This document shows positions 1 to 52,573 of a stretch of 52,573 nucleotides of DNA, piece after piece (within the stretch, counting starts at the first letter, position 1; each line of letters begins with the position of its first letter). Source of the stretch: Rhodocyclaceae bacterium. Its GTDB lineage: Bacteria; Pseudomonadota; Gammaproteobacteria; Burkholderiales; Usitatibacteraceae. The stretch is from assembly GCA_020247545.1 (NCBI GenBank), contig JADCIX010000035.1:1-52573 (forward strand), given 5' to 3'. Below the pieces are notes generated by a model, which saw only the letters and a program-made list of their open reading frames with translations, searched no databases and had not been told where the DNA came from. A program made the translations under genes and the position numbers.

Positions 1-232
1 CCTCACCAGCAATCCGTGCACCTAAGCACCAGCTACCTTCCGCAATCAGCCTAAACCAACCACCTCCAGTAACCATCACCAGCAAAGCACCCCAATACCA
101 GAGTACCCACCTCAATCGGTTGTCTAGTTTTTAAAGAACGACTCGAAACACATCCCATTGCGGCTCTCTTTAGAACCGCAGCGGTTTTTTTCGAAGGATT
201 GCGATTATGCAGCGCACCATCAGCTCGGTCAA
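1..232 (-). promoter_or_regulatory. rRNA operon promoter and leader (operon lies left of window)
   Basis: Read on the minus strand there is a strong sigma-70 promoter: -35 TTGACC (227-232), a 17-bp spacer and -10 CATAAT (204-209). The transcript then makes a hairpin (159-180, arms TGCGG/CCGCA with an inner TCT/AGA pairing) and carries GTTCTTTAAAAA (128-139). That is the boxA-type antitermination element expected in a 16S leader or rRNA spacer. No mature rRNA sequence falls within the window, so the operon itself is inferred to start beyond position 1. The remaining 120 bases before the edge have no ORF and fit an rRNA leader. Confidence 0.7.
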
Positions 233-588
233 CCCCTTTTTTAAAAAAGATTTCAATATCGCGATGAAAATATGACTAATGTAATCTGCGATACGTAAGT
301 TTGATACCTACTGATACCTACATTAGATTAGATCGCACTCGTACCTATCGCCGTTCAACTAGGTCTTCGGTGGCATCAAATCTACCAACACTTTGTCCTC
401 GACCGTATCCTCCTGTAGAGGGCGCTCGCAGACTTATCCTGTCGCTCCAGCATGGAAAAGCTTGCAGAACAGCTAGCTGGGATCGGGCAGTTCGGCGGTG
501 CGGTGAGACAACAAATGGGGGTTTCTGCTATCCTGTGTGACTGTATTTTTGCCATTGACGGCAGATTCCAGGCCGACTCACTGTCCCG
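233..588. other. Intergenic region between rrn promoter and M23 gene
   Basis: This is the divergent spacer between the rRNA promoter and the peptidase gene. Small open frames here overlap each other on both strands and have no recognisable protein content. The A/T-rich stretch at 241-300, just upstream of the rRNA -35 box, fits an UP-element-like region for rrn. I see no convincing promoter for the gene at 589. Confidence 0.4.
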
Positions 589-1941
589 ATGAACCACACA
601 AAATTCAAAATTCAAGCGCATCAGGGAGTGACGCGGCTGGCGAATGCCATCCGTTGTGCGGTCCAACGTCCAGAGCTGCGGCGCACGGCGGTTGCAGTCG
701 GTGTACTGTTAGCCCTGCCCATCTTTGGCGTGCTGACGGCGTTTGGCGTTTCTTCAGACACCTCAACAACACAGGTTGTACGCCGCGACGTCGATCAACT
801 GATTGCCTTGCCTGACTTTCAAGAACAAGACAGCGGGCAGGTCGAATATCGGACTGCGGATCGCGTACAGCGCGGGGATACAGTTGCAAGTCTGTTACAA
901 CGACTCAGCGTGAACGACAAAGCCGCATTTGAATTCTTGCGCACGTCTCGGGAGGCGCGCTCGCTCTTTCAGCTTCGCCCCGGCAAAACGTTGCAAGCGG
1001 TAATAAATGGCGACGGCGAGATGCAATCACTTGTTTATTTCCACAGCGCCGACAAATTGCTGGAAGTGGTGCGTGATCACGATACATTCAAGGCTGTTGA
1101 AAAGATCGTCACGCCGACTGCACAAACCGTGCGCAAGACAGGCGTCATCAAATCATCGCTATACGGCGCAACGGATGCGGCCAACATCCCCGACGCGGTT
1201 GCTAACCAGCTCGCAAGAATATTCTCAACCGATATCGATTTCCACATCGATCTTCGGACCGGTGACCGCTTCGCTGTCGTATACGAAATGCTTTACTACA
1301 ACGGCGAATTCCTCAGACCTGGTCGCGTGCTCTCTGCAGAATTCTCCAACAAAGGAAAAACCTTCGAGGCCTATCTGTTTACAGATGGTGAAGGCAACGA
1401 GGGCTACTACGCCGCAGACGGTTCGAACCGGGCGAAGTCGTTTCTACGGTCCCCGCTAGCGTTCTCGAGAGTTTCGTCAGGCTTCGGCGGCCGGATGCAC
1501 CCAATATTCCGCAACTGGCGGCAACACACGGGCGTTGATTTCGCCGCACCGCGCGGAACGTCCACCTGGGCGACCGCCGATGGCGTGGTTGAGTTCGCCG
1601 GTGTAAAGGGCGGCTACGGCAATGTTGTTGAGGTTCGCCATTCCGGCTCGATAAGTACGTTATATGGTCATCTCTCGGGGTTCGCACCGGGAGTCCGTAA
1701 GGGGACACGCGTTACACAGGGCCAAACGTTGGGCTACGTAGGCTCAACTGGGTTCGCAACCGGCCCGCACCTGCACTACGAGTTTAAGATTGGCGGCCAA
1801 CATCAGGACCCAATGCGCGTCGCCCTACCCAAGGCAGATCCGCTCGCCGCTAGGTACATCGCCCAGTTTAAGGCCACTGCAGCCGCCCAAGGTACGCAGC
1901 TCGCGCTCATGCGCGACATTATCCCGAGCCGCTTCGAGTAG
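589..1941 (+). CDS. M23 family metallopeptidase (OapA/MepM-like)
   Basis: A 450-aa cell-wall peptidase predicted to cut peptidoglycan cross-links in the periplasm. An N-terminal membrane anchor lies at about residues 34-53, so the catalytic part faces the periplasm. A LysM/OapA-like and linker region covers about 85-270. The C-terminal M23 (LytM) domain covers about 298-410 with the zinc ligands visible: HP at 304, HTGVD (H313, D317) and HLH (H394, H396). All catalytic residues are intact, so it should be an active endopeptidase rather than an EnvC-type activator. The start is the first ATG before the anchor; the Shine-Dalgarno is weak. It is transcribed away from the rRNA promoter and is monocistronic. 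Confidence 0.85.
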   Translation: MNHTKFKIQAHQGVTRLANAIRCAVQRPELRRTAVAVGVLLALPIFGVLTAFGVSSDTSTTQVVRRDVDQLIALPDFQEQDSGQVEYRTADRVQRGDTVASLLQRLSVNDKAAFEFLRTSREARSLFQLRPGKTLQAVINGDGEMQSLVYFHSADKLLEVVRDHDTFKAVEKIVTPTAQTVRKTGVIKSSLYGATDAANIPDAVANQLARIFSTDIDFHIDLRTGDRFAVVYEMLYYNGEFLRPGRVLSAEFSNKGKTFEAYLFTDGEGNEGYYAADGSNRAKSFLRSPLAFSRVSSGFGGRMHPIFRNWRQHTGVDFAAPRGTSTWATADGVVEFAGVKGGYGNVVEVRHSGSISTLYGHLSGFAPGVRKGTRVTQGQTLGYVGSTGFATGPHLHYEFKIGGQHQDPMRVALPKADPLAARYIAQFKATAAAQGTQLALMRDIIPSRFE

Positions 1942-2292
1942 CTCGGCTACTGCTCAGTTTTGCAAGCCTCTTTGTTTGACCTAACTGCATGGTCAATTTC
2001 GGAGCATACAAAACGCTACCCGCCGGGGCTACCCGCCGGGCACGAATAGTATGAGTGTTTGTGGCGGTGGCGCTGATAACAGGGCATTGATGGCGAGGTT
2101 CGCAGCATTACCCCCCAGCGCAACGTTAGCAAGATTAAGCCTTTGGCATACCCGCTCAACAAGTCGACCGCAGGCCCTAGCATGGCGCGCCAAACAATAC
2201 GCCGACACCAAGCCTGTCGACTTAACGCGTCCGATCAGTGTCGCGCACCGAAACATTGCCGGCACGCCTACTCTCACATAATGTCTGTCGGG
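1942..2292. other. Intergenic gap with a tandem 13-bp repeat
   Basis: There are 351 bases between two convergent genes. A perfect tandem duplication of GCTACCCGCCGGG lies at 2015-2027 and 2028-2040. Open frames on both strands here overlap each other and match no family I know. No clear rho-independent terminator is visible for either neighbour. Confidence 0.5.
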
Positions 2293-3600
2293 TCACATCG
2301 CCCCGGCAAGCGCCTGCTCGACATCCCAAAGAATATCGTCGAGCGTTTCGAGCCCTACTGAGAGGCGAATCATATCGGGCGGTACACCGGCCTTTATTTG
2401 ATCCGCCTCGCTAAGCTGCCGGTGCGTGGTGGATGCGGGATGAATGACGAGCGATTTTGCGTCGCCAATGTTTGCCAAGTGCGAGATGAACTGCAACGCC
2501 TCGATAAATTTCACCCCCGCTTCAAATCTCGATACCGAGCCGGGTTTGATGCCAAACGACAGTAGTGCCCCTGCTCCACGCGGCATGTATTTCTCTATCA
2601 ACGTATGGTACCGATTGGTGACCAACCCCGGATAATTCACCCACGCGACTGCCGGATGGTTAACGAGGAAAGTCGCAACAGCCATCGCGTTTTCACAATG
2701 ACGTTGCATACGCAGCGGGAGGGTTTCAAGCCCCTGCATCAACTGCCAAGCACTAAACGGTGATAGCGTCGGCCCATACACCCGCATCACCTCCATGCGC
2801 GCCTTCATGGTGTATGCGAAGTCGCCAAATGTTTCAAAGAAGCGCACGCCGTGATAACCCGCAGATGGCTCGTGCAAGCCCGGAAACTTGGCCGCAATTT
2901 TTTCTTCACCCCACGGAAACTTGCCGCTTTCGATGACCACACCACCCATCGTCGTTCCGTGTCCGCCCATAAACTTGGTGGCGCTGTGAATCACAATATC
3001 CGCGCCGTGTTTCAGCGGCTGGCAAAGATAAGGTGACGCCGCAGTGTTGTCCACCACAAACGGCACACCCGCCTCGCGCGCGATCATGCCAACCGCTTCT
3101 AGGTCGATCAGGTTGAGCGCCGGGTTGCCCAAGGTCTCGGAGAAAACTGCTTTGGTGTTTGGCTTGATTGCGCGTCGAAAATTTTCTGGGTCATCCGGAT
3201 CTACCAGCGTTGCCTCAATACCGAGTTTCTTGAAGTTAACGTTGAACATTGTATGGGTGCCGCCGTACAGCTTCGACGACGATACGATGTGATCTCCAGC
3301 CTCCAGAATGTTCAGTAACGCCACCATCTCTGCCGCTTGCCCGCTGGCTGTTGCGACGGCGGCCCGTCCGCCTTCCAGCGCGGCACAACGCTCCTCGAAC
3401 GCAGCGGTCGTCGGGTTTGACAAGCGAGTGTAAACATTGCCGAATGTTTGCAGGTTGAATAGTGACGCCGCTTGCTCGGCGCTATCAAACACATATGACG
3501 TGGTTTGATAAATCGGCAGTGCGCGTGAGCCCGTCGCTTGATCAGGAATTTGCCCTGCGTGCAGCGCCAATGTCTCAAAGCCGAATTTGCGATCTGGCAT
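2293..3600 (-). CDS. metY: O-acetylhomoserine sulfhydrylase (Cys/Met metabolism PLP enzyme)
   Basis: A 435-aa cytoplasmic PLP enzyme of the MetY/MetZ branch of the Cys/Met metabolism family. It makes homocysteine from O-acetylhomoserine and sulfide in methionine synthesis. The PLP lysine is K209 in SATKFMGGHG, and the cofactor-binding aspartate is D184 in VVDNT. YTRLSNPT near residue 57 and the C-terminal RLSVGLE motif are typical. The length (about 430 aa) fits O-acetylhomoserine sulfhydrylase better than cystathionine gamma-synthase (about 380-400). A GAGGA site lies about 9 nt before the ATG. It is monocistronic; I found no SAM riboswitch signature in the 200-bp upstream gap. Confidence 0.88.
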   Translation of the reverse strand: MPDRKFGFETLALHAGQIPDQATGSRALPIYQTTSYVFDSAEQAASLFNLQTFGNVYTRLSNPTTAAFEERCAALEGGRAAVATASGQAAEMVALLNILEAGDHIVSSSKLYGGTHTMFNVNFKKLGIEATLVDPDDPENFRRAIKPNTKAVFSETLGNPALNLIDLEAVGMIAREAGVPFVVDNTAASPYLCQPLKHGADIVIHSATKFMGGHGTTMGGVVIESGKFPWGEEKIAAKFPGLHEPSAGYHGVRFFETFGDFAYTMKARMEVMRVYGPTLSPFSAWQLMQGLETLPLRMQRHCENAMAVATFLVNHPAVAWVNYPGLVTNRYHTLIEKYMPRGAGALLSFGIKPGSVSRFEAGVKFIEALQFISHLANIGDAKSLVIHPASTTHRQLSEADQIKAGVPPDMIRLSVGLETLDDILWDVEQALAGAM

Positions 3601-3803
3601 GCCGGGCTGTCCTCAAGTTCGACGAAGCCACGATTCTAACGGCTGTTTCGCCCAGTCGGGGAATCACTCTAGGACATGATCAATCAGCTTTGCCCTTGAC
3701 TGCGCGCGGACATGAAAGCTAACAGCTAACGCGGGCACCACAGTGGCAGTAGCAATCGCGGTGGATCGACCGGATTTTTTATGTCTTCATGCGCCTTAAG
3801 TAA

Positions 3804-5009
3804 CTAACGGTTTGCTTTCAGAAAAGCGACGGCCCTAGGCAACGTGTCGATCACAATGCTGTTGTGCGTTCCACCAGGTACGTCGAGCAGCGACACCGCC
3901 GTCCCATTGGCAATCAGGGTTTGCGCCAGAACTGTGGTTGCCCCCGCCGGCACCTGCTCGTCGGCAGACCCTTGCACCACTAGGACAGGTGCCGTCAGCC
4001 GAACCTGTCCGACCCGATTGGCCGTTGCGATGGACGCGAAGTCATTATTTGTCACCCAGTCCCGACGGAAACCGGGATAGCTTCCCAAATTGCCGCCGCC
4101 GCTCAGAAAAGCATTCAAATCATTACTGATGGCCGTGCCGAAGGCTTCGCAATTGGCATCCGTCAATGCTATATCAAACAGCGGGCGCATCCGTGTGCCA
4201 AAAACTCGACTAACGTCCAGATTAGGGTTCACGGTGCGCATACCGTGAATCGCAAAGGAGCCGTTTAGTTGAACGAAAAAAAGTATCTCAGCAGCCTGGT
4301 TAAGGTCACCAGCGGAAATGAGCGCATCGATACTTTGGAAGGCAAGATTGCTACTGAGTACCAAGTCAGAGCCCGGTGCCAGAGCAACAACCCCGCGCAA
4401 CGGAAAATCGGTACCAAGCTGGCTAGCGAACTGCGCAGCAGACAGCGCCACATGACCGCCTTGGGAGTGACCAATGATGGACCAAGCCTTCGACACCGTC
4501 GTACTGCCGACGGCCTGCGCCGCCTTGACCGCTGACAACACTGAATTTGAGTGACTTGAGCGGATGAAATACGGATGCACACCGGGTGCGTCGAGGCCTT
4601 CGTAGTCCGGAGCCAGAACCGCAAAACCGGCGGCGAGCAGGGCATTGGCAACGGCCGGTTCGGTCAGACCCGCAAAATTACGGCTAGGCGCGCAACTGTC
4701 GGCTACACCGGTTGTGCCATGTGCCCACACCACGAGTGGCCAGCCGCCATTTGGAGGACTACCCGGCGGCGCAAACAACAGCGCGTTCGCTTCTGTCAGA
4801 CCCCCGCCAATGGCCTGCATCCGATAGCGGAGTTTCACGATGCTAGCGGCACCGACAATCCCACTAGCTTGCGCGGTGCTACTCGCCACCAAATCGCCAG
4901 CAGCAGGCAACGCAACCGCTAGCGATGAGCCTTTGTTATCCCCGCAACCGAACAACGATACGCTGACGATTATCCACACCGCTGCGAGTGCAAGTTGAAT
5001 TCGTTTCAT
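3804..5009 (-). CDS. Secreted alpha/beta-hydrolase lipoprotein (secretory lipase-like)
   Basis: A 401-aa hydrolase with a lipoprotein signal peptide (hydrophobic residues 8-20, lipobox ending at C22), so probably attached to the cell envelope. The alpha/beta-hydrolase triad can be proposed: nucleophile S182 in GHSQG, D350 in VQGSADEQVP and H382 in GGTHNS. The layout, with a long insertion between the nucleophile and the acid, resembles secretory lipases (LIP family), which hydrolyse ester bonds; the substrate cannot be told. AGAGGA lies 6 nt before the ATG. It stands alone between metY and a small lipoprotein. Confidence 0.75.
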   Translation of the reverse strand: MKRIQLALAAVWIIVSVSLFGCGDNKGSSLAVALPAAGDLVASSTAQASGIVGAASIVKLRYRMQAIGGGLTEANALLFAPPGSPPNGGWPLVVWAHGTTGVADSCAPSRNFAGLTEPAVANALLAAGFAVLAPDYEGLDAPGVHPYFIRSSHSNSVLSAVKAAQAVGSTTVSKAWSIIGHSQGGHVALSAAQFASQLGTDFPLRGVVALAPGSDLVLSSNLAFQSIDALISAGDLNQAAEILFFVQLNGSFAIHGMRTVNPNLDVSRVFGTRMRPLFDIALTDANCEAFGTAISNDLNAFLSGGGNLGSYPGFRRDWVTNNDFASIATANRVGQVRLTAPVLVVQGSADEQVPAGATTVLAQTLIANGTAVSLLDVPGGTHNSIVIDTLPRAVAFLKANR

Positions 5010-5095
5010 GCTAATCCTCTCAAGTGTTTACGGGGGCGTTGCCCCGACTGTGCAAAAGCGGGTCTAGATTTGGCAAACGATGAACACAGTAACGT

Positions 5096-5506
5096 TCAGC
5101 GCGACCGAAGCGTGAATGTGTTGGTCTCTGCAGCTCGCTCAGGCAGGTCCACGTAGAAGCGGTCGCCACTCAACTGATAAACCGTGTGGCAAGCTTCTGG
5201 ATCCTGCTCGACCCGAATGCAAAGCAGGGCAGGTTCCGCCGATAGCCGCCACTGGCCCGCCACAACCTTAGCCGTAAAAAAGCGGCTGCGCACTTGCATG
5301 CGTCCGTCTGGTTCGAAGCGAAAACGTAGGCCGTTCTTGACGTCGTCGTCGAACCAAAGTGCCTCGCTAGCTGCGCGTTCGAATAGTGCTCGCAACTCAA
5401 CCACATGGAGCGCTTTAGCCTCTCTGGGCACGACTCCCGGCGTGTAGCTCGCACAGCCGAAGAGCAGCGCTAGCGAGCTGAATATCACCAAACCTAGAAT
5501 TCGCAT
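5096..5506 (-). CDS. Small lipoprotein of unknown function
   Basis: A 136-aa predicted lipoprotein: signal MRILGLVIFSSLALLFGC with the lipobox cysteine at residue 18. The mature part is small and rich in beta-prone sequence, and I recognise no domain. I start it at 5506 rather than at the frame's first ATG (5692) because a lipoprotein signal follows directly and GGAAGA sits 6 nt upstream. The longer version would also run into the divergent response regulator gene. It shares a 184-bp divergent promoter region with that regulator, so it may be one of its targets; this is inference. Confidence 0.6.
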   Translation of the reverse strand: MRILGLVIFSSLALLFGCASYTPGVVPREAKALHVVELRALFERAASEALWFDDDVKNGLRFRFEPDGRMQVRSRFFTAKVVAGQWRLSAEPALLCIRVEQDPEACHTVYQLSGDRFYVDLPERAAETNTFTLRSR

Positions 5507-5690
5507 ATAGAATCTTCCGATCAAATTTCCACAGGTGCGACCGCAGTTGGCCTGCCATCTGTCAAATCTGAATTTGATTTGTTGAGTTATTGCCTCGTAA
5601 GTGTTGCGTTTGTTCGGCAGCGTGCGGCCAAAACGGGCCAGTGTTCTAGCCGGGCTTGATATGCCGTACCCCATTACTTGCATCGTCACC

Positions 5691-6407
5691 ATGCCTCACA
5701 TCCTGCTAATTGAAGACTCGACCGACGTTTCTAATCTAGTGGCGAGCGAGCTGCGGGCGCTGGCTTTTGACGTCACCACAGCGCCTGATGGTAGGGCAGG
5801 TTGGTTGTTGCTCGAGGAGAGCGAGCCCGATTTACTGATTCTTGATGTCATGCTACCGGGCGTGAATGGCTTTGAGATTCTTCGCCGCCTCAGGGAGAAA
5901 GGCTTTGACAAGCCGATCCTTTTGCTCACCGCGCGTAGTGAGGAAGCCGACCGGGTGGTCGGATTGGAACTGGGTGCGGATGACTACATGGTGAAACCAT
6001 TTAGTCTGCGGGAACTCGCTGCGCGGGTTGCAGCGCTGTTGCGGCGGTATCGACGAGCTGAGACGAAGACGCACGAGGCCGCTGCGGAAACAAACCGGGC
6101 GACTTTACGAGTGCTGGACTGCGAGCTGGATCCCGCAGCCAGTTGGCTAACGGTGAATGGTGCCGACTGCAAGCTTTCTCGTCGAGAATTTCTCCTGTTG
6201 GAGCTACTGATGCGCACACCTGGGCGGGTGCTGACGCGCGAGTGGTTGCTTGAGCAGGTATATGGGCGAGACTATTCTGGAGAGGATCGGGCGGTCGACG
6301 CCTGTATCATGCGACTACGCGAACGCCTTGGACGCGCTAGCGCCATCTCGCGTGCGTTAGAGTCGGTGCGCGGGCTGGGCTATCGGCTGCGCGCCACTGG
6401 CAGCTGA
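5691..6407 (+). CDS. OmpR/PhoB-family response regulator
   Basis: A 238-aa two-component response regulator. The receiver domain is complete: the acidic pair in IEDSTD (residues 8-9), phospho-acceptor D52 in LILDVMLPG, T80 and K102 in VKPF. A winged-helix DNA-binding domain covers about 135-235 and ends in VRGLGYRL. The start is placed at 5691, where the receiver domain begins, although the frame is open for 30 codons upstream. The stop overlaps the start of the kinase gene by one base (TGATG), so the two are translationally coupled. The signal and targets are unknown; the divergent lipoprotein gene is a candidate target. Confidence 0.88.
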   Translation: MPHILLIEDSTDVSNLVASELRALAFDVTTAPDGRAGWLLLEESEPDLLILDVMLPGVNGFEILRRLREKGFDKPILLLTARSEEADRVVGLELGADDYMVKPFSLRELAARVAALLRRYRRAETKTHEAAAETNRATLRVLDCELDPAASWLTVNGADCKLSRREFLLLELLMRTPGRVLTREWLLEQVYGRDYSGEDRAVDACIMRLRERLGRASAISRALESVRGLGYRLRATGS

Positions 6408-7879
6408 TGGATCCTACAACATCGCCCGGCATGCCGCGTTTCCGGGACGCGATCTTGCGGGCCCAGCTACGCCCGGTGGTCTCTCTCGCGGTAGCGGCCG
6501 CGTTGGCAACCTCCATTGCTATATTGCTCGTCTATGCGACGCTGCGCTGGAGCCCTCGAAATCCACTGGATGAATTGCGGTTTGCGGAATTGCAATCAGT
6601 ACTGGGCCTCGCACACGAGGAGCAGTGGCCGCAGCTGGCCCGCTGGCTGGTGGAATACGGCCTCGGACAAGAGCTTGATGGGCCAGATCAGGTACGTTTG
6701 TTTGACGGTGAACGCGTGCCGGTGCACCGGATGGTGCAACTTCTGCAGGCCGGGCTGCGCGTCGACCCGATGAACCAAAGATCCCTCGGGCCAATCCCCG
6801 TAACATGGACACAGCCAGTCAATCGCGTCACTCCTCTCAGCATTGCTGCAGAACCCGGCGGGGCGCGTGGCCATTGGCGCGCCGTCGTGATCATGCTTTC
6901 GGAAGATCGTCGGCTTTTCGTTCAGGCCCCAGACCTTGAAATGTCGTTTGCGGCGCTTGCCAAAATCGTCGCGACTGTATTCGCGGCGACTCTGTTGTGC
7001 GTCGGCTGCTTCGTCGCCTTATTCCTGTGGGCGTTCCGTCGTTGGTTCGCTGCTGGAAGCGCCGAAGCACTCGCGCTTCCGGTCGAACGCCTCGCAGATG
7101 CCATGACTCGCTTCATGAAAGACCAGCGATACCCCATCGAAGTCGCAGTTACCCCGCCCTTAGAGCTGGCCGAGCTGATACAAATCAACAACCGCTTACA
7201 GCACCACGTTAGCGATAGCCTCCGCCAATCGGCGCAGGCGCGTGAAGACCAGAGCAACTTTGTGGCAGAGATTTCGCACGAACTTCGAACACCTCTGACC
7301 GTCATTCGCGGTCACGCAGAACGCCTCGCCAGAGAGCCAGCTTCGGTCGGGAGCGCAGAGATCATCGTGCGTCAAGTTGACGACCTTCACATTTTGCTCA
7401 GCGATCTGATTGATCTTGGCCGCATGCATTCCATCAACGCCAACATGCGGCAGGAGCCAGTCGATCTTGCCACTGTGTTAGAGGAGATGCACGCACGATT
7501 CCAGGCACCAGCCTGGAAACACGGCGTCCTTCTGCGCTGCGAAGGCCACTCATGCGACGCGTGTGTGGTGGCCGACCCACGCTGGCTGCGCCAAGCGATT
7601 GCCAATCTGTTGGCAAACGCCATCCGCCACACGCCGAACGGCGGCTGCGTTTCGGTTAGCGCCGGCAAAAATGGCGGCCAAGCGTTTATTCGCATTGATG
7701 ATACTGGGCCGGGAATAGGACACGAACAACCCACTGTTGACTATATCGGACGCAATGCGGGCATCGGCCTTAGGGTCGTGAGAAGTCTGCTTGCATCAAT
7801 GGGTGGCGCGATCAATACAGAACCCAACGAGGACGGTGGTACCGCGACGATTCTCTGGTTGCGGCTACAGAATTCGTGA
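6407..7879 (+). CDS. Sensor histidine kinase, cognate partner of the upstream regulator
   Basis: A 490-aa inner-membrane histidine kinase. Two transmembrane segments (about 25-46 and 185-210) frame a periplasmic sensor of about 135 residues that has no recognisable domain. A HAMP-like linker follows, then the HisKA box with H291 in FVAEISHELRTPL. The HATPase region shows an N box (LLANAIRHTPNGG), a G1 box (DTGPGIG) and a G2 box (GIGLRVV). The gene begins inside the regulator's stop codon, so expression is coupled. No terminator is obvious before the convergent SPFH gene 95 bp on. Confidence 0.88.
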   Translation: MDPTTSPGMPRFRDAILRAQLRPVVSLAVAAALATSIAILLVYATLRWSPRNPLDELRFAELQSVLGLAHEEQWPQLARWLVEYGLGQELDGPDQVRLFDGERVPVHRMVQLLQAGLRVDPMNQRSLGPIPVTWTQPVNRVTPLSIAAEPGGARGHWRAVVIMLSEDRRLFVQAPDLEMSFAALAKIVATVFAATLLCVGCFVALFLWAFRRWFAAGSAEALALPVERLADAMTRFMKDQRYPIEVAVTPPLELAELIQINNRLQHHVSDSLRQSAQAREDQSNFVAEISHELRTPLTVIRGHAERLAREPASVGSAEIIVRQVDDLHILLSDLIDLGRMHSINANMRQEPVDLATVLEEMHARFQAPAWKHGVLLRCEGHSCDACVVADPRWLRQAIANLLANAIRHTPNGGCVSVSAGKNGGQAFIRIDDTGPGIGHEQPTVDYIGRNAGIGLRVVRSLLASMGGAINTEPNEDGGTATILWLRLQNS

Positions 7880-7973
7880 CGTTGCGACCGATCACACCGT
7901 ACTCAAGAAATCGAATGACACCCGCACATAGAACCGTCCCGCATCTGCGGGGCAGCGAGCTTGCGTGACGCGT

Positions 7974-8960
7974 TCATTTCATCACCTGCTTGGTCTTATC
8001 CAACACCGTCATGGCAGTTGACAGCATACCGGCAACATCCGCGATATTCGCCGGAACAATCAGCGTGTTGCCGGCCTTTGCTAGGTTGCCAAATTGCTCG
8101 ACGTACTTTTCTGCGATCTTCAAGTTTGCGGCTTGCTGTCCGCCGGGCGCTTCCAATGCTGCGGCAACTTGACGTACTGCAGATGCTGTCGCCTCTGCTA
8201 CCGTGGTGAGCGCCTGCGCCTCACCCTGGGCTTTGTTGATGGCGGCTTGTTTCTCACCTTCTGAGGCCAAAATTGCCGCTTGGCGTTGACCGTCGGCGAT
8301 GTTGATCTCTTCCTGACGCACACCTTCTGACTTGGCGATCAAGGCGCGCTTCTCGCGCTCGGCGGTGATCTGCGCCTGCATGGAGCGCAGGATCGATTCT
8401 GGCGGCGTCAGACTCTTGATTTCGTAGCGGAGTACTTTGATGCCCCACGTGCGGCCGGCTTCATCCAGCACACTGACAATCTTGTGGTTAATTTCGTCAC
8501 GGCTTTCAAAGGTCTTATCGAGTTCCATCTTGCCGACTTCCGAACGCAGCGCCGTCTGTGCCAACTGCGTAATAGCCATGATGTAGTCGCTTGAACCGTA
8601 ACTGGCAAGTTTTGGATCCATTACCTGAAAATAGATGATGCCGTCGACGGCCAACTGCGTGTTGTCTTTGGTGATACATACCTGCTCGGGAATATCCAGC
8701 GGGACTTCCTTCAGGCTATGACGATAAGCGACACGATCAAAGAACGGCACGATGACGTTTAGACCAGGAACGAGGGTCGAGTGATACTTACCCAACCGCT
8801 CCACTACCCATGCGTTTTGTTGAGGGACGATGCGAACACCTTCAACAACAAAGACAATGATGGTGGCGAGGAGGAAAAACGGGATCGCATACCCTGCGAA
8901 GCCCGGCGTGAAATACAAACCCAGGGTGGCAACGAGAACCGCGGCGAATTTGACAAACAT
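7974..8960 (-). CDS. SPFH/band 7 membrane protein (stomatin-like, QmcA-type)
   Basis: A 328-aa membrane scaffold protein of the SPFH (stomatin/prohibitin) superfamily, which forms oligomers at the inner membrane and is linked to membrane quality control. One or two hydrophobic segments lie at residues 1-45, then the SPFH core begins at VRIVPQQNAWVVERLGKYH. A long Ala/Glu/Lys/Gln coiled coil covers about 210-290. The start at 8960 is chosen over the frame's first ATG (9053) because AGGAG lies 5 nt upstream and the hydrophobic anchor begins there. The adjacent NfeD gene upstream completes the classical SPFH-NfeD pair. Confidence 0.88.
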   Translation of the reverse strand: MFVKFAAVLVATLGLYFTPGFAGYAIPFFLLATIIVFVVEGVRIVPQQNAWVVERLGKYHSTLVPGLNVIVPFFDRVAYRHSLKEVPLDIPEQVCITKDNTQLAVDGIIYFQVMDPKLASYGSSDYIMAITQLAQTALRSEVGKMELDKTFESRDEINHKIVSVLDEAGRTWGIKVLRYEIKSLTPPESILRSMQAQITAEREKRALIAKSEGVRQEEINIADGQRQAAILASEGEKQAAINKAQGEAQALTTVAEATASAVRQVAAALEAPGGQQAANLKIAEKYVEQFGNLAKAGNTLIVPANIADVAGMLSTAMTVLDKTKQVMK

Positions 8961-9049
8961 GGGAACTCCTTTGTGATTGTCGTTCGTGTTTTGAATATGG
9001 TTGTTGGGGCCAAGTATTTGCTTGGCCACCGAGTAGGGTTGGTTATCGA

Positions 9050-9472
9050 TCAAGCGGAAGCCGATGACACATGCAGTACACCGTTTTCGGCGGACTGAAT
9101 GGTAAGCACATCGTTGGCCTGCGGTGATCCATCAACCTTTGCGTCCCAGCTGGAGCCGCGATATTTCACACGGGCGATTTTGCCGCTCTCGTTGACCCAG
9201 CTTTCGAACACCACAGTCTGTCCGACATCCAGACTGTTTTCGGATTTCGAGTCTTTAGGGTGTTTTTGCCACCAGGTGTGGACCAAATACACACCGATCA
9301 GCGACGCCGCCGCAGTGAAAACTACCTGCAGCCAAAATGCCCCGCCCAAGTAAGCGACCAATGCACCGACCAGAGCGGCGACGCCGAATACGAGAAGGTA
9401 GAAAGTGCCCGACAAAAGCTCGGCGATGACGAGAACAAAACCAGCGATTGCCCAGAGAACATATGATGCCAT
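9050..9472 (-). CDS. NfeD-family membrane protein
   Basis: A 140-aa short-form NfeD protein. Three to four transmembrane segments fill residues 1-65 and a soluble OB-fold (NfeD C-terminal) domain covers about 80-138 (KIARVKYRGSSWDAK region). Short NfeD proteins pair with SPFH partners and probably interact with them through the OB fold. AAGGAG lies 7 nt before the ATG. The SPFH gene starts 89 bp downstream on the same strand, so they form a likely two-gene operon. It lacks the ClpP-like serine protease domain of long NfeD proteins. Confidence 0.87.
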   Translation of the reverse strand: MASYVLWAIAGFVLVIAELLSGTFYLLVFGVAALVGALVAYLGGAFWLQVVFTAAASLIGVYLVHTWWQKHPKDSKSENSLDVGQTVVFESWVNESGKIARVKYRGSSWDAKVDGSPQANDVLTIQSAENGVLHVSSASA

Positions 9473-9586
9473 TTTGAAACTCCTTTCTTATTGTTATTGT
9501 GTTTCTTGTTAGTGTTGTGACGGTAATTTAACCGACGCCCATGACAAAAATATGACAATAACAATCCGCAAAAATTCCCCGCATAG

Positions 9587-10054
9587 TCAAAAAATCGGCC
9601 GTTTGGCGGAGACTATCTTGGTGTTGACGCCCGCAAAGTTTAGCCCGCCGAATAGTCGTGCATGTTCAATTTTCACGCAACGATCTGCCACTACGTCGAG
9701 CCCCGCCTTGGATGCGATGGCCGCTGCCGCCGCGTTCGCCACACCCAGTTGCATCCACAGACACCTTGCACCTGCCGCGATGGCTTGCTCGGCCAGCGCC
9801 GGCATCTCTTCGATTTTGCGAAAGCAATCAACGATATCGATCTTGTCCGGAACCTCCGCGAGCGAGGGGTAACACTTTTCGCCCAGTAGTTCTGTGTACA
9901 TCGGGTTCACGGGAATGATCCGGTAACCATGCTCCTGCATGTATTTTGCGGCAAAGTAACTCGGACGCCACCAATTTGCCGATAGCCCCACAATCGCGAT
10001 CGTGCGGCTATTTTTTAGTACCCGACGAATACCTGCTACGTCGTCGATGATCAT
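9587..10054 (-). CDS. CoA-binding domain protein (YccU-like)
   Basis: A 155-aa cytoplasmic protein that is essentially one Rossmann-fold CoA-binding domain, with the nucleotide-binding start TIAIVGLSANWWRPSY at about residues 18-33. The later sequence (NPMYTELLGEKCYPSLAEVP, GARCLWMQLGVAN, VADRCVKIEH) is typical of the YccU/COG1832 family, whose function is poorly known. It overlaps the end of ccmH by 4 bases (ATGA) and is therefore the last gene of the cytochrome c maturation transcript. No functional link to haem is established; the coupling may only be positional. Confidence 0.85.
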   Translation of the reverse strand: MIIDDVAGIRRVLKNSRTIAIVGLSANWWRPSYFAAKYMQEHGYRIIPVNPMYTELLGEKCYPSLAEVPDKIDIVDCFRKIEEMPALAEQAIAAGARCLWMQLGVANAAAAAIASKAGLDVVADRCVKIEHARLFGGLNFAGVNTKIVSAKRPIF

Positions 10055-10734
10055 CGCTTTCCATCCTTGTCAGCTACATCGTCGTCTAGCAGCGCTCTGG
10101 CGCGTTGCTGCGACGAGACTTGCTTTGATTTCTCTGGTGTTGACGGTGCCTCGCCGACTTGGTGGGCCACCTTCGCGGCGAGACCCCGACGACGTGCAAC
10201 CAGCCAGCCACTCGCCGCGCCGATCAACAGTAACCCAAACGGGCCAAACCAGAGCAGGTAAGTTTTTGGATCCACCGGCGGTTTGTAAAGAACGAAGTCA
10301 CCATATCTTGCGCGTAGGAAAGCCTTAATCTCTGCGTCGCTCTTGCCTTGTTCCACCAACGTCCGGACTTCACGCCGCAAATCACCCGCCAGGCCTGCCG
10401 GCGACTCCGCCAGCGTTTGATTCTGGCAAACCAGACAGCGCAGCTCGCTCTCAAGCGTCTTCAAACGTTTTGCCACCTCCGGCGACGGCAATCCAGCTTC
10501 GGGCGTTTGTACTTGTGCATTCGCGACCGGCGAAACAACGCCGGCTGATAAAAAAACAAAAGCTGCTGCCACCACACTGGCGGCAGCGGATGTATACGCA
10601 CCGCGCACCAATGGAAGAACTACCGAAAACCAAGATCGACATTCGGCGGCCATCTTCAGACCAAAACGGCTGAAGACACCCGTAGATATTAGACTTTTGC
10701 ACATAGCAATGCTTACGCGATAAGGTGGGCGCAT
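10051..10734 (-). CDS. ccmH: Cytochrome c maturation protein CcmH (short, CycL-type)
   Basis: A periplasmic thiol-oxidoreductase of System I that keeps apocytochrome CXXCH cysteines reduced for haem ligation. The signature LRCLVCQNQ carries C100 and C103. A C-terminal membrane anchor (about 165-185, YLLWFGPFGLLLIGAASGWLVA) matches the single-domain CcmH that works with a separate CcmI. The N terminus is unusually long: a signal-type stretch ends near residue 73 (VANA). The start at 10734 is 3 bases after the ccmG stop with GGCGAG upstream. An internal ATG at 10653 would give a more usual 200-aa protein, so the start is uncertain. Confidence 0.88.
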   Translation of the reverse strand: MRPPYRVSIAMCKSLISTGVFSRFGLKMAAECRSWFSVVLPLVRGAYTSAAASVVAAAFVFLSAGVVSPVANAQVQTPEAGLPSPEVAKRLKTLESELRCLVCQNQTLAESPAGLAGDLRREVRTLVEQGKSDAEIKAFLRARYGDFVLYKPPVDPKTYLLWFGPFGLLLIGAASGWLVARRRGLAAKVAHQVGEAPSTPEKSKQVSSQQRARALLDDDVADKDGKR

Positions 10735-10737
10735 TTC

Positions 10738-11355
10738 CTAACTCGCCTTTTTCAGATCACGAATCAACGGCAGCAGTGTCTCGTTAAGCACTTTTGCGTC
10801 AATGGGGCCAGTGTGTTTATAGCGAATCATCCCCGCTTTATCGATGACAAACGTCTCCGGCGCGCCATAGACACCCCAATCAATCGCCACACGTCCATCG
10901 AGGTCACTGACACTCAGCTGATAAGGGTCGCCGTACTTAACGAGCCAAGATTTCGCCGCTGCCGGGTCGTCCTTCCAATTGAATCCGACAACCGGCACCA
11001 CTTGCTGCTTGGCGAGATCATTCAAGAACGGATGCTCGTAACGACACGAGGCGCACCAGCTGCCCCAAACATTAAGCAGCCAAACCTTGCCTTGCATTTC
11101 AGCCGGTGAAAACTTTTGATCGGGCGCGTGCAATTTGGCGAGCGAAAACGCTGGTGCCGGCTTGTTGATCAACGCGGATGGAACTTCACGCGGATTCAGA
11201 AACAACCCTTGATAGAGAAACCAGACCAGCGTAACAAAGATCGCGAGCGGCAAAAAAAATTGCCACGCACGTTTTGCGCTGCTAACGCCGCCAATCGTGG
11301 CATCGGCAGCATCGGCGGCGGCGACCGACGAAGACTGTGTCGGGTCAACACTCAT
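10738..11355 (-). CDS. ccmG: Thiol:disulfide interchange protein CcmG/DsbE
   Basis: A 205-aa membrane-anchored periplasmic thioredoxin that passes electrons from CcdA/DsbD to the CcmH-apocytochrome pair. One transmembrane segment lies at about 31-50. The thioredoxin motif is WGSWCASC (C101, C104), and the family's YGAPETFVID motif comes later with its cis-proline. The start at 11355 overlaps the ccmF stop as ATGA; the open frame continues upstream inside ccmF but that part is a shadow. Compared with E. coli DsbE (185 aa) there is an extra Ala/Ser-rich cytoplasmic stretch of about 28 residues before the anchor. Confidence 0.9.
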   Translation of the reverse strand: MSVDPTQSSSVAAADAADATIGGVSSAKRAWQFFLPLAIFVTLVWFLYQGLFLNPREVPSALINKPAPAFSLAKLHAPDQKFSPAEMQGKVWLLNVWGSWCASCRYEHPFLNDLAKQQVVPVVGFNWKDDPAAAKSWLVKYGDPYQLSVSDLDGRVAIDWGVYGAPETFVIDKAGMIRYKHTGPIDAKVLNETLLPLIRDLKKAS

Positions 11356-13394
11356 TCGGCGGCCTGTGGCGATTCTGTGCCTTTGGATGCAGGTGATACG
11401 GATGGCGACAACTGCGTTACGGGTTGCCGCACTCGAACACGATAACGCTTGTCGCCGATGGCAAAGGCACCACCGAGCGCCATCAAGATACAGCCGGCCC
11501 AGATCCAATCAATGAAGGGTTTGACATAAATTCGCACCGCCCACGCACCGGCCTCCGGATTGTTGGGTGAAACACTTTCAACCGGTTCTCCGAGTGAGAC
11601 ATAGAGATCACGCGTGATACCCGAGTCAATCGCAGCCTCCGTCATCGTTTGGCCCGAGGCGAAATAGGTACGCTTTTCCGGGTGCAACACATGCACCACT
11701 TTGCCGTTTTGGCTGACTTCGAATACACCCTCGATGGCGTCGAAATTCGGGCCTTGTCGCGCGCCGACGGACACAAACTTGAAGGCATACCCACCCTCTG
11801 TGACCGAATCGCCGGGTGCCATACGTACATCACGCTCGGTTTCATAACCTCGTACCAGCGTAATGCCGATGACCAGCACGGCCATCCCGATGTGCGCCAA
11901 ATGCATGCCGTAATAACTCGCGCTATTGGCTTGAAGCTTGGCAAGCATACCCACACCTGCTGTCGAACGGAAACGATGAACGATGCCCGCCAGCGACGCG
12001 GCGATGATCCAGAACGCCAGCAGCAGACCCAGCGAGATCAGGGGCGTCCACTTGCCCATCAAAAACGGCGTAACCACCGCACAACCGATGGCCGCACCGA
12101 GTGCCCACTTCAAACGCGTCCACAAGTCGGGCAGGGTCGCGTTGCGCCACGCGGCAATGGGGCCGACCGCCATCAAGAACAGTGCGGGTGCCATCAACGG
12201 GTAAAACACCGCATCAAAGTACGGCGGCCCCACCGAAATCTTGCCCAGATTTAGCGCATCCAAAAACAGCGGGTAAAGCGTACCCAACATCACTGCCAAC
12301 ATCGCCACCAGAAGAAGCACGTTATTCGCCAGCAGCATGGCCTCGCGCGAGGCCGGTGTAAACGCGCCGGGGATTTTCGCCAATCCAAGCTGCGGTGCGC
12401 GCCACGCATACAAAGCGAGTGATGCGCCGGTGACAATAACTAGGAAGCCGAGAATAAATGCACCTCGCGCCGGATCCGTCGCAAACGCATGCACACTGGT
12501 CAGCACGCCGGAGCGCACGAGGAACGTGCCGAGCAAAGACAACGAAAATGCGATGATTGCGAGCAACACCGTCCAGCTCTTGAAGATGCCACGCTTCTCG
12601 GTGACCGCAAGCGAGTGAATCAATGCGGTCCCGACCAACCATGGCATGAAAGATGCATTTTCGACTGGGTCCCAGAACCACCAGCCGCCCCAGCCCAGCT
12701 CGTAGTAGGCCCAGGCGCTGCCGAGTGCGATGCCAAGCGTGAGGAAAATCCAAGCAGCCGTAGTCCAAGGACGCGACCAACGCGCCCACGTTGCGTCGAG
12801 CTTGCCACCGATGAGTGCCGCAACCGCGAACGCAAACGCGACTGAGAAACCCACGTACCCCATATAGAGCATCGGCGGGTGATAGATCATTCCCGGGTCT
12901 TGCAACAGCGGATTCAGATCGCGCCCTTCGGCGACGGCGGGCACCAGTCGTTCAAACGGGTTAGACGTAATGAGCATGAACAAAAAGAACCCGATCGCAA
13001 TTAGGCCCATCACCGACAAAACACGCGCGATGACTTCTTGCGGCAAATTTCGACTAAACGTGGACACAGCAAACGTCCAGCCGGCGAGCATCAACACCCA
13101 CAACAACAGTGAACCTTCGTGCGAGCCCCAAGAGGCGGTGACCTTGTAATACACCGGCAGCTTGGTATTTGAATTCGCCGCGACATTCTTGACCGAAAAA
13201 TCGCTGGTGACAAAACAATAGATCAAACAGGCGAAGGCGAACAACACAAATACAAACTGGCCAGTGGCGAGCGGCCTGGCCATGACCATTAAACGTTCAT
13301 TGTTGTGGAACGTGCCTACAAGAGGCAGGGTGCCCAGCAAAATCGCCAAACACAGCGCGACGATGAGTGCAAAATGACCAAGTTCCGGAATCAT
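11352..13394 (-). CDS. ccmF: Haem lyase subunit CcmF
   Basis: A 680-aa polytopic inner-membrane protein that, with CcmH and CcmI, takes haem from holo-CcmE and attaches it to apocytochrome c. About 15 hydrophobic segments are visible. The haem-handling WWD motif is at about 235-253 (WGGWWFWDPVEN), and conserved periplasmic histidine regions YHPPMLY (about 172) and ALIHSLAV follow the family. A soluble periplasmic domain lies near the C terminus before the last membrane segment. It lies 1 base after ccmE and overlaps ccmG by 4 bases, so the whole run is coupled. Confidence 0.94.
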   Translation of the reverse strand: MIPELGHFALIVALCLAILLGTLPLVGTFHNNERLMVMARPLATGQFVFVLFAFACLIYCFVTSDFSVKNVAANSNTKLPVYYKVTASWGSHEGSLLLWVLMLAGWTFAVSTFSRNLPQEVIARVLSVMGLIAIGFFLFMLITSNPFERLVPAVAEGRDLNPLLQDPGMIYHPPMLYMGYVGFSVAFAFAVAALIGGKLDATWARWSRPWTTAAWIFLTLGIALGSAWAYYELGWGGWWFWDPVENASFMPWLVGTALIHSLAVTEKRGIFKSWTVLLAIIAFSLSLLGTFLVRSGVLTSVHAFATDPARGAFILGFLVIVTGASLALYAWRAPQLGLAKIPGAFTPASREAMLLANNVLLLVAMLAVMLGTLYPLFLDALNLGKISVGPPYFDAVFYPLMAPALFLMAVGPIAAWRNATLPDLWTRLKWALGAAIGCAVVTPFLMGKWTPLISLGLLLAFWIIAASLAGIVHRFRSTAGVGMLAKLQANSASYYGMHLAHIGMAVLVIGITLVRGYETERDVRMAPGDSVTEGGYAFKFVSVGARQGPNFDAIEGVFEVSQNGKVVHVLHPEKRTYFASGQTMTEAAIDSGITRDLYVSLGEPVESVSPNNPEAGAWAVRIYVKPFIDWIWAGCILMALGGAFAIGDKRYRVRVRQPVTQLSPSVSPASKGTESPQAAE

Positions 13395-13395
13395 A

Positions 13396-13890
13396 TTAGT
13401 ACTTCTTTTCAGGGGTTTGTGTCACCACCGGCTTTTGGCCAGCGAACACCTTGCCTTCAATCGGATGCCCGGCGCGCTTCAACGCTTCTGCCGCTTCCGG
13501 GGGCATGTAGTTCTCGTCGTGTTTCGCCAGTACTTCAGAGGCCGTGAACACACCATCTCCACCAATTTTGCCTTGTGCCACCACACCTTTACCCTCTTTG
13601 AAGAGGTCGGGCAGGATACCGGTATAACGCACAGGAATCGACTGCATCGTATCGGTGACGGTGAAGGCTACCGTCAAACCATCTGGTTTGCGTTGAACAC
13701 TGCCCTCAGTGACTAGGCCGCCGATACGAAAGGTGCGGTCTTTCGGCGCTTTGTTTTGCGAGATTTCTGTCGGCGTGAAGAAAAACACTAAGTTTGAATT
13801 AAACGCGCGCAATACTAGCGCCACCGCAACGGCAATCGTCGCTACTCCCACTGCAACCCAAACAAATCGTTTGACCCGTAAGCTCAACAT
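13396..13890 (-). CDS. ccmE: Haem chaperone CcmE
   Basis: A 164-aa membrane-tethered periplasmic haem chaperone. One transmembrane segment (about 8-29) is followed by an OB-fold domain; haem binds covalently at H124 in the [10 protein letters not shown] motif, and Y128 is the conserved axial ligand. The start at 13890 is chosen because its ATG shares a base with the ccmD stop (TAATG) and the membrane segment begins immediately. The frame is open 23 codons further upstream, within ccmD. All functional residues are intact. Confidence 0.93.
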
Positions 13891-14093
13891 TATTTTGAAC
13901 CCTTTCCCGCATCGCTGTTTTCCGTACCGCTGGGGTCGGCCGAACCGAGTGTGTCGCAAACGGCTTTCTGCGCCCTGTGTATACGTAGCCGTACCAGCAC
14001 GATCTCAATCACAATAGCAGCCAGAAACGCGCCGAATGAACCCCAAACGTAAAAGCCCCGACCGTCCATAGAAAAAAAATCCATCCAGTTCAC
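13890..14093 (-). CDS. ccmD: Haem exporter accessory protein CcmD (GTG start)
   Basis: A small 67-aa membrane protein that helps release holo-CcmE from the CcmABC complex. One transmembrane helix (about residues 15-35, [21 protein letters not shown]) is followed by a basic tail, as in the family. Translation probably starts at GTG 14093, not the ATG at 14084: GAGGTG sits 5 nt before the GTG and the GTG overlaps the ccmC stop as GTGA. The family is poorly conserved, so the call leans on position between ccmC and ccmE. Confidence 0.85.
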
Positions 14094-14824
14094 GTCCGCA
14101 CCTCGCGAATATCTTTGACCCAAGCTGCGTGGAGCTCTCGCTCCAGAATGATTGCCCGCACTCGGCAGAGCGCGACGGCAATCGAGTACATCCAGCATGC
14201 CAAGGCCATGATCAGCATACCCGCCAGCATCGTTGCTGCCATCTTGTTACCTTGCGTTAACGACACCGACGCGCCCTGATGCAGCGTATTCCACCATTTC
14301 ACTGAAAAATAGATGATCGGCACGTTTATCGATCCTACCAGCACCAACAAAGCACCAGCCTTGTCGGCGCGTTTCTTGTCGTCGATGGCATTCACCAGCG
14401 CCATATAGCCGACGTACAGAAACAACAGAATCAAAGTGGATGTCATACGCGCATCCCAAACCCAGTAGGTTCCCCAGGTCGGCTTGCCCCACAATGCGCC
14501 GGTCCATAACGCGAGTGCAGTAAACATCATTCCCGTAGGCGCAAGGGCTTCCATCATCATTGCGGATAGACGGGTTTGATACACGAGTGCCAGTAAGGCG
14601 TACATTGCCATCACCAGATAAATGAACATCCCCATCCATGCGCTTGGCACATGAATAAAGATAATGCGATACACCTCGCCCTGTTGGTAGTCTTCCGGCG
14701 CGACAAACAAACCTAAATACAAACCACCGACAGCGAGCAAAAATGCAAGCGTACCAAACCACGGCACCAGCCTCCCTGCAAGCGGATAAAACGACGACGG
14801 TGCGGAATACTTGAATAAACTCAT
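14090..14824 (-). CDS. ccmC: Haem exporter protein CcmC
   Basis: A 244-aa inner-membrane protein of the haem-handling family with six transmembrane helices. It places haem on CcmE in the periplasm. The WWD motif is at about 117-130 (WGTYWVWDARMTS), flanked by the conserved histidine in FIHVPSAWM (H58) and a second in the NTLHQG segment. It lies 1 base downstream of ccmB and overlaps ccmD by 4 bases. Nothing is unusual. Confidence 0.94.
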   Translation of the reverse strand: MSLFKYSAPSSFYPLAGRLVPWFGTLAFLLAVGGLYLGLFVAPEDYQQGEVYRIIFIHVPSAWMGMFIYLVMAMYALLALVYQTRLSAMMMEALAPTGMMFTALALWTGALWGKPTWGTYWVWDARMTSTLILLFLYVGYMALVNAIDDKKRADKAGALLVLVGSINVPIIYFSVKWWNTLHQGASVSLTQGNKMAATMLAGMLIMALACWMYSIAVALCRVRAIILERELHAAWVKDIREVRT

Positions 14825-14825
14825 T

Positions 14826-15533
14826 TCAATCCAGTGAAATTTTCACCGCGGCAGCGGCCGCAAACGGCGTTGTCACCAACCCAAACAACAACATTGCCGC
14901 CAGCAGCGACAAGTTAGCCGTGGCATCAATCCCCGCGAGACTGGCTTCAACTGCACCAGCACCAAATATCAATACCGGGATGTAGAGCGGCAACACCAAC
15001 AGCGCCATCAAAATCGAGCCTCCGCGAACACCCAGCACCAGTGCTGCACCAATCGCGCCTAACATGGTCAGGACTGGTGTGCCGATCAGTAGACCAGCGA
15101 CCATAACCAGGAGTTCACTCGCATCCAAACCAAACTGCAAGCCAAGCACCGGTGCAACCATGGCTAGCGGCAAACCGGTGGATAGCCAGTGTGCCAGCAT
15201 TTTACCGGCGCAAAGCAGCGGTAGGGGGTAAGGGGACAACGCAAGTTGTTCGAGCGTGCCATCCACATAGTCACTCTGGAATAACCGTGGCAGGGTCAGC
15301 ATCACCGCCAGCAGCGCGCATACCCAAACCACGCCCGCGGCGATACGCTTCAACACCGCCGACTCAGGACCGATCGCCAATGGAAACAGGCTGACGACAA
15401 TGATAAAAAACGCCAGCGCCTGAGCAAGTTCACCTTTGGATCGCATCGCCAGCTTGATGTCGCGGGTGAGTGTTAGCCACACACCACGCTCTGGCGTGGA
15501 AAGTTCTTGCTCACTCGCCAGCACCGCGCTCAC
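14826..15533 (-). CDS. ccmB: Haem ABC exporter permease CcmB
   Basis: A 235-aa six-helix permease of the CcmAB ABC transporter, which uses ATP to release haem-loaded CcmE from CcmCD. Hydrophobic segments run through the whole length, and the FQSDYVDGTLEQLALSP region near residues 88-104 is characteristic of CcmB. Its ATG overlaps the ccmA stop as ATGA. Length and order match the canonical ccmABC block. Confidence 0.92.
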   Translation of the reverse strand: MSAVLASEQELSTPERGVWLTLTRDIKLAMRSKGELAQALAFFIIVVSLFPLAIGPESAVLKRIAAGVVWVCALLAVMLTLPRLFQSDYVDGTLEQLALSPYPLPLLCAGKMLAHWLSTGLPLAMVAPVLGLQFGLDASELLVMVAGLLIGTPVLTMLGAIGAALVLGVRGGSILMALLVLPLYIPVLIFGAGAVEASLAGIDATANLSLLAAMLLFGLVTTPFAAAAAVKISLD

Positions 15534-16174
15534 ACAATCTCCCGCATGTGCATTTCGTCCACCTTGCCAGACAGCGCCATCGGCAAGTGCGTGGCGATCA
15601 CAGCGACACCGCCCTCGGCCAGGTGCGCATCGACAATTTGCAGGAACAACGCGCTGCCGTCCCCATCCAGCGCGTTAGTCGGCTCATCGAGCAACCAAAC
15701 ACGCTTGTGCGCCGCGCCGCGAGATAGATGCAGTCGCGCAAGTCCGATCCGCCGCTTCTGCCCCTGGGAGAGACGGCGCGTCAACACGTCGCGCCGCTCA
15801 AACAAACCGACCACCTTCAGCGCTTCCAATTGCTGACCCGCGCTGGCCGGGTTTGCATCAAGAGCAAGTTGATCGGTGAGATTCTCCGCCGCAGTGAAAT
15901 CATCTTTCAGCGCGTTGGCGTGACCGATATAAAGCATCGCGGAGCGGCTGGCCGCGGACAGGCGTTGAGTCGGCTTTGCGCGGACCCACACCTCCCCCGC
16001 GTCGGCTTCGGTGAGTCCGGCCAACACACGCAGCAGACTCGTTTTGCCGACACCATTCGGTCCACGCAACACTAATGCGTGACCGCTTCCGACCGCAAAG
16101 CTAAGCCCCGAGAATAGTTGTTTTACCCCGCGCGCGAGGCCTAGATCTCTGCCTTCCAAGATGGCCGCAGACAC
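15530..16174 (-). CDS. ccmA: Haem ABC exporter ATP-binding protein CcmA (GTG start)
   Basis: A 214-aa ABC ATPase that powers the CcmABCD complex. Walker A GPNGVGKT is at 38-45, the signature motif is LSQGQKRR, and Walker B plus D-loop is WLLDEPTNALD; the H-loop is IATH. It begins with GTG at 16174, which shares one base with the stop of ccmI (TAGTG), so it is coupled to the gene upstream. The TAG stop of ccmI and this GTG leave no alternative start nearby. Confidence 0.93.
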   Translation of the reverse strand: MSAAILEGRDLGLARGVKQLFSGLSFAVGSGHALVLRGPNGVGKTSLLRVLAGLTEADAGEVWVRAKPTQRLSAASRSAMLYIGHANALKDDFTAAENLTDQLALDANPASAGQQLEALKVVGLFERRDVLTRRLSQGQKRRIGLARLHLSRGAAHKRVWLLDEPTNALDGDGSALFLQIVDAHLAEGGVAVIATHLPMALSGKVDEMHMREIV

Positions 16175-17496
16175 TATGGCGCCACCTTGTCGATCAGCAC
16201 CTTTAATGCACTTGTAGGCGGGCGAATGCTTGGCGTAACGCCCTGCAAATCACCGGGCTGCAAAGTCGCCGTACCAGCCTTGGAAATTCGCGCTTCGATC
16301 ACGACTTCGGCAAACGACGACAAATTCATGCCCGGTGCCATCGCCATCGCGTCACTCAGCTCAAAGCGAAACGGCCACTGAGACGGCACAGGTACACGCA
16401 AAATCGCCAGCGGCATCTTCGGTCCACTAGATGCCCGCGCGAACACAAACAACGTGTCGCCCTTCGCAATCTTGTTCGCCAGCGCAGTTGCTACCGACAC
16501 CTCGCCGGAGACCACTTTGCCCGCCGGTTGTGCTGACTGTTTGGCGGCAGCCGCAGGAGCGGTAGGTGCGACCGCTTGAGCAGACGGCGAGGCGGGTGGC
16601 GCGGAAGCGGGCTGCCCGGTCTTAATTTCCTTGATGATCGATGCCACCTGCGCGGCATCTTCAGAATCTTTCGGCACCACCGCAAGCAGGCGCTCCCAAT
16701 ACTTCAGCGACTGCACTTTGTTACCGGCGCGCATTTCTGCCGTTCCGGCCAAGGCCAGCGCTTTCATATTTTTCGGGTCTACTTTCAGGGCACGTTGGGT
16801 CAGCTCCATCGGCTTGCCGGCGAAATTCCCCTCCTGCACCATCACCTGCACATCCGCATAGTCCGCAAGTAACTGCGCGTCATCCGGCGTCAGCGCCACG
16901 GCCCGCTCAAACGCCTTTGCCGCAGCTCCCCACTGACCGAGCGCGTTTTGTGAACGCGCCAGCAAAATCCAGCCTTTCGGGTCTTCTGGATTGGCTTCCA
17001 TCTTCTTGGCCAGATTCTCAACCAGCGCTAGCACTTGCTTTTCCGACATTGGCGCATTGGGGTCGGCATTCGGACCAAGACTCGCCGCCGGACTCTGCGC
17101 CGCCATCGCCGCAAAATGTCGTGCATCGTGTGCCCCCAGCATTACATAGCCGAAGCCCGCCGCTGCTACAATAAAAACCGAAAGAACAACTGCCAATATC
17201 CACGGGCGTTTTGAGGCAGTTTCGCCTGAAACTACCCGTCTTTGCTGGAGTTTGGCATCTGCGTCCATTTCGGCGGCTAGCCTACCGCTCAACTCATCAA
17301 TCACCGCTTCGCGCTCAGCGGCGGAGATCAATCCGCGCGCGAAGTCGTTTTCGACCTCGCGACGCTGCACACGAAACGCCTCGAGATTACTCGCTTCAGT
17401 CGATGGGGAATTTGTCGTCGCTGAGCGGCGGAGAAGTGGCCAACATACAAACCCGAGGGCAACCAGCAACATTGATGCGGCGAACAGAAAAAACAT
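16174..17496 (-). CDS. ccmI: Cytochrome c biogenesis protein CcmI (TPR), first gene of the ccm operon
   Basis: A 440-aa apocytochrome c chaperone. An N-terminal membrane segment (1-23), a short coiled cytoplasmic part (about 40-85) and a second membrane helix (about 97-118) precede a periplasmic TPR region at about 150-275. A C-terminal beta-rich CcmI/CycH domain (about 330-438) binds the C-terminal helix of apocytochromes. A Pro/Ala/Gln linker at about 293-327 separates the last two parts. Here the gene heads the operon, before ccmA; in the usual ccmABCDEFGHI order it comes last. No other candidate lies downstream of ccmH. The operon promoter should sit in the 76 bp between here and selD. 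Confidence 0.87.
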   Translation of the reverse strand: MFFLFAASMLLVALGFVCWPLLRRSATTNSPSTEASNLEAFRVQRREVENDFARGLISAAEREAVIDELSGRLAAEMDADAKLQQRRVVSGETASKRPWILAVVLSVFIVAAAGFGYVMLGAHDARHFAAMAAQSPAASLGPNADPNAPMSEKQVLALVENLAKKMEANPEDPKGWILLARSQNALGQWGAAAKAFERAVALTPDDAQLLADYADVQVMVQEGNFAGKPMELTQRALKVDPKNMKALALAGTAEMRAGNKVQSLKYWERLLAVVPKDSEDAAQVASIIKEIKTGQPASAPPASPSAQAVAPTAPAAAAKQSAQPAGKVVSGEVSVATALANKIAKGDTLFVFARASSGPKMPLAILRVPVPSQWPFRFELSDAMAMAPGMNLSSFAEVVIEARISKAGTATLQPGDLQGVTPSIRPPTSALKVLIDKVAP

Positions 17497-17572
17497 GTGG
17501 CGGATCGCTACCTAAAGAATGGAAACACATTATAGCGACGCGACTTGGTGAGCCCCGCCCGTAACCGGACAA

Positions 17573-19858
17573 TCAAACCGTCAAGGTGATCGGCTCCATC
17601 GCATCTCCCTGCGGCAGAATGCAGCCGATCGCGGCTGTGTGCGGGTAGCCCGACGCCCGCAACGCGGTGATACACGCTTCGGCCTGATCAGCCGGCACAC
17701 TGGCCAACAACCCGCCCGCCGTTTGTGGATCAAAAATCAGCGGGTAACGCGGATGGCTGACCATCGCCTCCTGATTGCGCAGCGCCCGGCGCAGCCGGAC
17801 ATTCGCCCCCTGCAATGAGCTGACAATACCTGCGGCAACACACTCTTCCGCGCCATCGAGCAGCGGCAGCGCCGACAAATTAAGTTCGGCATCCACCGCC
17901 GAGGGCCGCGTCATTTCAACCAGATGGCCGAGCAGCCCAAAGCCGGTGAGATCAGTACAGGCCGTGGCACCGTGTTTAAACAAACACTGCGCACCCAGCC
18001 GGTTGGATATCACCATCGACTTTAATGCCGCATCGATCCAGCGGCCCTTGGCGGCGAGGCGCGCGTGCGCGGCGAACAGAGTGCCGGTGCCGATCTGTTT
18101 GGTCAGGATCAAGACGTCGCCCGGTCGCATACCACTCTTGCGCAAAATCTTTGTGGGGTCGTCGTCAATCAGGCCATTCACCGCAAAGCCGAGTGCAAGC
18201 TCCCTGCCTTCTCCGGTATGTCCGCCAACTAATGCACAGTTGGCTTCGTTCAATACCTCGAGTGCACCGGTCATCATTTGAAACAACACATCTTCAACTT
18301 TTGATTCGAGCCCGGATGGCACGGTGGCAATCGCAGTCGCCGATTGCGCCTCGGCTCCCATCGCCCAGATGTCACCAAGCGCGTGATTGGCCGCGACCTT
18401 GCCAAACAAATAGGGGTCGTCAATAAACGACCGGAAGAAATCCACCGAATGCACCATCGCCTTGCCCGGCGGCACGCGCACCACGGCGGCGTCGTCCGGA
18501 TCTTTGAGGCCGATCACAACATCATCACGATCCGCCGGTTGCAAATTGCTCAATGCGCGCGACAACACCGTCGCACCAACCTTCGCGCCGCAGCCACCAC
18601 AACGCATGGCAATGGCGGAAATCGCCTGTAGTGACTCCTCATGAGTCAGCTTCACCTGGTTTGCGGTGTTGGCTGCGGCCGGTGCGTCGCCTGCCATCGG
18701 CGTCAGGTCTTGAAACTTGCGCATGAAGCGCCGGTCGATCCACTCTTTCCACTGCCAAACGGCGCTGCCGGCAAAGCCGATCCATCCGCGCGAGGCAACG
18801 GCATATTTGTCACCCGTGCTGATCAACGCCAGCCAGTGACGTTGCGGAAGATATGGCACCAAAGGCAACCCTTCGACCGCACGTCGAAGATTAGTGGTCA
18901 AGGGTGGACCCTGCCGCACCGCAAACACGCCGGCTTTTTCCAGCCGATGGTTGATCATATTGGCGATATCACCCGCCGCAAAAATATCCGTGTCGGTCAC
19001 CGTCTGCAAGGTATCGTTGACACTGATAAAGCCATTTGCATCGAGTGCCAAGCCTGTTTCACGCAACCACGGCGCGCCACCAGCACTGGTCACCCAGACA
19101 ATTTCATCGGCGGCGAGAGTCTCACCGTTGGCGGTTTGTAAACTTCCCGCCGATACCATGGTCACGGCGGCATTACGATGCACCACCACACCGCGTGCCG
19201 CCAACACCGCATCGAACCGGCTGCGCACAACGCTATTGTGTGTCGGAAGGATGGTTGCACCGCTGGCGAATAGATGAAACGTCAGTTCATCCGCATCGCG
19301 ACCGTGCGCCCGAAGCTCGTTGCGTAGTCGAAACTGCATTGCCAGCAACAGCTCCACCCCCCCGGCACCGGCACCGACCACGGCGATGGTCAGTTTGCCC
19401 GCACGATGTTTGACCCGATGCAACAATTCGAGCCAATGATCGTTGAAGCGTTGAATTGGTTTGACCGCCACCGTGTTTTCGCCGGCACCTGGCACCTGTG
19501 CCAGCTGTGGGGTTGAGCCGATATTGATCGACAGTTGATCGTATGGCACCGGCGGGCGATTGCGGCACAACACTTTTTTATTGGCACGATCAAGCCCGAT
19601 GACTTCATCTCGATACAAACGCGCCCCGGCAAACACCGCCAGCCGACTCAGGTCAATATGTACTTCATCGTAGTCGTAATGCCCCGCGACATAACCCGGC
19701 AACATGCCCGAGTAGGGGGTGTGCATGTCGGTGCAAATTAGCGTGATCCGAACGCCAGACATCGGGCGCATGCCAAAGCTCTTTAGGACGCCGACGTGGC
19801 TGTGACCGCCGCCGACAAGCACTATATCTCTGAGGATGGGTTGATCCGCGCTTTGCAT
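17573..19858 (-). CDS. selD: NDH-2-like flavoprotein fused to selenide,water dikinase
   Basis: A 761-aa two-domain protein. Residues 1 to about 385 are a pyridine nucleotide-disulfide oxidoreductase of the NDH-2 type: FAD-binding GGGHSHV at about 17-22, NAD-binding VVGAGAGGVEL at about 160-170, and FAD-binding DIFAAGDIA at 291-299. Residues about 405-761 are SelD, which makes selenophosphate from selenide and ATP. The active-site region is RCGGCGAK with C420 and C423; cysteine, not selenocysteine, stands at the catalytic place. HSVDFFRSF and GGHTGEG are SelD motifs. Such fusions are known in bacteria. It implies selenium use, but no partner (mnmH, selA, selB) lies in this window. Confidence 0.9.
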   Translation of the reverse strand: MQSADQPILRDIVLVGGGHSHVGVLKSFGMRPMSGVRITLICTDMHTPYSGMLPGYVAGHYDYDEVHIDLSRLAVFAGARLYRDEVIGLDRANKKVLCRNRPPVPYDQLSINIGSTPQLAQVPGAGENTVAVKPIQRFNDHWLELLHRVKHRAGKLTIAVVGAGAGGVELLLAMQFRLRNELRAHGRDADELTFHLFASGATILPTHNSVVRSRFDAVLAARGVVVHRNAAVTMVSAGSLQTANGETLAADEIVWVTSAGGAPWLRETGLALDANGFISVNDTLQTVTDTDIFAAGDIANMINHRLEKAGVFAVRQGPPLTTNLRRAVEGLPLVPYLPQRHWLALISTGDKYAVASRGWIGFAGSAVWQWKEWIDRRFMRKFQDLTPMAGDAPAAANTANQVKLTHEESLQAISAIAMRCGGCGAKVGATVLSRALSNLQPADRDDVVIGLKDPDDAAVVRVPPGKAMVHSVDFFRSFIDDPYLFGKVAANHALGDIWAMGAEAQSATAIATVPSGLESKVEDVLFQMMTGALEVLNEANCALVGGHTGEGRELALGFAVNGLIDDDPTKILRKSGMRPGDVLILTKQIGTGTLFAAHARLAAKGRWIDAALKSMVISNRLGAQCLFKHGATACTDLTGFGLLGHLVEMTRPSAVDAELNLSALPLLDGAEECVAAGIVSSLQGANVRLRRALRNQEAMVSHPRYPLIFDPQTAGGLLASVPADQAEACITALRASGYPHTAAIGCILPQGDAMEPITLTV

Positions 19859-20322
19859 ACGCTGGTAGTTTACGGTGCGTTGAGGCGCGGCAACTGGACA
19901 ATTTCTCGACTAAGGTTGATCGCGAATTTCGGGTAGGAACGTTAGCGGAATGATCCTGACATTTGAGGGTTGCAAATGAAACGATTACCGAAGCAGATTT
20001 ACACGCCAAGATTCAAGCAAGATTGCGTCGGCAGCAGGAATTAGAAGGCAAAAATCAGCGAGAAGCAGATAGAGCTGTCCCGGGTGCGTGGGGCGAATGC
20101 GAGATTCAAAAAAAAAACGAGGGGTTCTTTGGAACGCAACACCTGTGAAGTACACCTGAATTCGGGGCATGAACGTGCATCCCCACTGAACGCCATGTGC
20201 CGTGTCCTCACGGCGAGTGAGAGTGGCTTTGCGGCTTTGCGGCTTTGCGGCTTGGCGCGCAGGCCGAAAGCCAAGCACTGGTACTGAACGCGCTAAGGAT
20301 GGCGCGCTTCAAACGCAAGCCG
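19859..20322. other. Intergenic region with 8-bp tandem repeat
   Basis: There are 464 bases with no gene I can support. GGCTTTGC is repeated three times and followed by a degenerate fourth copy (GGCTTGGC) at 20225-20256. Open frames on both strands translate this repeat into low-complexity sequence. The stretch joins the selD gene to a transposase scrap, which suggests a former insertion site. Confidence 0.5.
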
Positions 20323-20427
20323 AAGCCGGAACCGATTCATCATAGTAACCGTAGCGGCCGATATTACAGCCATGACTACCAAGCGTTCATCGCGGAGATG
20401 AAGGCGGTATCGAGCATGAGCCCTAAG
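20323..20427 (+). pseudogene. Scrap of an IS3-family transposase (OrfB)
   Basis: About 35 codons read KPEPIHHSNRSGRYYSHDYQAFIAE then SSMSPK. This is recognisably the DDE integrase stretch of IS3-family OrfB, whose usual form is PIHHSDRGSQY followed by SHDYQ and SMSRKG. The catalytic aspartate of HHSDRG is replaced by asparagine and the frame ends just after, so it is inactive. Nothing else of the element is visible on either side. The match is by motif memory only. Confidence 0.6.
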
Positions 20428-20431
20428 GATT

Positions 20432-20659
20432 TTAGTTATCTCGTCGCATGATGATGCGGCGCACGGTTTCATACTCTTTCTTCGTTACCGCACCAACTTC
20501 AAGAGCGCGCTGCAAATCGATAAGCTCCTGGCCTTTGGTGATGGTGGTATTTTCCTGTACAGTAACGGCCGTACGACTACTGCTGCATCCACCAAGCATG
20601 GTCGCACTTGACAGAACCACGACTGCGCCAGCCAAGGCGATTCGATTGAATGATTTCAT
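20432..20659 (-). CDS. Small SHOCT-domain-like lipoprotein, copy 2
   Basis: A 75-aa predicted lipoprotein with a signal peptide ending in LGGC (C25). The mature part ends in a short helical SHOCT-like motif, GQELIDLQRALEVGAVTKKEYETVRR, at about 43-68. It is clearly paralogous to the gene just upstream (GQQLIELKKAYDNGALSKKEYDDQR). SHOCT motifs are oligomerisation or membrane-associated modules in many small envelope proteins; the function here is unknown. It lies 10 bp after its paralogue with GGAGAACGAC before the ATG, so the two form an operon. Confidence 0.7.
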   Translation of the reverse strand: MKSFNRIALAGAVVVLSSATMLGGCSSSRTAVTVQENTTITKGQELIDLQRALEVGAVTKKEYETVRRIIMRRDN

Positions 20660-20669
20660 GTCGTTCTCC

Positions 20670-20864
20670 TTATTTCACCGCATCGATCAATTTTTCGCGT
20701 TGATCGTCGTACTCTTTCTTGGACAGAGCACCATTATCGTAGGCCTTTTTCAGCTCAATCAGTTGCTGGCCAACCGTGACGTTGACCGGCGCACGCGAAA
20801 TTTCAGTGCTGCCACATCCGACGAGAATCAACGCGGCAAAAAGTAAACAAAGTTTTTGAAACAT
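20670..20864 (-). CDS. Small SHOCT-domain-like lipoprotein, copy 1
   Basis: A 64-aa predicted lipoprotein: signal MFQKLCLLFAALILVGC with the lipobox cysteine at residue 17. A short spacer is followed by the SHOCT-like motif GQQLIELKKAYDNGALSKKEY at about 32-52. GGAGGGACGAACAC precedes the ATG. It is the first gene of a two-gene operon of paralogues. A perfect inverted repeat 79 bp upstream could be the control site. Confidence 0.7.
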   Translation of the reverse strand: MFQKLCLLFAALILVGCGSTEISRAPVNVTVGQQLIELKKAYDNGALSKKEYDDQREKLIDAVK

Positions 20865-21301
20865 GTGTTCGTCCCTCCGTTAGAAGATATTTGGCTGCCC
20901 TCCGGATAACACTTCGTCCAACTGGCCTCCTACTTTGTAGGCGGCAGGAAATTTTCCTGCCACATCCTAGATAGTTTGTTGAGCTCGTCATCCTTCTAGT
21001 ACGTCGTGCCCGCAACAGTCGGGCAAATGATACACCTGCCTCCATCGACTGGTAAACCTAGAGCAGATTCCTGCCAAGATCCATGTCGACTTCCCGGCTG
21101 ACTGCCCCGCCTTTTTCCCCGGATTTTGCAGGCTTAGCATTTGGCAAGTATTGCGTTCCCTGCTTTCACACGTGCGCGCTTCTCATCTTCTATTTCGTCT
21201 TTCGGGCCAAATCGATTCGCATTAGCTACCTACGCCAGCCAAACCACCTGAGCCGCACCAATAAGCACAATTCGTCGTATCGGGTTCACTTACGATCTCC
21301 G
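20865..21301. other. Intergenic region upstream of the lipoprotein pair, with a perfect palindrome
   Basis: There are 437 bases without a supported gene. The most notable element is a perfect inverted repeat at 20943-20961 (arms GGCAGGAAA and TTTCCTGCC around a single T). It lies upstream of the minus-strand lipoprotein operon, consistent with an operator, though it could equally form an RNA hairpin in the leader. The rest looks random; the plus-strand frame at 21083-21325 has no family features. Confidence 0.45.
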
Positions 21302-22363
21302 TCATCGCCACTCCACCAAAGATAACCCCGCTCCAATCATTGTCTGACGGTGGTTGTAGTCGATCAAGCTTTCACCATAACCCGAAAACACAGATAGGTG
21401 CCCCTTTAGATTGCCGACGATTGGCCACGACCACTCGATCTTGACTGAGCCACGCGAATTTTCACCGCGCCGTAGCGAGTGCCGACCCTGTACCGACCAC
21501 ACATGCCCACCATTGCGCTGCGCAACGACAACTTCGCCCCGACCAATGTAGTCTTCGATACTGGGGTTGTCATCTTCTTTGCCAGACTCGCGAAGCCGTC
21601 GCCAAGGGTGCAGCAATATGACGGTCCCATCTTTCTCAATGCCAATTTGTCCCGTGACACGATTCCAGCTGCGAGATAGTGGCAATGCTCGTCCGTTTGA
21701 TTGATGGTTTACGCCGATACCCGCGAGCGCAACCCTCCAGTCGCCAATTGAGTACGGCGTGGGCATTGCAAAGATGGCCTCAGGCTCGTAGTTTGTTTCC
21801 CGAAATGGACGTGAAGTGACCCCGCTGAATAGTTGCCAGCGAGAGCTCTGCGTATATCCAAACCAGAGATGCCCGCTGGATCCCAATACACGATCCCAAA
21901 CTTTCGATTTGAAACTGAGTTGAAACTGCGACTCAGTCGGATCAAGCGGCAACACTGTCAACTGCTGATGCCCCGCCTGAGGTGATGAGGGCTGTTTGTT
22001 AATGCGGTTTGTGCGTGTACCCAACAGAAAAAAAACCGGGCGATGCGAGCGCAGCTCAAATGCGGGACTCACCTGCGCTGGATCAAGGTCCCAAGTATCA
22101 ACAAGGCTTTGCGTTCTGCGCTCAAGCTTCCTTTCCTGCTCGGCAATGGCAGCTGCAGTCGGCTTCGGACGTTCAACAGGCAGCGGAGCGATTACCGCTG
22201 TTGGCTGCTTACGTCCTGCCTCCTGGTCGTAACAAAGAAGGCGTTGCCTGTCGTCTTCAATCGTAGTGCAAGAATTCGCACGGGTGCCAGAACAAGCGAC
22301 GAAGCCGACCATCAACACGACGACGGTACCGGCATTTACGCGCAAATTTTTTGTCTTGGGCAC
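21302..22363 (-). CDS. pldA: Outer membrane phospholipase A (OMPLA)
   Basis: A 353-aa outer-membrane beta-barrel enzyme that hydrolyses phospholipids displaced to the outer leaflet. The YTQSSRWQLF and PFRETNYEPEAIF stretches and the catalytic GVNHQSNG segment (His-Ser pair, followed by SRSWNR) are the family core; it ends with an aromatic/basic C terminus (EWR). I prefer the GTG at 22363: GGAGTGGCT places GGAG 5 nt upstream, and the protein then opens with a clean signal peptide (PKTKNLRVNAGTVVVLMVGF). The frame is open to ATGs at 22459 and 22504, which would bury the signal peptide. Confidence 0.85.
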   Translation of the reverse strand: MPKTKNLRVNAGTVVVLMVGFVACSGTRANSCTTIEDDRQRLLCYDQEAGRKQPTAVIAPLPVERPKPTAAAIAEQERKLERRTQSLVDTWDLDPAQVSPAFELRSHRPVFFLLGTRTNRINKQPSSPQAGHQQLTVLPLDPTESQFQLSFKSKVWDRVLGSSGHLWFGYTQSSRWQLFSGVTSRPFRETNYEPEAIFAMPTPYSIGDWRVALAGIGVNHQSNGRALPLSRSWNRVTGQIGIEKDGTVILLHPWRRLRESGKEDDNPSIEDYIGRGEVVVAQRNGGHVWSVQGRHSLRRGENSRGSVKIEWSWPIVGNLKGHLSVFSGYGESLIDYNHRQTMIGAGLSLVEWR

Positions 22364-22856
22364 AGCCACTCCAAGCGGACGGCTGGGCTGAGTGTGAGTC
22401 ACTCGAAATATGCTCTCACCAAGCGGCTTGGACAATCTTGCGATTAATTCAAAGGCCATGATGAAACTTTCAAGAAAGTTACAATGGTTTTTCACAAGAC
22501 TCACCCACAGTCCCGCAAGCGCGGCGTCGCCGGGTCAAGTCTATCGGCCAGCGGTGCGGCTTTCAATAAGTTTTTCCTTTTTGTTTGGAGGAAGATTCGC
22601 GCTGTGCTGGTGTCGTAGTGCCAGCGTCAGTTGCCGGGCTTGTGGGGGGCGCTGTAGAAGCCACTGTGCCACCTGCCCGTTTCAGCGCTTCATCACGGTT
22701 GCACGCCTGTGGGTAGATGTTGCGAGTACGAAAGCGTGTCGTGGGTGATCCAACAAAGTAGTTGCATCGCAGCTGTAAAACCGTTGAATTGCGGAGCGCT
22801 CCGCAATTCAACATTTTCTCAACTGGTTCATGCACAACACAAGTACCTGATTTTAT
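22364..22856. other. Intergenic region between tRNA and pldA
   Basis: There are about 490 bases. They include a short inverted repeat at 22465-22480 (AACTTTC-aa-GAAAGTT), possibly in the pldA promoter, and the long palindrome described separately. A minus-strand frame at 22563-22883 begins inside the tRNA gene and reads through the palindrome, so it is not a credible gene as a whole. Its last 50 codons are Thr/Ala/Pro-rich and match nothing I know. Confidence 0.4.
22783..22812. repeat. 30-bp perfect palindrome downstream of the tRNA
   Basis: Two 15-bp arms (GTTGAATTGCGGAGC and its complement) meet with no spacer. On the minus strand it lies 44 bases after the tRNA 3' end and is followed by GGTTTT, so it may serve as a weak intrinsic terminator. 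A longer stem than terminators need and a short T run leave this open; a mobile-repeat origin is an alternative. Confidence 0.6.
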
Positions 22857-22933
22857 TGGTAGGCCGTGTTGGACTTGAACCAACGACCAAAGGATTATGA
22901 GTCCTCTGCTCTAACCAACTGAGCTAACGGCCC
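22857..22933 (-). tRNA. tRNA with CAU anticodon, probably tRNA-Ile2 (lysidine type)
   Basis: A 77-nt cloverleaf including encoded CCA. The acceptor arms are GGGCCGT and ACGGCCT (G1 pairs with U72 as a wobble), the D arm is AGCTCAGTTGGTTAGAGC, and the anticodon loop is CTCATAA with anticodon CAT. The T loop is TTCAAGT and the discriminator is A73. The C4-G69 and C5-G68 pairs present here are the positive determinants that the lysidine synthase TilS is known to use to pick tRNA-Ile2 over elongator tRNA-Met. The variable-to-T arm sequence TTGGTCGTTGGTTCAAGTCC also resembles E. coli ileX. Elongator Met remains possible. Confidence 0.9.
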
Positions 22934-23209
22934 GCCGTACTCCTGCTACATCCCGCCCTCTGCTCGTTTGTGCCGAAAGGACCCTCCGCACAAACCCACT
23001 TCACGCCCTGCTTGGCGTTTGGATTCGGCCCCATCCAAATGTGCGAAGGCACACTTGTATCCACGGGCCTTTCACAATGGAACTAACGGCCCTCGGGTGA
23101 ATCTGAGTCAGCCAGAGCACAGACACTGTCATAACATAGGTGCATTATAGCGGAGGCTGCATCGGCCCCTAGTCTCAACTTACGATCCGTCCTCTGATAT
23201 CACCACAAA
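22934..23209 (-). promoter_or_regulatory. tRNA leader and divergent spacer
   Basis: Read on the minus strand, a consensus -10 TATAAT lies at 23144-23149 about 210 bases before the tRNA; no good -35 at 17 bp is visible. Within the leader, GGGCCGTTAGTTC at 23080-23092 repeats the first 13 nt of the tRNA with one mismatch. A further inverted repeat (GTTTGTGC/GCACAAAC) lies at about 22968-22997. The plus-strand acetyltransferase gene has no obvious ribosome site. Confidence 0.35.
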
Positions 23210-25975
23210 ATGTCACCTGCTCAGCCCCAGCCAAAGCCCGCTCCACTGGTACTCTCGCAAGACCCGCATTACCTCGAGAAGTTATTCGTACCTAATTCCG
23301 TTGCCGTGATCGGTGCCTCCGAGCGCGCAGGTGCGCTCGGCACGTTCGTATTTGCGAATGTTGTCGGCTCGCGTTTTCACGGCCCGATCTACCCAGTAAA
23401 CCCAAAGTATCAGCAGGTTAAGGGGGTGACTGCCTTTTCGACAATCGAGGATCTGCCAGAAACACCCGATCTGATTGTGGTTGCGACCCCCGCCGCAACG
23501 GTGCCGGGCATTATCCGCGCAGCTGGCAAGCGCGGCGTTCGCGCCGCTGTTGTGCTTACCGCAGGATTCGCAGAAATCGGTGCCGAAGGCTCGGCGCTTG
23601 GCGCGCAGGTGAAGGCAGAAGCAAGGAAAACCGGGTTGCGGGTGTTAGGGCCCAACTGTATCGGCATCATCCGGCCATCGATTGGCCTCAACGCCACTTT
23701 CGCCAACGCAGGCGCAAAAACCGGTTCACTTGCGCTGGTTGCGCAGTCCGGTGCCGTTTGTACGGCGATTCTTGATTGGGCTGCTGGCACGGAGATTGGT
23801 TTCTCCAGCGTGGTGTCGCTCGGCGGTGCGCTGGATCTCGACTTCGGCGAAATTCTTGACTACCTCCTGCACGATCCGAAGACCAAGAGCATCTTGCTCT
23901 ATGTGGAGGGCGTTCGCGATGCGCGACGCTTTATGTCGGCGCTACGCGCGGCTTCACGGGTGAAGCCAGTAATTGTTTTCAAAGCCGGGCGCGACACATC
24001 TGGCTCACAAGCTGTCACCAGCCACACCGGCGCGCTGGCGGGTCGCGACAAGGTTTGGGATTCAGCCCTCGCTCGCGCGGGTGCAGTGCGGGTCGAGTCC
24101 TCGCTTCAACTGTTTGCGGCGGCACGCCTGTTAGCCGACCCTCGCATTGTCAATTCGGTGAAGGGAAATCGGCTGGCGATTGTCACCAACGGTGGTGGGC
24201 CGGGGGTGGTTGCCGCAGATGCGGCTGATCGCAATGGTCTTCGCCTAGCAACTCTTTCCGCCACAACGCTCGAATCGTTGGACCGGGTGTTGCCAAAACA
24301 TTGGTCACGCGCCAACCCAATCGATATTGTTGGCGATGCGCCGGCGCAGCGGTTTCGCGATGCATTGGCGGCCGTGGTTGCCGATACTGGTGTTGATGCC
24401 GTGCTGACGATGTATTGCCCGCAATCTGTCACCCCCGCCGAAGACGCGGCTGCCGCCGTCATTCCGGTGGCAGCCGCAGCACTGGCAGCTGGTACCAAGC
24501 CGGTGTTCACATCTTGGCTCGGTGGACGGTCGATCATTCAGGCAAAAGCTGCGCTCGATGCGGCGGGGATACCAAATTTCCTCACGCCAGAAAGCGCAGT
24601 CGACGCATTTTCTTACCTGGCACGTTTTCAAGAGCATCAGAAACTGCTGCGTGAGTCTGTCTCTGCGGCCGAGTCAATGACCTTCCATGACCTGTCCAAG
24701 GCCATCGCCAAGGCACACGCCATTCGCGAGCGCGCGCTGTCGGAAAAGCGCACCCTGCTGCAAGAAAGTGAAGCAAAGGCGCTATTGGACGCCTTTCAGC
24801 TTCCGGTGAGTATCGGTGCGACGGTGCAAGATGGGGCGGCGGCAACCCGCGCAGCGGCAGCGATTGGCTACCCGGTCGCGCTAAAGATTGATTCGCCAGA
24901 CATCACACACAAAAGTGATGCCGGCGGCGTCCGCCTAAATCTCATGAATTCCCGTCAAGTTAAGGCGGCTTTTGAAGCGATGCTTGCGGACGTAAAGGAT
25001 AGTCAGCCAAACGCCCGCATCAATGGAATCAACGTCCAACCGATGCTGAAATTCTTGGACGCCCGCGAGCTGCTGGTGGGAATCTCCCGTGACCCAACCT
25101 TTGGGCCGGTGATTGCGTTTGGCGCAGGGGGCGTGGGTGTCGAAGTGATCAATGATATGGCCCTCGCGCTACCTCCTCTAAACGATGCACTTGCAGAGAA
25201 TCTAATAGGTGCCACTGCGATTAGCCGCGTGTTGGGGCCGTATCGCAATGTGGGCGGGATCGATCAGAGCGCCCTAAAAAAGTTGATCGTTCGTGTTTCT
25301 ACCATCGCGTCTGTTCTGCCCTGGGTGCGCGAAATGGACATAAATCCCGTATTGGCGCATCCAAATGGCGTCGCCATACTCGACGCACGAGTGGTGATTG
25401 ATGCCGACTCTGCCGCGACCGATATGCGCTACAAACACATGGCGATTTTCCCTTATCCCGTGCAACTCGAAAGGGAACTTCGACTCAAAGACGGCACACA
25501 ATTCCATATGCGTGCAATTCGCCCCGATGACGCAGCCCGTGAGCGCGCATTTGTCGCGGCCATGTCCGAGACATCGCGCTATTACCGGTTTATGCACTCG
25601 CTCACCGCGTTATCAGACGACATGATTGCGCGATTCACGCAACTGGATTACGACCGCGAAATGGCGTTAATCGCGCTTACGCCCGATGAGGCGGTGATCA
25701 CCGGCGTCGCCCGATATTCACCAAACGCTGACGGTACCAAAGTTGAGTTTGCGATTGCGATCGGCGACCACTGGCAGGGCAAAGGACTTGGCGAGCTGCT
25801 AATACGCAGTTTAATCAACTGCGCAAGGGATGCTGGGTATGCGGAAATGGAAGGAAGCGTTTTGCAAGCCAATCAAGCGATGTTGGCGCTTGCCAGTCGT
25901 CTCGGTTTTTCAACCCGTGCCTCGAGCGATTCCCGGCACGTAGTACGGCTACGATACATTCTGACGGGCGTATGA
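23210..25975 (+). CDS. Pat-type protein acetyltransferase (acyl-CoA synthetase NDP-forming domain plus GNAT)
   Basis: A 921-aa protein in three parts. A CoA-binding and succinyl-CoA-synthetase-alpha-like region (about 25-480) begins with VAVIGASERAGALG. An ATP-grasp region (about 510-740) includes GYPVALKIDSPDITHKSDAGGV. A C-terminal GNAT acetyltransferase domain (about 755-910) has the acetyl-CoA loop in GDHWQGKGLGELL. This is the architecture of E. coli PatZ (886 aa) and Salmonella Pat, which acetylate and inactivate metabolic enzymes such as Acs. The synthetase half in that family usually acts as a sensor rather than an enzyme; I cannot verify the catalytic histidine here. It stands alone, followed by a universal stress protein 62 bp on. 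Confidence 0.88.
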   Translation: MSPAQPQPKPAPLVLSQDPHYLEKLFVPNSVAVIGASERAGALGTFVFANVVGSRFHGPIYPVNPKYQQVKGVTAFSTIEDLPETPDLIVVATPAATVPGIIRAAGKRGVRAAVVLTAGFAEIGAEGSALGAQVKAEARKTGLRVLGPNCIGIIRPSIGLNATFANAGAKTGSLALVAQSGAVCTAILDWAAGTEIGFSSVVSLGGALDLDFGEILDYLLHDPKTKSILLYVEGVRDARRFMSALRAASRVKPVIVFKAGRDTSGSQAVTSHTGALAGRDKVWDSALARAGAVRVESSLQLFAAARLLADPRIVNSVKGNRLAIVTNGGGPGVVAADAADRNGLRLATLSATTLESLDRVLPKHWSRANPIDIVGDAPAQRFRDALAAVVADTGVDAVLTMYCPQSVTPAEDAAAAVIPVAAAALAAGTKPVFTSWLGGRSIIQAKAALDAAGIPNFLTPESAVDAFSYLARFQEHQKLLRESVSAAESMTFHDLSKAIAKAHAIRERALSEKRTLLQESEAKALLDAFQLPVSIGATVQDGAAATRAAAAIGYPVALKIDSPDITHKSDAGGVRLNLMNSRQVKAAFEAMLADVKDSQPNARINGINVQPMLKFLDARELLVGISRDPTFGPVIAFGAGGVGVEVINDMALALPPLNDALAENLIGATAISRVLGPYRNVGGIDQSALKKLIVRVSTIASVLPWVREMDINPVLAHPNGVAILDARVVIDADSAATDMRYKHMAIFPYPVQLERELRLKDGTQFHMRAIRPDDAARERAFVAAMSETSRYYRFMHSLTALSDDMIARFTQLDYDREMALIALTPDEAVITGVARYSPNADGTKVEFAIAIGDHWQGKGLGELLIRSLINCARDAGYAEMEGSVLQANQAMLALASRLGFSTRASSDSRHVVRLRYILTGV

Positions 25976-26037
25976 CCAAGATCAAGTAATTCCAGCCCGG
26001 CCGATGACATCATACAAAGACAGACAGGAGAAAATTA

Positions 26038-26460
26038 ATGAAAATACTTGTTGCGATTGATGGTTCTGATTGTAGCCAGCGAGCTTTATCGTACGTACTT
26101 GAGCACACTTCTCTGTTCGGGACGGGCCCGGAACTCACGATGATTAACGTTCATCGCCCGATTCCGTCGGCTCGTGCCAAAGCGTGGGTTGGACACGATG
26201 TGGTTGAACAGTACTACAAAGAGGAAGCGGAGCTCGCGTTGGGCCCGGCGCGAGCGCTGCTTGCCAAGAAACAACGCACTGCCGCCGAGCTACTTAAGAT
26301 TGGAGAGCCCGGTCAGGAAATTGCTGCGGCGGCAAACCGTGGTTTCGACTTGATTGTCATGGGCACAAAGGGGCGCACCGGACTCGCCAATTTGCTAATG
26401 GGCTCAGCTGCAACAAGCGCACTCGCCGAGAGCAACGTACCGGTATTGCTGGTGAAGTAG
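26038..26460 (+). CDS. Universal stress protein (UspA family)
   Basis: A 140-aa single-domain Usp. It begins with the family's MKILVAIDGSDCSQRAL strand-helix and ends with the ATP-binding signature GTKGRTGLANLLMGSAAT and the final VPVLLVK strand. The conserved G-2X-G-9X-G(S/T) pattern suggests an ATP-binding type. The ribosome site ACAGGAGA lies 7 nt before the ATG. It is followed by a strong bidirectional terminator shared with rpoD. Confidence 0.9.
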   Translation: MKILVAIDGSDCSQRALSYVLEHTSLFGTGPELTMINVHRPIPSARAKAWVGHDVVEQYYKEEAELALGPARALLAKKQRTAAELLKIGEPGQEIAAAANRGFDLIVMGTKGRTGLANLLMGSAATSALAESNVPVLLVK

Positions 26461-26489
26461 TAGCTCAGCCGTCGGCCGCACTCGACCAA

Positions 26490-26520
26490 GAACAAAGGGC
26501 AGCCTAGGCTGCCCTTGTTA
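26490..26520. terminator. Bidirectional intrinsic terminator between uspA and rpoD
   Basis: A perfect 20-bp inverted repeat at 26496-26515 (AGGGCAGCCT and complement) is flanked by AACAA on one side and TTGTT on the other. It sits between two convergent genes and can act for both. The flanking T runs are short, so efficiency may be moderate. Confidence 0.75.
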
Positions 26521-26550
26521 CGATGTCACTTCGTGTCGTGAAGCGTTGAC

Positions 26551-28485
26551 CTAACCCTCTTGCTCTAGGAAACTCTTCAAGCGCTCAGAGCGGGAAGGAT
26601 GACGCAACTTGCGCAGCGCCTTTGCCTCGATTTGACGGATGCGCTCGCGGGTAACGTCAAACTGCTTGCCTACTTCTTCCAGCGTGTGGTCGGTATTCAT
26701 TTCAATACCGAACCGCATGCGAAGCACTTTGGCTTCGCGAGGCGTTAGTGAATCCAACACGTCCTTGGTCACATTACGTAGTGACGCATATTGTGCCGCG
26801 TCGGTCGGTGCAAGCGTGTTCGTGTCTTCAATGAAGTCACCTAAATGTGAATCATCGTCATCACCGATTGGGGTTTCCATGGAGATTGGCTCTTTCGAGA
26901 TCTTCATGATCTTGCGAATCTTGTCCTCCGGCATTTCCATCTTTAGCGCCAGCGTTGCCGGGTCCGGCTCAAGACCCGTCTCTTGCAAGATCTGCCTCGA
27001 GATACGGTTCATCTTGTTGATGGTTTCGATCATGTGTACGGGGATACGAATCGTACGTGCCTGATCGGCGATGGAGCGGGTGATGGCCTGACGAATCCAC
27101 CACGTTGCATAGGTCGAAAACTTGTAGCCCCTACGATACTCGAATTTATCCACCGCCTTCATCAGGCCGATGTTGCCTTCCTGGATCAAATCCAAGAACT
27201 GAAGGCCACGGTTGGTGTATTTCTTGGCGATCGAAATCACCAGGCGCAAGTTAGCCTCAATCATTTCGCGTTTGGCTCGGCGCGCCTTTGCTTCACCCGT
27301 CGACATCTGGCGGGCGATTTCCTTTAGATCTTTGATCGGAATACCGACGTCCTTTTGTAGCGCGATCAGATTCTCTTGCAACTCTATAATCGCCGGCTTG
27401 AAGCGTAGCAATGCTGTCGCGTAAGACTTGGCGTGTGGCGCGGCAATCTCATCAGCAATCCACTTCAAGTTGATTTCGTTGCCTGGGAAAGCCTTAATAA
27501 AATGCGGTCGCGGCATCGAGGAATTTTGCACACACAGATGTTGGATTTCGCGCTCTTTCTTGCGAACCGAATCCACTAGAGCACGCAGGCCGTTACACAA
27601 CGATTCAGTTTGTTTCGCGCCAAAACGAATTTGCATCAAGGTTGCAGACAATTCTTCCTGCAAGTCCTTGTACGCACGTGAGCGATAACCCTTTTCCGCC
27701 AAAACCTTCTTCATCTTCTTATAGGTTTTGCGAATCTGGTTAAAGTGCACCATCGCATCTTGTTTGAGCTGCTCAAGATTTGCCGCTGCAATGGCACCAT
27801 CCTCATCGGCATCTTCTTCATCAAGCTCTTCATCGTCGTCGAGGTCTTCGTCGGCCAGCTCGGCTTCCTTTACCTGATCTTCGTTGGGATCAACCAGTCC
27901 GTCGATCACCTCGTCAATACGTAGCTCGTCGCGTTCGACTTTGTCAGCAAGGGCCAGGATTTCTTCGATCGTCGTCGGGCACGATGAAATTGCCTGAATC
28001 ATGTGTTTCAGGCCGTCTTCAATGCGCTTCGCAATTTCAATTTCGCCTTCGCGCGTGAGCAGCTCGACAGACCCCATTTCCCGCATATACATGCGGACAG
28101 GGTCGGTAGTGCGACCAAACTCGGAATCCACCGTTGAGAGCGCCTGCGCCGCTTCTTCTTCAACGTCGTCATCGGCCACGGCCGGAGCCGCTTCGTTCAT
28201 CAACAGCGTTTCCGCATCTGGCGCTTCATCGTAGACTTGGATACCCATGTCATTGAAGGTGGTGATGATGGCTTCAATCTGCTCCGCATCCACCATATCC
28301 GGCAAGTGATCGTTGATCTCGCCATAGGTTAGAAAGCCCCTGTCCTTTCCCAAGGTAATGAGGCTCTTGAGACGCTTTTTCTGGGCCTCGATGTCTTGCG
28401 GTGCCATCTCGGCGGCTTTCGCAAGTTTTCCTTTGGGGAACGGATATTCGTCGTGGTCTTGCGCGCTTTTTGGTTTACGGGCCAT
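26551..28485 (-). CDS. rpoD: Primary sigma factor RpoD (sigma-70)
   Basis: The 644-aa housekeeping sigma factor. Region 1.1 is at about 30-95, followed by region 1.2 and the large acidic non-conserved insert (runs of Asp/Glu at about 210-235). Region 2 contains [20 protein letters not shown], which reads -10 elements, and region 4 at the C terminus ends in [24 protein letters not shown] for -35 recognition. The start at 28485 (MARKPKS) is chosen over the frame's first ATG (28545), whose extra 20 residues lack family similarity. It closes the rpsU-yqeY-dnaG-rpoD cluster but has a 360-bp gap in front that probably holds its own promoter. Confidence 0.96.
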
Positions 28486-28847
28486 GTGTGAAGTCCGGGG
28501 AAAGTAGGGCGAGGTCAAAATAATGGGAGAAAAAGTCAGCTCCACGCTAATTCCAGCGTGAAAGCCAACGTCGTCCCAAAGACAAACTTGCTTACGTCAT
28601 TGGGCGAAAAAGCAGCAAACAAACACAATCACCAGCAAGCCGGAAGCATAACCAAACACTATAGCATGCCGCAGCTTTTTCCGATACCCTCATTAGCAGA
28701 TTTGCGAATGAAGACAAGGACTTAACTAGTGAATGGAGAACCACACATATGACACTCGTCAGCAAGAAAAGTGCCAAGCCCGGCCAACTCGACGCACAAC
28801 AACCGTTTCCGAGCCAAAGTGCCTGAAGACGCCCGCCAAATCGATGT
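28486..28847 (-). promoter_or_regulatory. rpoD upstream region
   Basis: There are 362 bases between dnaG and rpoD with no gene. On the minus strand, TATAGT at 28658-28663 is a possible -10 with no clear -35 at standard spacing. The position suits an internal rpoD promoter as known in the equivalent E. coli operon. A specific heat-shock type promoter was not recognised. Confidence 0.35.
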
Positions 28848-30668
28848 TTAGCTTAGACCGAGATCGCGCGCCCGCCGCACTTCGTCTGCTCTTTTCGCTG
28901 CTGCGGCTGCATCTGCACGCAGCCGCGCCAACGTCTCGGCAAACTCGGTATCGAGATCAAGCCGATCAATATCAACTTCAGTTAAGAGAAGTGAGGCCTG
29001 ATTGACGAATATCCAGTCCGGGGTGGGTCGGAAGTGCTCAACAATCATCGCCTGATTGATATTCTCGCCATCGTGATCGCGGATGTATGTCGCCACACGG
29101 AACGCTGCACCTAATGCGGTTTCGTCTCCCCCTTCAACGCTAAGGTCAAACACGTTAGCGAGCTTGGGTCTCACCAACATGCGTGAGATGGCCAGCACTG
29201 GGCGGGAGGCCGGGGGCAATTTGATTCGAGGCGCCGGTGCGCCTGCTTCCCGCCCCTTCTTTCGGAAAAACGGTTTGTCCGACTTAGACTTTCCCCAATC
29301 CACAGCGTCTGCGCGGTTCGTACGACCGCCTCCTGCGCTTGACCCCGCCGGGTTAGCGCTGGAACCATTACCGATATTGCCCACCTGGGGTGACAGTGGC
29401 ACAACGCGTTCGATTTCGATTGCGCTCAATCCAATTTCGTCCGCCAACTTTCGTCGCAGCATCAGGGCCAACGCCGGTGCCGTCACCTGTCCAATCAATG
29501 GCTTGGCGAGTGTCATCAAGCGAGCACGCCCCTCGTCACTGGTGGCGTCAACCTGTGAGCGTAATTCATCTAGCAAAAATACTGACAAAGGCTTTGCGTT
29601 CTTTACCTCCGCAAGAAAGGCGTTTTTGCCGAGTCGCCGGACAAACGTATCCGGGTCGTCTTCTGCCGGAAGAAGCAAGAATCTTACTTCTTTACCGTCC
29701 TGCACCACTGGCAGTGACTGCTCCAATGCGCGCCAAGCAGCGCGTTGTCCGGCCTTATCTCCATCAAAACAGAAAACCAAATTGTCGGCAAGTCTTAACA
29801 GTTTTTCTACATGCATCGGCGTCGTCGCCGTGCCGAGTGTGGCGACTGCGTTTTCCACCTCGGCCTGCGCCAACGCAACAACATCCATATAACCTTCGAC
29901 AACGATGACGGTGTTGTGGTCGCGAATCGCCCTGCGCGCGTGAAAGAGTCCATAAAGCTCGCGCCCCTTTTCAAACAGCGGCGTTTCGGGTGAGTTCAAA
30001 TACTTGGGCTCGCCCTCACCGATAACACGGCCTCCAAAGCCGATCACATTGCCGCGCTGGTCCAGTATCGGGAACATTACGCGGTCACGGAAGCGATCGT
30101 AGCGCCGTCCTTCGTCAGAGTCGATGACTAGGCCGCAGTCTTTCAATGCACTAGATGTGTAGTCCTCGACTGCCCCCTTCAAACCCTGCCAAGCATCCGG
30201 CGCATAACCAAGCGCAAACTTAGCGGCAATCTCACCCGTCAAACCGCGACTCTTGAGATAACCAATGGCGGCCGGCGAGTCCTTGAGTGCACGGCGATAA
30301 AACTGCATCGCGGCTGACATCACCTCCCCGAGCGAGGCAGATACCCGCGCCTTTTCCAGCGATTGTTCACGGTTCGCCTCGACTGGCAACGTCATGCCGA
30401 CACCTTCGGCGAGCTCTTGAACGGCTTCACGAAAACCCATTCCGTTGTATTCCATCAAGAAGCTAATCGCAGTGCCGTGTGCGCCACATCCAAAACAGTG
30501 ATAGAACTGCTTGGTTGGTGACACCGAAAACGATGGTGTTTTCTCGCCGTGAAACGGGCAACAAGCCGAATAGTTCTGGCCGGCCTTCTTCAGCTTAACG
30601 CGCCGATCCACCACGTCGACAATATCGACGCGAGCCAACAACTGCTGAATGAATTCTTGCGGAATCAT
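28848..30668 (-). CDS. dnaG: DNA primase DnaG
   Basis: A 606-aa replicative primase that makes RNA primers at the fork with DnaB. The N-terminal CHC2 zinc finger is intact (CPFHGEKTPSFSVSPTKQ then FHCFGCG-type ligands, about 37-65). The TOPRIM catalytic core holds VVEGYMDVVAL (about 260-270) and FCFDGDKAG (about 305-313). The C-terminal part (about 450-600) is the DnaB-interaction domain, preceded by a Gly/Ser/Lys-rich linker. It lies 63 bp after the J-like gene on the same strand. Confidence 0.95.
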   Translation of the reverse strand: MIPQEFIQQLLARVDIVDVVDRRVKLKKAGQNYSACCPFHGEKTPSFSVSPTKQFYHCFGCGAHGTAISFLMEYNGMGFREAVQELAEGVGMTLPVEANREQSLEKARVSASLGEVMSAAMQFYRRALKDSPAAIGYLKSRGLTGEIAAKFALGYAPDAWQGLKGAVEDYTSSALKDCGLVIDSDEGRRYDRFRDRVMFPILDQRGNVIGFGGRVIGEGEPKYLNSPETPLFEKGRELYGLFHARRAIRDHNTVIVVEGYMDVVALAQAEVENAVATLGTATTPMHVEKLLRLADNLVFCFDGDKAGQRAAWRALEQSLPVVQDGKEVRFLLLPAEDDPDTFVRRLGKNAFLAEVKNAKPLSVFLLDELRSQVDATSDEGRARLMTLAKPLIGQVTAPALALMLRRKLADEIGLSAIEIERVVPLSPQVGNIGNGSSANPAGSSAGGGRTNRADAVDWGKSKSDKPFFRKKGREAGAPAPRIKLPPASRPVLAISRMLVRPKLANVFDLSVEGGDETALGAAFRVATYIRDHDGENINQAMIVEHFRPTPDWIFVNQASLLLTEVDIDRLDLDTEFAETLARLRADAAAAAKRADEVRRARDLGLS

Positions 30669-30731
30669 GCTCGCCTAATTATAAGAGGCAGCCCAAAACT
30701 GGTCGGCATCACGACTGAACAGGTTTAGGGG

Positions 30732-31499
30732 TCAGCGATTCTTGCCCTGCTCCTGCATCTGTCGTGCGCTTTCTGCTGCGGCGCGTTGCTGCGCGGCGAT
30801 TGCTTCTTCCCTCTCCCGCTGTGCGATAAATCGACGCTGACGTTCCATTTCTGCCTGCGCCTGATTGCGGATGCGCGCGAGCTCAAGTTGTTGGCGCAGC
30901 TCTTCATTCTGCCGGTCCCGCCGCTCAGCTTCTGCGCGCTTTTCGCGCTGCGCTTTTTCGTACCGATCATCGACCACAAAACGCTGGCTTTTCGCATCTT
31001 CCGCCCGCTGCTCACGAGCGAGCTCTAGCCGCCTTTCTTCTTCCTGTTGTCGTTCGATTGCCTCACGTTGTAGGCGCTCTTCCGACAACTGACGCTGTTC
31101 AGCGATTTCAGCAAGTTTCTTTTTCATGGCCAAATCGGACGCGACGCGCTCTTGTTCGAGACGAACGCGTTCTTGCTCTATATGCCTGTACCAGTAAACG
31201 GACGCGCCGATGACGGCAAGCAGCACGAGCAGCAATATCGATTTCTTTAGCCACGCGACCACGCCGCCGTTGGCTTTGGCTTCGCGCCACTGCTCGAACT
31301 TCGAATCAAATTGCGCTCGCGTCACCGGATCGGACAGTACGGCGTAGGCTGAGTCTAATTCAGCCAGCGCCGCCTGTTTCCGTTTCGACGGCAGTTTGCC
31401 GTTGGCCTCGATCTTCCGGCGTGCGGCTTGGTACGAGCGCTCAATCCAGACCTCACTTGCCGTTTCGGGTACACCGATTAGTTCATACAAATCGCGCAT
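30732..31499 (-). CDS. Membrane-anchored J-like domain protein with long charged coiled coil
   Basis: A 255-aa protein. Residues 1-70 resemble a J domain (DLYELIGV, then IERSYQAARRKI, then ELDSAYAVLSDPVTRAQFD), but the HPD tripeptide that stimulates Hsp70 is absent; the loop reads EANGKLPSK. A single transmembrane helix lies at about 86-104. Residues 105-255 are a highly charged Glu/Arg/Gln coiled coil. The start at 31499 is chosen because GAGG lies close upstream and the J-like fold begins there. It sits inside the rpsU-dnaG-rpoD cluster, an unusual place. A role as an Hsp70 co-chaperone is doubtful without HPD. Confidence 0.7.
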   Translation of the reverse strand: MRDLYELIGVPETASEVWIERSYQAARRKIEANGKLPSKRKQAALAELDSAYAVLSDPVTRAQFDSKFEQWREAKANGGVVAWLKKSILLLVLLAVIGASVYWYRHIEQERVRLEQERVASDLAMKKKLAEIAEQRQLSEERLQREAIERQQEEERRLELAREQRAEDAKSQRFVVDDRYEKAQREKRAEAERRDRQNEELRQQLELARIRNQAQAEMERQRRFIAQREREEAIAAQQRAAAESARQMQEQGKNR

Positions 31500-31579
31500 G
31501 CTGCCTCGGTTGGTGCAAATCGAATTTAGGGAAACTGCAGGAGACAAGGTGCCAGTCGTTGCTCATCTCGCCTGCCAGC

Positions 31580-31594
31580 CATGAATGATTCATG
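31580..31594. repeat. CATGAAT/ATTCATG palindrome, member of a dispersed repeat
   Basis: A 15-bp inverted repeat (CATGAAT-g-ATTCATG) followed by GGTCGCCCGCT. Related copies occur in the opposite orientation at 46103-46131 (GCGGGCGACTCATGAA, then ATTCAGGCTAG) and, more weakly, at 33729-33748. It lies in the 235-bp gap between yqeY and the J-like gene. Confidence 0.5.
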
Positions 31595-31733
31595 GGTCGC
31601 CCGCTACGTGGAAGGAGGTTGCCTCCGGACGATTGGCTGACTATTTTGGCTCGTTCCTCTTTCACCGTCGATGCGCGCTGCCCACTCGCCTGCTTTCAAA
31701 CGCGTCCCCATGAAATGCCCAAGGGTTGGGAGA

Positions 31734-32177
31734 TTATCCTAATCTCGCCTTAACCGCGCCAGATAACTTACCCATGTCGGCACGACCCGCGACTTTGGGC
31801 CGGAGGGCATTCATTACTTTGCCCATATCTTTTGCTGAAGCCGCCCCTACTTCGGCAATCACACTGTCTAAAATGGCAGCCAATTCGGCGTCGGACAACT
31901 GCGCAGGCATGTAGGCCTGAAGGACTCCGACCTCAAACTGTTCTTTTGCAACCAGGTCGAGACGGTTGCCTGCCGTATATTGCGCGATGGAGTCTTTTCG
32001 TTGTTTCAGCATCTTTTCGATGACCGCCAATACCACCTCGTCTGTAATTTCAATGCGTTCATCGACCTCCCGCTGTTTAAGGGCCGATGTGAGTAGACGA
32101 ATCGCGGACAGCCTTTCGCTATCCCTCGCTTTCATCGCGATTTTCATGTCGTCGTTGATACGATCTCTTAGGCTCAT
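31734..32177 (-). CDS. GatB/YqeY domain-containing protein
   Basis: A 147-aa protein of the YqeY family, related to the tRNA-binding tail domain of GatB/GatE. An N-terminal helical part (MSLRDRINDDMKIAMKARDSERL) precedes the C-terminal domain with VLQAYMPAQLSDAEL and MGKVMNALRPKVAGRADMG. YqeY-type genes commonly follow rpsU; the function is unproven, with a role in tRNA-dependent amidation or tRNA binding proposed. The start at 32177 is chosen because the longer frame would begin beside the rpsU terminator. Confidence 0.9.
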   Translation of the reverse strand: MSLRDRINDDMKIAMKARDSERLSAIRLLTSALKQREVDERIEITDEVVLAVIEKMLKQRKDSIAQYTAGNRLDLVAKEQFEVGVLQAYMPAQLSDAELAAILDSVIAEVGAASAKDMGKVMNALRPKVAGRADMGKLSGAVKARLG

Positions 32178-32212
32178 TTCGTCACCGGTTTCAAGTTTCA
32201 ATTGAGGCGTCA

Positions 32213-32245
32213 ATAAAAAAGGCAGGTGGTTCGCACCACCTGCCT
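32213..32245 (-). terminator. Intrinsic terminator after rpsU
   Basis: Hairpin 32220-32245: arms AGGCAGGTGG and CCACCTGCCT around a short loop, followed on the minus strand by TTTTTT. It lies 46 bases after the rpsU stop and before yqeY. It can limit read-through from the highly expressed ribosomal gene into dnaG and rpoD, as the terminator between rpsU and dnaG does in E. coli. Confidence 0.88.
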
Positions 32246-32290
32246 TAATGTAACTCTGGTAATTCTGGAACTACTTTTGCCCGAGTGTGA

Positions 32291-32500
32291 CTAGTACATT
32301 TTTGGTGGCAGCATCTGCGAGCGAAGGCGCTTGTAGCGGCGCTTAACCGCCGCTGCGTGCTTGCGCTTGCGCTCCGCAGTCGGCTTCTCGTAGAACTCAC
32401 GTGCACGTAAATCTGTGAGCAGGCCAGTCTTTTCAATTGCGCGCTTGAAGCGTCGTAGCGCAACGTCAAACGGCTCGTTTTCTTTAAGTTTTACCAACAT
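32291..32500 (-). CDS. rpsU: 30S ribosomal protein S21
   Basis: A 69-aa basic ribosomal protein of the small subunit that helps mRNA selection at initiation. The sequence [25 protein letters not shown] and the Arg/Lys-rich tail ([18 protein letters not shown]) are unmistakable. AAGGGATCC is the ribosome site. It heads the macromolecular-synthesis cluster and is divergent from tsaD. Confidence 0.96.
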
Positions 32501-32678
32501 GGATAGGATCCCTTACAAATAAACTTTTCTGGTTATGCCCGCCCGGAAACCTGCATTCCGTGGGTCTGAAATTTTGCTTCCTGCTTTGGCCCTCGTATCA
32601 GTCACCTAACGACGTGCCAGACAAGCCTACTATAATAGCCGCAAGTTGCAATTTCCGCAACATTTTCAAGACCCTACC
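32501..32678. promoter_or_regulatory. Divergent promoter region of rpsU and tsaD
   Basis: On the plus strand a consensus -10 TATAAT lies at 32631-32636, giving a leader of about 40 nt to the tsaD start; the -35 is poor. The same A/T-rich block read on the minus strand (TATTAT) may serve rpsU, whose leader would be about 130 nt. The rpsU-tsaD divergent arrangement is widely conserved. Confidence 0.5.
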
Positions 32679-33728
32679 GTGCTAATCCTCGGGATCGAAT
32701 CCTCCTGTGATGAGACAGGTGTCGCGTTGTATGACACCTCATCAGGGCTGCTCGCTCAGCAGCTTTTTTCACAAGTTGAAATGCATGCGGCATACGGAGG
32801 CGTGGTGCCAGAACTCGCCTCGCGCGACCATATCCAGAGAATACTCCCCCAACTTGACAAGGTTTTCCTTGATAGTGGACGCCAACTTAGCAACATTGAT
32901 GCCATTGCCGTTACGCAGGGACCGGGACTCGGCGGGGCGTTATTGGTCGGTACCAGCGTTGCCACGGCTTTAGGCGCGGCTTTAGGAAAACCGGTGTTGG
33001 GCGTCCACCACTTGGAGGGCCATCTGCTATCGCCGTTACTGGCTGTACCCGCTCCAAGCTTTCCGTTCATCGCCTTGCTGGTTTCAGGTGGGCACACCCA
33101 GTTGATGTCCGTTGGTAATGTTGGGCTCTATACACTGCTCGGCGAAACGGTTGATGACGCTGCGGGCGAGGCCTTCGACAAAACGGCCTCTCTACTCGGC
33201 TTGGGCTACCCGGGGGGACCAGCGCTTGCCCAGTTGGCAACACTTGGCGATCCAAGTGTGTACAAACTTCCACGACCGATGCTGCATTCAGGCGATCTGG
33301 ATTTCAGTTTTAGTGGACTAAAAACCGCCGTACTGACGCTAACCAAGAAGTTGCGAAGTAGTACCGCTGATCTGACTGATCAAGATCGAGCAAACGTCGC
33401 CGCTGCCTTTGAAGCGGCCATCGTCGACGTTCTGACCACCAAGTGTGTGGCTGCTCTTAAAAATACTGGTGTCGAAACACTGGTTGTGGCCGGTGGGGTC
33501 GGCGCGAATCAGCGTCTGAGATCATCACTGAATGCGGAAGCGGCCAAACTTGGCTTTGCCGTGTTCTATCCGCCAGTCGATCTATGCACCGACAACGGCG
33601 CGATGATCGCTTTCGCCGGTGCGATGCGGTTATCCGCCGAGGTCGGCACCAACCTTTTCATGCAAGGTGCTTTCAGTGTCAGGCCACGGTGGCCGCTCTC
33701 TGAGCTTGCCACGACCCGCCCGGCCTAG
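32679..33728 (+). CDS. tsaD: tRNA threonylcarbamoyladenosine transferase TsaD (GTG start)
   Basis: A 349-aa ASKHA-fold enzyme that, with TsaB and TsaE, transfers threonylcarbamoyl to A37 of ANN-reading tRNAs. It opens with [13 protein letters not shown]; the metal-binding histidines are in [42 protein letters not shown] and CTDNGAMIA are all present. I place the start at the GTG 32679, which gives the family's normal N terminus. The longest frame begins with an improbable TTG at 32646. No strong Shine-Dalgarno is seen. Confidence 0.94.
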
Positions 33729-33744
33729 TCATGAAAAACTCAGG

Positions 33745-34266
33745 CTAGGGCGAGTTGCGGTTGTATCTTTCCTTTGCGGAACTCACCGCCTCCTCCGCTT
33801 TTTTCACGGCGAGCTCTAGCGTGGCAATTCGTGCGTAGTATTCCTCAGTACGAATCACGGCGTTGCCGCCTTTCCTAACCACAATACGCTCTTCGCCGCT
33901 TTTGGGGTCGCGCCCAGTCTCAAGCGCCTTTTTTGCCCGTTCCAGACGTTCGACGGCCTCATCAACCTCTCTCTGCAACTTATCGCGACCGGCGACTCGT
34001 GCATCACCGCGCGCCTTGATATCTGAAAACTGCTGCTGCACCCCCTTGCTGTCCTTGGTGTCCAGTTTTACGGTGTTGCCGATCTTGTCGCCCTTCTCAA
34101 CCTGCACCGCTTCGGCCTTTTCACCGTTCTTGGGCGCCTTGTCACTGTACGTGACTTTGCCATCTTTATCGGTGTATCGATAGAGGGTTTCGCCACCGGC
34201 CATCGACGCAACAAAGCTGCCTAGCATCAACACGCCGCACCGAATCAGGTCCGTTAATCTAGGCAT
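33745..34266 (-). CDS. DUF4124 domain-containing periplasmic protein
   Basis: A 173-aa secreted protein. A signal peptide (about 1-22, cut near SMAGG) is followed by a DUF4124 domain: TLYRYTDKDGKVTYSDKAPKN at about 24-44. The remainder is a charged helical or coiled-coil segment (Lys/Glu/Arg-rich, about 85-170). The function of the family is unknown. The start at 34266 is supported by GGAGGT 5 nt upstream, and it overlaps the end of the MoeB gene by 8 bases, so it is probably cotranscribed with it. Confidence 0.8.
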   Translation of the reverse strand: MPRLTDLIRCGVLMLGSFVASMAGGETLYRYTDKDGKVTYSDKAPKNGEKAEAVQVEKGDKIGNTVKLDTKDSKGVQQQFSDIKARGDARVAGRDKLQREVDEAVERLERAKKALETGRDPKSGEERIVVRKGGNAVIRTEEYYARIATLELAVKKAEEAVSSAKERYNRNSP

Positions 34267-35059
34267 AGCCGACCTCCGATGAAATCGCAGCAGACATGGC
34301 CAACGAGCCACAGGTCAAACAGTGGGTGTCCCGCTTAACGCGGACCTCTCGCCAACGCATATTTTTTGCAGAAAACAAATGCAGACGACCGACACTTGAT
34401 TCACCAACGTTGGCCAGCAGAACAAGCGCCTCACTTGCCTGCATTGCGCCGATCACGCCGACAAGTGGTGCAAACACTCCCATCACACCACACCGGTCTT
34501 CTTCCGCCTGTTCGGCAGCAACCTCATCCGGGAACACACAAGCGTAGCAGGGTGAATTCTGCAAACGAAAATCAAACACAGAGAGCTGTCCGTCGAACCG
34601 AATCGCCGCACCCGACACCAGAGGTTTCTGGTGCTTTACACAGGCCGCGTTAATTGCATGCCGCGAGACAAAATTGTCGGAGCAGTCCAGTACCAGATCT
34701 ACATCGGCCACGATTGCACCAAGGCGGTCTGACGACAGGTGCTCCTCAACGGCCATGACTTCGATCGTCGAGTTGAGTGCCAGTAGTGCGTTTCGTGCAG
34801 AGGCAGCTTTGCGCGTACCGATCGAAGACTCGCGGTAGAGTATTTGTCGCTGTAGATTTGTCAAATCGACCATATCGCCATCGGCAACAATGATCCTGCC
34901 AACTCCGGCCGACGCAAGGTACGGCAGCGCGGCGGAACCTAGCCCACCCGCCCCAACCACCAACACCGTCGACTGTGCAAGTTTGGCCTGCCCTTCGACG
35001 CCGAAGCCATCGAGAAGTAGATGGCGCGAGTAGCGGAGTAACTGCTGGTCATCCATCAA
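34259..35059 (-). CDS. moeB: HesA/MoeB/ThiF family adenylyltransferase
   Basis: A 266-aa E1-like enzyme that adenylates the C-terminal glycine of a small sulfur-carrier protein such as MoaD or ThiS. The ATP site is VVGAGGLGSAALPYLASAGVG (about 31-51), with arginine and aspartate motifs in DGDMVDLTNLQRQILY. The structural zinc cysteines are paired (CYAC near 171-174 and CLTC near 243-246). There is no rhodanese domain at the C terminus. MoeB and ThiF cannot be told apart by sequence alone; MoeB is favoured by the gpmA-ctpA-moeB order of betaproteobacteria. Confidence 0.85.
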   Translation of the reverse strand: MMDDQQLLRYSRHLLLDGFGVEGQAKLAQSTVLVVGAGGLGSAALPYLASAGVGRIIVADGDMVDLTNLQRQILYRESSIGTRKAASARNALLALNSTIEVMAVEEHLSSDRLGAIVADVDLVLDCSDNFVSRHAINAACVKHQKPLVSGAAIRFDGQLSVFDFRLQNSPCYACVFPDEVAAEQAEEDRCGVMGVFAPLVGVIGAMQASEALVLLANVGESSVGRLHLFSAKNMRWREVRVKRDTHCLTCGSLAMSAAISSEVGYA

Positions 35060-35082
35060 AATCAGCCCAGCTTAAAGCGATC

Positions 35083-36762
35083 CTACCGTGCGGTCGCAGG
35101 TTTTGCATCTGCTGTGCCTGGCGTCACCGCTGCCACAGCAGCAACTGGCTTGGCCTTGGTGCCGGTTGTCAATGCCAACCACTCGCGCGGATTTGCAGAG
35201 ACCACTTGGCCATTGAAATGATTGAGTGCCTGCTGCAAAACAAAATCGATCGGCAGACCATCGGCACCATTAGCCGGTTTGTAGTCAACAGGTTTTTCGT
35301 CATCCTTTTTCGCCGCCACAGTATCTGCGGATTTTTTCTGATCAGGCAACGCGGTCTTGATCGCGTCAATTGCCTTTTGCTCTTCTTCGCTCGTCAAGTG
35401 CCGCTCAAGATCGGCTTCGCGCGTCATGAAACGCTGCGCGCCGTCGTCAACGATCTTGTCTGGCACGATCCCTTTTGCTTGGATCGAACGGCCGTTCGGC
35501 GTGAAGTAGCGTGCGGTGGTCAGTTTGATCGCTGTGTTGTCACTGATCGGCAGAATGGTCTGCACCGATCCCTTGCCAAAGGTTCGGATCCCCATGACCA
35601 ACGCGCGCTTATGATCCTGTAACGCGCCAGCAACAATTTCAGCAGCTGATGCCGTGCCGTTGTTAACGAGCACCACCAGCGGAACCGTTTTCACTGCGGG
35701 ATTCAGCTTCGCAAGCACATCTTCCTTGCCGCGACGCTGATAATCCTCTTTCCGCGCGACGAGATTCATCTTTGCATCCGGCATCCTGCCCTCGGTGTAA
35801 ACGACGCGGGCGTCTTTCGGCAGAAACGCCGCAGACACGGCGACCGCAGCCTCCAAAACGCCACCGGGATCGTTGCGCAAGTCAAGGATCATGCCGCGCA
35901 CATTGCCATCATTCTGTTTGTAGGCATCGTTGATCACACGCACGAGTTTCTCAGCCGTGGCTTGCTCAAACTGTGCGATCCGTACGTACGCGATACCCGG
36001 TTCCAACTGGCGCGAGCGCACACTTTGAGTCTCGATGACTGCCCGCTTGACGTTGAACACCAACTCTTTAGCTTCGCCGCGACGCAGAATGGTCAATACT
36101 GCGTCGCTACCCACCTCGCCACGCATGCGCTTGACAGCCTCAGTCAAGCTCAACCCGCGCAAATTGCTGTCATTTACTTTCAGGATGAAGTCACCCGACT
36201 TGATGCCGGCTCTGTAGGCGGGAGTGTCGTCGATCGGCGAAATAACCTTAACAAAACCTTCTTCGATACCAACTTCGATACCAAGACCGCCGAATTTTCC
36301 GGAAGTCGCAGTCTGTAAATCTTTATACGCGTCGTTGTCAAGAAACGCAGAGTGGGGATCTAACCCAGTCAACATCCCGTTGATCGCTTCTTTGATCAGG
36401 CGCTTATCGTCGACCTCCTCCACATAACCGGCCTTAACGCGGCCAAACACCTCAGACAACATGCGTACTTCTTCGATGGGCAGGTTGGCTATTGCTGGTT
36501 GGCGCTCGGCGACCGCCGAGAAATGTAGCGAAAGCGATACTCCCAGCACAGTCCCCAGACCAACCAATCCCGCCGCTTTCAGTTTCGCCCCTGACCTGGC
36601 AATCACTCCAGCGGCCCCGCCCGGCGAGGCCGGCATTTGCGTGGAATCACCCGCCGCAACCCGCATATCGTTGGGGCTAACGCTTGGCACCCGCGAGGTG
36701 TTGCCTTCATTTACTTGGCCTGAGCCGTTCATTTGTTCCACGTCTTTATTCCTGACTTTCAT
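35083..36762 (-). CDS. S41 family C-terminal processing peptidase (CtpA-like)
   Basis: A 559-aa periplasmic serine protease that recognises C-terminal tails. An N-terminal signal-anchor lies at about 62-83 (LKAAGLVGLGTVLGVSLSLHF). A PDZ domain covers about 150-235 (GIKSGDFILKVNDSNLRGLSL). The S41 core has the nucleophile in NNGTASAAEIVAGALQDH and the general-base lysine in FGKGSVQT. The C-terminal extension is Lys/Ala-rich. The 60-residue Ser/Gly/Asn-rich leader before the anchor is longer than usual; ATG 36732 is an alternative start. It lies 6 bp after envC, so the two are in one operon. Confidence 0.9.
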   Translation of the reverse strand: MKVRNKDVEQMNGSGQVNEGNTSRVPSVSPNDMRVAAGDSTQMPASPGGAAGVIARSGAKLKAAGLVGLGTVLGVSLSLHFSAVAERQPAIANLPIEEVRMLSEVFGRVKAGYVEEVDDKRLIKEAINGMLTGLDPHSAFLDNDAYKDLQTATSGKFGGLGIEVGIEEGFVKVISPIDDTPAYRAGIKSGDFILKVNDSNLRGLSLTEAVKRMRGEVGSDAVLTILRRGEAKELVFNVKRAVIETQSVRSRQLEPGIAYVRIAQFEQATAEKLVRVINDAYKQNDGNVRGMILDLRNDPGGVLEAAVAVSAAFLPKDARVVYTEGRMPDAKMNLVARKEDYQRRGKEDVLAKLNPAVKTVPLVVLVNNGTASAAEIVAGALQDHKRALVMGIRTFGKGSVQTILPISDNTAIKLTTARYFTPNGRSIQAKGIVPDKIVDDGAQRFMTREADLERHLTSEEEQKAIDAIKTALPDQKKSADTVAAKKDDEKPVDYKPANGADGLPIDFVLQQALNHFNGQVVSANPREWLALTTGTKAKPVAAVAAVTPGTADAKPATAR

Positions 36763-36768
36763 TTATGA

Positions 36769-38013
36769 CTAGCGCCCAACCCAGCGCATGGGGTCAAACG
36801 GTTTGCCGTCTTGTCTTAATTCAAAATATACACCCGAATCCAACGCACCACCGGTCGATCCGACAGACGCAATTGCCTCGCCGGCAACTGTGTTTTCGCC
36901 AACCTGTTTGGCGATACTTTCATTGTGACCATACAAACTCAAAAAACCGGCTCCATGGTCAACAATGACCAAATTGCCATAACCGCGCAGCCAGTCTGCA
37001 TACACAACACGACCGTCGGCGACCGCTTTCACCGGCTGCCCTTCTTCGGCCCGGATGAACAATCCTTTCCACGTCAAGCCACCGTCCTCACGTTGGGCAC
37101 CAAACTTCCCGGTCAGTTCACCTTTAACCGGTAGTTTTAGCTTTCCCCTCAGACTGGAAAACGCTCGTCCGACAAATCCAGCGTCCACCACATCATTTAC
37201 GGCCTCACCCGGCTTTCGGATGCGCGCCGCCTCGTCGCCCTTTTTCTTTGTGTCGCCGCGCCGCCCATCGCGCGATTCGGTCTTGCGCGACAGCTCAATT
37301 GCAATCTGCTCGATGAGTTTGGTCAATCGATTTTCATCGCGCTTCAATCGGCCCACCTCGCGCCGATTCTTATCAATATCTGCCCGGATTCGCCCCAAAA
37401 CCTGCTGGCGAGCCGCCCTTTCTGAGACCAGCCTCGCGCGCGCCTTTTTTTGCTCGTCTGCGTTTGCCGCAAGCCGGGTTTGTTTTTCGCGCGCTTCTAT
37501 TTCCAGCGCGGCCAACTGCGCCACCTTTGTCTTAAGCCGGCTGATGGTGGCAACCCGCGATCTGGTGACGTAACGCAAATACCCGAGCTGCCGCTCCACT
37601 GTTGAGACATCTTTACCAGTGAGTACCAAACGGATGGCATCCGTGTTGCCGAACATGTATTGATGCCGGATCAACTTGTCGCGGAGCGCTTCTTCCCGCT
37701 GAATATCGTTCTTGGTCGCCTTGATACGCTGCGTCACATCCGCCAGTTCTCGCGAAGTGGCGGCCCGATCTCTCGCCAACTCAGTCAAATTACGGTTGAC
37801 TTCCGAAATCGCCTTCTCAGACACCTTGATCTGATCCGTCGCCTCGCTACGCGACTCTTCGCCCTTGGCGACCTTACGATTCAGTCTTTCGATCCGACTG
37901 CGTAAATCGTCTAATGCCTGCTTCTTCTCGTCATTCGCTCTTGCCGACGTAGGGGTGAGGACGACAAGCGCAAGGATGCTGAACCCCAATAAAAACGGGC
38001 ATTTCCAAGCCAA
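36769..38013 (-). CDS. envC: Murein hydrolase activator EnvC (probable TTG start)
   Basis: A 414-aa periplasmic activator of division amidases. After a signal peptide (CPFLLGFSILALVVLTPTSARA) comes a long coiled coil (about 30-260) and a C-terminal LytM domain (about 300-412: FGAQREDGGLTWKGLFI, VIVDHGAGFLSLYGHNES). In the LytM domain the first zinc histidine position reads TWKGLFI rather than HxGxD, so it is degenerate and non-catalytic, as expected for EnvC. The frame's only ATGs lie inside gpmA, so I place the start at TTG 38013, which has GGGGCGA upstream and gives a clean signal peptide. It overlaps nothing and lies 31 bp after gpmA. Confidence 0.87.
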   Translation of the reverse strand: MAWKCPFLLGFSILALVVLTPTSARANDEKKQALDDLRSRIERLNRKVAKGEESRSEATDQIKVSEKAISEVNRNLTELARDRAATSRELADVTQRIKATKNDIQREEALRDKLIRHQYMFGNTDAIRLVLTGKDVSTVERQLGYLRYVTRSRVATISRLKTKVAQLAALEIEAREKQTRLAANADEQKKARARLVSERAARQQVLGRIRADIDKNRREVGRLKRDENRLTKLIEQIAIELSRKTESRDGRRGDTKKKGDEAARIRKPGEAVNDVVDAGFVGRAFSSLRGKLKLPVKGELTGKFGAQREDGGLTWKGLFIRAEEGQPVKAVADGRVVYADWLRGYGNLVIVDHGAGFLSLYGHNESIAKQVGENTVAGEAIASVGSTGGALDSGVYFELRQDGKPFDPMRWVGR

Positions 38014-38044
38014 ATCGCCCCAAAATGCCTGTGTCTGCTTGGCT

Positions 38045-38812
38045 TTACAACGGCTTATCAAGCTGGGCCTTCGCCTTACCCTGTGCGGCGACCGCAGCCG
38101 CAGCCGCCGCGATCTCCGCCGCATCACCCAGATAGTAGCTGCGGATAGGGCGCAGGTCATCGGTCAACTCATAAACCAACGGCACAGCCGTCGGAATATT
38201 CAGATTGACGATCGCCTCATCTGGCATATGGTCTAGATGTTTGATTAGCGCCCGCAACGAATTACCGTGCGCGGCAATCAAGACTCTCTTTCCCGCTTGC
38301 AGCTGGGGGGCGATTTCCATCTGCCAGTACGGGACAACGCGCTGCACCGTATCTTTCAAGCACTCGGTATCCGGTAGCTCCTCGGGTAGCAAATACTGGT
38401 AGCGAAGGTCTCTGGATGGGTGGCCGGCATCATGTCGGCTGAGCGCTGGCGGCGGCGTATCGAAGCTGCGCCGCCAAACCAACACCTGCTCTTCGCCAAA
38501 TTTTGCTGCGGTTTCTGCCTTGTTGAGGCCCTGCAGTGCACCATAGTGGCGTTCGTTTAAGCGCCAGTGACGAACCACCGGTATCCAGCGCCGGTCCAGC
38601 TCCTCTTGGACCAACCAAAGGGTTCGGATGGCGCGTGTCAGCACCGAACTGTAGGCAATATCAAAACCATAAGCTTCTTCTCTCAGAAGCTGCGCCGCCC
38701 GGCGAGCCTCGGCAACGCCCTTGTCGGTCAAATCCACATCCACCCAGCCAGTGAAGCGATTTTCTAGGTTCCACTGCGATTCACCGTGGCGCATCAGGAC
38801 GAGTTTTTTCAT
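38045..38812 (-). CDS. gpmA: 2,3-bisphosphoglycerate-dependent phosphoglycerate mutase
   Basis: A 255-aa glycolytic and gluconeogenic enzyme interconverting 3- and 2-phosphoglycerate. The phosphohistidine motif [10 protein letters not shown] is at 7-16, [13 protein letters not shown] follows, then [15 protein letters not shown] and the second catalytic histidine in [12 protein letters not shown]. The C-terminal tail (about 225-255) is rich in Ala and Lys and slightly longer than in E. coli. It is first gene of the gpmA-envC-ctpA cluster, a conserved betaproteobacterial arrangement. Confidence 0.95.
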
Positions 38813-39267
38813 GTTTTATTTGGTTAAGCCTTGAAATTCAAACGATACGTGCGACTTTTTGGCGGACAGTTTTTCCGGTAACGAGAAAGCCTTAGCAACG
38901 GCCCGCGTCCAACCACGTTACTGGGCACCCTGCCAGTCGAGACAAAATTGGTACAATAGCAAGTTTACGTGAGCGATTGCCTCGTACCAAGCCGGGCGTT
39001 TGACATTGCAGCGCAGAATCGGTGACGCAGTTGGTCGCCAGCTCATGAATCGCATTTGGCAAGGCTGTTGGTATTGGGCAGTTGGTATTGGGCAGTTGGT
39101 ATTGGGCAGTTGGTATTGGGCAGTTGCCAACTATCTCACCGAACTAGTTTGGTTTGTTGCGGTGCCCTCGATGCACTGATGCGTACAAACCTGAATCCGC
39201 AAGACCCTACCTGTGCTGGCAGATTAATCTGCCAGTTGCATTCTTACCGGACGCTGTTGCACCACAT
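38813..39267. other. Divergent intergenic region between gpmA and the rhodanese gene
   Basis: There are 455 bases holding promoters for both directions. A possible plus-strand -10 TACAAT lies at 38952-38957. The 14-bp tandem repeat at 39067-39122 lies in the leader of the rhodanese-grxC-secB operon. Open frames across this region are formed by the repeat and have no family features. Confidence 0.45.
39067..39122. repeat. 14-bp tandem repeat, four perfect copies
   Basis: GTTGGTATTGGGCA occurs four times head to tail without a mismatch (39067, 39081, 39095 and 39109 starts) and a partial GTTG follows. Perfect identity suggests recent expansion by slippage, and copy number may vary between strains. 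It lies 145 bp before the rhodanese start. Confidence 0.9.
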
Positions 39268-39687
39268 ATGACTGAATTTCTCACACAACCACAAAACTTC
39301 ATGCTGTTGGGGTTATTCATCGCCAGCGGCATCATGCTCATCTGGCCGACGATTGCCAAGTCTGTTGGCGGCGCGAGTGACATCGGCACCTTGGAAGCGA
39401 CCCGGCTGATGAACTCGGGTGAAGCGCTAGTGCTCGACATTCGTGACAGCGGCGAATTCAACGGCGGGCGCATTCCAAAGTCGAAAAACATCCCGTTAGC
39501 AGAGCTCGACAAACGCATCAATGACCTTTCCCGCTTCAAAGAAAAGCCGGTCATCATCACTTGCCGCAGCAACACCCGCGCTGGGGCGGCGGCGCGTTTG
39601 CTGAAGTCAAAGGGGTTCACCAACGTGCGGCAACTTGACGGCGGATTCGCCGCTTGGCAACAGGCCAGCCTGCCTGTTGAACGATAG
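39268..39687 (+). CDS. Membrane-anchored rhodanese-like protein
   Basis: A 139-aa protein with one N-terminal transmembrane helix (about 11-29) and a rhodanese domain (about 35-138). The predicted active-site cysteine is in VIITCRSNTRAG (about C96), and the motifs VLDIRDSGEFNGGRIPKS and QLDGGFAAW are typical. It may transfer sulfane sulfur at the inner membrane. The start at 39268 puts the membrane helix at the N terminus; upstream codons of the frame lack similarity. It is first of rhodanese-grxC-secB, a conserved proteobacterial order. Confidence 0.85.
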   Translation: MTEFLTQPQNFMLLGLFIASGIMLIWPTIAKSVGGASDIGTLEATRLMNSGEALVLDIRDSGEFNGGRIPKSKNIPLAELDKRINDLSRFKEKPVIITCRSNTRAGAAARLLKSKGFTNVRQLDGGFAAWQQASLPVER

Positions 39688-39695
39688 GAACAATC

Positions 39696-39953
39696 ATGGC
39701 CACTGTCACCATGTATTCAACCGCAGTCTGCCCCTACTGTCAGATGGCTGAACGGCTTCTGAAGGCAAAAGGTGTGCACAACATTGAAAAAATCCGAATT
39801 GATCTCGACCCGGCAAAACGCGACGAGATGATGGCCAAGACCCAACGCCGAACCGTGCCGCAAATTTTTATTGGTGAACAATATGTCGGCGGATTTGACG
39901 ATCTTGCCGCACTCGACAAGGCGGGCGGACTCGATCCGCTTTTGCAAACCTAG
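39696..39953 (+). CDS. grxC: Glutaredoxin 3
   Basis: An 85-aa glutathione-dependent thiol-disulfide oxidoreductase. The active site CPYC is at residues 12-15, and the glutathione-binding TVPQIFIGEQYVGGFDDLAAL follows. Length and motif match GrxC. It starts 8 bases after the rhodanese stop with AGGAACA as ribosome site, so it is cotranscribed. Confidence 0.94.
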   Translation: MATVTMYSTAVCPYCQMAERLLKAKGVHNIEKIRIDLDPAKRDEMMAKTQRRTVPQIFIGEQYVGGFDDLAALDKAGGLDPLLQT

Positions 39954-40043
39954 CAGTCGCCACCAGCACGCTGGCATTGGCCGACGCATACCAATTGTTC
40001 TCGCTCTTTTACCCACAATCGATTCACTTTTAGGAAAACCGAA

Positions 40044-40541
40044 ATGACCGACGCAACCGCCGCCGCACCAGCCGCTCAAGACAATCAACCAACCTACAAC
40101 ATCGAAAAAATCTACGTTAAGGATCTATCGTTGGAAGTCCCTAACGCACCGTCGATTTTTTTGGAGCGCGAGGCACCGACTGTCGACGTCCAGCTTCACC
40201 ACACGTCGAAGTCGGTTGATGAAGGCATCTACCAAACCGAACTGACCATCACCGTCACGGCAAAAATTGGGGAGAAGACCATGTTCTTGGCCGAAGCCAA
40301 CCAAGCCGGTATTTTCCAGATTCGCAACGTGCCAAATCAGGATCTCGATCCGATTCTGGGAATTGGCAATCCGAACATCCTGTATCCATATGCTCGCGAG
40401 ACGATTTCCGACGCAATCACACGCGCCGGTTTCCCACCGGTTCTGTTGAACCCGGTGAATTTTGAAGCGCTGTACCAGGCGCAAAAGGCGCAAGAAGCAC
40501 AAGATGGCGCTGAAACGCCGATGGTTACGACCAAGCACTAA
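40044..40541 (+). CDS. secB: Protein-export chaperone SecB
   Basis: A 165-aa cytoplasmic chaperone that keeps preproteins unfolded and delivers them to SecA. The conserved sequence includes IEKIYVKDLSLEVPNAP (about 19-35), EANQAGIFQI, LLNPVNFEALYQAQ near the C terminus, and acidic and hydrophobic surfaces for SecA. It begins MTDATAAAPA, with AGGAAAACCGA before the ATG. Its place between grxC and gpsA is conserved. Confidence 0.95.
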   Translation: MTDATAAAPAAQDNQPTYNIEKIYVKDLSLEVPNAPSIFLEREAPTVDVQLHHTSKSVDEGIYQTELTITVTAKIGEKTMFLAEANQAGIFQIRNVPNQDLDPILGIGNPNILYPYARETISDAITRAGFPPVLLNPVNFEALYQAQKAQEAQDGAETPMVTTKH

Positions 40542-40552
40542 CCAGAGCCACG

Positions 40553-41179
40553 ATGATGCGCGCACTACTTAATGCGTTCACCATTGCCGGCCAACATTAC
40601 GCCGCGGCCATAGCTGCGGCGTTTTTGTTTGGTGGTGTGTTGGGCACGATGAGCCCGTCCGTTCTGGCGCAGGCACCCGTCGCTGAAAAATCACCACAGC
40701 CCGTAGCGCCTCAACCCGCACCCGCAGTACTCAAAAGTACTCCGTCGGCGTCGACGCCAAATGGAAGCCCCCCGGTCGCCGCTGCAGCCACCCCCGTCAG
40801 GTCATTCGTTAGCATGGGCGACAGGCCTGCGATTATGTTTGACGCGCCATCCATCCGCACAAACAGAATCTTCATCATCAACGCCCACACACCACTTGAA
40901 ATGTTGGTCAAATTGGACAAGCTCACAAAGGTGCGCGACGTCGATGGTACCGTTGGCTGGGTAGAAAACTCGGCCCTAGGCGAGCGCCGCCATATACAAA
41001 TTTCGGCGGCATCTGCTGATGTGCGTGCTGCTGCTTCTGCATCTGCCGCGTTGGTGTTTGAAGCACAGCGCTCAGTGGTGTTGGAAGTGATCGGACCCGC
41101 GCAGGATGGCTGGTTGCCAGTCAAGCACCGCGACGGGCAAACCGGGTTTGTTCGTTTGACCCAAATCTGGGGCGACTAA
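40553..41179 (+). CDS. Periplasmic SH3-domain protein between secB and gpsA
   Basis: A 208-aa exported protein. A signal peptide (about 15-40, ending SVLAQA) is followed by a Pro/Ala/Ser-rich linker (about 41-85). Two bacterial SH3-like repeats follow (about 88-140, with TPLEMLVKLDKLTKVRDVDGTVGWVE, and about 150-206, with PAQDGWLPVKHRDGQTGFVR). It probably binds cell wall or proteins in the periplasm. The spacing to secB is 11 bp and to gpsA 3 bp, so it belongs to that operon. I know of no characterised homologue in that place. Confidence 0.75.
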   Translation: MMRALLNAFTIAGQHYAAAIAAAFLFGGVLGTMSPSVLAQAPVAEKSPQPVAPQPAPAVLKSTPSASTPNGSPPVAAAATPVRSFVSMGDRPAIMFDAPSIRTNRIFIINAHTPLEMLVKLDKLTKVRDVDGTVGWVENSALGERRHIQISAASADVRAAASASAALVFEAQRSVVLEVIGPAQDGWLPVKHRDGQTGFVRLTQIWGD

Positions 41180-41182
41180 CTC

Positions 41183-43289
<2,107 letters not shown>

Positions 43290-43367
43290 GAGCGGAACTC
43301 CTTATTTCACGGGCGTCTTTACGGCTTTTCGCTCGAAAATGCCCGCCAATAAACGACTTCTAAACTT

Positions 43368-44522
43368 TCACTCGGCTTCTACCCCAAAGATTGCTGAGCT
43401 GATACGGATCAAGCCCAGCGCCAGCCACGAGGCAAGTTTTTGTTTCATGCCGCGAGTTGCCCATACATGCGCCTCCAATTTTTCGGCGTTACGCATCGTC
43501 TCGTCATGCAGCGAGGCGCGTAGTTCCGTTGCGAATGCCGCATCGACCGCGATGATGTTTGCTTCACGATTCAGCAGCAAGCTGAACGGGTCGAGATTGG
43601 ACGATCCTACTGTTGCCCACCACCCGTCGACGACCGCAACCTTGGCATGCAACATGGCCGGCCTGTACTCATGGATAACAATGCCCGCTTCCAACAAATC
43701 CGCATATAACGAGCGCGTTGCCATTTGCATCAGCGGATGATCTGCCGCGCCTTGCAACAAAATTTCCACCTTCACGCCACGCTGGGTTGCTGCAACCAAT
43801 GCCTGCCGTAACGGCCTGCCCGGAAGAAAGTACGAGCTCGCAATGAGAACTTCCGAGTTGGCCGCTGAAATTGCCGCACGGTACGCCTGCTCGATGTTGC
43901 GGCGGTGCTTCACGTTGTCCCGACTCACAAACGCCAGCAGCGTGTCGCCGACAGCCTCCGATGCGACCGTTGGCAGCGCGCCGTCATGCTCACGACGAAG
44001 CTGAGTTAACCACTTCGTTCGCCGCCACAGGCGGTGAACACTTTCATAAACGGGAGCCAACACCGGGCCTTCCACCTTTACCGCGTAGTCGTAACGGGGA
44101 TGTGTCGTCGAAAGATTTTCGGTGAAATCATCGATAAAGTTGATACCACCTAGAAAGCCAACTTTGCCGTCGACCAGCACAATCTTGCGGTGTGTACGTC
44201 GCATCCGATGGCGAGTGGGAAACCACTTCCCGCGAAGCGGTCGGTAAACAAGGACATCGACGCCAGCGGCGCGCATCGCGTCAAAAAACGTCTCGGGTGC
44301 CTTTAGCGAGCCGAAGCCATCGATCAACAACCGCACTGCAACCCCGCGCTGCGCTGCGCGCGCAAGCGCCTCGGCGATGGCACGTCCTGATACATCATCT
44401 TCGAAGATATAGATTTCAATTCGTATATCGTCAACAGCGGCATCAATCGCTGCCAACATGGCGGGAAAAAATGCGGCACCATTCTTTAGCAGCGTGATGC
44501 GGTTCCCCGTGTAAATTTTCAT
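43368..44522 (-). CDS. clsB: Cardiolipin synthase B-type phospholipase D enzyme
   Basis: A 384-aa member of the phospholipase D superfamily with two HKD motifs: HRKIVLVDGKVGFLGGINFIDD (about 108-129) and HAKVAVVDGWWATVGSSNLDP (about 290-310). These act together to join two phosphatidyl groups, forming cardiolipin. It has no N-terminal membrane helices, as in E. coli ClsB (YbhO); a hydrophobic C-terminal helix may bind membrane. Its ATG overlaps the stop of the endonuclease-like gene upstream as ATGA. The same pair (ybhP-clsB) forms an operon in E. coli. Confidence 0.9.
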   Translation of the reverse strand: MKIYTGNRITLLKNGAAFFPAMLAAIDAAVDDIRIEIYIFEDDVSGRAIAEALARAAQRGVAVRLLIDGFGSLKAPETFFDAMRAAGVDVLVYRPLRGKWFPTRHRMRRTHRKIVLVDGKVGFLGGINFIDDFTENLSTTHPRYDYAVKVEGPVLAPVYESVHRLWRRTKWLTQLRREHDGALPTVASEAVGDTLLAFVSRDNVKHRRNIEQAYRAAISAANSEVLIASSYFLPGRPLRQALVAATQRGVKVEILLQGAADHPLMQMATRSLYADLLEAGIVIHEYRPAMLHAKVAVVDGWWATVGSSNLDPFSLLLNREANIIAVDAAFATELRASLHDETMRNAEKLEAHVWATRGMKQKLASWLALGLIRISSAIFGVEAE

Positions 44523-45307
44523 TGCGCGCGCAGGGTCACAGCCAGCCCGATATGGTCTGACATGCGCCGCCAACGTGTTCCCTTCACCTCACCGTGGAGG
44601 CGGTGTGCAGCCTCGATTTTCATACCGCGAACGTAGATGCGATCGAGCGTAAGGATCGGCATCACTGCCGGGTAGGTACGAGCGAGTTTGCCATGCGATG
44701 ACTCGAACGCCTCCACCACACCGAGACGATCAGCGAGTTGGTCGCTGATCCGGCTGTGCCCCGCTCGCCAATCGTTGAAGTCGCCCGCAATCACCAGTGG
44801 CGAGTCCCCCGGGGCAACCTCGCTGATGAGATCAATCAATCGTTCGACCTGGATCAAGCGACTTCGATGGAACAGCCCCAGATGAACGCACACGCAGGTT
44901 AGCGGCTTGGCGAGCGCCGGCACGTTGATACTTGCAAAAAGATGCCCGCGCGACTCAAAGCGGTGGTGTGACACATCGTGATTTACTGATTGGGCGATGG
45001 AAAATGATGACAGGATTGCATTACCGTGGTCTCCCATACGGTGCCGTGCATTTGCCCCATAAACAATATCTGTATAACGTCCGTTGGCGATATGTTCATG
45101 TTGCGGCACGCTCGGCCAATCGGCAAATCGTCTCGCGTTCGCGGTGTGGGCACCCTGCACTTCCTGAAGCAGCACGATGTCCGCATCGTGCGCATGCAAG
45201 TTTTTCCGAACGTCGTGTATGATCAATTTGCGACCAAGCGGCGATAATCCTTTATGGATGTTGTAGGTCGCAATGGTAATCGTTGATTTGTTCGACAAAG
45301 CGTTCAA
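44519..45307 (-). CDS. Endonuclease/exonuclease/phosphatase family protein (YbhP-like)
   Basis: A 262-aa protein of the Mg-dependent DNase I-like superfamily. Key residues visible are TYNIHKG (Asn, about 15-21), LLQEVQG (metal Glu, about 47-53), IAGDFNDW (Asp/Asn pair, about 174-181), TLDRIYV and the C-terminal RRMSDHIGLAV (catalytic His). By analogy with E. coli YbhP, encoded beside clsB, it may act on a phospholipid or phosphoester substrate, but this is not proven. It overlaps clsB by 4 bases. Confidence 0.88.
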   Translation of the reverse strand: MNALSNKSTITIATYNIHKGLSPLGRKLIIHDVRKNLHAHDADIVLLQEVQGAHTANARRFADWPSVPQHEHIANGRYTDIVYGANARHRMGDHGNAILSSFSIAQSVNHDVSHHRFESRGHLFASINVPALAKPLTCVCVHLGLFHRSRLIQVERLIDLISEVAPGDSPLVIAGDFNDWRAGHSRISDQLADRLGVVEAFESSHGKLARTYPAVMPILTLDRIYVRGMKIEAAHRLHGEVKGTRWRRMSDHIGLAVTLRAQ

Positions 45308-45368
45308 TTTTCTGCCGCCCTAAGATCTTCCGCGATAAGAAAACGCGTCCTCACAAACATATCCTCAC

Positions 45369-45836
45369 TTATTTGCCACGCCCAGTCAGCGACAAAATTG
45401 CATCACGGTTGGTCGGCGAAAAACAAAGCGGCGCGGCCTGCTCGACCGGCAGCCAAACGTACTGAAGATGCTCGTGAGCACTCAAGCTAACTGCAACGCG
45501 GCCCTGCACGCGCAGCCCAAACACGTGTTCCGTATTGTGCGTGACGCCCGGCGCATAACGATGCCGCCAGATCGGATAGATTTCATACACATTCTCGATT
45601 TGCCAGTCAGTCAACGCATGACGGCTAACCTCAATACCGGTCTCTTCCATCACCTCACGTGTAGCGGTCTCAAGCAAAGACTCACCTTCGTCCTGGCTCC
45701 CCGTCACACTTTGCCAATATCCGGGACGATCAGCTCGCTCGATCAACAATACCTCCATCCGCTCGTTATAGATCACGATCAGGGTGGAACGCGGGATCTT
45801 GTACGGCTTGCTTGGAGGAGTGGGCATGGTGGACAT
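45369..45836 (-). CDS. nudB: Dihydroneopterin triphosphate diphosphatase (Nudix)
   Basis: A 155-aa Nudix hydrolase. The Nudix box is complete (GSQDEGESLLETATREVMEETGIEV, about 43-67). The lead-in RPGYWQSVTGS and the later IENVYEIYPIWRHRYAPGVTHNTEH are those of NudB, which removes pyrophosphate from dihydroneopterin triphosphate in folate synthesis. The start at 45836 (MSTMPTPPSKPYKIP) is chosen; the frame is open for another 93 codons but those have no family match, and no strong ribosome site is visible. ATG 45827 is equally possible. Confidence 0.9.
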   Translation of the reverse strand: MSTMPTPPSKPYKIPRSTLIVIYNERMEVLLIERADRPGYWQSVTGSQDEGESLLETATREVMEETGIEVSRHALTDWQIENVYEIYPIWRHRYAPGVTHNTEHVFGLRVQGRVAVSLSAHEHLQYVWLPVEQAAPLCFSPTNRDAILSLTGRGK

Positions 45837-46180
45837 TGTTGGGTTCAATTCAAAAGCGTCATGACGGAGTACGCGTGGCTGCGCTGCTTGCCTGAACATT
45901 TCATGGGGCGCGTTCGAAAGCGGGTAAGTGGACGAGTGATTTTTCGCCTGATCGACCGAAGCATAGCAGGCTATGCTGCGGGAGGAAGGTAAAAAAGCGC
46001 CGTCCAATCGCCCGAGAGCGAACATGCAGCTCGCATCTACTGCAAAATAGGAGCGATCCAACTTGGTTTGCCAATCGTTCAGGCGAAACCTCCTTCGACG
46101 CAGCGGGCGACTCATGAAATATTCAGGCTAGACTGCTATTTTGCTTCAGTCGCCGTGCCAAGCGCAGGCACACCTCGTAA
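45837..46180. other. Divergent spacer between nudB and the EamA transporter
   Basis: There are 344 bases with no supported gene. A near-perfect inverted repeat AGCATAGC-ag-GCTATGCT lies at 45961-45978. At 46103-46131 there is a copy of the dispersed GCGGGCGACTCATGAA repeat, in the presumed leader of the transporter gene. Either could be a control site. Confidence 0.45.
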
Positions 46181-47104
46181 ATGTTACCGACAACTAGCGC
46201 GGCAGCACGTTCATCATACGTTTCAGGCGCTATTTGGGGCTTGTTTGCGATTTCCATCTGGGTGGGTTGGATTTTGCTTACACGGTATGGCGTGACCACG
46301 TCACTTTCGCCCTACGACATCACGGCACTTCGCTTCGCCTGCGCGGGCTTGCTCCTGCTGCCAATCGTAGTTCGGCAAGGCTTCGCAGTTAATCAGGTTG
46401 GTCTGCCCTTGCTTGGTGTCATTTGTTTCGGCGCAGGTGTTCCCTACGTACTTATTGCCTCCGGCGCGCTGCAGTTCGCACCCGCCGCACATGCCGGAGC
46501 ATTGGTGCCCGGCACGATGCCGCTCTGGGCCGCGCTTCTTGCGATGATTTTCCTGCACGAAAAAATTGGCGGCATTCGACGCATCGGCTTGATGATGATC
46601 CCGGTTGGCATCGTCATCTTTGTCGGTGCGGGGCTGACGGATTTTTCTTCGGGTTACTGGCGTGGCCATCTGCTATTCCTGACGGCTGCGCTATGTTGGG
46701 CAAGTTTCACGGTTGCGATGCGACGCGCAAGCAGTAAAGGGCTCACCCCACTGCATGCAGCAGCGATTGTCTCAGTCGTGTCCGCCGTATGGTATCTCCC
46801 CGTCTATGCTTTTTTACTGCCACATCGCATCGCGGAAGCGTCGTGGGGCGTTATTGCGGTCCAAACAATTTACCAAGGCATCTTCGTGTCCATTGTTTCA
46901 CTGTTCGCCTACGCAAAAGCGGTGAGCATCTTGGGCGCTTCACTTGGGTCAAGCTTCGCCTCACTCGTTCCAGTACTGGCCATGTTGGCCGCCATTCCAC
47001 TGTTGGGCGAAGTGCCCGCACCCTCGGACTATTTTGGCATTGCCGCAGTCACCATCGGAGTGTTCCTGTCCAGTGGTGCATATCAGGCGATATTCCGGCG
47101 TTGA
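46181..47104 (+). CDS. EamA/DMT-superfamily transporter
   Basis: A 307-aa inner-membrane protein with about ten transmembrane helices arranged as two EamA repeats (about 10-140 and 155-290). The repeat ends include VPGTMPLWAALLAMIFLHEKIG in the first half and GASLGSSFASLVPVLAMLAAIPLLGE in the second. Members export amino acids and other metabolites; the substrate cannot be read from the sequence. It stands alone before tRNA-Gly with 60 bp between. Confidence 0.85.
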   Translation: MLPTTSAAARSSYVSGAIWGLFAISIWVGWILLTRYGVTTSLSPYDITALRFACAGLLLLPIVVRQGFAVNQVGLPLLGVICFGAGVPYVLIASGALQFAPAAHAGALVPGTMPLWAALLAMIFLHEKIGGIRRIGLMMIPVGIVIFVGAGLTDFSSGYWRGHLLFLTAALCWASFTVAMRRASSKGLTPLHAAAIVSVVSAVWYLPVYAFLLPHRIAEASWGVIAVQTIYQGIFVSIVSLFAYAKAVSILGASLGSSFASLVPVLAMLAAIPLLGEVPAPSDYFGIAAVTIGVFLSSGAYQAIFRR

Positions 47105-47164
47105 TCGATGTGATGGGACGATTCCCACGCTGGCTGAGAAGTCGTTAGAATCAACACCATCAAA

Positions 47165-47238
47165 GCGGGTGTAGTTCAATGGTAGAACGGCAGCTTCCCA
47201 AGCTGCATACGAGGGTTCGATTCCCTTCACCCGCTCCA
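47165..47238 (+). tRNA. tRNA-Gly (anticodon CCC)
   Basis: A 74-nt cloverleaf with encoded CCA. The acceptor arms are GCGGGTG and CACCCGC, the D arm is GTTCAATGGTAGAAC, the anticodon stem is GCAGC/GCTGC with loop TTCCCAA (anticodon CCC), the T arm is GAGGGTTCGATTCCCTT, and the discriminator is U73. All stems pair fully. The last 19 nt are duplicated downstream. Confidence 0.96.
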
Positions 47239-47613
47239 AACAAAGCGCCCCATCGGGGCGTTTTTGCTTTGGGCGGCGTGGCAGGGATGAGAACCCTCAC
47301 CGGGTTCGACTAATCGAAGTCCAGCGGACTTCGGTTGGACGTTTGCGGCGCTGTTTCGGTTCATGCCGCAAACGGTCGCGTCGCGATGATGTTTTGGCCC
47401 AAAGCCGAAACATCACATTCCCTTCACCCGCTCCAAACAAAGCGCCCCATCGGGGCGTTTTTGCTTTGGGCGGCGTGGCAGGGATGAGAACCCTCACCGG
47501 GTTCGACTAATCGACGTCCAGCGGACTTCGGTTGGACGTTTGCGGCGCTGTTTCGGTTCATGCCGCAAACGGTCGCGCAGCGATGATGTTTTGGCCCAAA
47601 GCCGAAACATCAC
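47220..47613 (+). repeat. Two tandem 197-bp tRNA-linked repeats with serial hairpins (RtT-like arrangement)
   Basis: Unit 1 is 47220-47416 and unit 2 is 47417-47613; a third copy stops after 10 bases (47614-47623). Each unit begins with the last 19 nt of tRNA-Gly, CCA included. Few differences separate the units: GAAGTCC versus GACGTCC, and GTCGCGTCG versus GTCGCGCAG. In order each unit contains the terminator hairpin, GAACCC/GGGTTC, GAAGTCC-agc-GGACTTC, GTTTGCGGC/GCCGCAAAC, and an 11-bp stem GATGTTTTGGC/GCCGAAACATC. No protein frame is convincing. The layout parallels the 178-bp repeats after E. coli tyrT, which also carry 19 nt of the tRNA 3' end and yield RtT RNA. An unknown structured RNA is inferred. 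Confidence 0.8.
47242..47265 (+). terminator. Intrinsic terminator of tRNA-Gly, first copy
   Basis: Hairpin CGCCCC-atc-GGGGCG (47246-47260), extended by A/T pairs and followed by TTTTT. It is only a few bases past the CCA end. A second identical copy lies 197 bp further on in the second repeat unit (about 47439-47462). Confidence 0.85.
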
Positions 47614-47688
47614 ATTCCCTTCAGCATCCATATTGAACATGCCGCCAGTGTGTCGTTTTTCGGGCATCTGACAGCCGCAGATTTGAGC

Positions 47689-47711
47689 AATTTAATATGT
47701 CATGTTAAATT
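47689..47711. promoter_or_regulatory. Inverted repeat in the DUF4143 ATPase promoter
   Basis: Perfect 7-bp arms AATTTAA and TTAAATT are separated by 9 bases, ending 6 bases before the ATG at 47718. The A/T-rich site covers where a -10 element and the transcript start would lie. Its place fits an operator for self-repression. No Shine-Dalgarno is visible, so the message may be leaderless. Confidence 0.45.
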
Positions 47712-47717
47712 AATCAA

Positions 47718-48896
47718 ATGCCAACCATTTCCAGAACCATCGAAAAACAGCTTTCAAGAGCTGCCAAGGCGTTCAGCGCCGTCGTGGTGACGGGCCCGCG
47801 GCGGAGCGGCAAGACGTGGTTACTGCGCCATCAATTCCCGAAGGCACAGTACTTTCTTTTCGAAGATCCGGATGTCATCGGCCGCTTCCGCGCGGACCCC
47901 CAAGGGTTTCTTGACGGGGTGACGCCACCGGTGATCCTTGATGAAATCCAAAACGTCCCCGAAGTGTTCAACTTTGTACGTAGCCGTATCGACCAGAATC
48001 CCGGGAAGAAAGGTCAGTGGTTTTTGACAGGTTCACAAGAATCATCACTGATGCAGAACGTGAGCGAATCGATGGCCGGTCGTGCTGCGATCTTGCAGAT
48101 GCTGCCGCTTTCGCTGAGCGAATCCCCCAAAGTGTCGCTGCTGCGCGGCGGCTATCCCGAGGTCATCCTGCGACCGAACGCAGCCGAGTTATGGTTTTCG
48201 TCGTACACCCAGACCTATTTGGAGCGCGATGTTCGCAACGCCAGCGCCATTGTCAGTCTAGAAACATTCAGACGCTTTATGTCGCTACTTGCCACGCGGC
48301 ACGGCGCCGTGTTGAACATGAGCGAATTCTCTGCGCCTCTCGGCGTGAGCGTTCCAACAGTTTCGCGTTGGTTGGATATTTTGGAAACATCCGGCCTGAT
48401 TCTTCGACTGCCTCCGTTTTTCGAAAACGTCGGCAAGCGTCTGATCAAGGCGCCCAAGATTTACTGGCTCGATTCCGGCCTTGTCTGTCATTTGCTCGGC
48501 ATACGAAGTAGCGCAGAGCTTGAACGCTCTCCGTTCCTTGGTGCCATTTTTGAAGGCGCAGTTGCAAGCGAAATCATCAAATCACAAGTTAACCAAGGCC
48601 AACGAAAGGCGCTCTATTACTTCCGCGACCAGCAGGGCCTTAAGGTCGATTTCATCAAACTCAACGACGGCGGCACCGCGACGCTTATCGAGGCCAAGGC
48701 AACACGTTCACCGCAATCCGGTATGGTGGCACCGATGATCCGTCTGACCAAAGCGTGGCACGACACGGCGCAGCAGCGAAAACTCACCCCCTCAATGCTC
48801 GTTCATCGCGCAGCAAAAAATGCGATCGAATCCGCCGCGATTGCGCCAGGATGCCGGGCTATGACCTTTGAGAGATTCGTCGAACAACTAGGCTGA
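47718..48896 (+). CDS. AAA-type ATPase with DUF4143 (orphan accessory ATPase)
   Basis: A 392-aa protein. An N-terminal AAA/P-loop domain (about 1-140) carries Walker A TGPRRSGKT (about 25-33), Walker B VILDEIQNVP (about 73-82) and sensor WFLTGSQ. A winged-helix-like segment in the middle (SVPTVSRWLDILETSGLI, about 210-227) leads to a DUF4143 domain (about 160-350), with a PD-(D/E)XK-like feature near VDFIKLNDGG then LIEAKATR. The family is widespread and patchy, frequently horizontally moved, and of unknown function. The gene is alone, lacks a ribosome site and has A/T-rich upstream DNA, all consistent with acquisition next to the tRNA. Confidence 0.85.
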   Translation: MPTISRTIEKQLSRAAKAFSAVVVTGPRRSGKTWLLRHQFPKAQYFLFEDPDVIGRFRADPQGFLDGVTPPVILDEIQNVPEVFNFVRSRIDQNPGKKGQWFLTGSQESSLMQNVSESMAGRAAILQMLPLSLSESPKVSLLRGGYPEVILRPNAAELWFSSYTQTYLERDVRNASAIVSLETFRRFMSLLATRHGAVLNMSEFSAPLGVSVPTVSRWLDILETSGLILRLPPFFENVGKRLIKAPKIYWLDSGLVCHLLGIRSSAELERSPFLGAIFEGAVASEIIKSQVNQGQRKALYYFRDQQGLKVDFIKLNDGGTATLIEAKATRSPQSGMVAPMIRLTKAWHDTAQQRKLTPSMLVHRAAKNAIESAAIAPGCRAMTFERFVEQLG

Positions 48897-48942
48897 ACAC
48901 CTCAATTGAAACGTTTCGAGGTCGCCGGTGCCTGGAGCCAAC

Positions 48943-49094
48943 TCAGAACAAGTCGTCGATCTTCAGCGCACGATCCACCAACAGCGACGCTGGTAATTGG
49001 TGCGTGATAAACAACATCGACACCTTTCCCTTGAGACGATTCAATGTGCTAGCGAATTGTTCTGCGATGCTGGCTGAGTTCACGGTGCTTAGAG
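48943..49094 (-). pseudogene. C-terminal remnant of a type I secretion ABC transporter ATPase
   Basis: About 50 codons on the minus strand read SIAEQFASTLNRLKGKVSMLFITHQLPASLLVDRALKI, ending in TGA at 48943-48945. This resembles the end of the nucleotide-binding domain of peptidase-type or HlyB-like ABC exporters, with the H-loop histidine in FITHQLP. Walker A, signature and Walker B are missing, and the frame breaks at the palindrome just upstream. It is a decayed tail, not a working gene. The call is from motif memory. Confidence 0.6.
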
Positions 49095-49121
49095 TTTGAG
49101 GTCGCAATTTGCGACCTCAAA
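49095..49121. repeat. 27-bp palindrome at the ABC remnant breakpoint
   Basis: Arms TTTGAGGTCGCAA and TTGCGACCTCAAA flank a single T with no mismatch. It sits exactly where the ABC transporter remnant loses similarity, so it may be a repeat unit that inserted or a deletion endpoint. A related GAGGTCGCC string lies at 48918-48926. Confidence 0.7.
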
Positions 49122-49704
49122 GAGCGCCACGCTTCAGCGTCAATGGCGGATAGAGAGGCAGTTGAAATATGAAGGCCGCCGCCTGAATCGGCGCACGGGT
49201 ATTCACGCGCTAGCGGACGAGACCAGCGAAGGCATCAACTCTTTCTCGCGAGCTGCCTCGTTCGGTTCACCGTTGCGTTCTGTAGGCGCGAAACCCCTGT
49301 GCTAACCGTACTCATTGAGCCACTCGCGGCGCAAACAGCGGAATCTGAAACTCGCCATTCCACGGGCATTTACAGCACTTTTTGCTTGGAAACGTTTACC
49401 TCTATTGGACCTTACAAGTCTGGCACGCTTCTTTGGGAAACAAGATAGTGCACGCTGAAGTTGTTCTTTGCCGCTTAGCATTCTTTGAGGATGGTCAAAC
49501 AAGTCTACGTTGCTCGAGCGTCAACATGGAACGATCCGGAGCGAATAGAGCTGGCTGGCAGAAAAAACGTGGTCTGTCCCTTATTATTCTATTGTTCAAG
49601 CTTTACGTTCTCATGGTTATATGTGTCATCGTCAACCTTCGTAGCTGCAATACTTAAGTTCGTGTTGGCAAAAAAACACAGCAAGATCATCTCAAATCTT
49701 AACT
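49122..49704. other. Degraded intergenic DNA
   Basis: There are 583 bases with several short open frames on both strands, none resembling a known protein. One copy of the GGTCTGTCC repeat followed by TTATTATT lies at 49571-49589, linking this area to the cluster at 51.1-51.7 kb. Base composition becomes more A/T-rich toward 49700. I see nothing functional here. Confidence 0.4.
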
Positions 49705-50973
49705 TCAAGAGGTTGCTCCCGCGGCAAAACACATAATCGCTGCTACTGAGCCAGCCATGCCTAGCAGCACGAATGCGGCCAGCCCGATCGAGACGGCAAA
49801 CAACATGCCTCGCACGGTCCGCGACAAAATAGACTTGCCCTCTCCGACCATATTACTAAGAATGTGGTAGCCGTCGCTGCCAAAAAACGGGATGATGTTT
49901 AATACGACCAAGCCGATGTTGAGCATGAAGAATGTTGCTGCACGAGACCACAAAACACCTTCGTTGTAGTAGTGATCCTTCAAGCGAGTAAATGCACCTA
50001 CATGATTTGTTGATTTGGGAACTCCGAGCATCGTGCTGCCAATTGCGATCAGATTTCGAATACTCTCTACGCTGCTACGCACCATTTCCGTAGTCATTAC
50101 AAAAGGCATGTTCAATAGCGGTAATACCCTAGAGCTAACTCTTTGGTCTTTGAGCGGCACAGCGTTCCACTTCAGCTTGGCAAGGTCACGCGCATCATGT
50201 TGTTGACGGCAGTACTTTTGGTCGCAGATAGCCTCAATCTTCATGAATCCGCTTTGTTGGCTTACATTAGTGATACGAGCGCTGAAGCTGTTGATTGAAC
50301 CAAATCGCTCATCATCAATTGATAAAACAGTCAGGCCATGAAGTGCATGCCCACTTGCGACTTCGGCACGAAAACCCTTGCTAAGTTCGATACCATAGCC
50401 GCGAATCAGCGCAGTATCGCAGTCAGGTGAGCAGCGTCCCGCAAGTGTCATGGTTGTTTGACTTGTATCGGTTGACTGAATCGGCGCCTCAAAACTCCAT
50501 CGCGATTCCTTCTCTGTCTCTTTAACTGAGGTTAGTACATAACCTGGGAGCACAGAAAAACGTGTACCCTCAACAAAATGTTGAGGAATCGTGATATTTG
50601 TAATTGTCCGGACGGGCGTTACGTCGCCACGAGGGATGAAGCATATCCATACGAATGTAATCAACGCGAGCAGTAAATTCATCAGAACACCACTCGCAAG
50701 CACAATGATGCTTTGCCATCTCGTCGGATTGGGCCAAGATTGAGTGTCAAGAGAAATGAAGCCGCCAAGCGGCATGATGCGAAAATTAAAGACAGTATCG
50801 AGACGTCCCATCAGTATTGGGTGTGAGTAAACCACCCTGCCGAAGCCTACGTTTAAGCTTTTTACCCTGCCGCCGAAATGCACTAGCGCAATAGCATGGC
50901 CATATTCATGCAGCAGTATCGCCACAAGGTTCATCATGTAGAGCACAACAATCAGCGTCAGATTATCGAGCAT
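49705..50973 (-). CDS. M50/site-2 protease family zinc metallopeptidase (RseP-like)
   Basis: A 422-aa predicted intramembrane protease. The zinc motif is HEYGH (H22, E23, H26) in the first transmembrane helix; the third ligand is probably the aspartate in LNIIPFFGSDGYHIL (about 360-374) in the last helix group. The FNFRIMPLGGFI stretch, the ASGVLMNLLLAL helix and the HVGAFTRL segment occur in the same order as in RseP. The middle (about 120-300) is periplasmic and PDZ-like only in position. It ends with an additional hydrophobic region. It has no neighbouring anti-sigma gene, lies among repeats, and so is probably an accessory paralogue; the substrate is unknown. Confidence 0.8.
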   Translation of the reverse strand: MLDNLTLIVVLYMMNLVAILLHEYGHAIALVHFGGRVKSLNVGFGRVVYSHPILMGRLDTVFNFRIMPLGGFISLDTQSWPNPTRWQSIIVLASGVLMNLLLALITFVWICFIPRGDVTPVRTITNITIPQHFVEGTRFSVLPGYVLTSVKETEKESRWSFEAPIQSTDTSQTTMTLAGRCSPDCDTALIRGYGIELSKGFRAEVASGHALHGLTVLSIDDERFGSINSFSARITNVSQQSGFMKIEAICDQKYCRQQHDARDLAKLKWNAVPLKDQRVSSRVLPLLNMPFVMTTEMVRSSVESIRNLIAIGSTMLGVPKSTNHVGAFTRLKDHYYNEGVLWSRAATFFMLNIGLVVLNIIPFFGSDGYHILSNMVGEGKSILSRTVRGMLFAVSIGLAAFVLLGMAGSVAAIMCFAAGATS

Positions 50974-51061
50974 TGGCTTTGGTGTATTGGATGCAATTCA
51001 AGAACAGTCTGCTGAGCACTGCTGCCAATAGTATGGCTACGCCTTTTTTTCGTCGAGGCTG

Positions 51062-51660
51062 CATAATTGGGGACAGACCACATAATTGGGGACAGACCAC
51101 GATTAATTGTGGATTCATCTCCCGACATTGAGATTCTTGAATAATCGAAATAATCGGGGACAAATAATCGGGGACAGACCACGATTATTCTGGGACGTTC
51201 CAAAGGTGTGAGAAACGACAGGATAGCAGAAAATAATCGTGGTCTGTCCGCGATTATTCTGCGCGCAAACCGCTGTGCGGCTAGCGTCGTCGTTAGGAAA
51301 CTGTTTTGTTGCACTGACAGGATAAGTATCAACATCAAGCGACGCTTTGCTCACATCGATATCGGCGTAGATGACTTGTGTGACTCGTGCTTGTGTATCC
51401 ATGATTCTTTCCCCCAGTCTTACGGATGCGGGATCATTCAATGAATGTCCCTGACAACTGTTCGGGTTGGTTAGAATCAGGCGCGACCCCGTCGGCTGTC
51501 CCACAGGCTAGAACATCACCTCAAGACCAATCAGGCTGCCGCGCCTGTACACAAAACATTACGCTAATTCGAAGATATAAGACCACGATTAATTCTTCCT
51601 TGAAAATGAATGGTGGTCTGTCCCCGATTACTAACAGCATTGGGTCTGTCCCTTATTATT
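51062..51660. repeat. Cluster of GGACAGACC / GGTCTGTCC repeats with REP-like hairpins
   Basis: Seven copies of the core lie here, with an eighth at 49571. Positions are 51069-51080, 51088-51099, 51163-51189, 51232-51258, 51581-51594 (partial), 51611-51630 and 51642-51660. Two are complete 27-nt hairpins: arms AATAATCG and CGATTATT around an 11-nt loop carrying the core. The pair at 51163 and 51232 lie in opposite orientation 42 bp apart, like a BIME. No RAYT transposase gene is in the window. Confidence 0.75.
51268..51402 (-). pseudogene. N-terminal stub of an IS110-family transposase
   Basis: 45 codons begin with a good ribosome site (GGGGGAAAG) and read VTQVIYADIDVSKASLDV, then TKQFPNDDA. 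The IDVSK motif with its aspartate (D16) is the first acidic residue of the DEDD catalytic set in IS110 transposases. Similarity stops nine bases before one of the 27-nt REP-like hairpins (51232-51258), which seems to have replaced or interrupted the rest. The gene is dead; the family call is by motif. Confidence 0.65.
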
Positions 51661-51676
51661 GTGTAACGTGCCCAAC

Positions 51677-52186
51677 CTATCGCGCTCGCTCTTGCAGTTT
51701 GACGGCAATTTCATTGGCAACATCCGCATCAAGACCAGACATACGGTGGAGCTTCTTCAACATGGAAATTCCCTTATCAGAGTCGCTTAAACAAATGGCA
51801 TAGCATGCATACATTTGTGCGTCAGTGGATCCAGTCTGTGCCACCGAAAACAACGCATCGAGCAAGCGCTCGTCAAAGAAGTCCATTGCAAACTCCGCAC
51901 ACCATTCAACGGTGTACTTACACTCGCTATGTAGACCTTGTTGAATCGCCTGTAGCACATCGTCAATCGGATGAGCTCTAAGCGTATCGTCTATCCGCTG
52001 ATACGCGCCGTGCCCGCTTCCCTCTCCCAGCGCCCCCAGCAAAAGCGGCAACAGCGACGAATCAGGATGAGCAGCCAAGTGTTTGCTAATTTGCTCAAAT
52101 TCCGCAATTAGTTCATCGCTAATCGTACGGGTTGAAGGCAGCGGTTGGTGCTCAATTAAAAAGGCTCTTGCCTCTTCGTGCGTCAT
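51677..52186 (-). CDS. Hypothetical alpha-helical protein, possible immunity protein
   Basis: A 169-aa acidic cytoplasmic protein made of helical repeats resembling HEAT-like units (for example DERLLDALFSVAQTGSTDAQMYACYAICL). No signal peptide or known catalytic motif is visible. Its ATG overlaps the stop of the upstream open tail as ATGA. That coupling, the small acidic helical form and the flanking mobile DNA suggest the immunity partner of a toxin whose tail lies just upstream. This is inference; I do not recognise a named family. Confidence 0.55.
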   Translation of the reverse strand: MTHEEARAFLIEHQPLPSTRTISDELIAEFEQISKHLAAHPDSSLLPLLLGALGEGSGHGAYQRIDDTLRAHPIDDVLQAIQQGLHSECKYTVEWCAEFAMDFFDERLLDALFSVAQTGSTDAQMYACYAICLSDSDKGISMLKKLHRMSGLDADVANEIAVKLQERAR

Positions 52187-52430
52187 CTAACAATCCCAGC
52201 ACGACGATTCTGAGTAATCAATTCTCGCATCTGCTGGTTGACAAGAGATCGGTCGTAGCCCGCATCTCGCAATATGTTTCGAAGATCCTTTATGTCCGCC
52301 GCAAGATTTTTGACGTTGTCGCCCAAGTCTGCATTCCTATTTTTTGTCCGGGTTAGGTCGTGTAAATCTTTCCGAAGGTTTATCGTCGGGCCCTTGGACC
52401 GGCTGAGATTGGCGCAATTAGGGTCGCAAT
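52183..52430 (-). pseudogene. C-terminal tail of an unknown gene cut off by an IS3 element
   Basis: On the minus strand the frame is open from 52473 and ends with TGA at 52183-52185. It reads NLRKDLHDLTRTKNRNADLG, then a helical stretch ending RELITQNRRAGIVR. There is no plausible start within it, and an IS3 transposase end abuts it on the 5' side. It is therefore probably the 3' end of a longer gene interrupted by the element. The overlap with the next gene suggests a toxin-immunity order. I do not recognise the domain. Confidence 0.45.
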
Positions 52431-52445
52431 TAGGGTCAGACTGAG

Positions 52446-52573
52446 CTATCCCGCCTTTAGTGGACGATTTAGATTAGCACCACGGTATTCTTGCTCAACT
52501 TGCTCGGGGGTGCGATAGCCGAGCGATTGATGAATGCGTCTGCGGTTGAAGAAGTGGTCGATATACTCCGTGA
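52446..52573 (-). mobile_element. 3' end of an IS3-family transposase (continues past right edge)
   Basis: On the minus strand the last 42 codons read EYIDHFFNRRRIHQSLGYRTP, then EQVEQEYRGANLNRPLKAG and a TAG stop. The YIDxFYNxxRxHxSLGYxTP signature is diagnostic of the C terminus of IS3-family OrfB integrases. The frame is intact as far as the window goes, so the element may be whole beyond it. The element's end is expected just left of the stop; a tandem GCAATTAGGGTC repeat lies there (52414-52437). Confidence 0.85.

Follow-up and report, generated by a model that had tools for sequence, protein, structure and literature searches.

RtT RNA was reportedly first described by Bosl and Kersten in 1991, and it has stood in the databases for decades as a by-product of one tRNA operon. 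BIME/REP are small palindromic intergenic repeats that occur in many copies. The integrative elements that target tRNA genes repeat a 3' part of the tRNA, which starts in the T-loop.

In the consulted parts of the published work RtT is treated as a functional small RNA (PMC4986893, PMC8092127), which counts against its reading as a mobile repeat. RtT-family RNAs are reported near tRNA-Asn and tRNA-Lys in A. pleuropneumoniae (PMC4986893, whose consulted part speaks of many tRNA operons), and the presence of RtT at other tRNAs is already partly in print. The portions of the literature that were searched contain no mention of an antisense matched to its target, of a 57|58 rule valid for different tRNAs or of the core described below in dispersed copies.

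The window, i.e. the whole stretch of 52,573 nucleotides that was analysed, lies on contig 29 of its own genome (G000). The tRNA gene, the repeat units and their parts are the following:

47165..47238, + strand: tRNA-Gly(CCC), the host gene of the repeats (ARAGORN, Rfam RF00005)
47220..47416, + strand: unit 1, 197 nt, opening with the tRNA's own A58-A76 (direct-repeat comparison)
47417..47613, + strand: unit 2, 197 nt, opening with an exact A58-A76 copy at 47417-47435 (direct-repeat comparison)
47614..47623, + strand: third copy, truncated to the first 10 of the 19 nt (sequence)
47245..47265, + strand: terminator-type hairpin and T-run directly 3' of the tRNA, repeated at 47442-47462 (sequence)
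47220..47288, + strand: hairpin A, tRNA 3' end and terminator stem against terminator stem and antisense of the tRNA 3' end, -41.9 kcal/mol
47270..47289, + strand: antisense of the tRNA 3' end, the 5' strand of the closing helix P1 (18 pairs with 47416-47435)
47291..47307, + strand: hairpin P2, antisense T-stem 5' half with the sense GGGTTC
47304..47416, + strand: core E, GTTCGACTAA-H1-TTGGACG-H2-GGTC-H3-H4, to the junction with A58
47310..47338, + strand: core hairpin H1, 13 pairs
47340..47374, + strand: core hairpin H2
47375..47387, + strand: core hairpin H3
47388..47414, + strand: core hairpin H4

The first-pass annotation had described two tandem 197-bp units after tRNA-Gly(CCC), each opening with exactly the last 19 nt of the tRNA, and a third copy that ends after 10 nt. 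Both observations are confirmed at these coordinates. The two units differ at three positions (47318, 47381 and 47382 in unit 1), the 19 nt shared by their starts correspond to the tRNA positions A58 to A76, and the third copy stops at 47623. A copy of the tRNA's own 19 nt (up to 3 mismatches) was found within 330 nt of none of the 31 control tRNAs, taken from loci fetched only for their match to tRNA-Gly.

Read from the tRNA, the unit of the window is composed of A58-A76, the terminator-type hairpin, a stretch antisense to the 3' end and T-arm of the tRNA, then a short loop, GGTTCGA, the hairpins H1-H4 and again A58-A76; the GGTTCGA, placed between the loop and H1-H4, is the sense half. Five hairpins per unit had been proposed at first reading, and the predicted fold indeed comprises five hairpins and the closing helix, apart from the terminator-type hairpin. 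The folding energy of the unit is -91.8 kcal/mol as RNA (z -7.4) and -49.6 kcal/mol as DNA (z -6.4), with P1 included in both folds. In three other loci (L041, L169 and L170) the tRNA end, the terminator and the antisense form a near-perfect palindrome, as judged by eye. The promoter pattern scan of the window locus gave a single match, upstream of the tRNA, and none within the units. In the terminator pattern scan the post-tRNA hairpin was recorded solely for the minus strand, and a terminator-like match on the plus strand fell on H3.

An AAA_14/DUF4143 ATPase gene is located at 47718-48896 of the window and starts about 95 nt past the truncated last unit. In Betaproteobacteria bacterium UKL13-2 (CP012157, G003; locus L167) an AAA_14-like start (26.9 bits; Pfam cut-off 27) is placed after the truncated unit behind tRNA-Leu.

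The feature of the window is interpreted, with a probability of roughly 0.6, as an RtT-type tRNA-linked repeat element, in which a structured core (E) is joined to the tRNA-Gly gene. Its relation to RtT is seen through covariance models. At gathering scores Rfam finds the tRNA alone in the window, and up to E 10 just the tRNA and chance-level matches; the RtT family, RF00391, has no match in the window at its gathering score and none up to E 10 over 47150-47700. The model R1 was derived from an alignment of 11 units from the window's genus (the genus alignment). It matches four RtT units of E. coli K-12 at tyrT/tyrV with E values of 3e-4 to 7e-3 (in 69 kb), as well as the bridge loci L077, L089, L092 and L113, with best E values of 4e-8 to 8e-12. 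These bridge loci are also matched by RF00391, with L077 scoring above the cut-off of the family and L089, L092 and L113 under it. A core-only model, R2, which contains the core and a few tRNA bases at its ends, did not match the E. coli RtT units even at E 10, so the link to E. coli comes from R1 and the intermediates.

R1 and the bridge loci make the window unit a relative of RtT and not a member of RF00391 as curated. Judged by sequence, the window units appear as distant relatives of the E. coli RtT repeats, with a homology that is statistically detectable. The RtT-like architecture pointed out in the first-pass annotation is therefore supported. On the other hand, the annotation had called the repeat sequence unrelated to RtT, which does not hold since R1 matches the E. 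coli units and shares intermediate loci with RF00391, and the possibility it raised of a new ncRNA family is, in the sense of a wholly new one, not supported, as the same loci tie the units to RtT.

The 19-nt rule had been expected to extend to other tRNAs, and it does so at many of them. In the window's own genome three units are placed behind the tmRNA (contig 72, where two minus-strand model matches were taken as antisense artefacts), a core detected by model match accompanies tRNA-His on contig 42, where the copies have 3-4 mismatches, and another core is situated inside a tRNA-His copy, in its T-loop, the 5' half of this copy being present (L163, contig 47). In the window's genus, units follow tRNA-Gly, tmRNA, tRNA-Ser(CGA), Phe(GAA) and Leu(TAA), each with its own 19 nt at 0 to 3 mismatches. 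An early search pattern, GGATGAGAA..TTCGACTAA, proved too restrictive, with 8 sites from 3 of the 13 genomes. The named records from a pattern scan are UKL13-2, which is a complete genome with a unit at tRNA-Phe, a Rhodocyclaceae MAG (G008) and a Betaproteobacteria MAG (G012). The repeat is not a duplication restricted to one strain, since G008 is 93% identical over the tRNA and the first unit and the core is matched by R2 in 30 of 200 genomes of the order. Within the class, RF00391 matches 33 of 185 genomes at E 1e-3 (11 over the cut-off). Within the phylum it matches 36 of 299 at E 1e-4 (24 over the cut-off), including one family outside the class. The 19 nt of the respective tRNA recur at many of the RF00391 loci that were fetched. 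Of the 15 loci returned by the phylum search, 13 carry the 19-nt copy of their tRNA (up to 3 mismatches) and a GAGT or GAAT junction; L265 and L274 lack such a copy and junction.

The tabulated units, all from Pseudomonadota, accompany tRNA-Gly, Ser, Gln, Tyr, Arg, Phe, Leu, Lys, His, Glu and tmRNA, i.e. 13 anticodon types and tmRNA, each with its own 19 nt exact or nearly so. The table holds 64 units, three E. coli units being counted twice, and admits copies with up to 3 mismatches. The copy is exact in 47 of the 64, which is not an unbiased rate because units were picked for having a copy. The matching stops right at A58 in 63 of the 64, and the 57|58 boundary is in this way directly observed. 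Some of the loci fetched behind a tRNA show no such copy, several of them having a shortened or degenerate one.

Integrative elements typically leave behind a duplicated 3' portion of a tRNA, beginning in the T-loop. The units might accordingly be remnants of att sites from elements of this kind, with a tyrosine recombinase that acts on tRNA 3' ends. However, the tabulated units measure just 117-268 nt (median 180) with no gene seen inside, and their related cores sit with many different 19-mers. Furthermore, a recombinase that relied on core identity and moved to another tRNA would be expected to leave chimeric tRNAs. Such an origin is considered improbable.

The order set contains 27 examined loci out of the 30 returned by R2, four of the 27 coming from R2 training genomes. 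A tRNA or tmRNA is found at most 260 nt upstream in 18 of the 27, and in 15 of these 18 the best 19-nt match starts exactly at the end of the core. The whole copy with no more than one mismatch is present in only 6 of the 18, and in 7 of them (L235, L240, L242, L246, L249, L252 and L256) just the first 9-14 nt are found, the T-stem side being retained. Among the remaining nine loci, four run into a downstream tRNA 3' end, two (L245 and L257) were misoriented by the script and scored as misses, and three are unassigned.

Across tRNAs, a modest clustering of the cores according to host genus is seen. For 32 cores at known tRNAs, the mean identity is 0.509 between different tRNAs of the same genus versus 0.473 for the same tRNA in different genera, a difference as extreme in 1 of 1000 label shuffles. 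The core tree requires 5 genus-label changes versus 9.1 in shuffled trees (0 of 200 shuffles as low). One of the four genera, g26, is not clustered (112 of 500 shuffles as low). Within the window's genus the cores behind tRNA-Gly, Phe and Leu group together in one clade (support 96/95), and most other branches are weak.

Copies of the core also occur in dispersed form. In G014, a genome of the same family, 33 matches are bounded by GCGA and TCGC, which form short inverted ends (L144-L161, L184-L213); a search of 26 other genomes of the family, G000 excluded, gave 1 to 3 matches of this form in each of four. Among 18 R1 loci in G014, ARAGORN finds a tRNA in two, one of which (Lys) carries a unit, and one further locus is placed behind a tRNA-His-like end recognized by eye. 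The G014 copies are found inside long ORFs less often than neighbouring positions (16 of 26 versus 181 of 208, by a crude ORF rule). On the loci of G014 and of a second repeat family, the sole bacterial Rfam family over cut-off is tRNA. That dispersed copies generally lie in palindromes is not claimed, because the signals are weak and driven by few copies, both in G014 (30 copies, p 0.045) and in this second family, where two or three of the 10 copies account for the p of 0.02.

Sites with different numbers of units are known from two sources. Where G008 has its unit, the tRNA-Gly(CCC) genes of G001 and G006 are followed only by a terminator before the same downstream gene, identified by eye; the other copies of tRNA-Gly(CCC) examined in the genus have other surroundings. 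The RtT unit is matched in 4655 of 5426 E. coli genomes, in a median of 2 and a maximum of 9 places. The E. coli tyrV site was compared by means of a joined empty site as query, and in the best-scoring 30 of 5391 records, which are not a random sample, it has no unit in 7, one in 9, two in 2, three in 11 and an irregular arrangement in 1, with unit steps of about 178 bp. RtT-unit places on E. coli plasmids amount to 18 of 9948. What is directly observed is that many tRNA genes have related cores, that one relative holds dispersed copies and that E. coli records differ by whole units.

Differences of this kind, together with direct repeats that measure 19 nt, or 43 nt in G008, are also what would be expected from a plain tandem duplication of the tRNA end and terminator region by slippage, kept by chance and involving no element. 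Slippage cannot, on the other hand, produce related cores at many tRNA genes across families, nor an antisense to the unit's own tRNA. This explanation is highly improbable and largely refuted, given that the core is shared between tRNA genes.

The data compared (E. coli records, G001/G006 versus G008, and G014) contain no observed jump to a new site, and neither a larger autonomous form of the element nor a transposase or recombinase was noticed in them. Viral carriers were also considered, and the six IMG/VR pattern matches were judged by eye to be chance matches in coding-looking sequence, without core hairpins and with no tRNA found by ARAGORN.

The antisense strand of the units was compared with the tRNAs of 38 units. 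Its mean complementarity score to the own tRNA is 27.4, and the highest of 2000 random re-pairings reaches 24.7; the permutation p value is a guide only, since related units are not independent. Unit by unit, the own target outscores every target of other amino acids in 14 of the 38 and does not in 24. On average, therefore, the antisense fits its own tRNA best, and it pairs with the 19-nt copy and so closes a chain of covarying hairpins. Even in the absence of selection, the antisense and the sense could be held alike by palindrome-correcting mutation.

A structured scaffold followed by a stretch identical to the target, which TTCG precedes in the tRNA gene, recalls a TnpB-like RNA-guided nuclease, with the 19 nt as guide and TTCG as target-adjacent motif. 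Nevertheless, this stretch is paired within the same strand by the antisense copy and the intact target adjoins the unit, which makes a guide function hardly credible.

Compensatory changes in homologues, named as a test of the structured element in the first-pass annotation, are seen in the genus alignment. In this alignment 95.5% of the cells pair and 22 of 46 pairs have changed on both sides. Out of 500 shuffles, none reaches the observed values in four of the five measures, and the fifth (further pair types) is attained by 30. Slid structures placed on the same alignment are only 30-47% paired. For P1, two-sided changes are seen in all 4 outer pairs and in none of the 3 inner ones. A wider alignment based on sequence only (A3) retains P1, H2 and H3 in its consensus, with two-sided changes in 9 of 16 pairs. 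The covariation of the hairpins and the average fit of the antisense to its own tRNA are direct results of these comparisons.

Covariation of this strength is of RNA type, and it favours a functional small RNA gene (RtT RNA) that is released from the tRNA transcript, the spread between tRNAs being incidental. In such a case the 19 nt would be kept because the tRNA processing enzymes make the 3' end of the RNA. The A. pleuropneumoniae RNAs cited above agree with it, as does the RtT sRNA reported to be up at 10 C in Thioalkalivibrio in the consulted part of PMC8092127. Against it, the terminator-type hairpin and T-run of the window separate the tRNA from the core, and the sole promoter match precedes the tRNA. 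In the window, as in 7 of the 18 order loci, the last copy has lost the CCA side and retained the T-stem side, and hence a CCA-ended product is not generally preserved; moreover, some comparable sites have no unit (G001/G006 and the E. coli tyrV records). A small RNA gene as the explanation of the locus is regarded as unlikely. CCA-ended tRNA mimicry as a selected feature is disfavoured, as the terminal copy is often without the CCA side. With the CCA side of the last copy dispensable and a hairpin and T-run in place, a tRNA-like, CCA-dependent RNA product is unlikely as a general function, which favours a small mobile repeat, for which tRNA ends would serve as sites where it does no harm.

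For the RtT-type element, the following course may be envisaged. Core E would behave as a small and probably selfish mobile element, which only seldom arrives at a new tRNA gene and, once there, changes its number of units. The core would be joined at the T-loop boundary G57/A58 and the last 19 nt repeated after it, so that the tRNA is left intact. In the folded strand the 19-nt copy would pair with the antisense strand (P1), closing the hairpin chain, and this folded and closed strand may be what is maintained. Units could subsequently be gained and lost by recombination between the 19-nt repeats. With the tRNA and a terminator preserved, tRNA ends would be tolerated sites. A conceivable route starts with the core joining at a nick in the T-loop, after which fold-back copying at the terminator and the T-arm would make hairpin A and P2 from the tRNA itself.

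A different arrangement is found at the 5' end of some tRNA genes. Upstream of the UKL13-2 tRNA-Phe there are two 145-bp units, which carry the 5' end of tRNA-Phe, its D-loop containing an insert with a different hairpin. Loci of this D-loop type are L039 (1342-1631, minus strand), L041, L280 and L283. A similar arrangement is observed before tRNA-Phe in G012 and in contig 55 of G000, and before tRNA-Ser in G014; the D-loop query unit has 14 matches in G012. The D-loop units look like a 5'-end counterpart, the tRNA-Phe and tRNA-Ser copies there being partial and placed upstream of the real gene.

A broader proposal can be formulated tentatively, as a possible though unlikely generalization. 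RtT-type units would be one branch of undescribed miniature mobile hairpin-chain elements, which insert in the hairpin loops of tRNA genes (at 57/58 in the T-loop and, for a second core, in the D-loop), copy the tRNA by fold-back into target-specific flanking hairpins leaving the tRNA whole, and can escape to a dispersed form. The E. coli RttR would then be the transcript of one of them. If a general tRNA-end-targeting element with a target-matched antisense does exist, the origin of RtT becomes a question of mobile elements and the tRNA-flanking 'sRNAs' of RtT type need to be re-read. It would also point to a so far undescribed way of copying tRNA ends into DNA.

Compared with the known systems, the units share with the tRNA-targeting integrative elements the repeated tRNA 3' part that begins in the T-loop, but they are tiny, no integrase is seen and the 19-mer changes with the host tRNA. 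The units and BIME/REP (naRNA4, RF02564) are alike in being small, palindromic, intergenic and multi-copy. In the consulted part of PMC2965389, rtT is likened to elements upstream of gatY, rbfA and cvpA. These regions match naRNA4/REP (cvpA below the cut-off) and not RtT, and R2 has no match in them and one chance-level match elsewhere in the comparison (E 3.1).

The closest system is the RtT of E. coli (tyrT/tyrV, rttR). The window differs from it in the host tRNA, in the hairpin sequences and linkers (TTGGAC; GAAC in RtT) and in the terminator-type hairpin after the tRNA. Its location is a tRNA-Gly(CCC) gene instead of the tyrT operon, and the RF00391 matches themselves also lie behind several other tRNAs. 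The 19-nt copy expected at the end of each RtT unit is, in the window, exact for unit 1 and limited to its first 10 nt for unit 2. Both systems have in common the 19-nt A58-A76 copy, a unit of about 180-200 nt, the tandem arrangement and the chain of hairpins. In the Rfam structure of RtT the tRNA-derived end pairs with the strand just before AUGAGAA, and the window unit is closed in the same manner.
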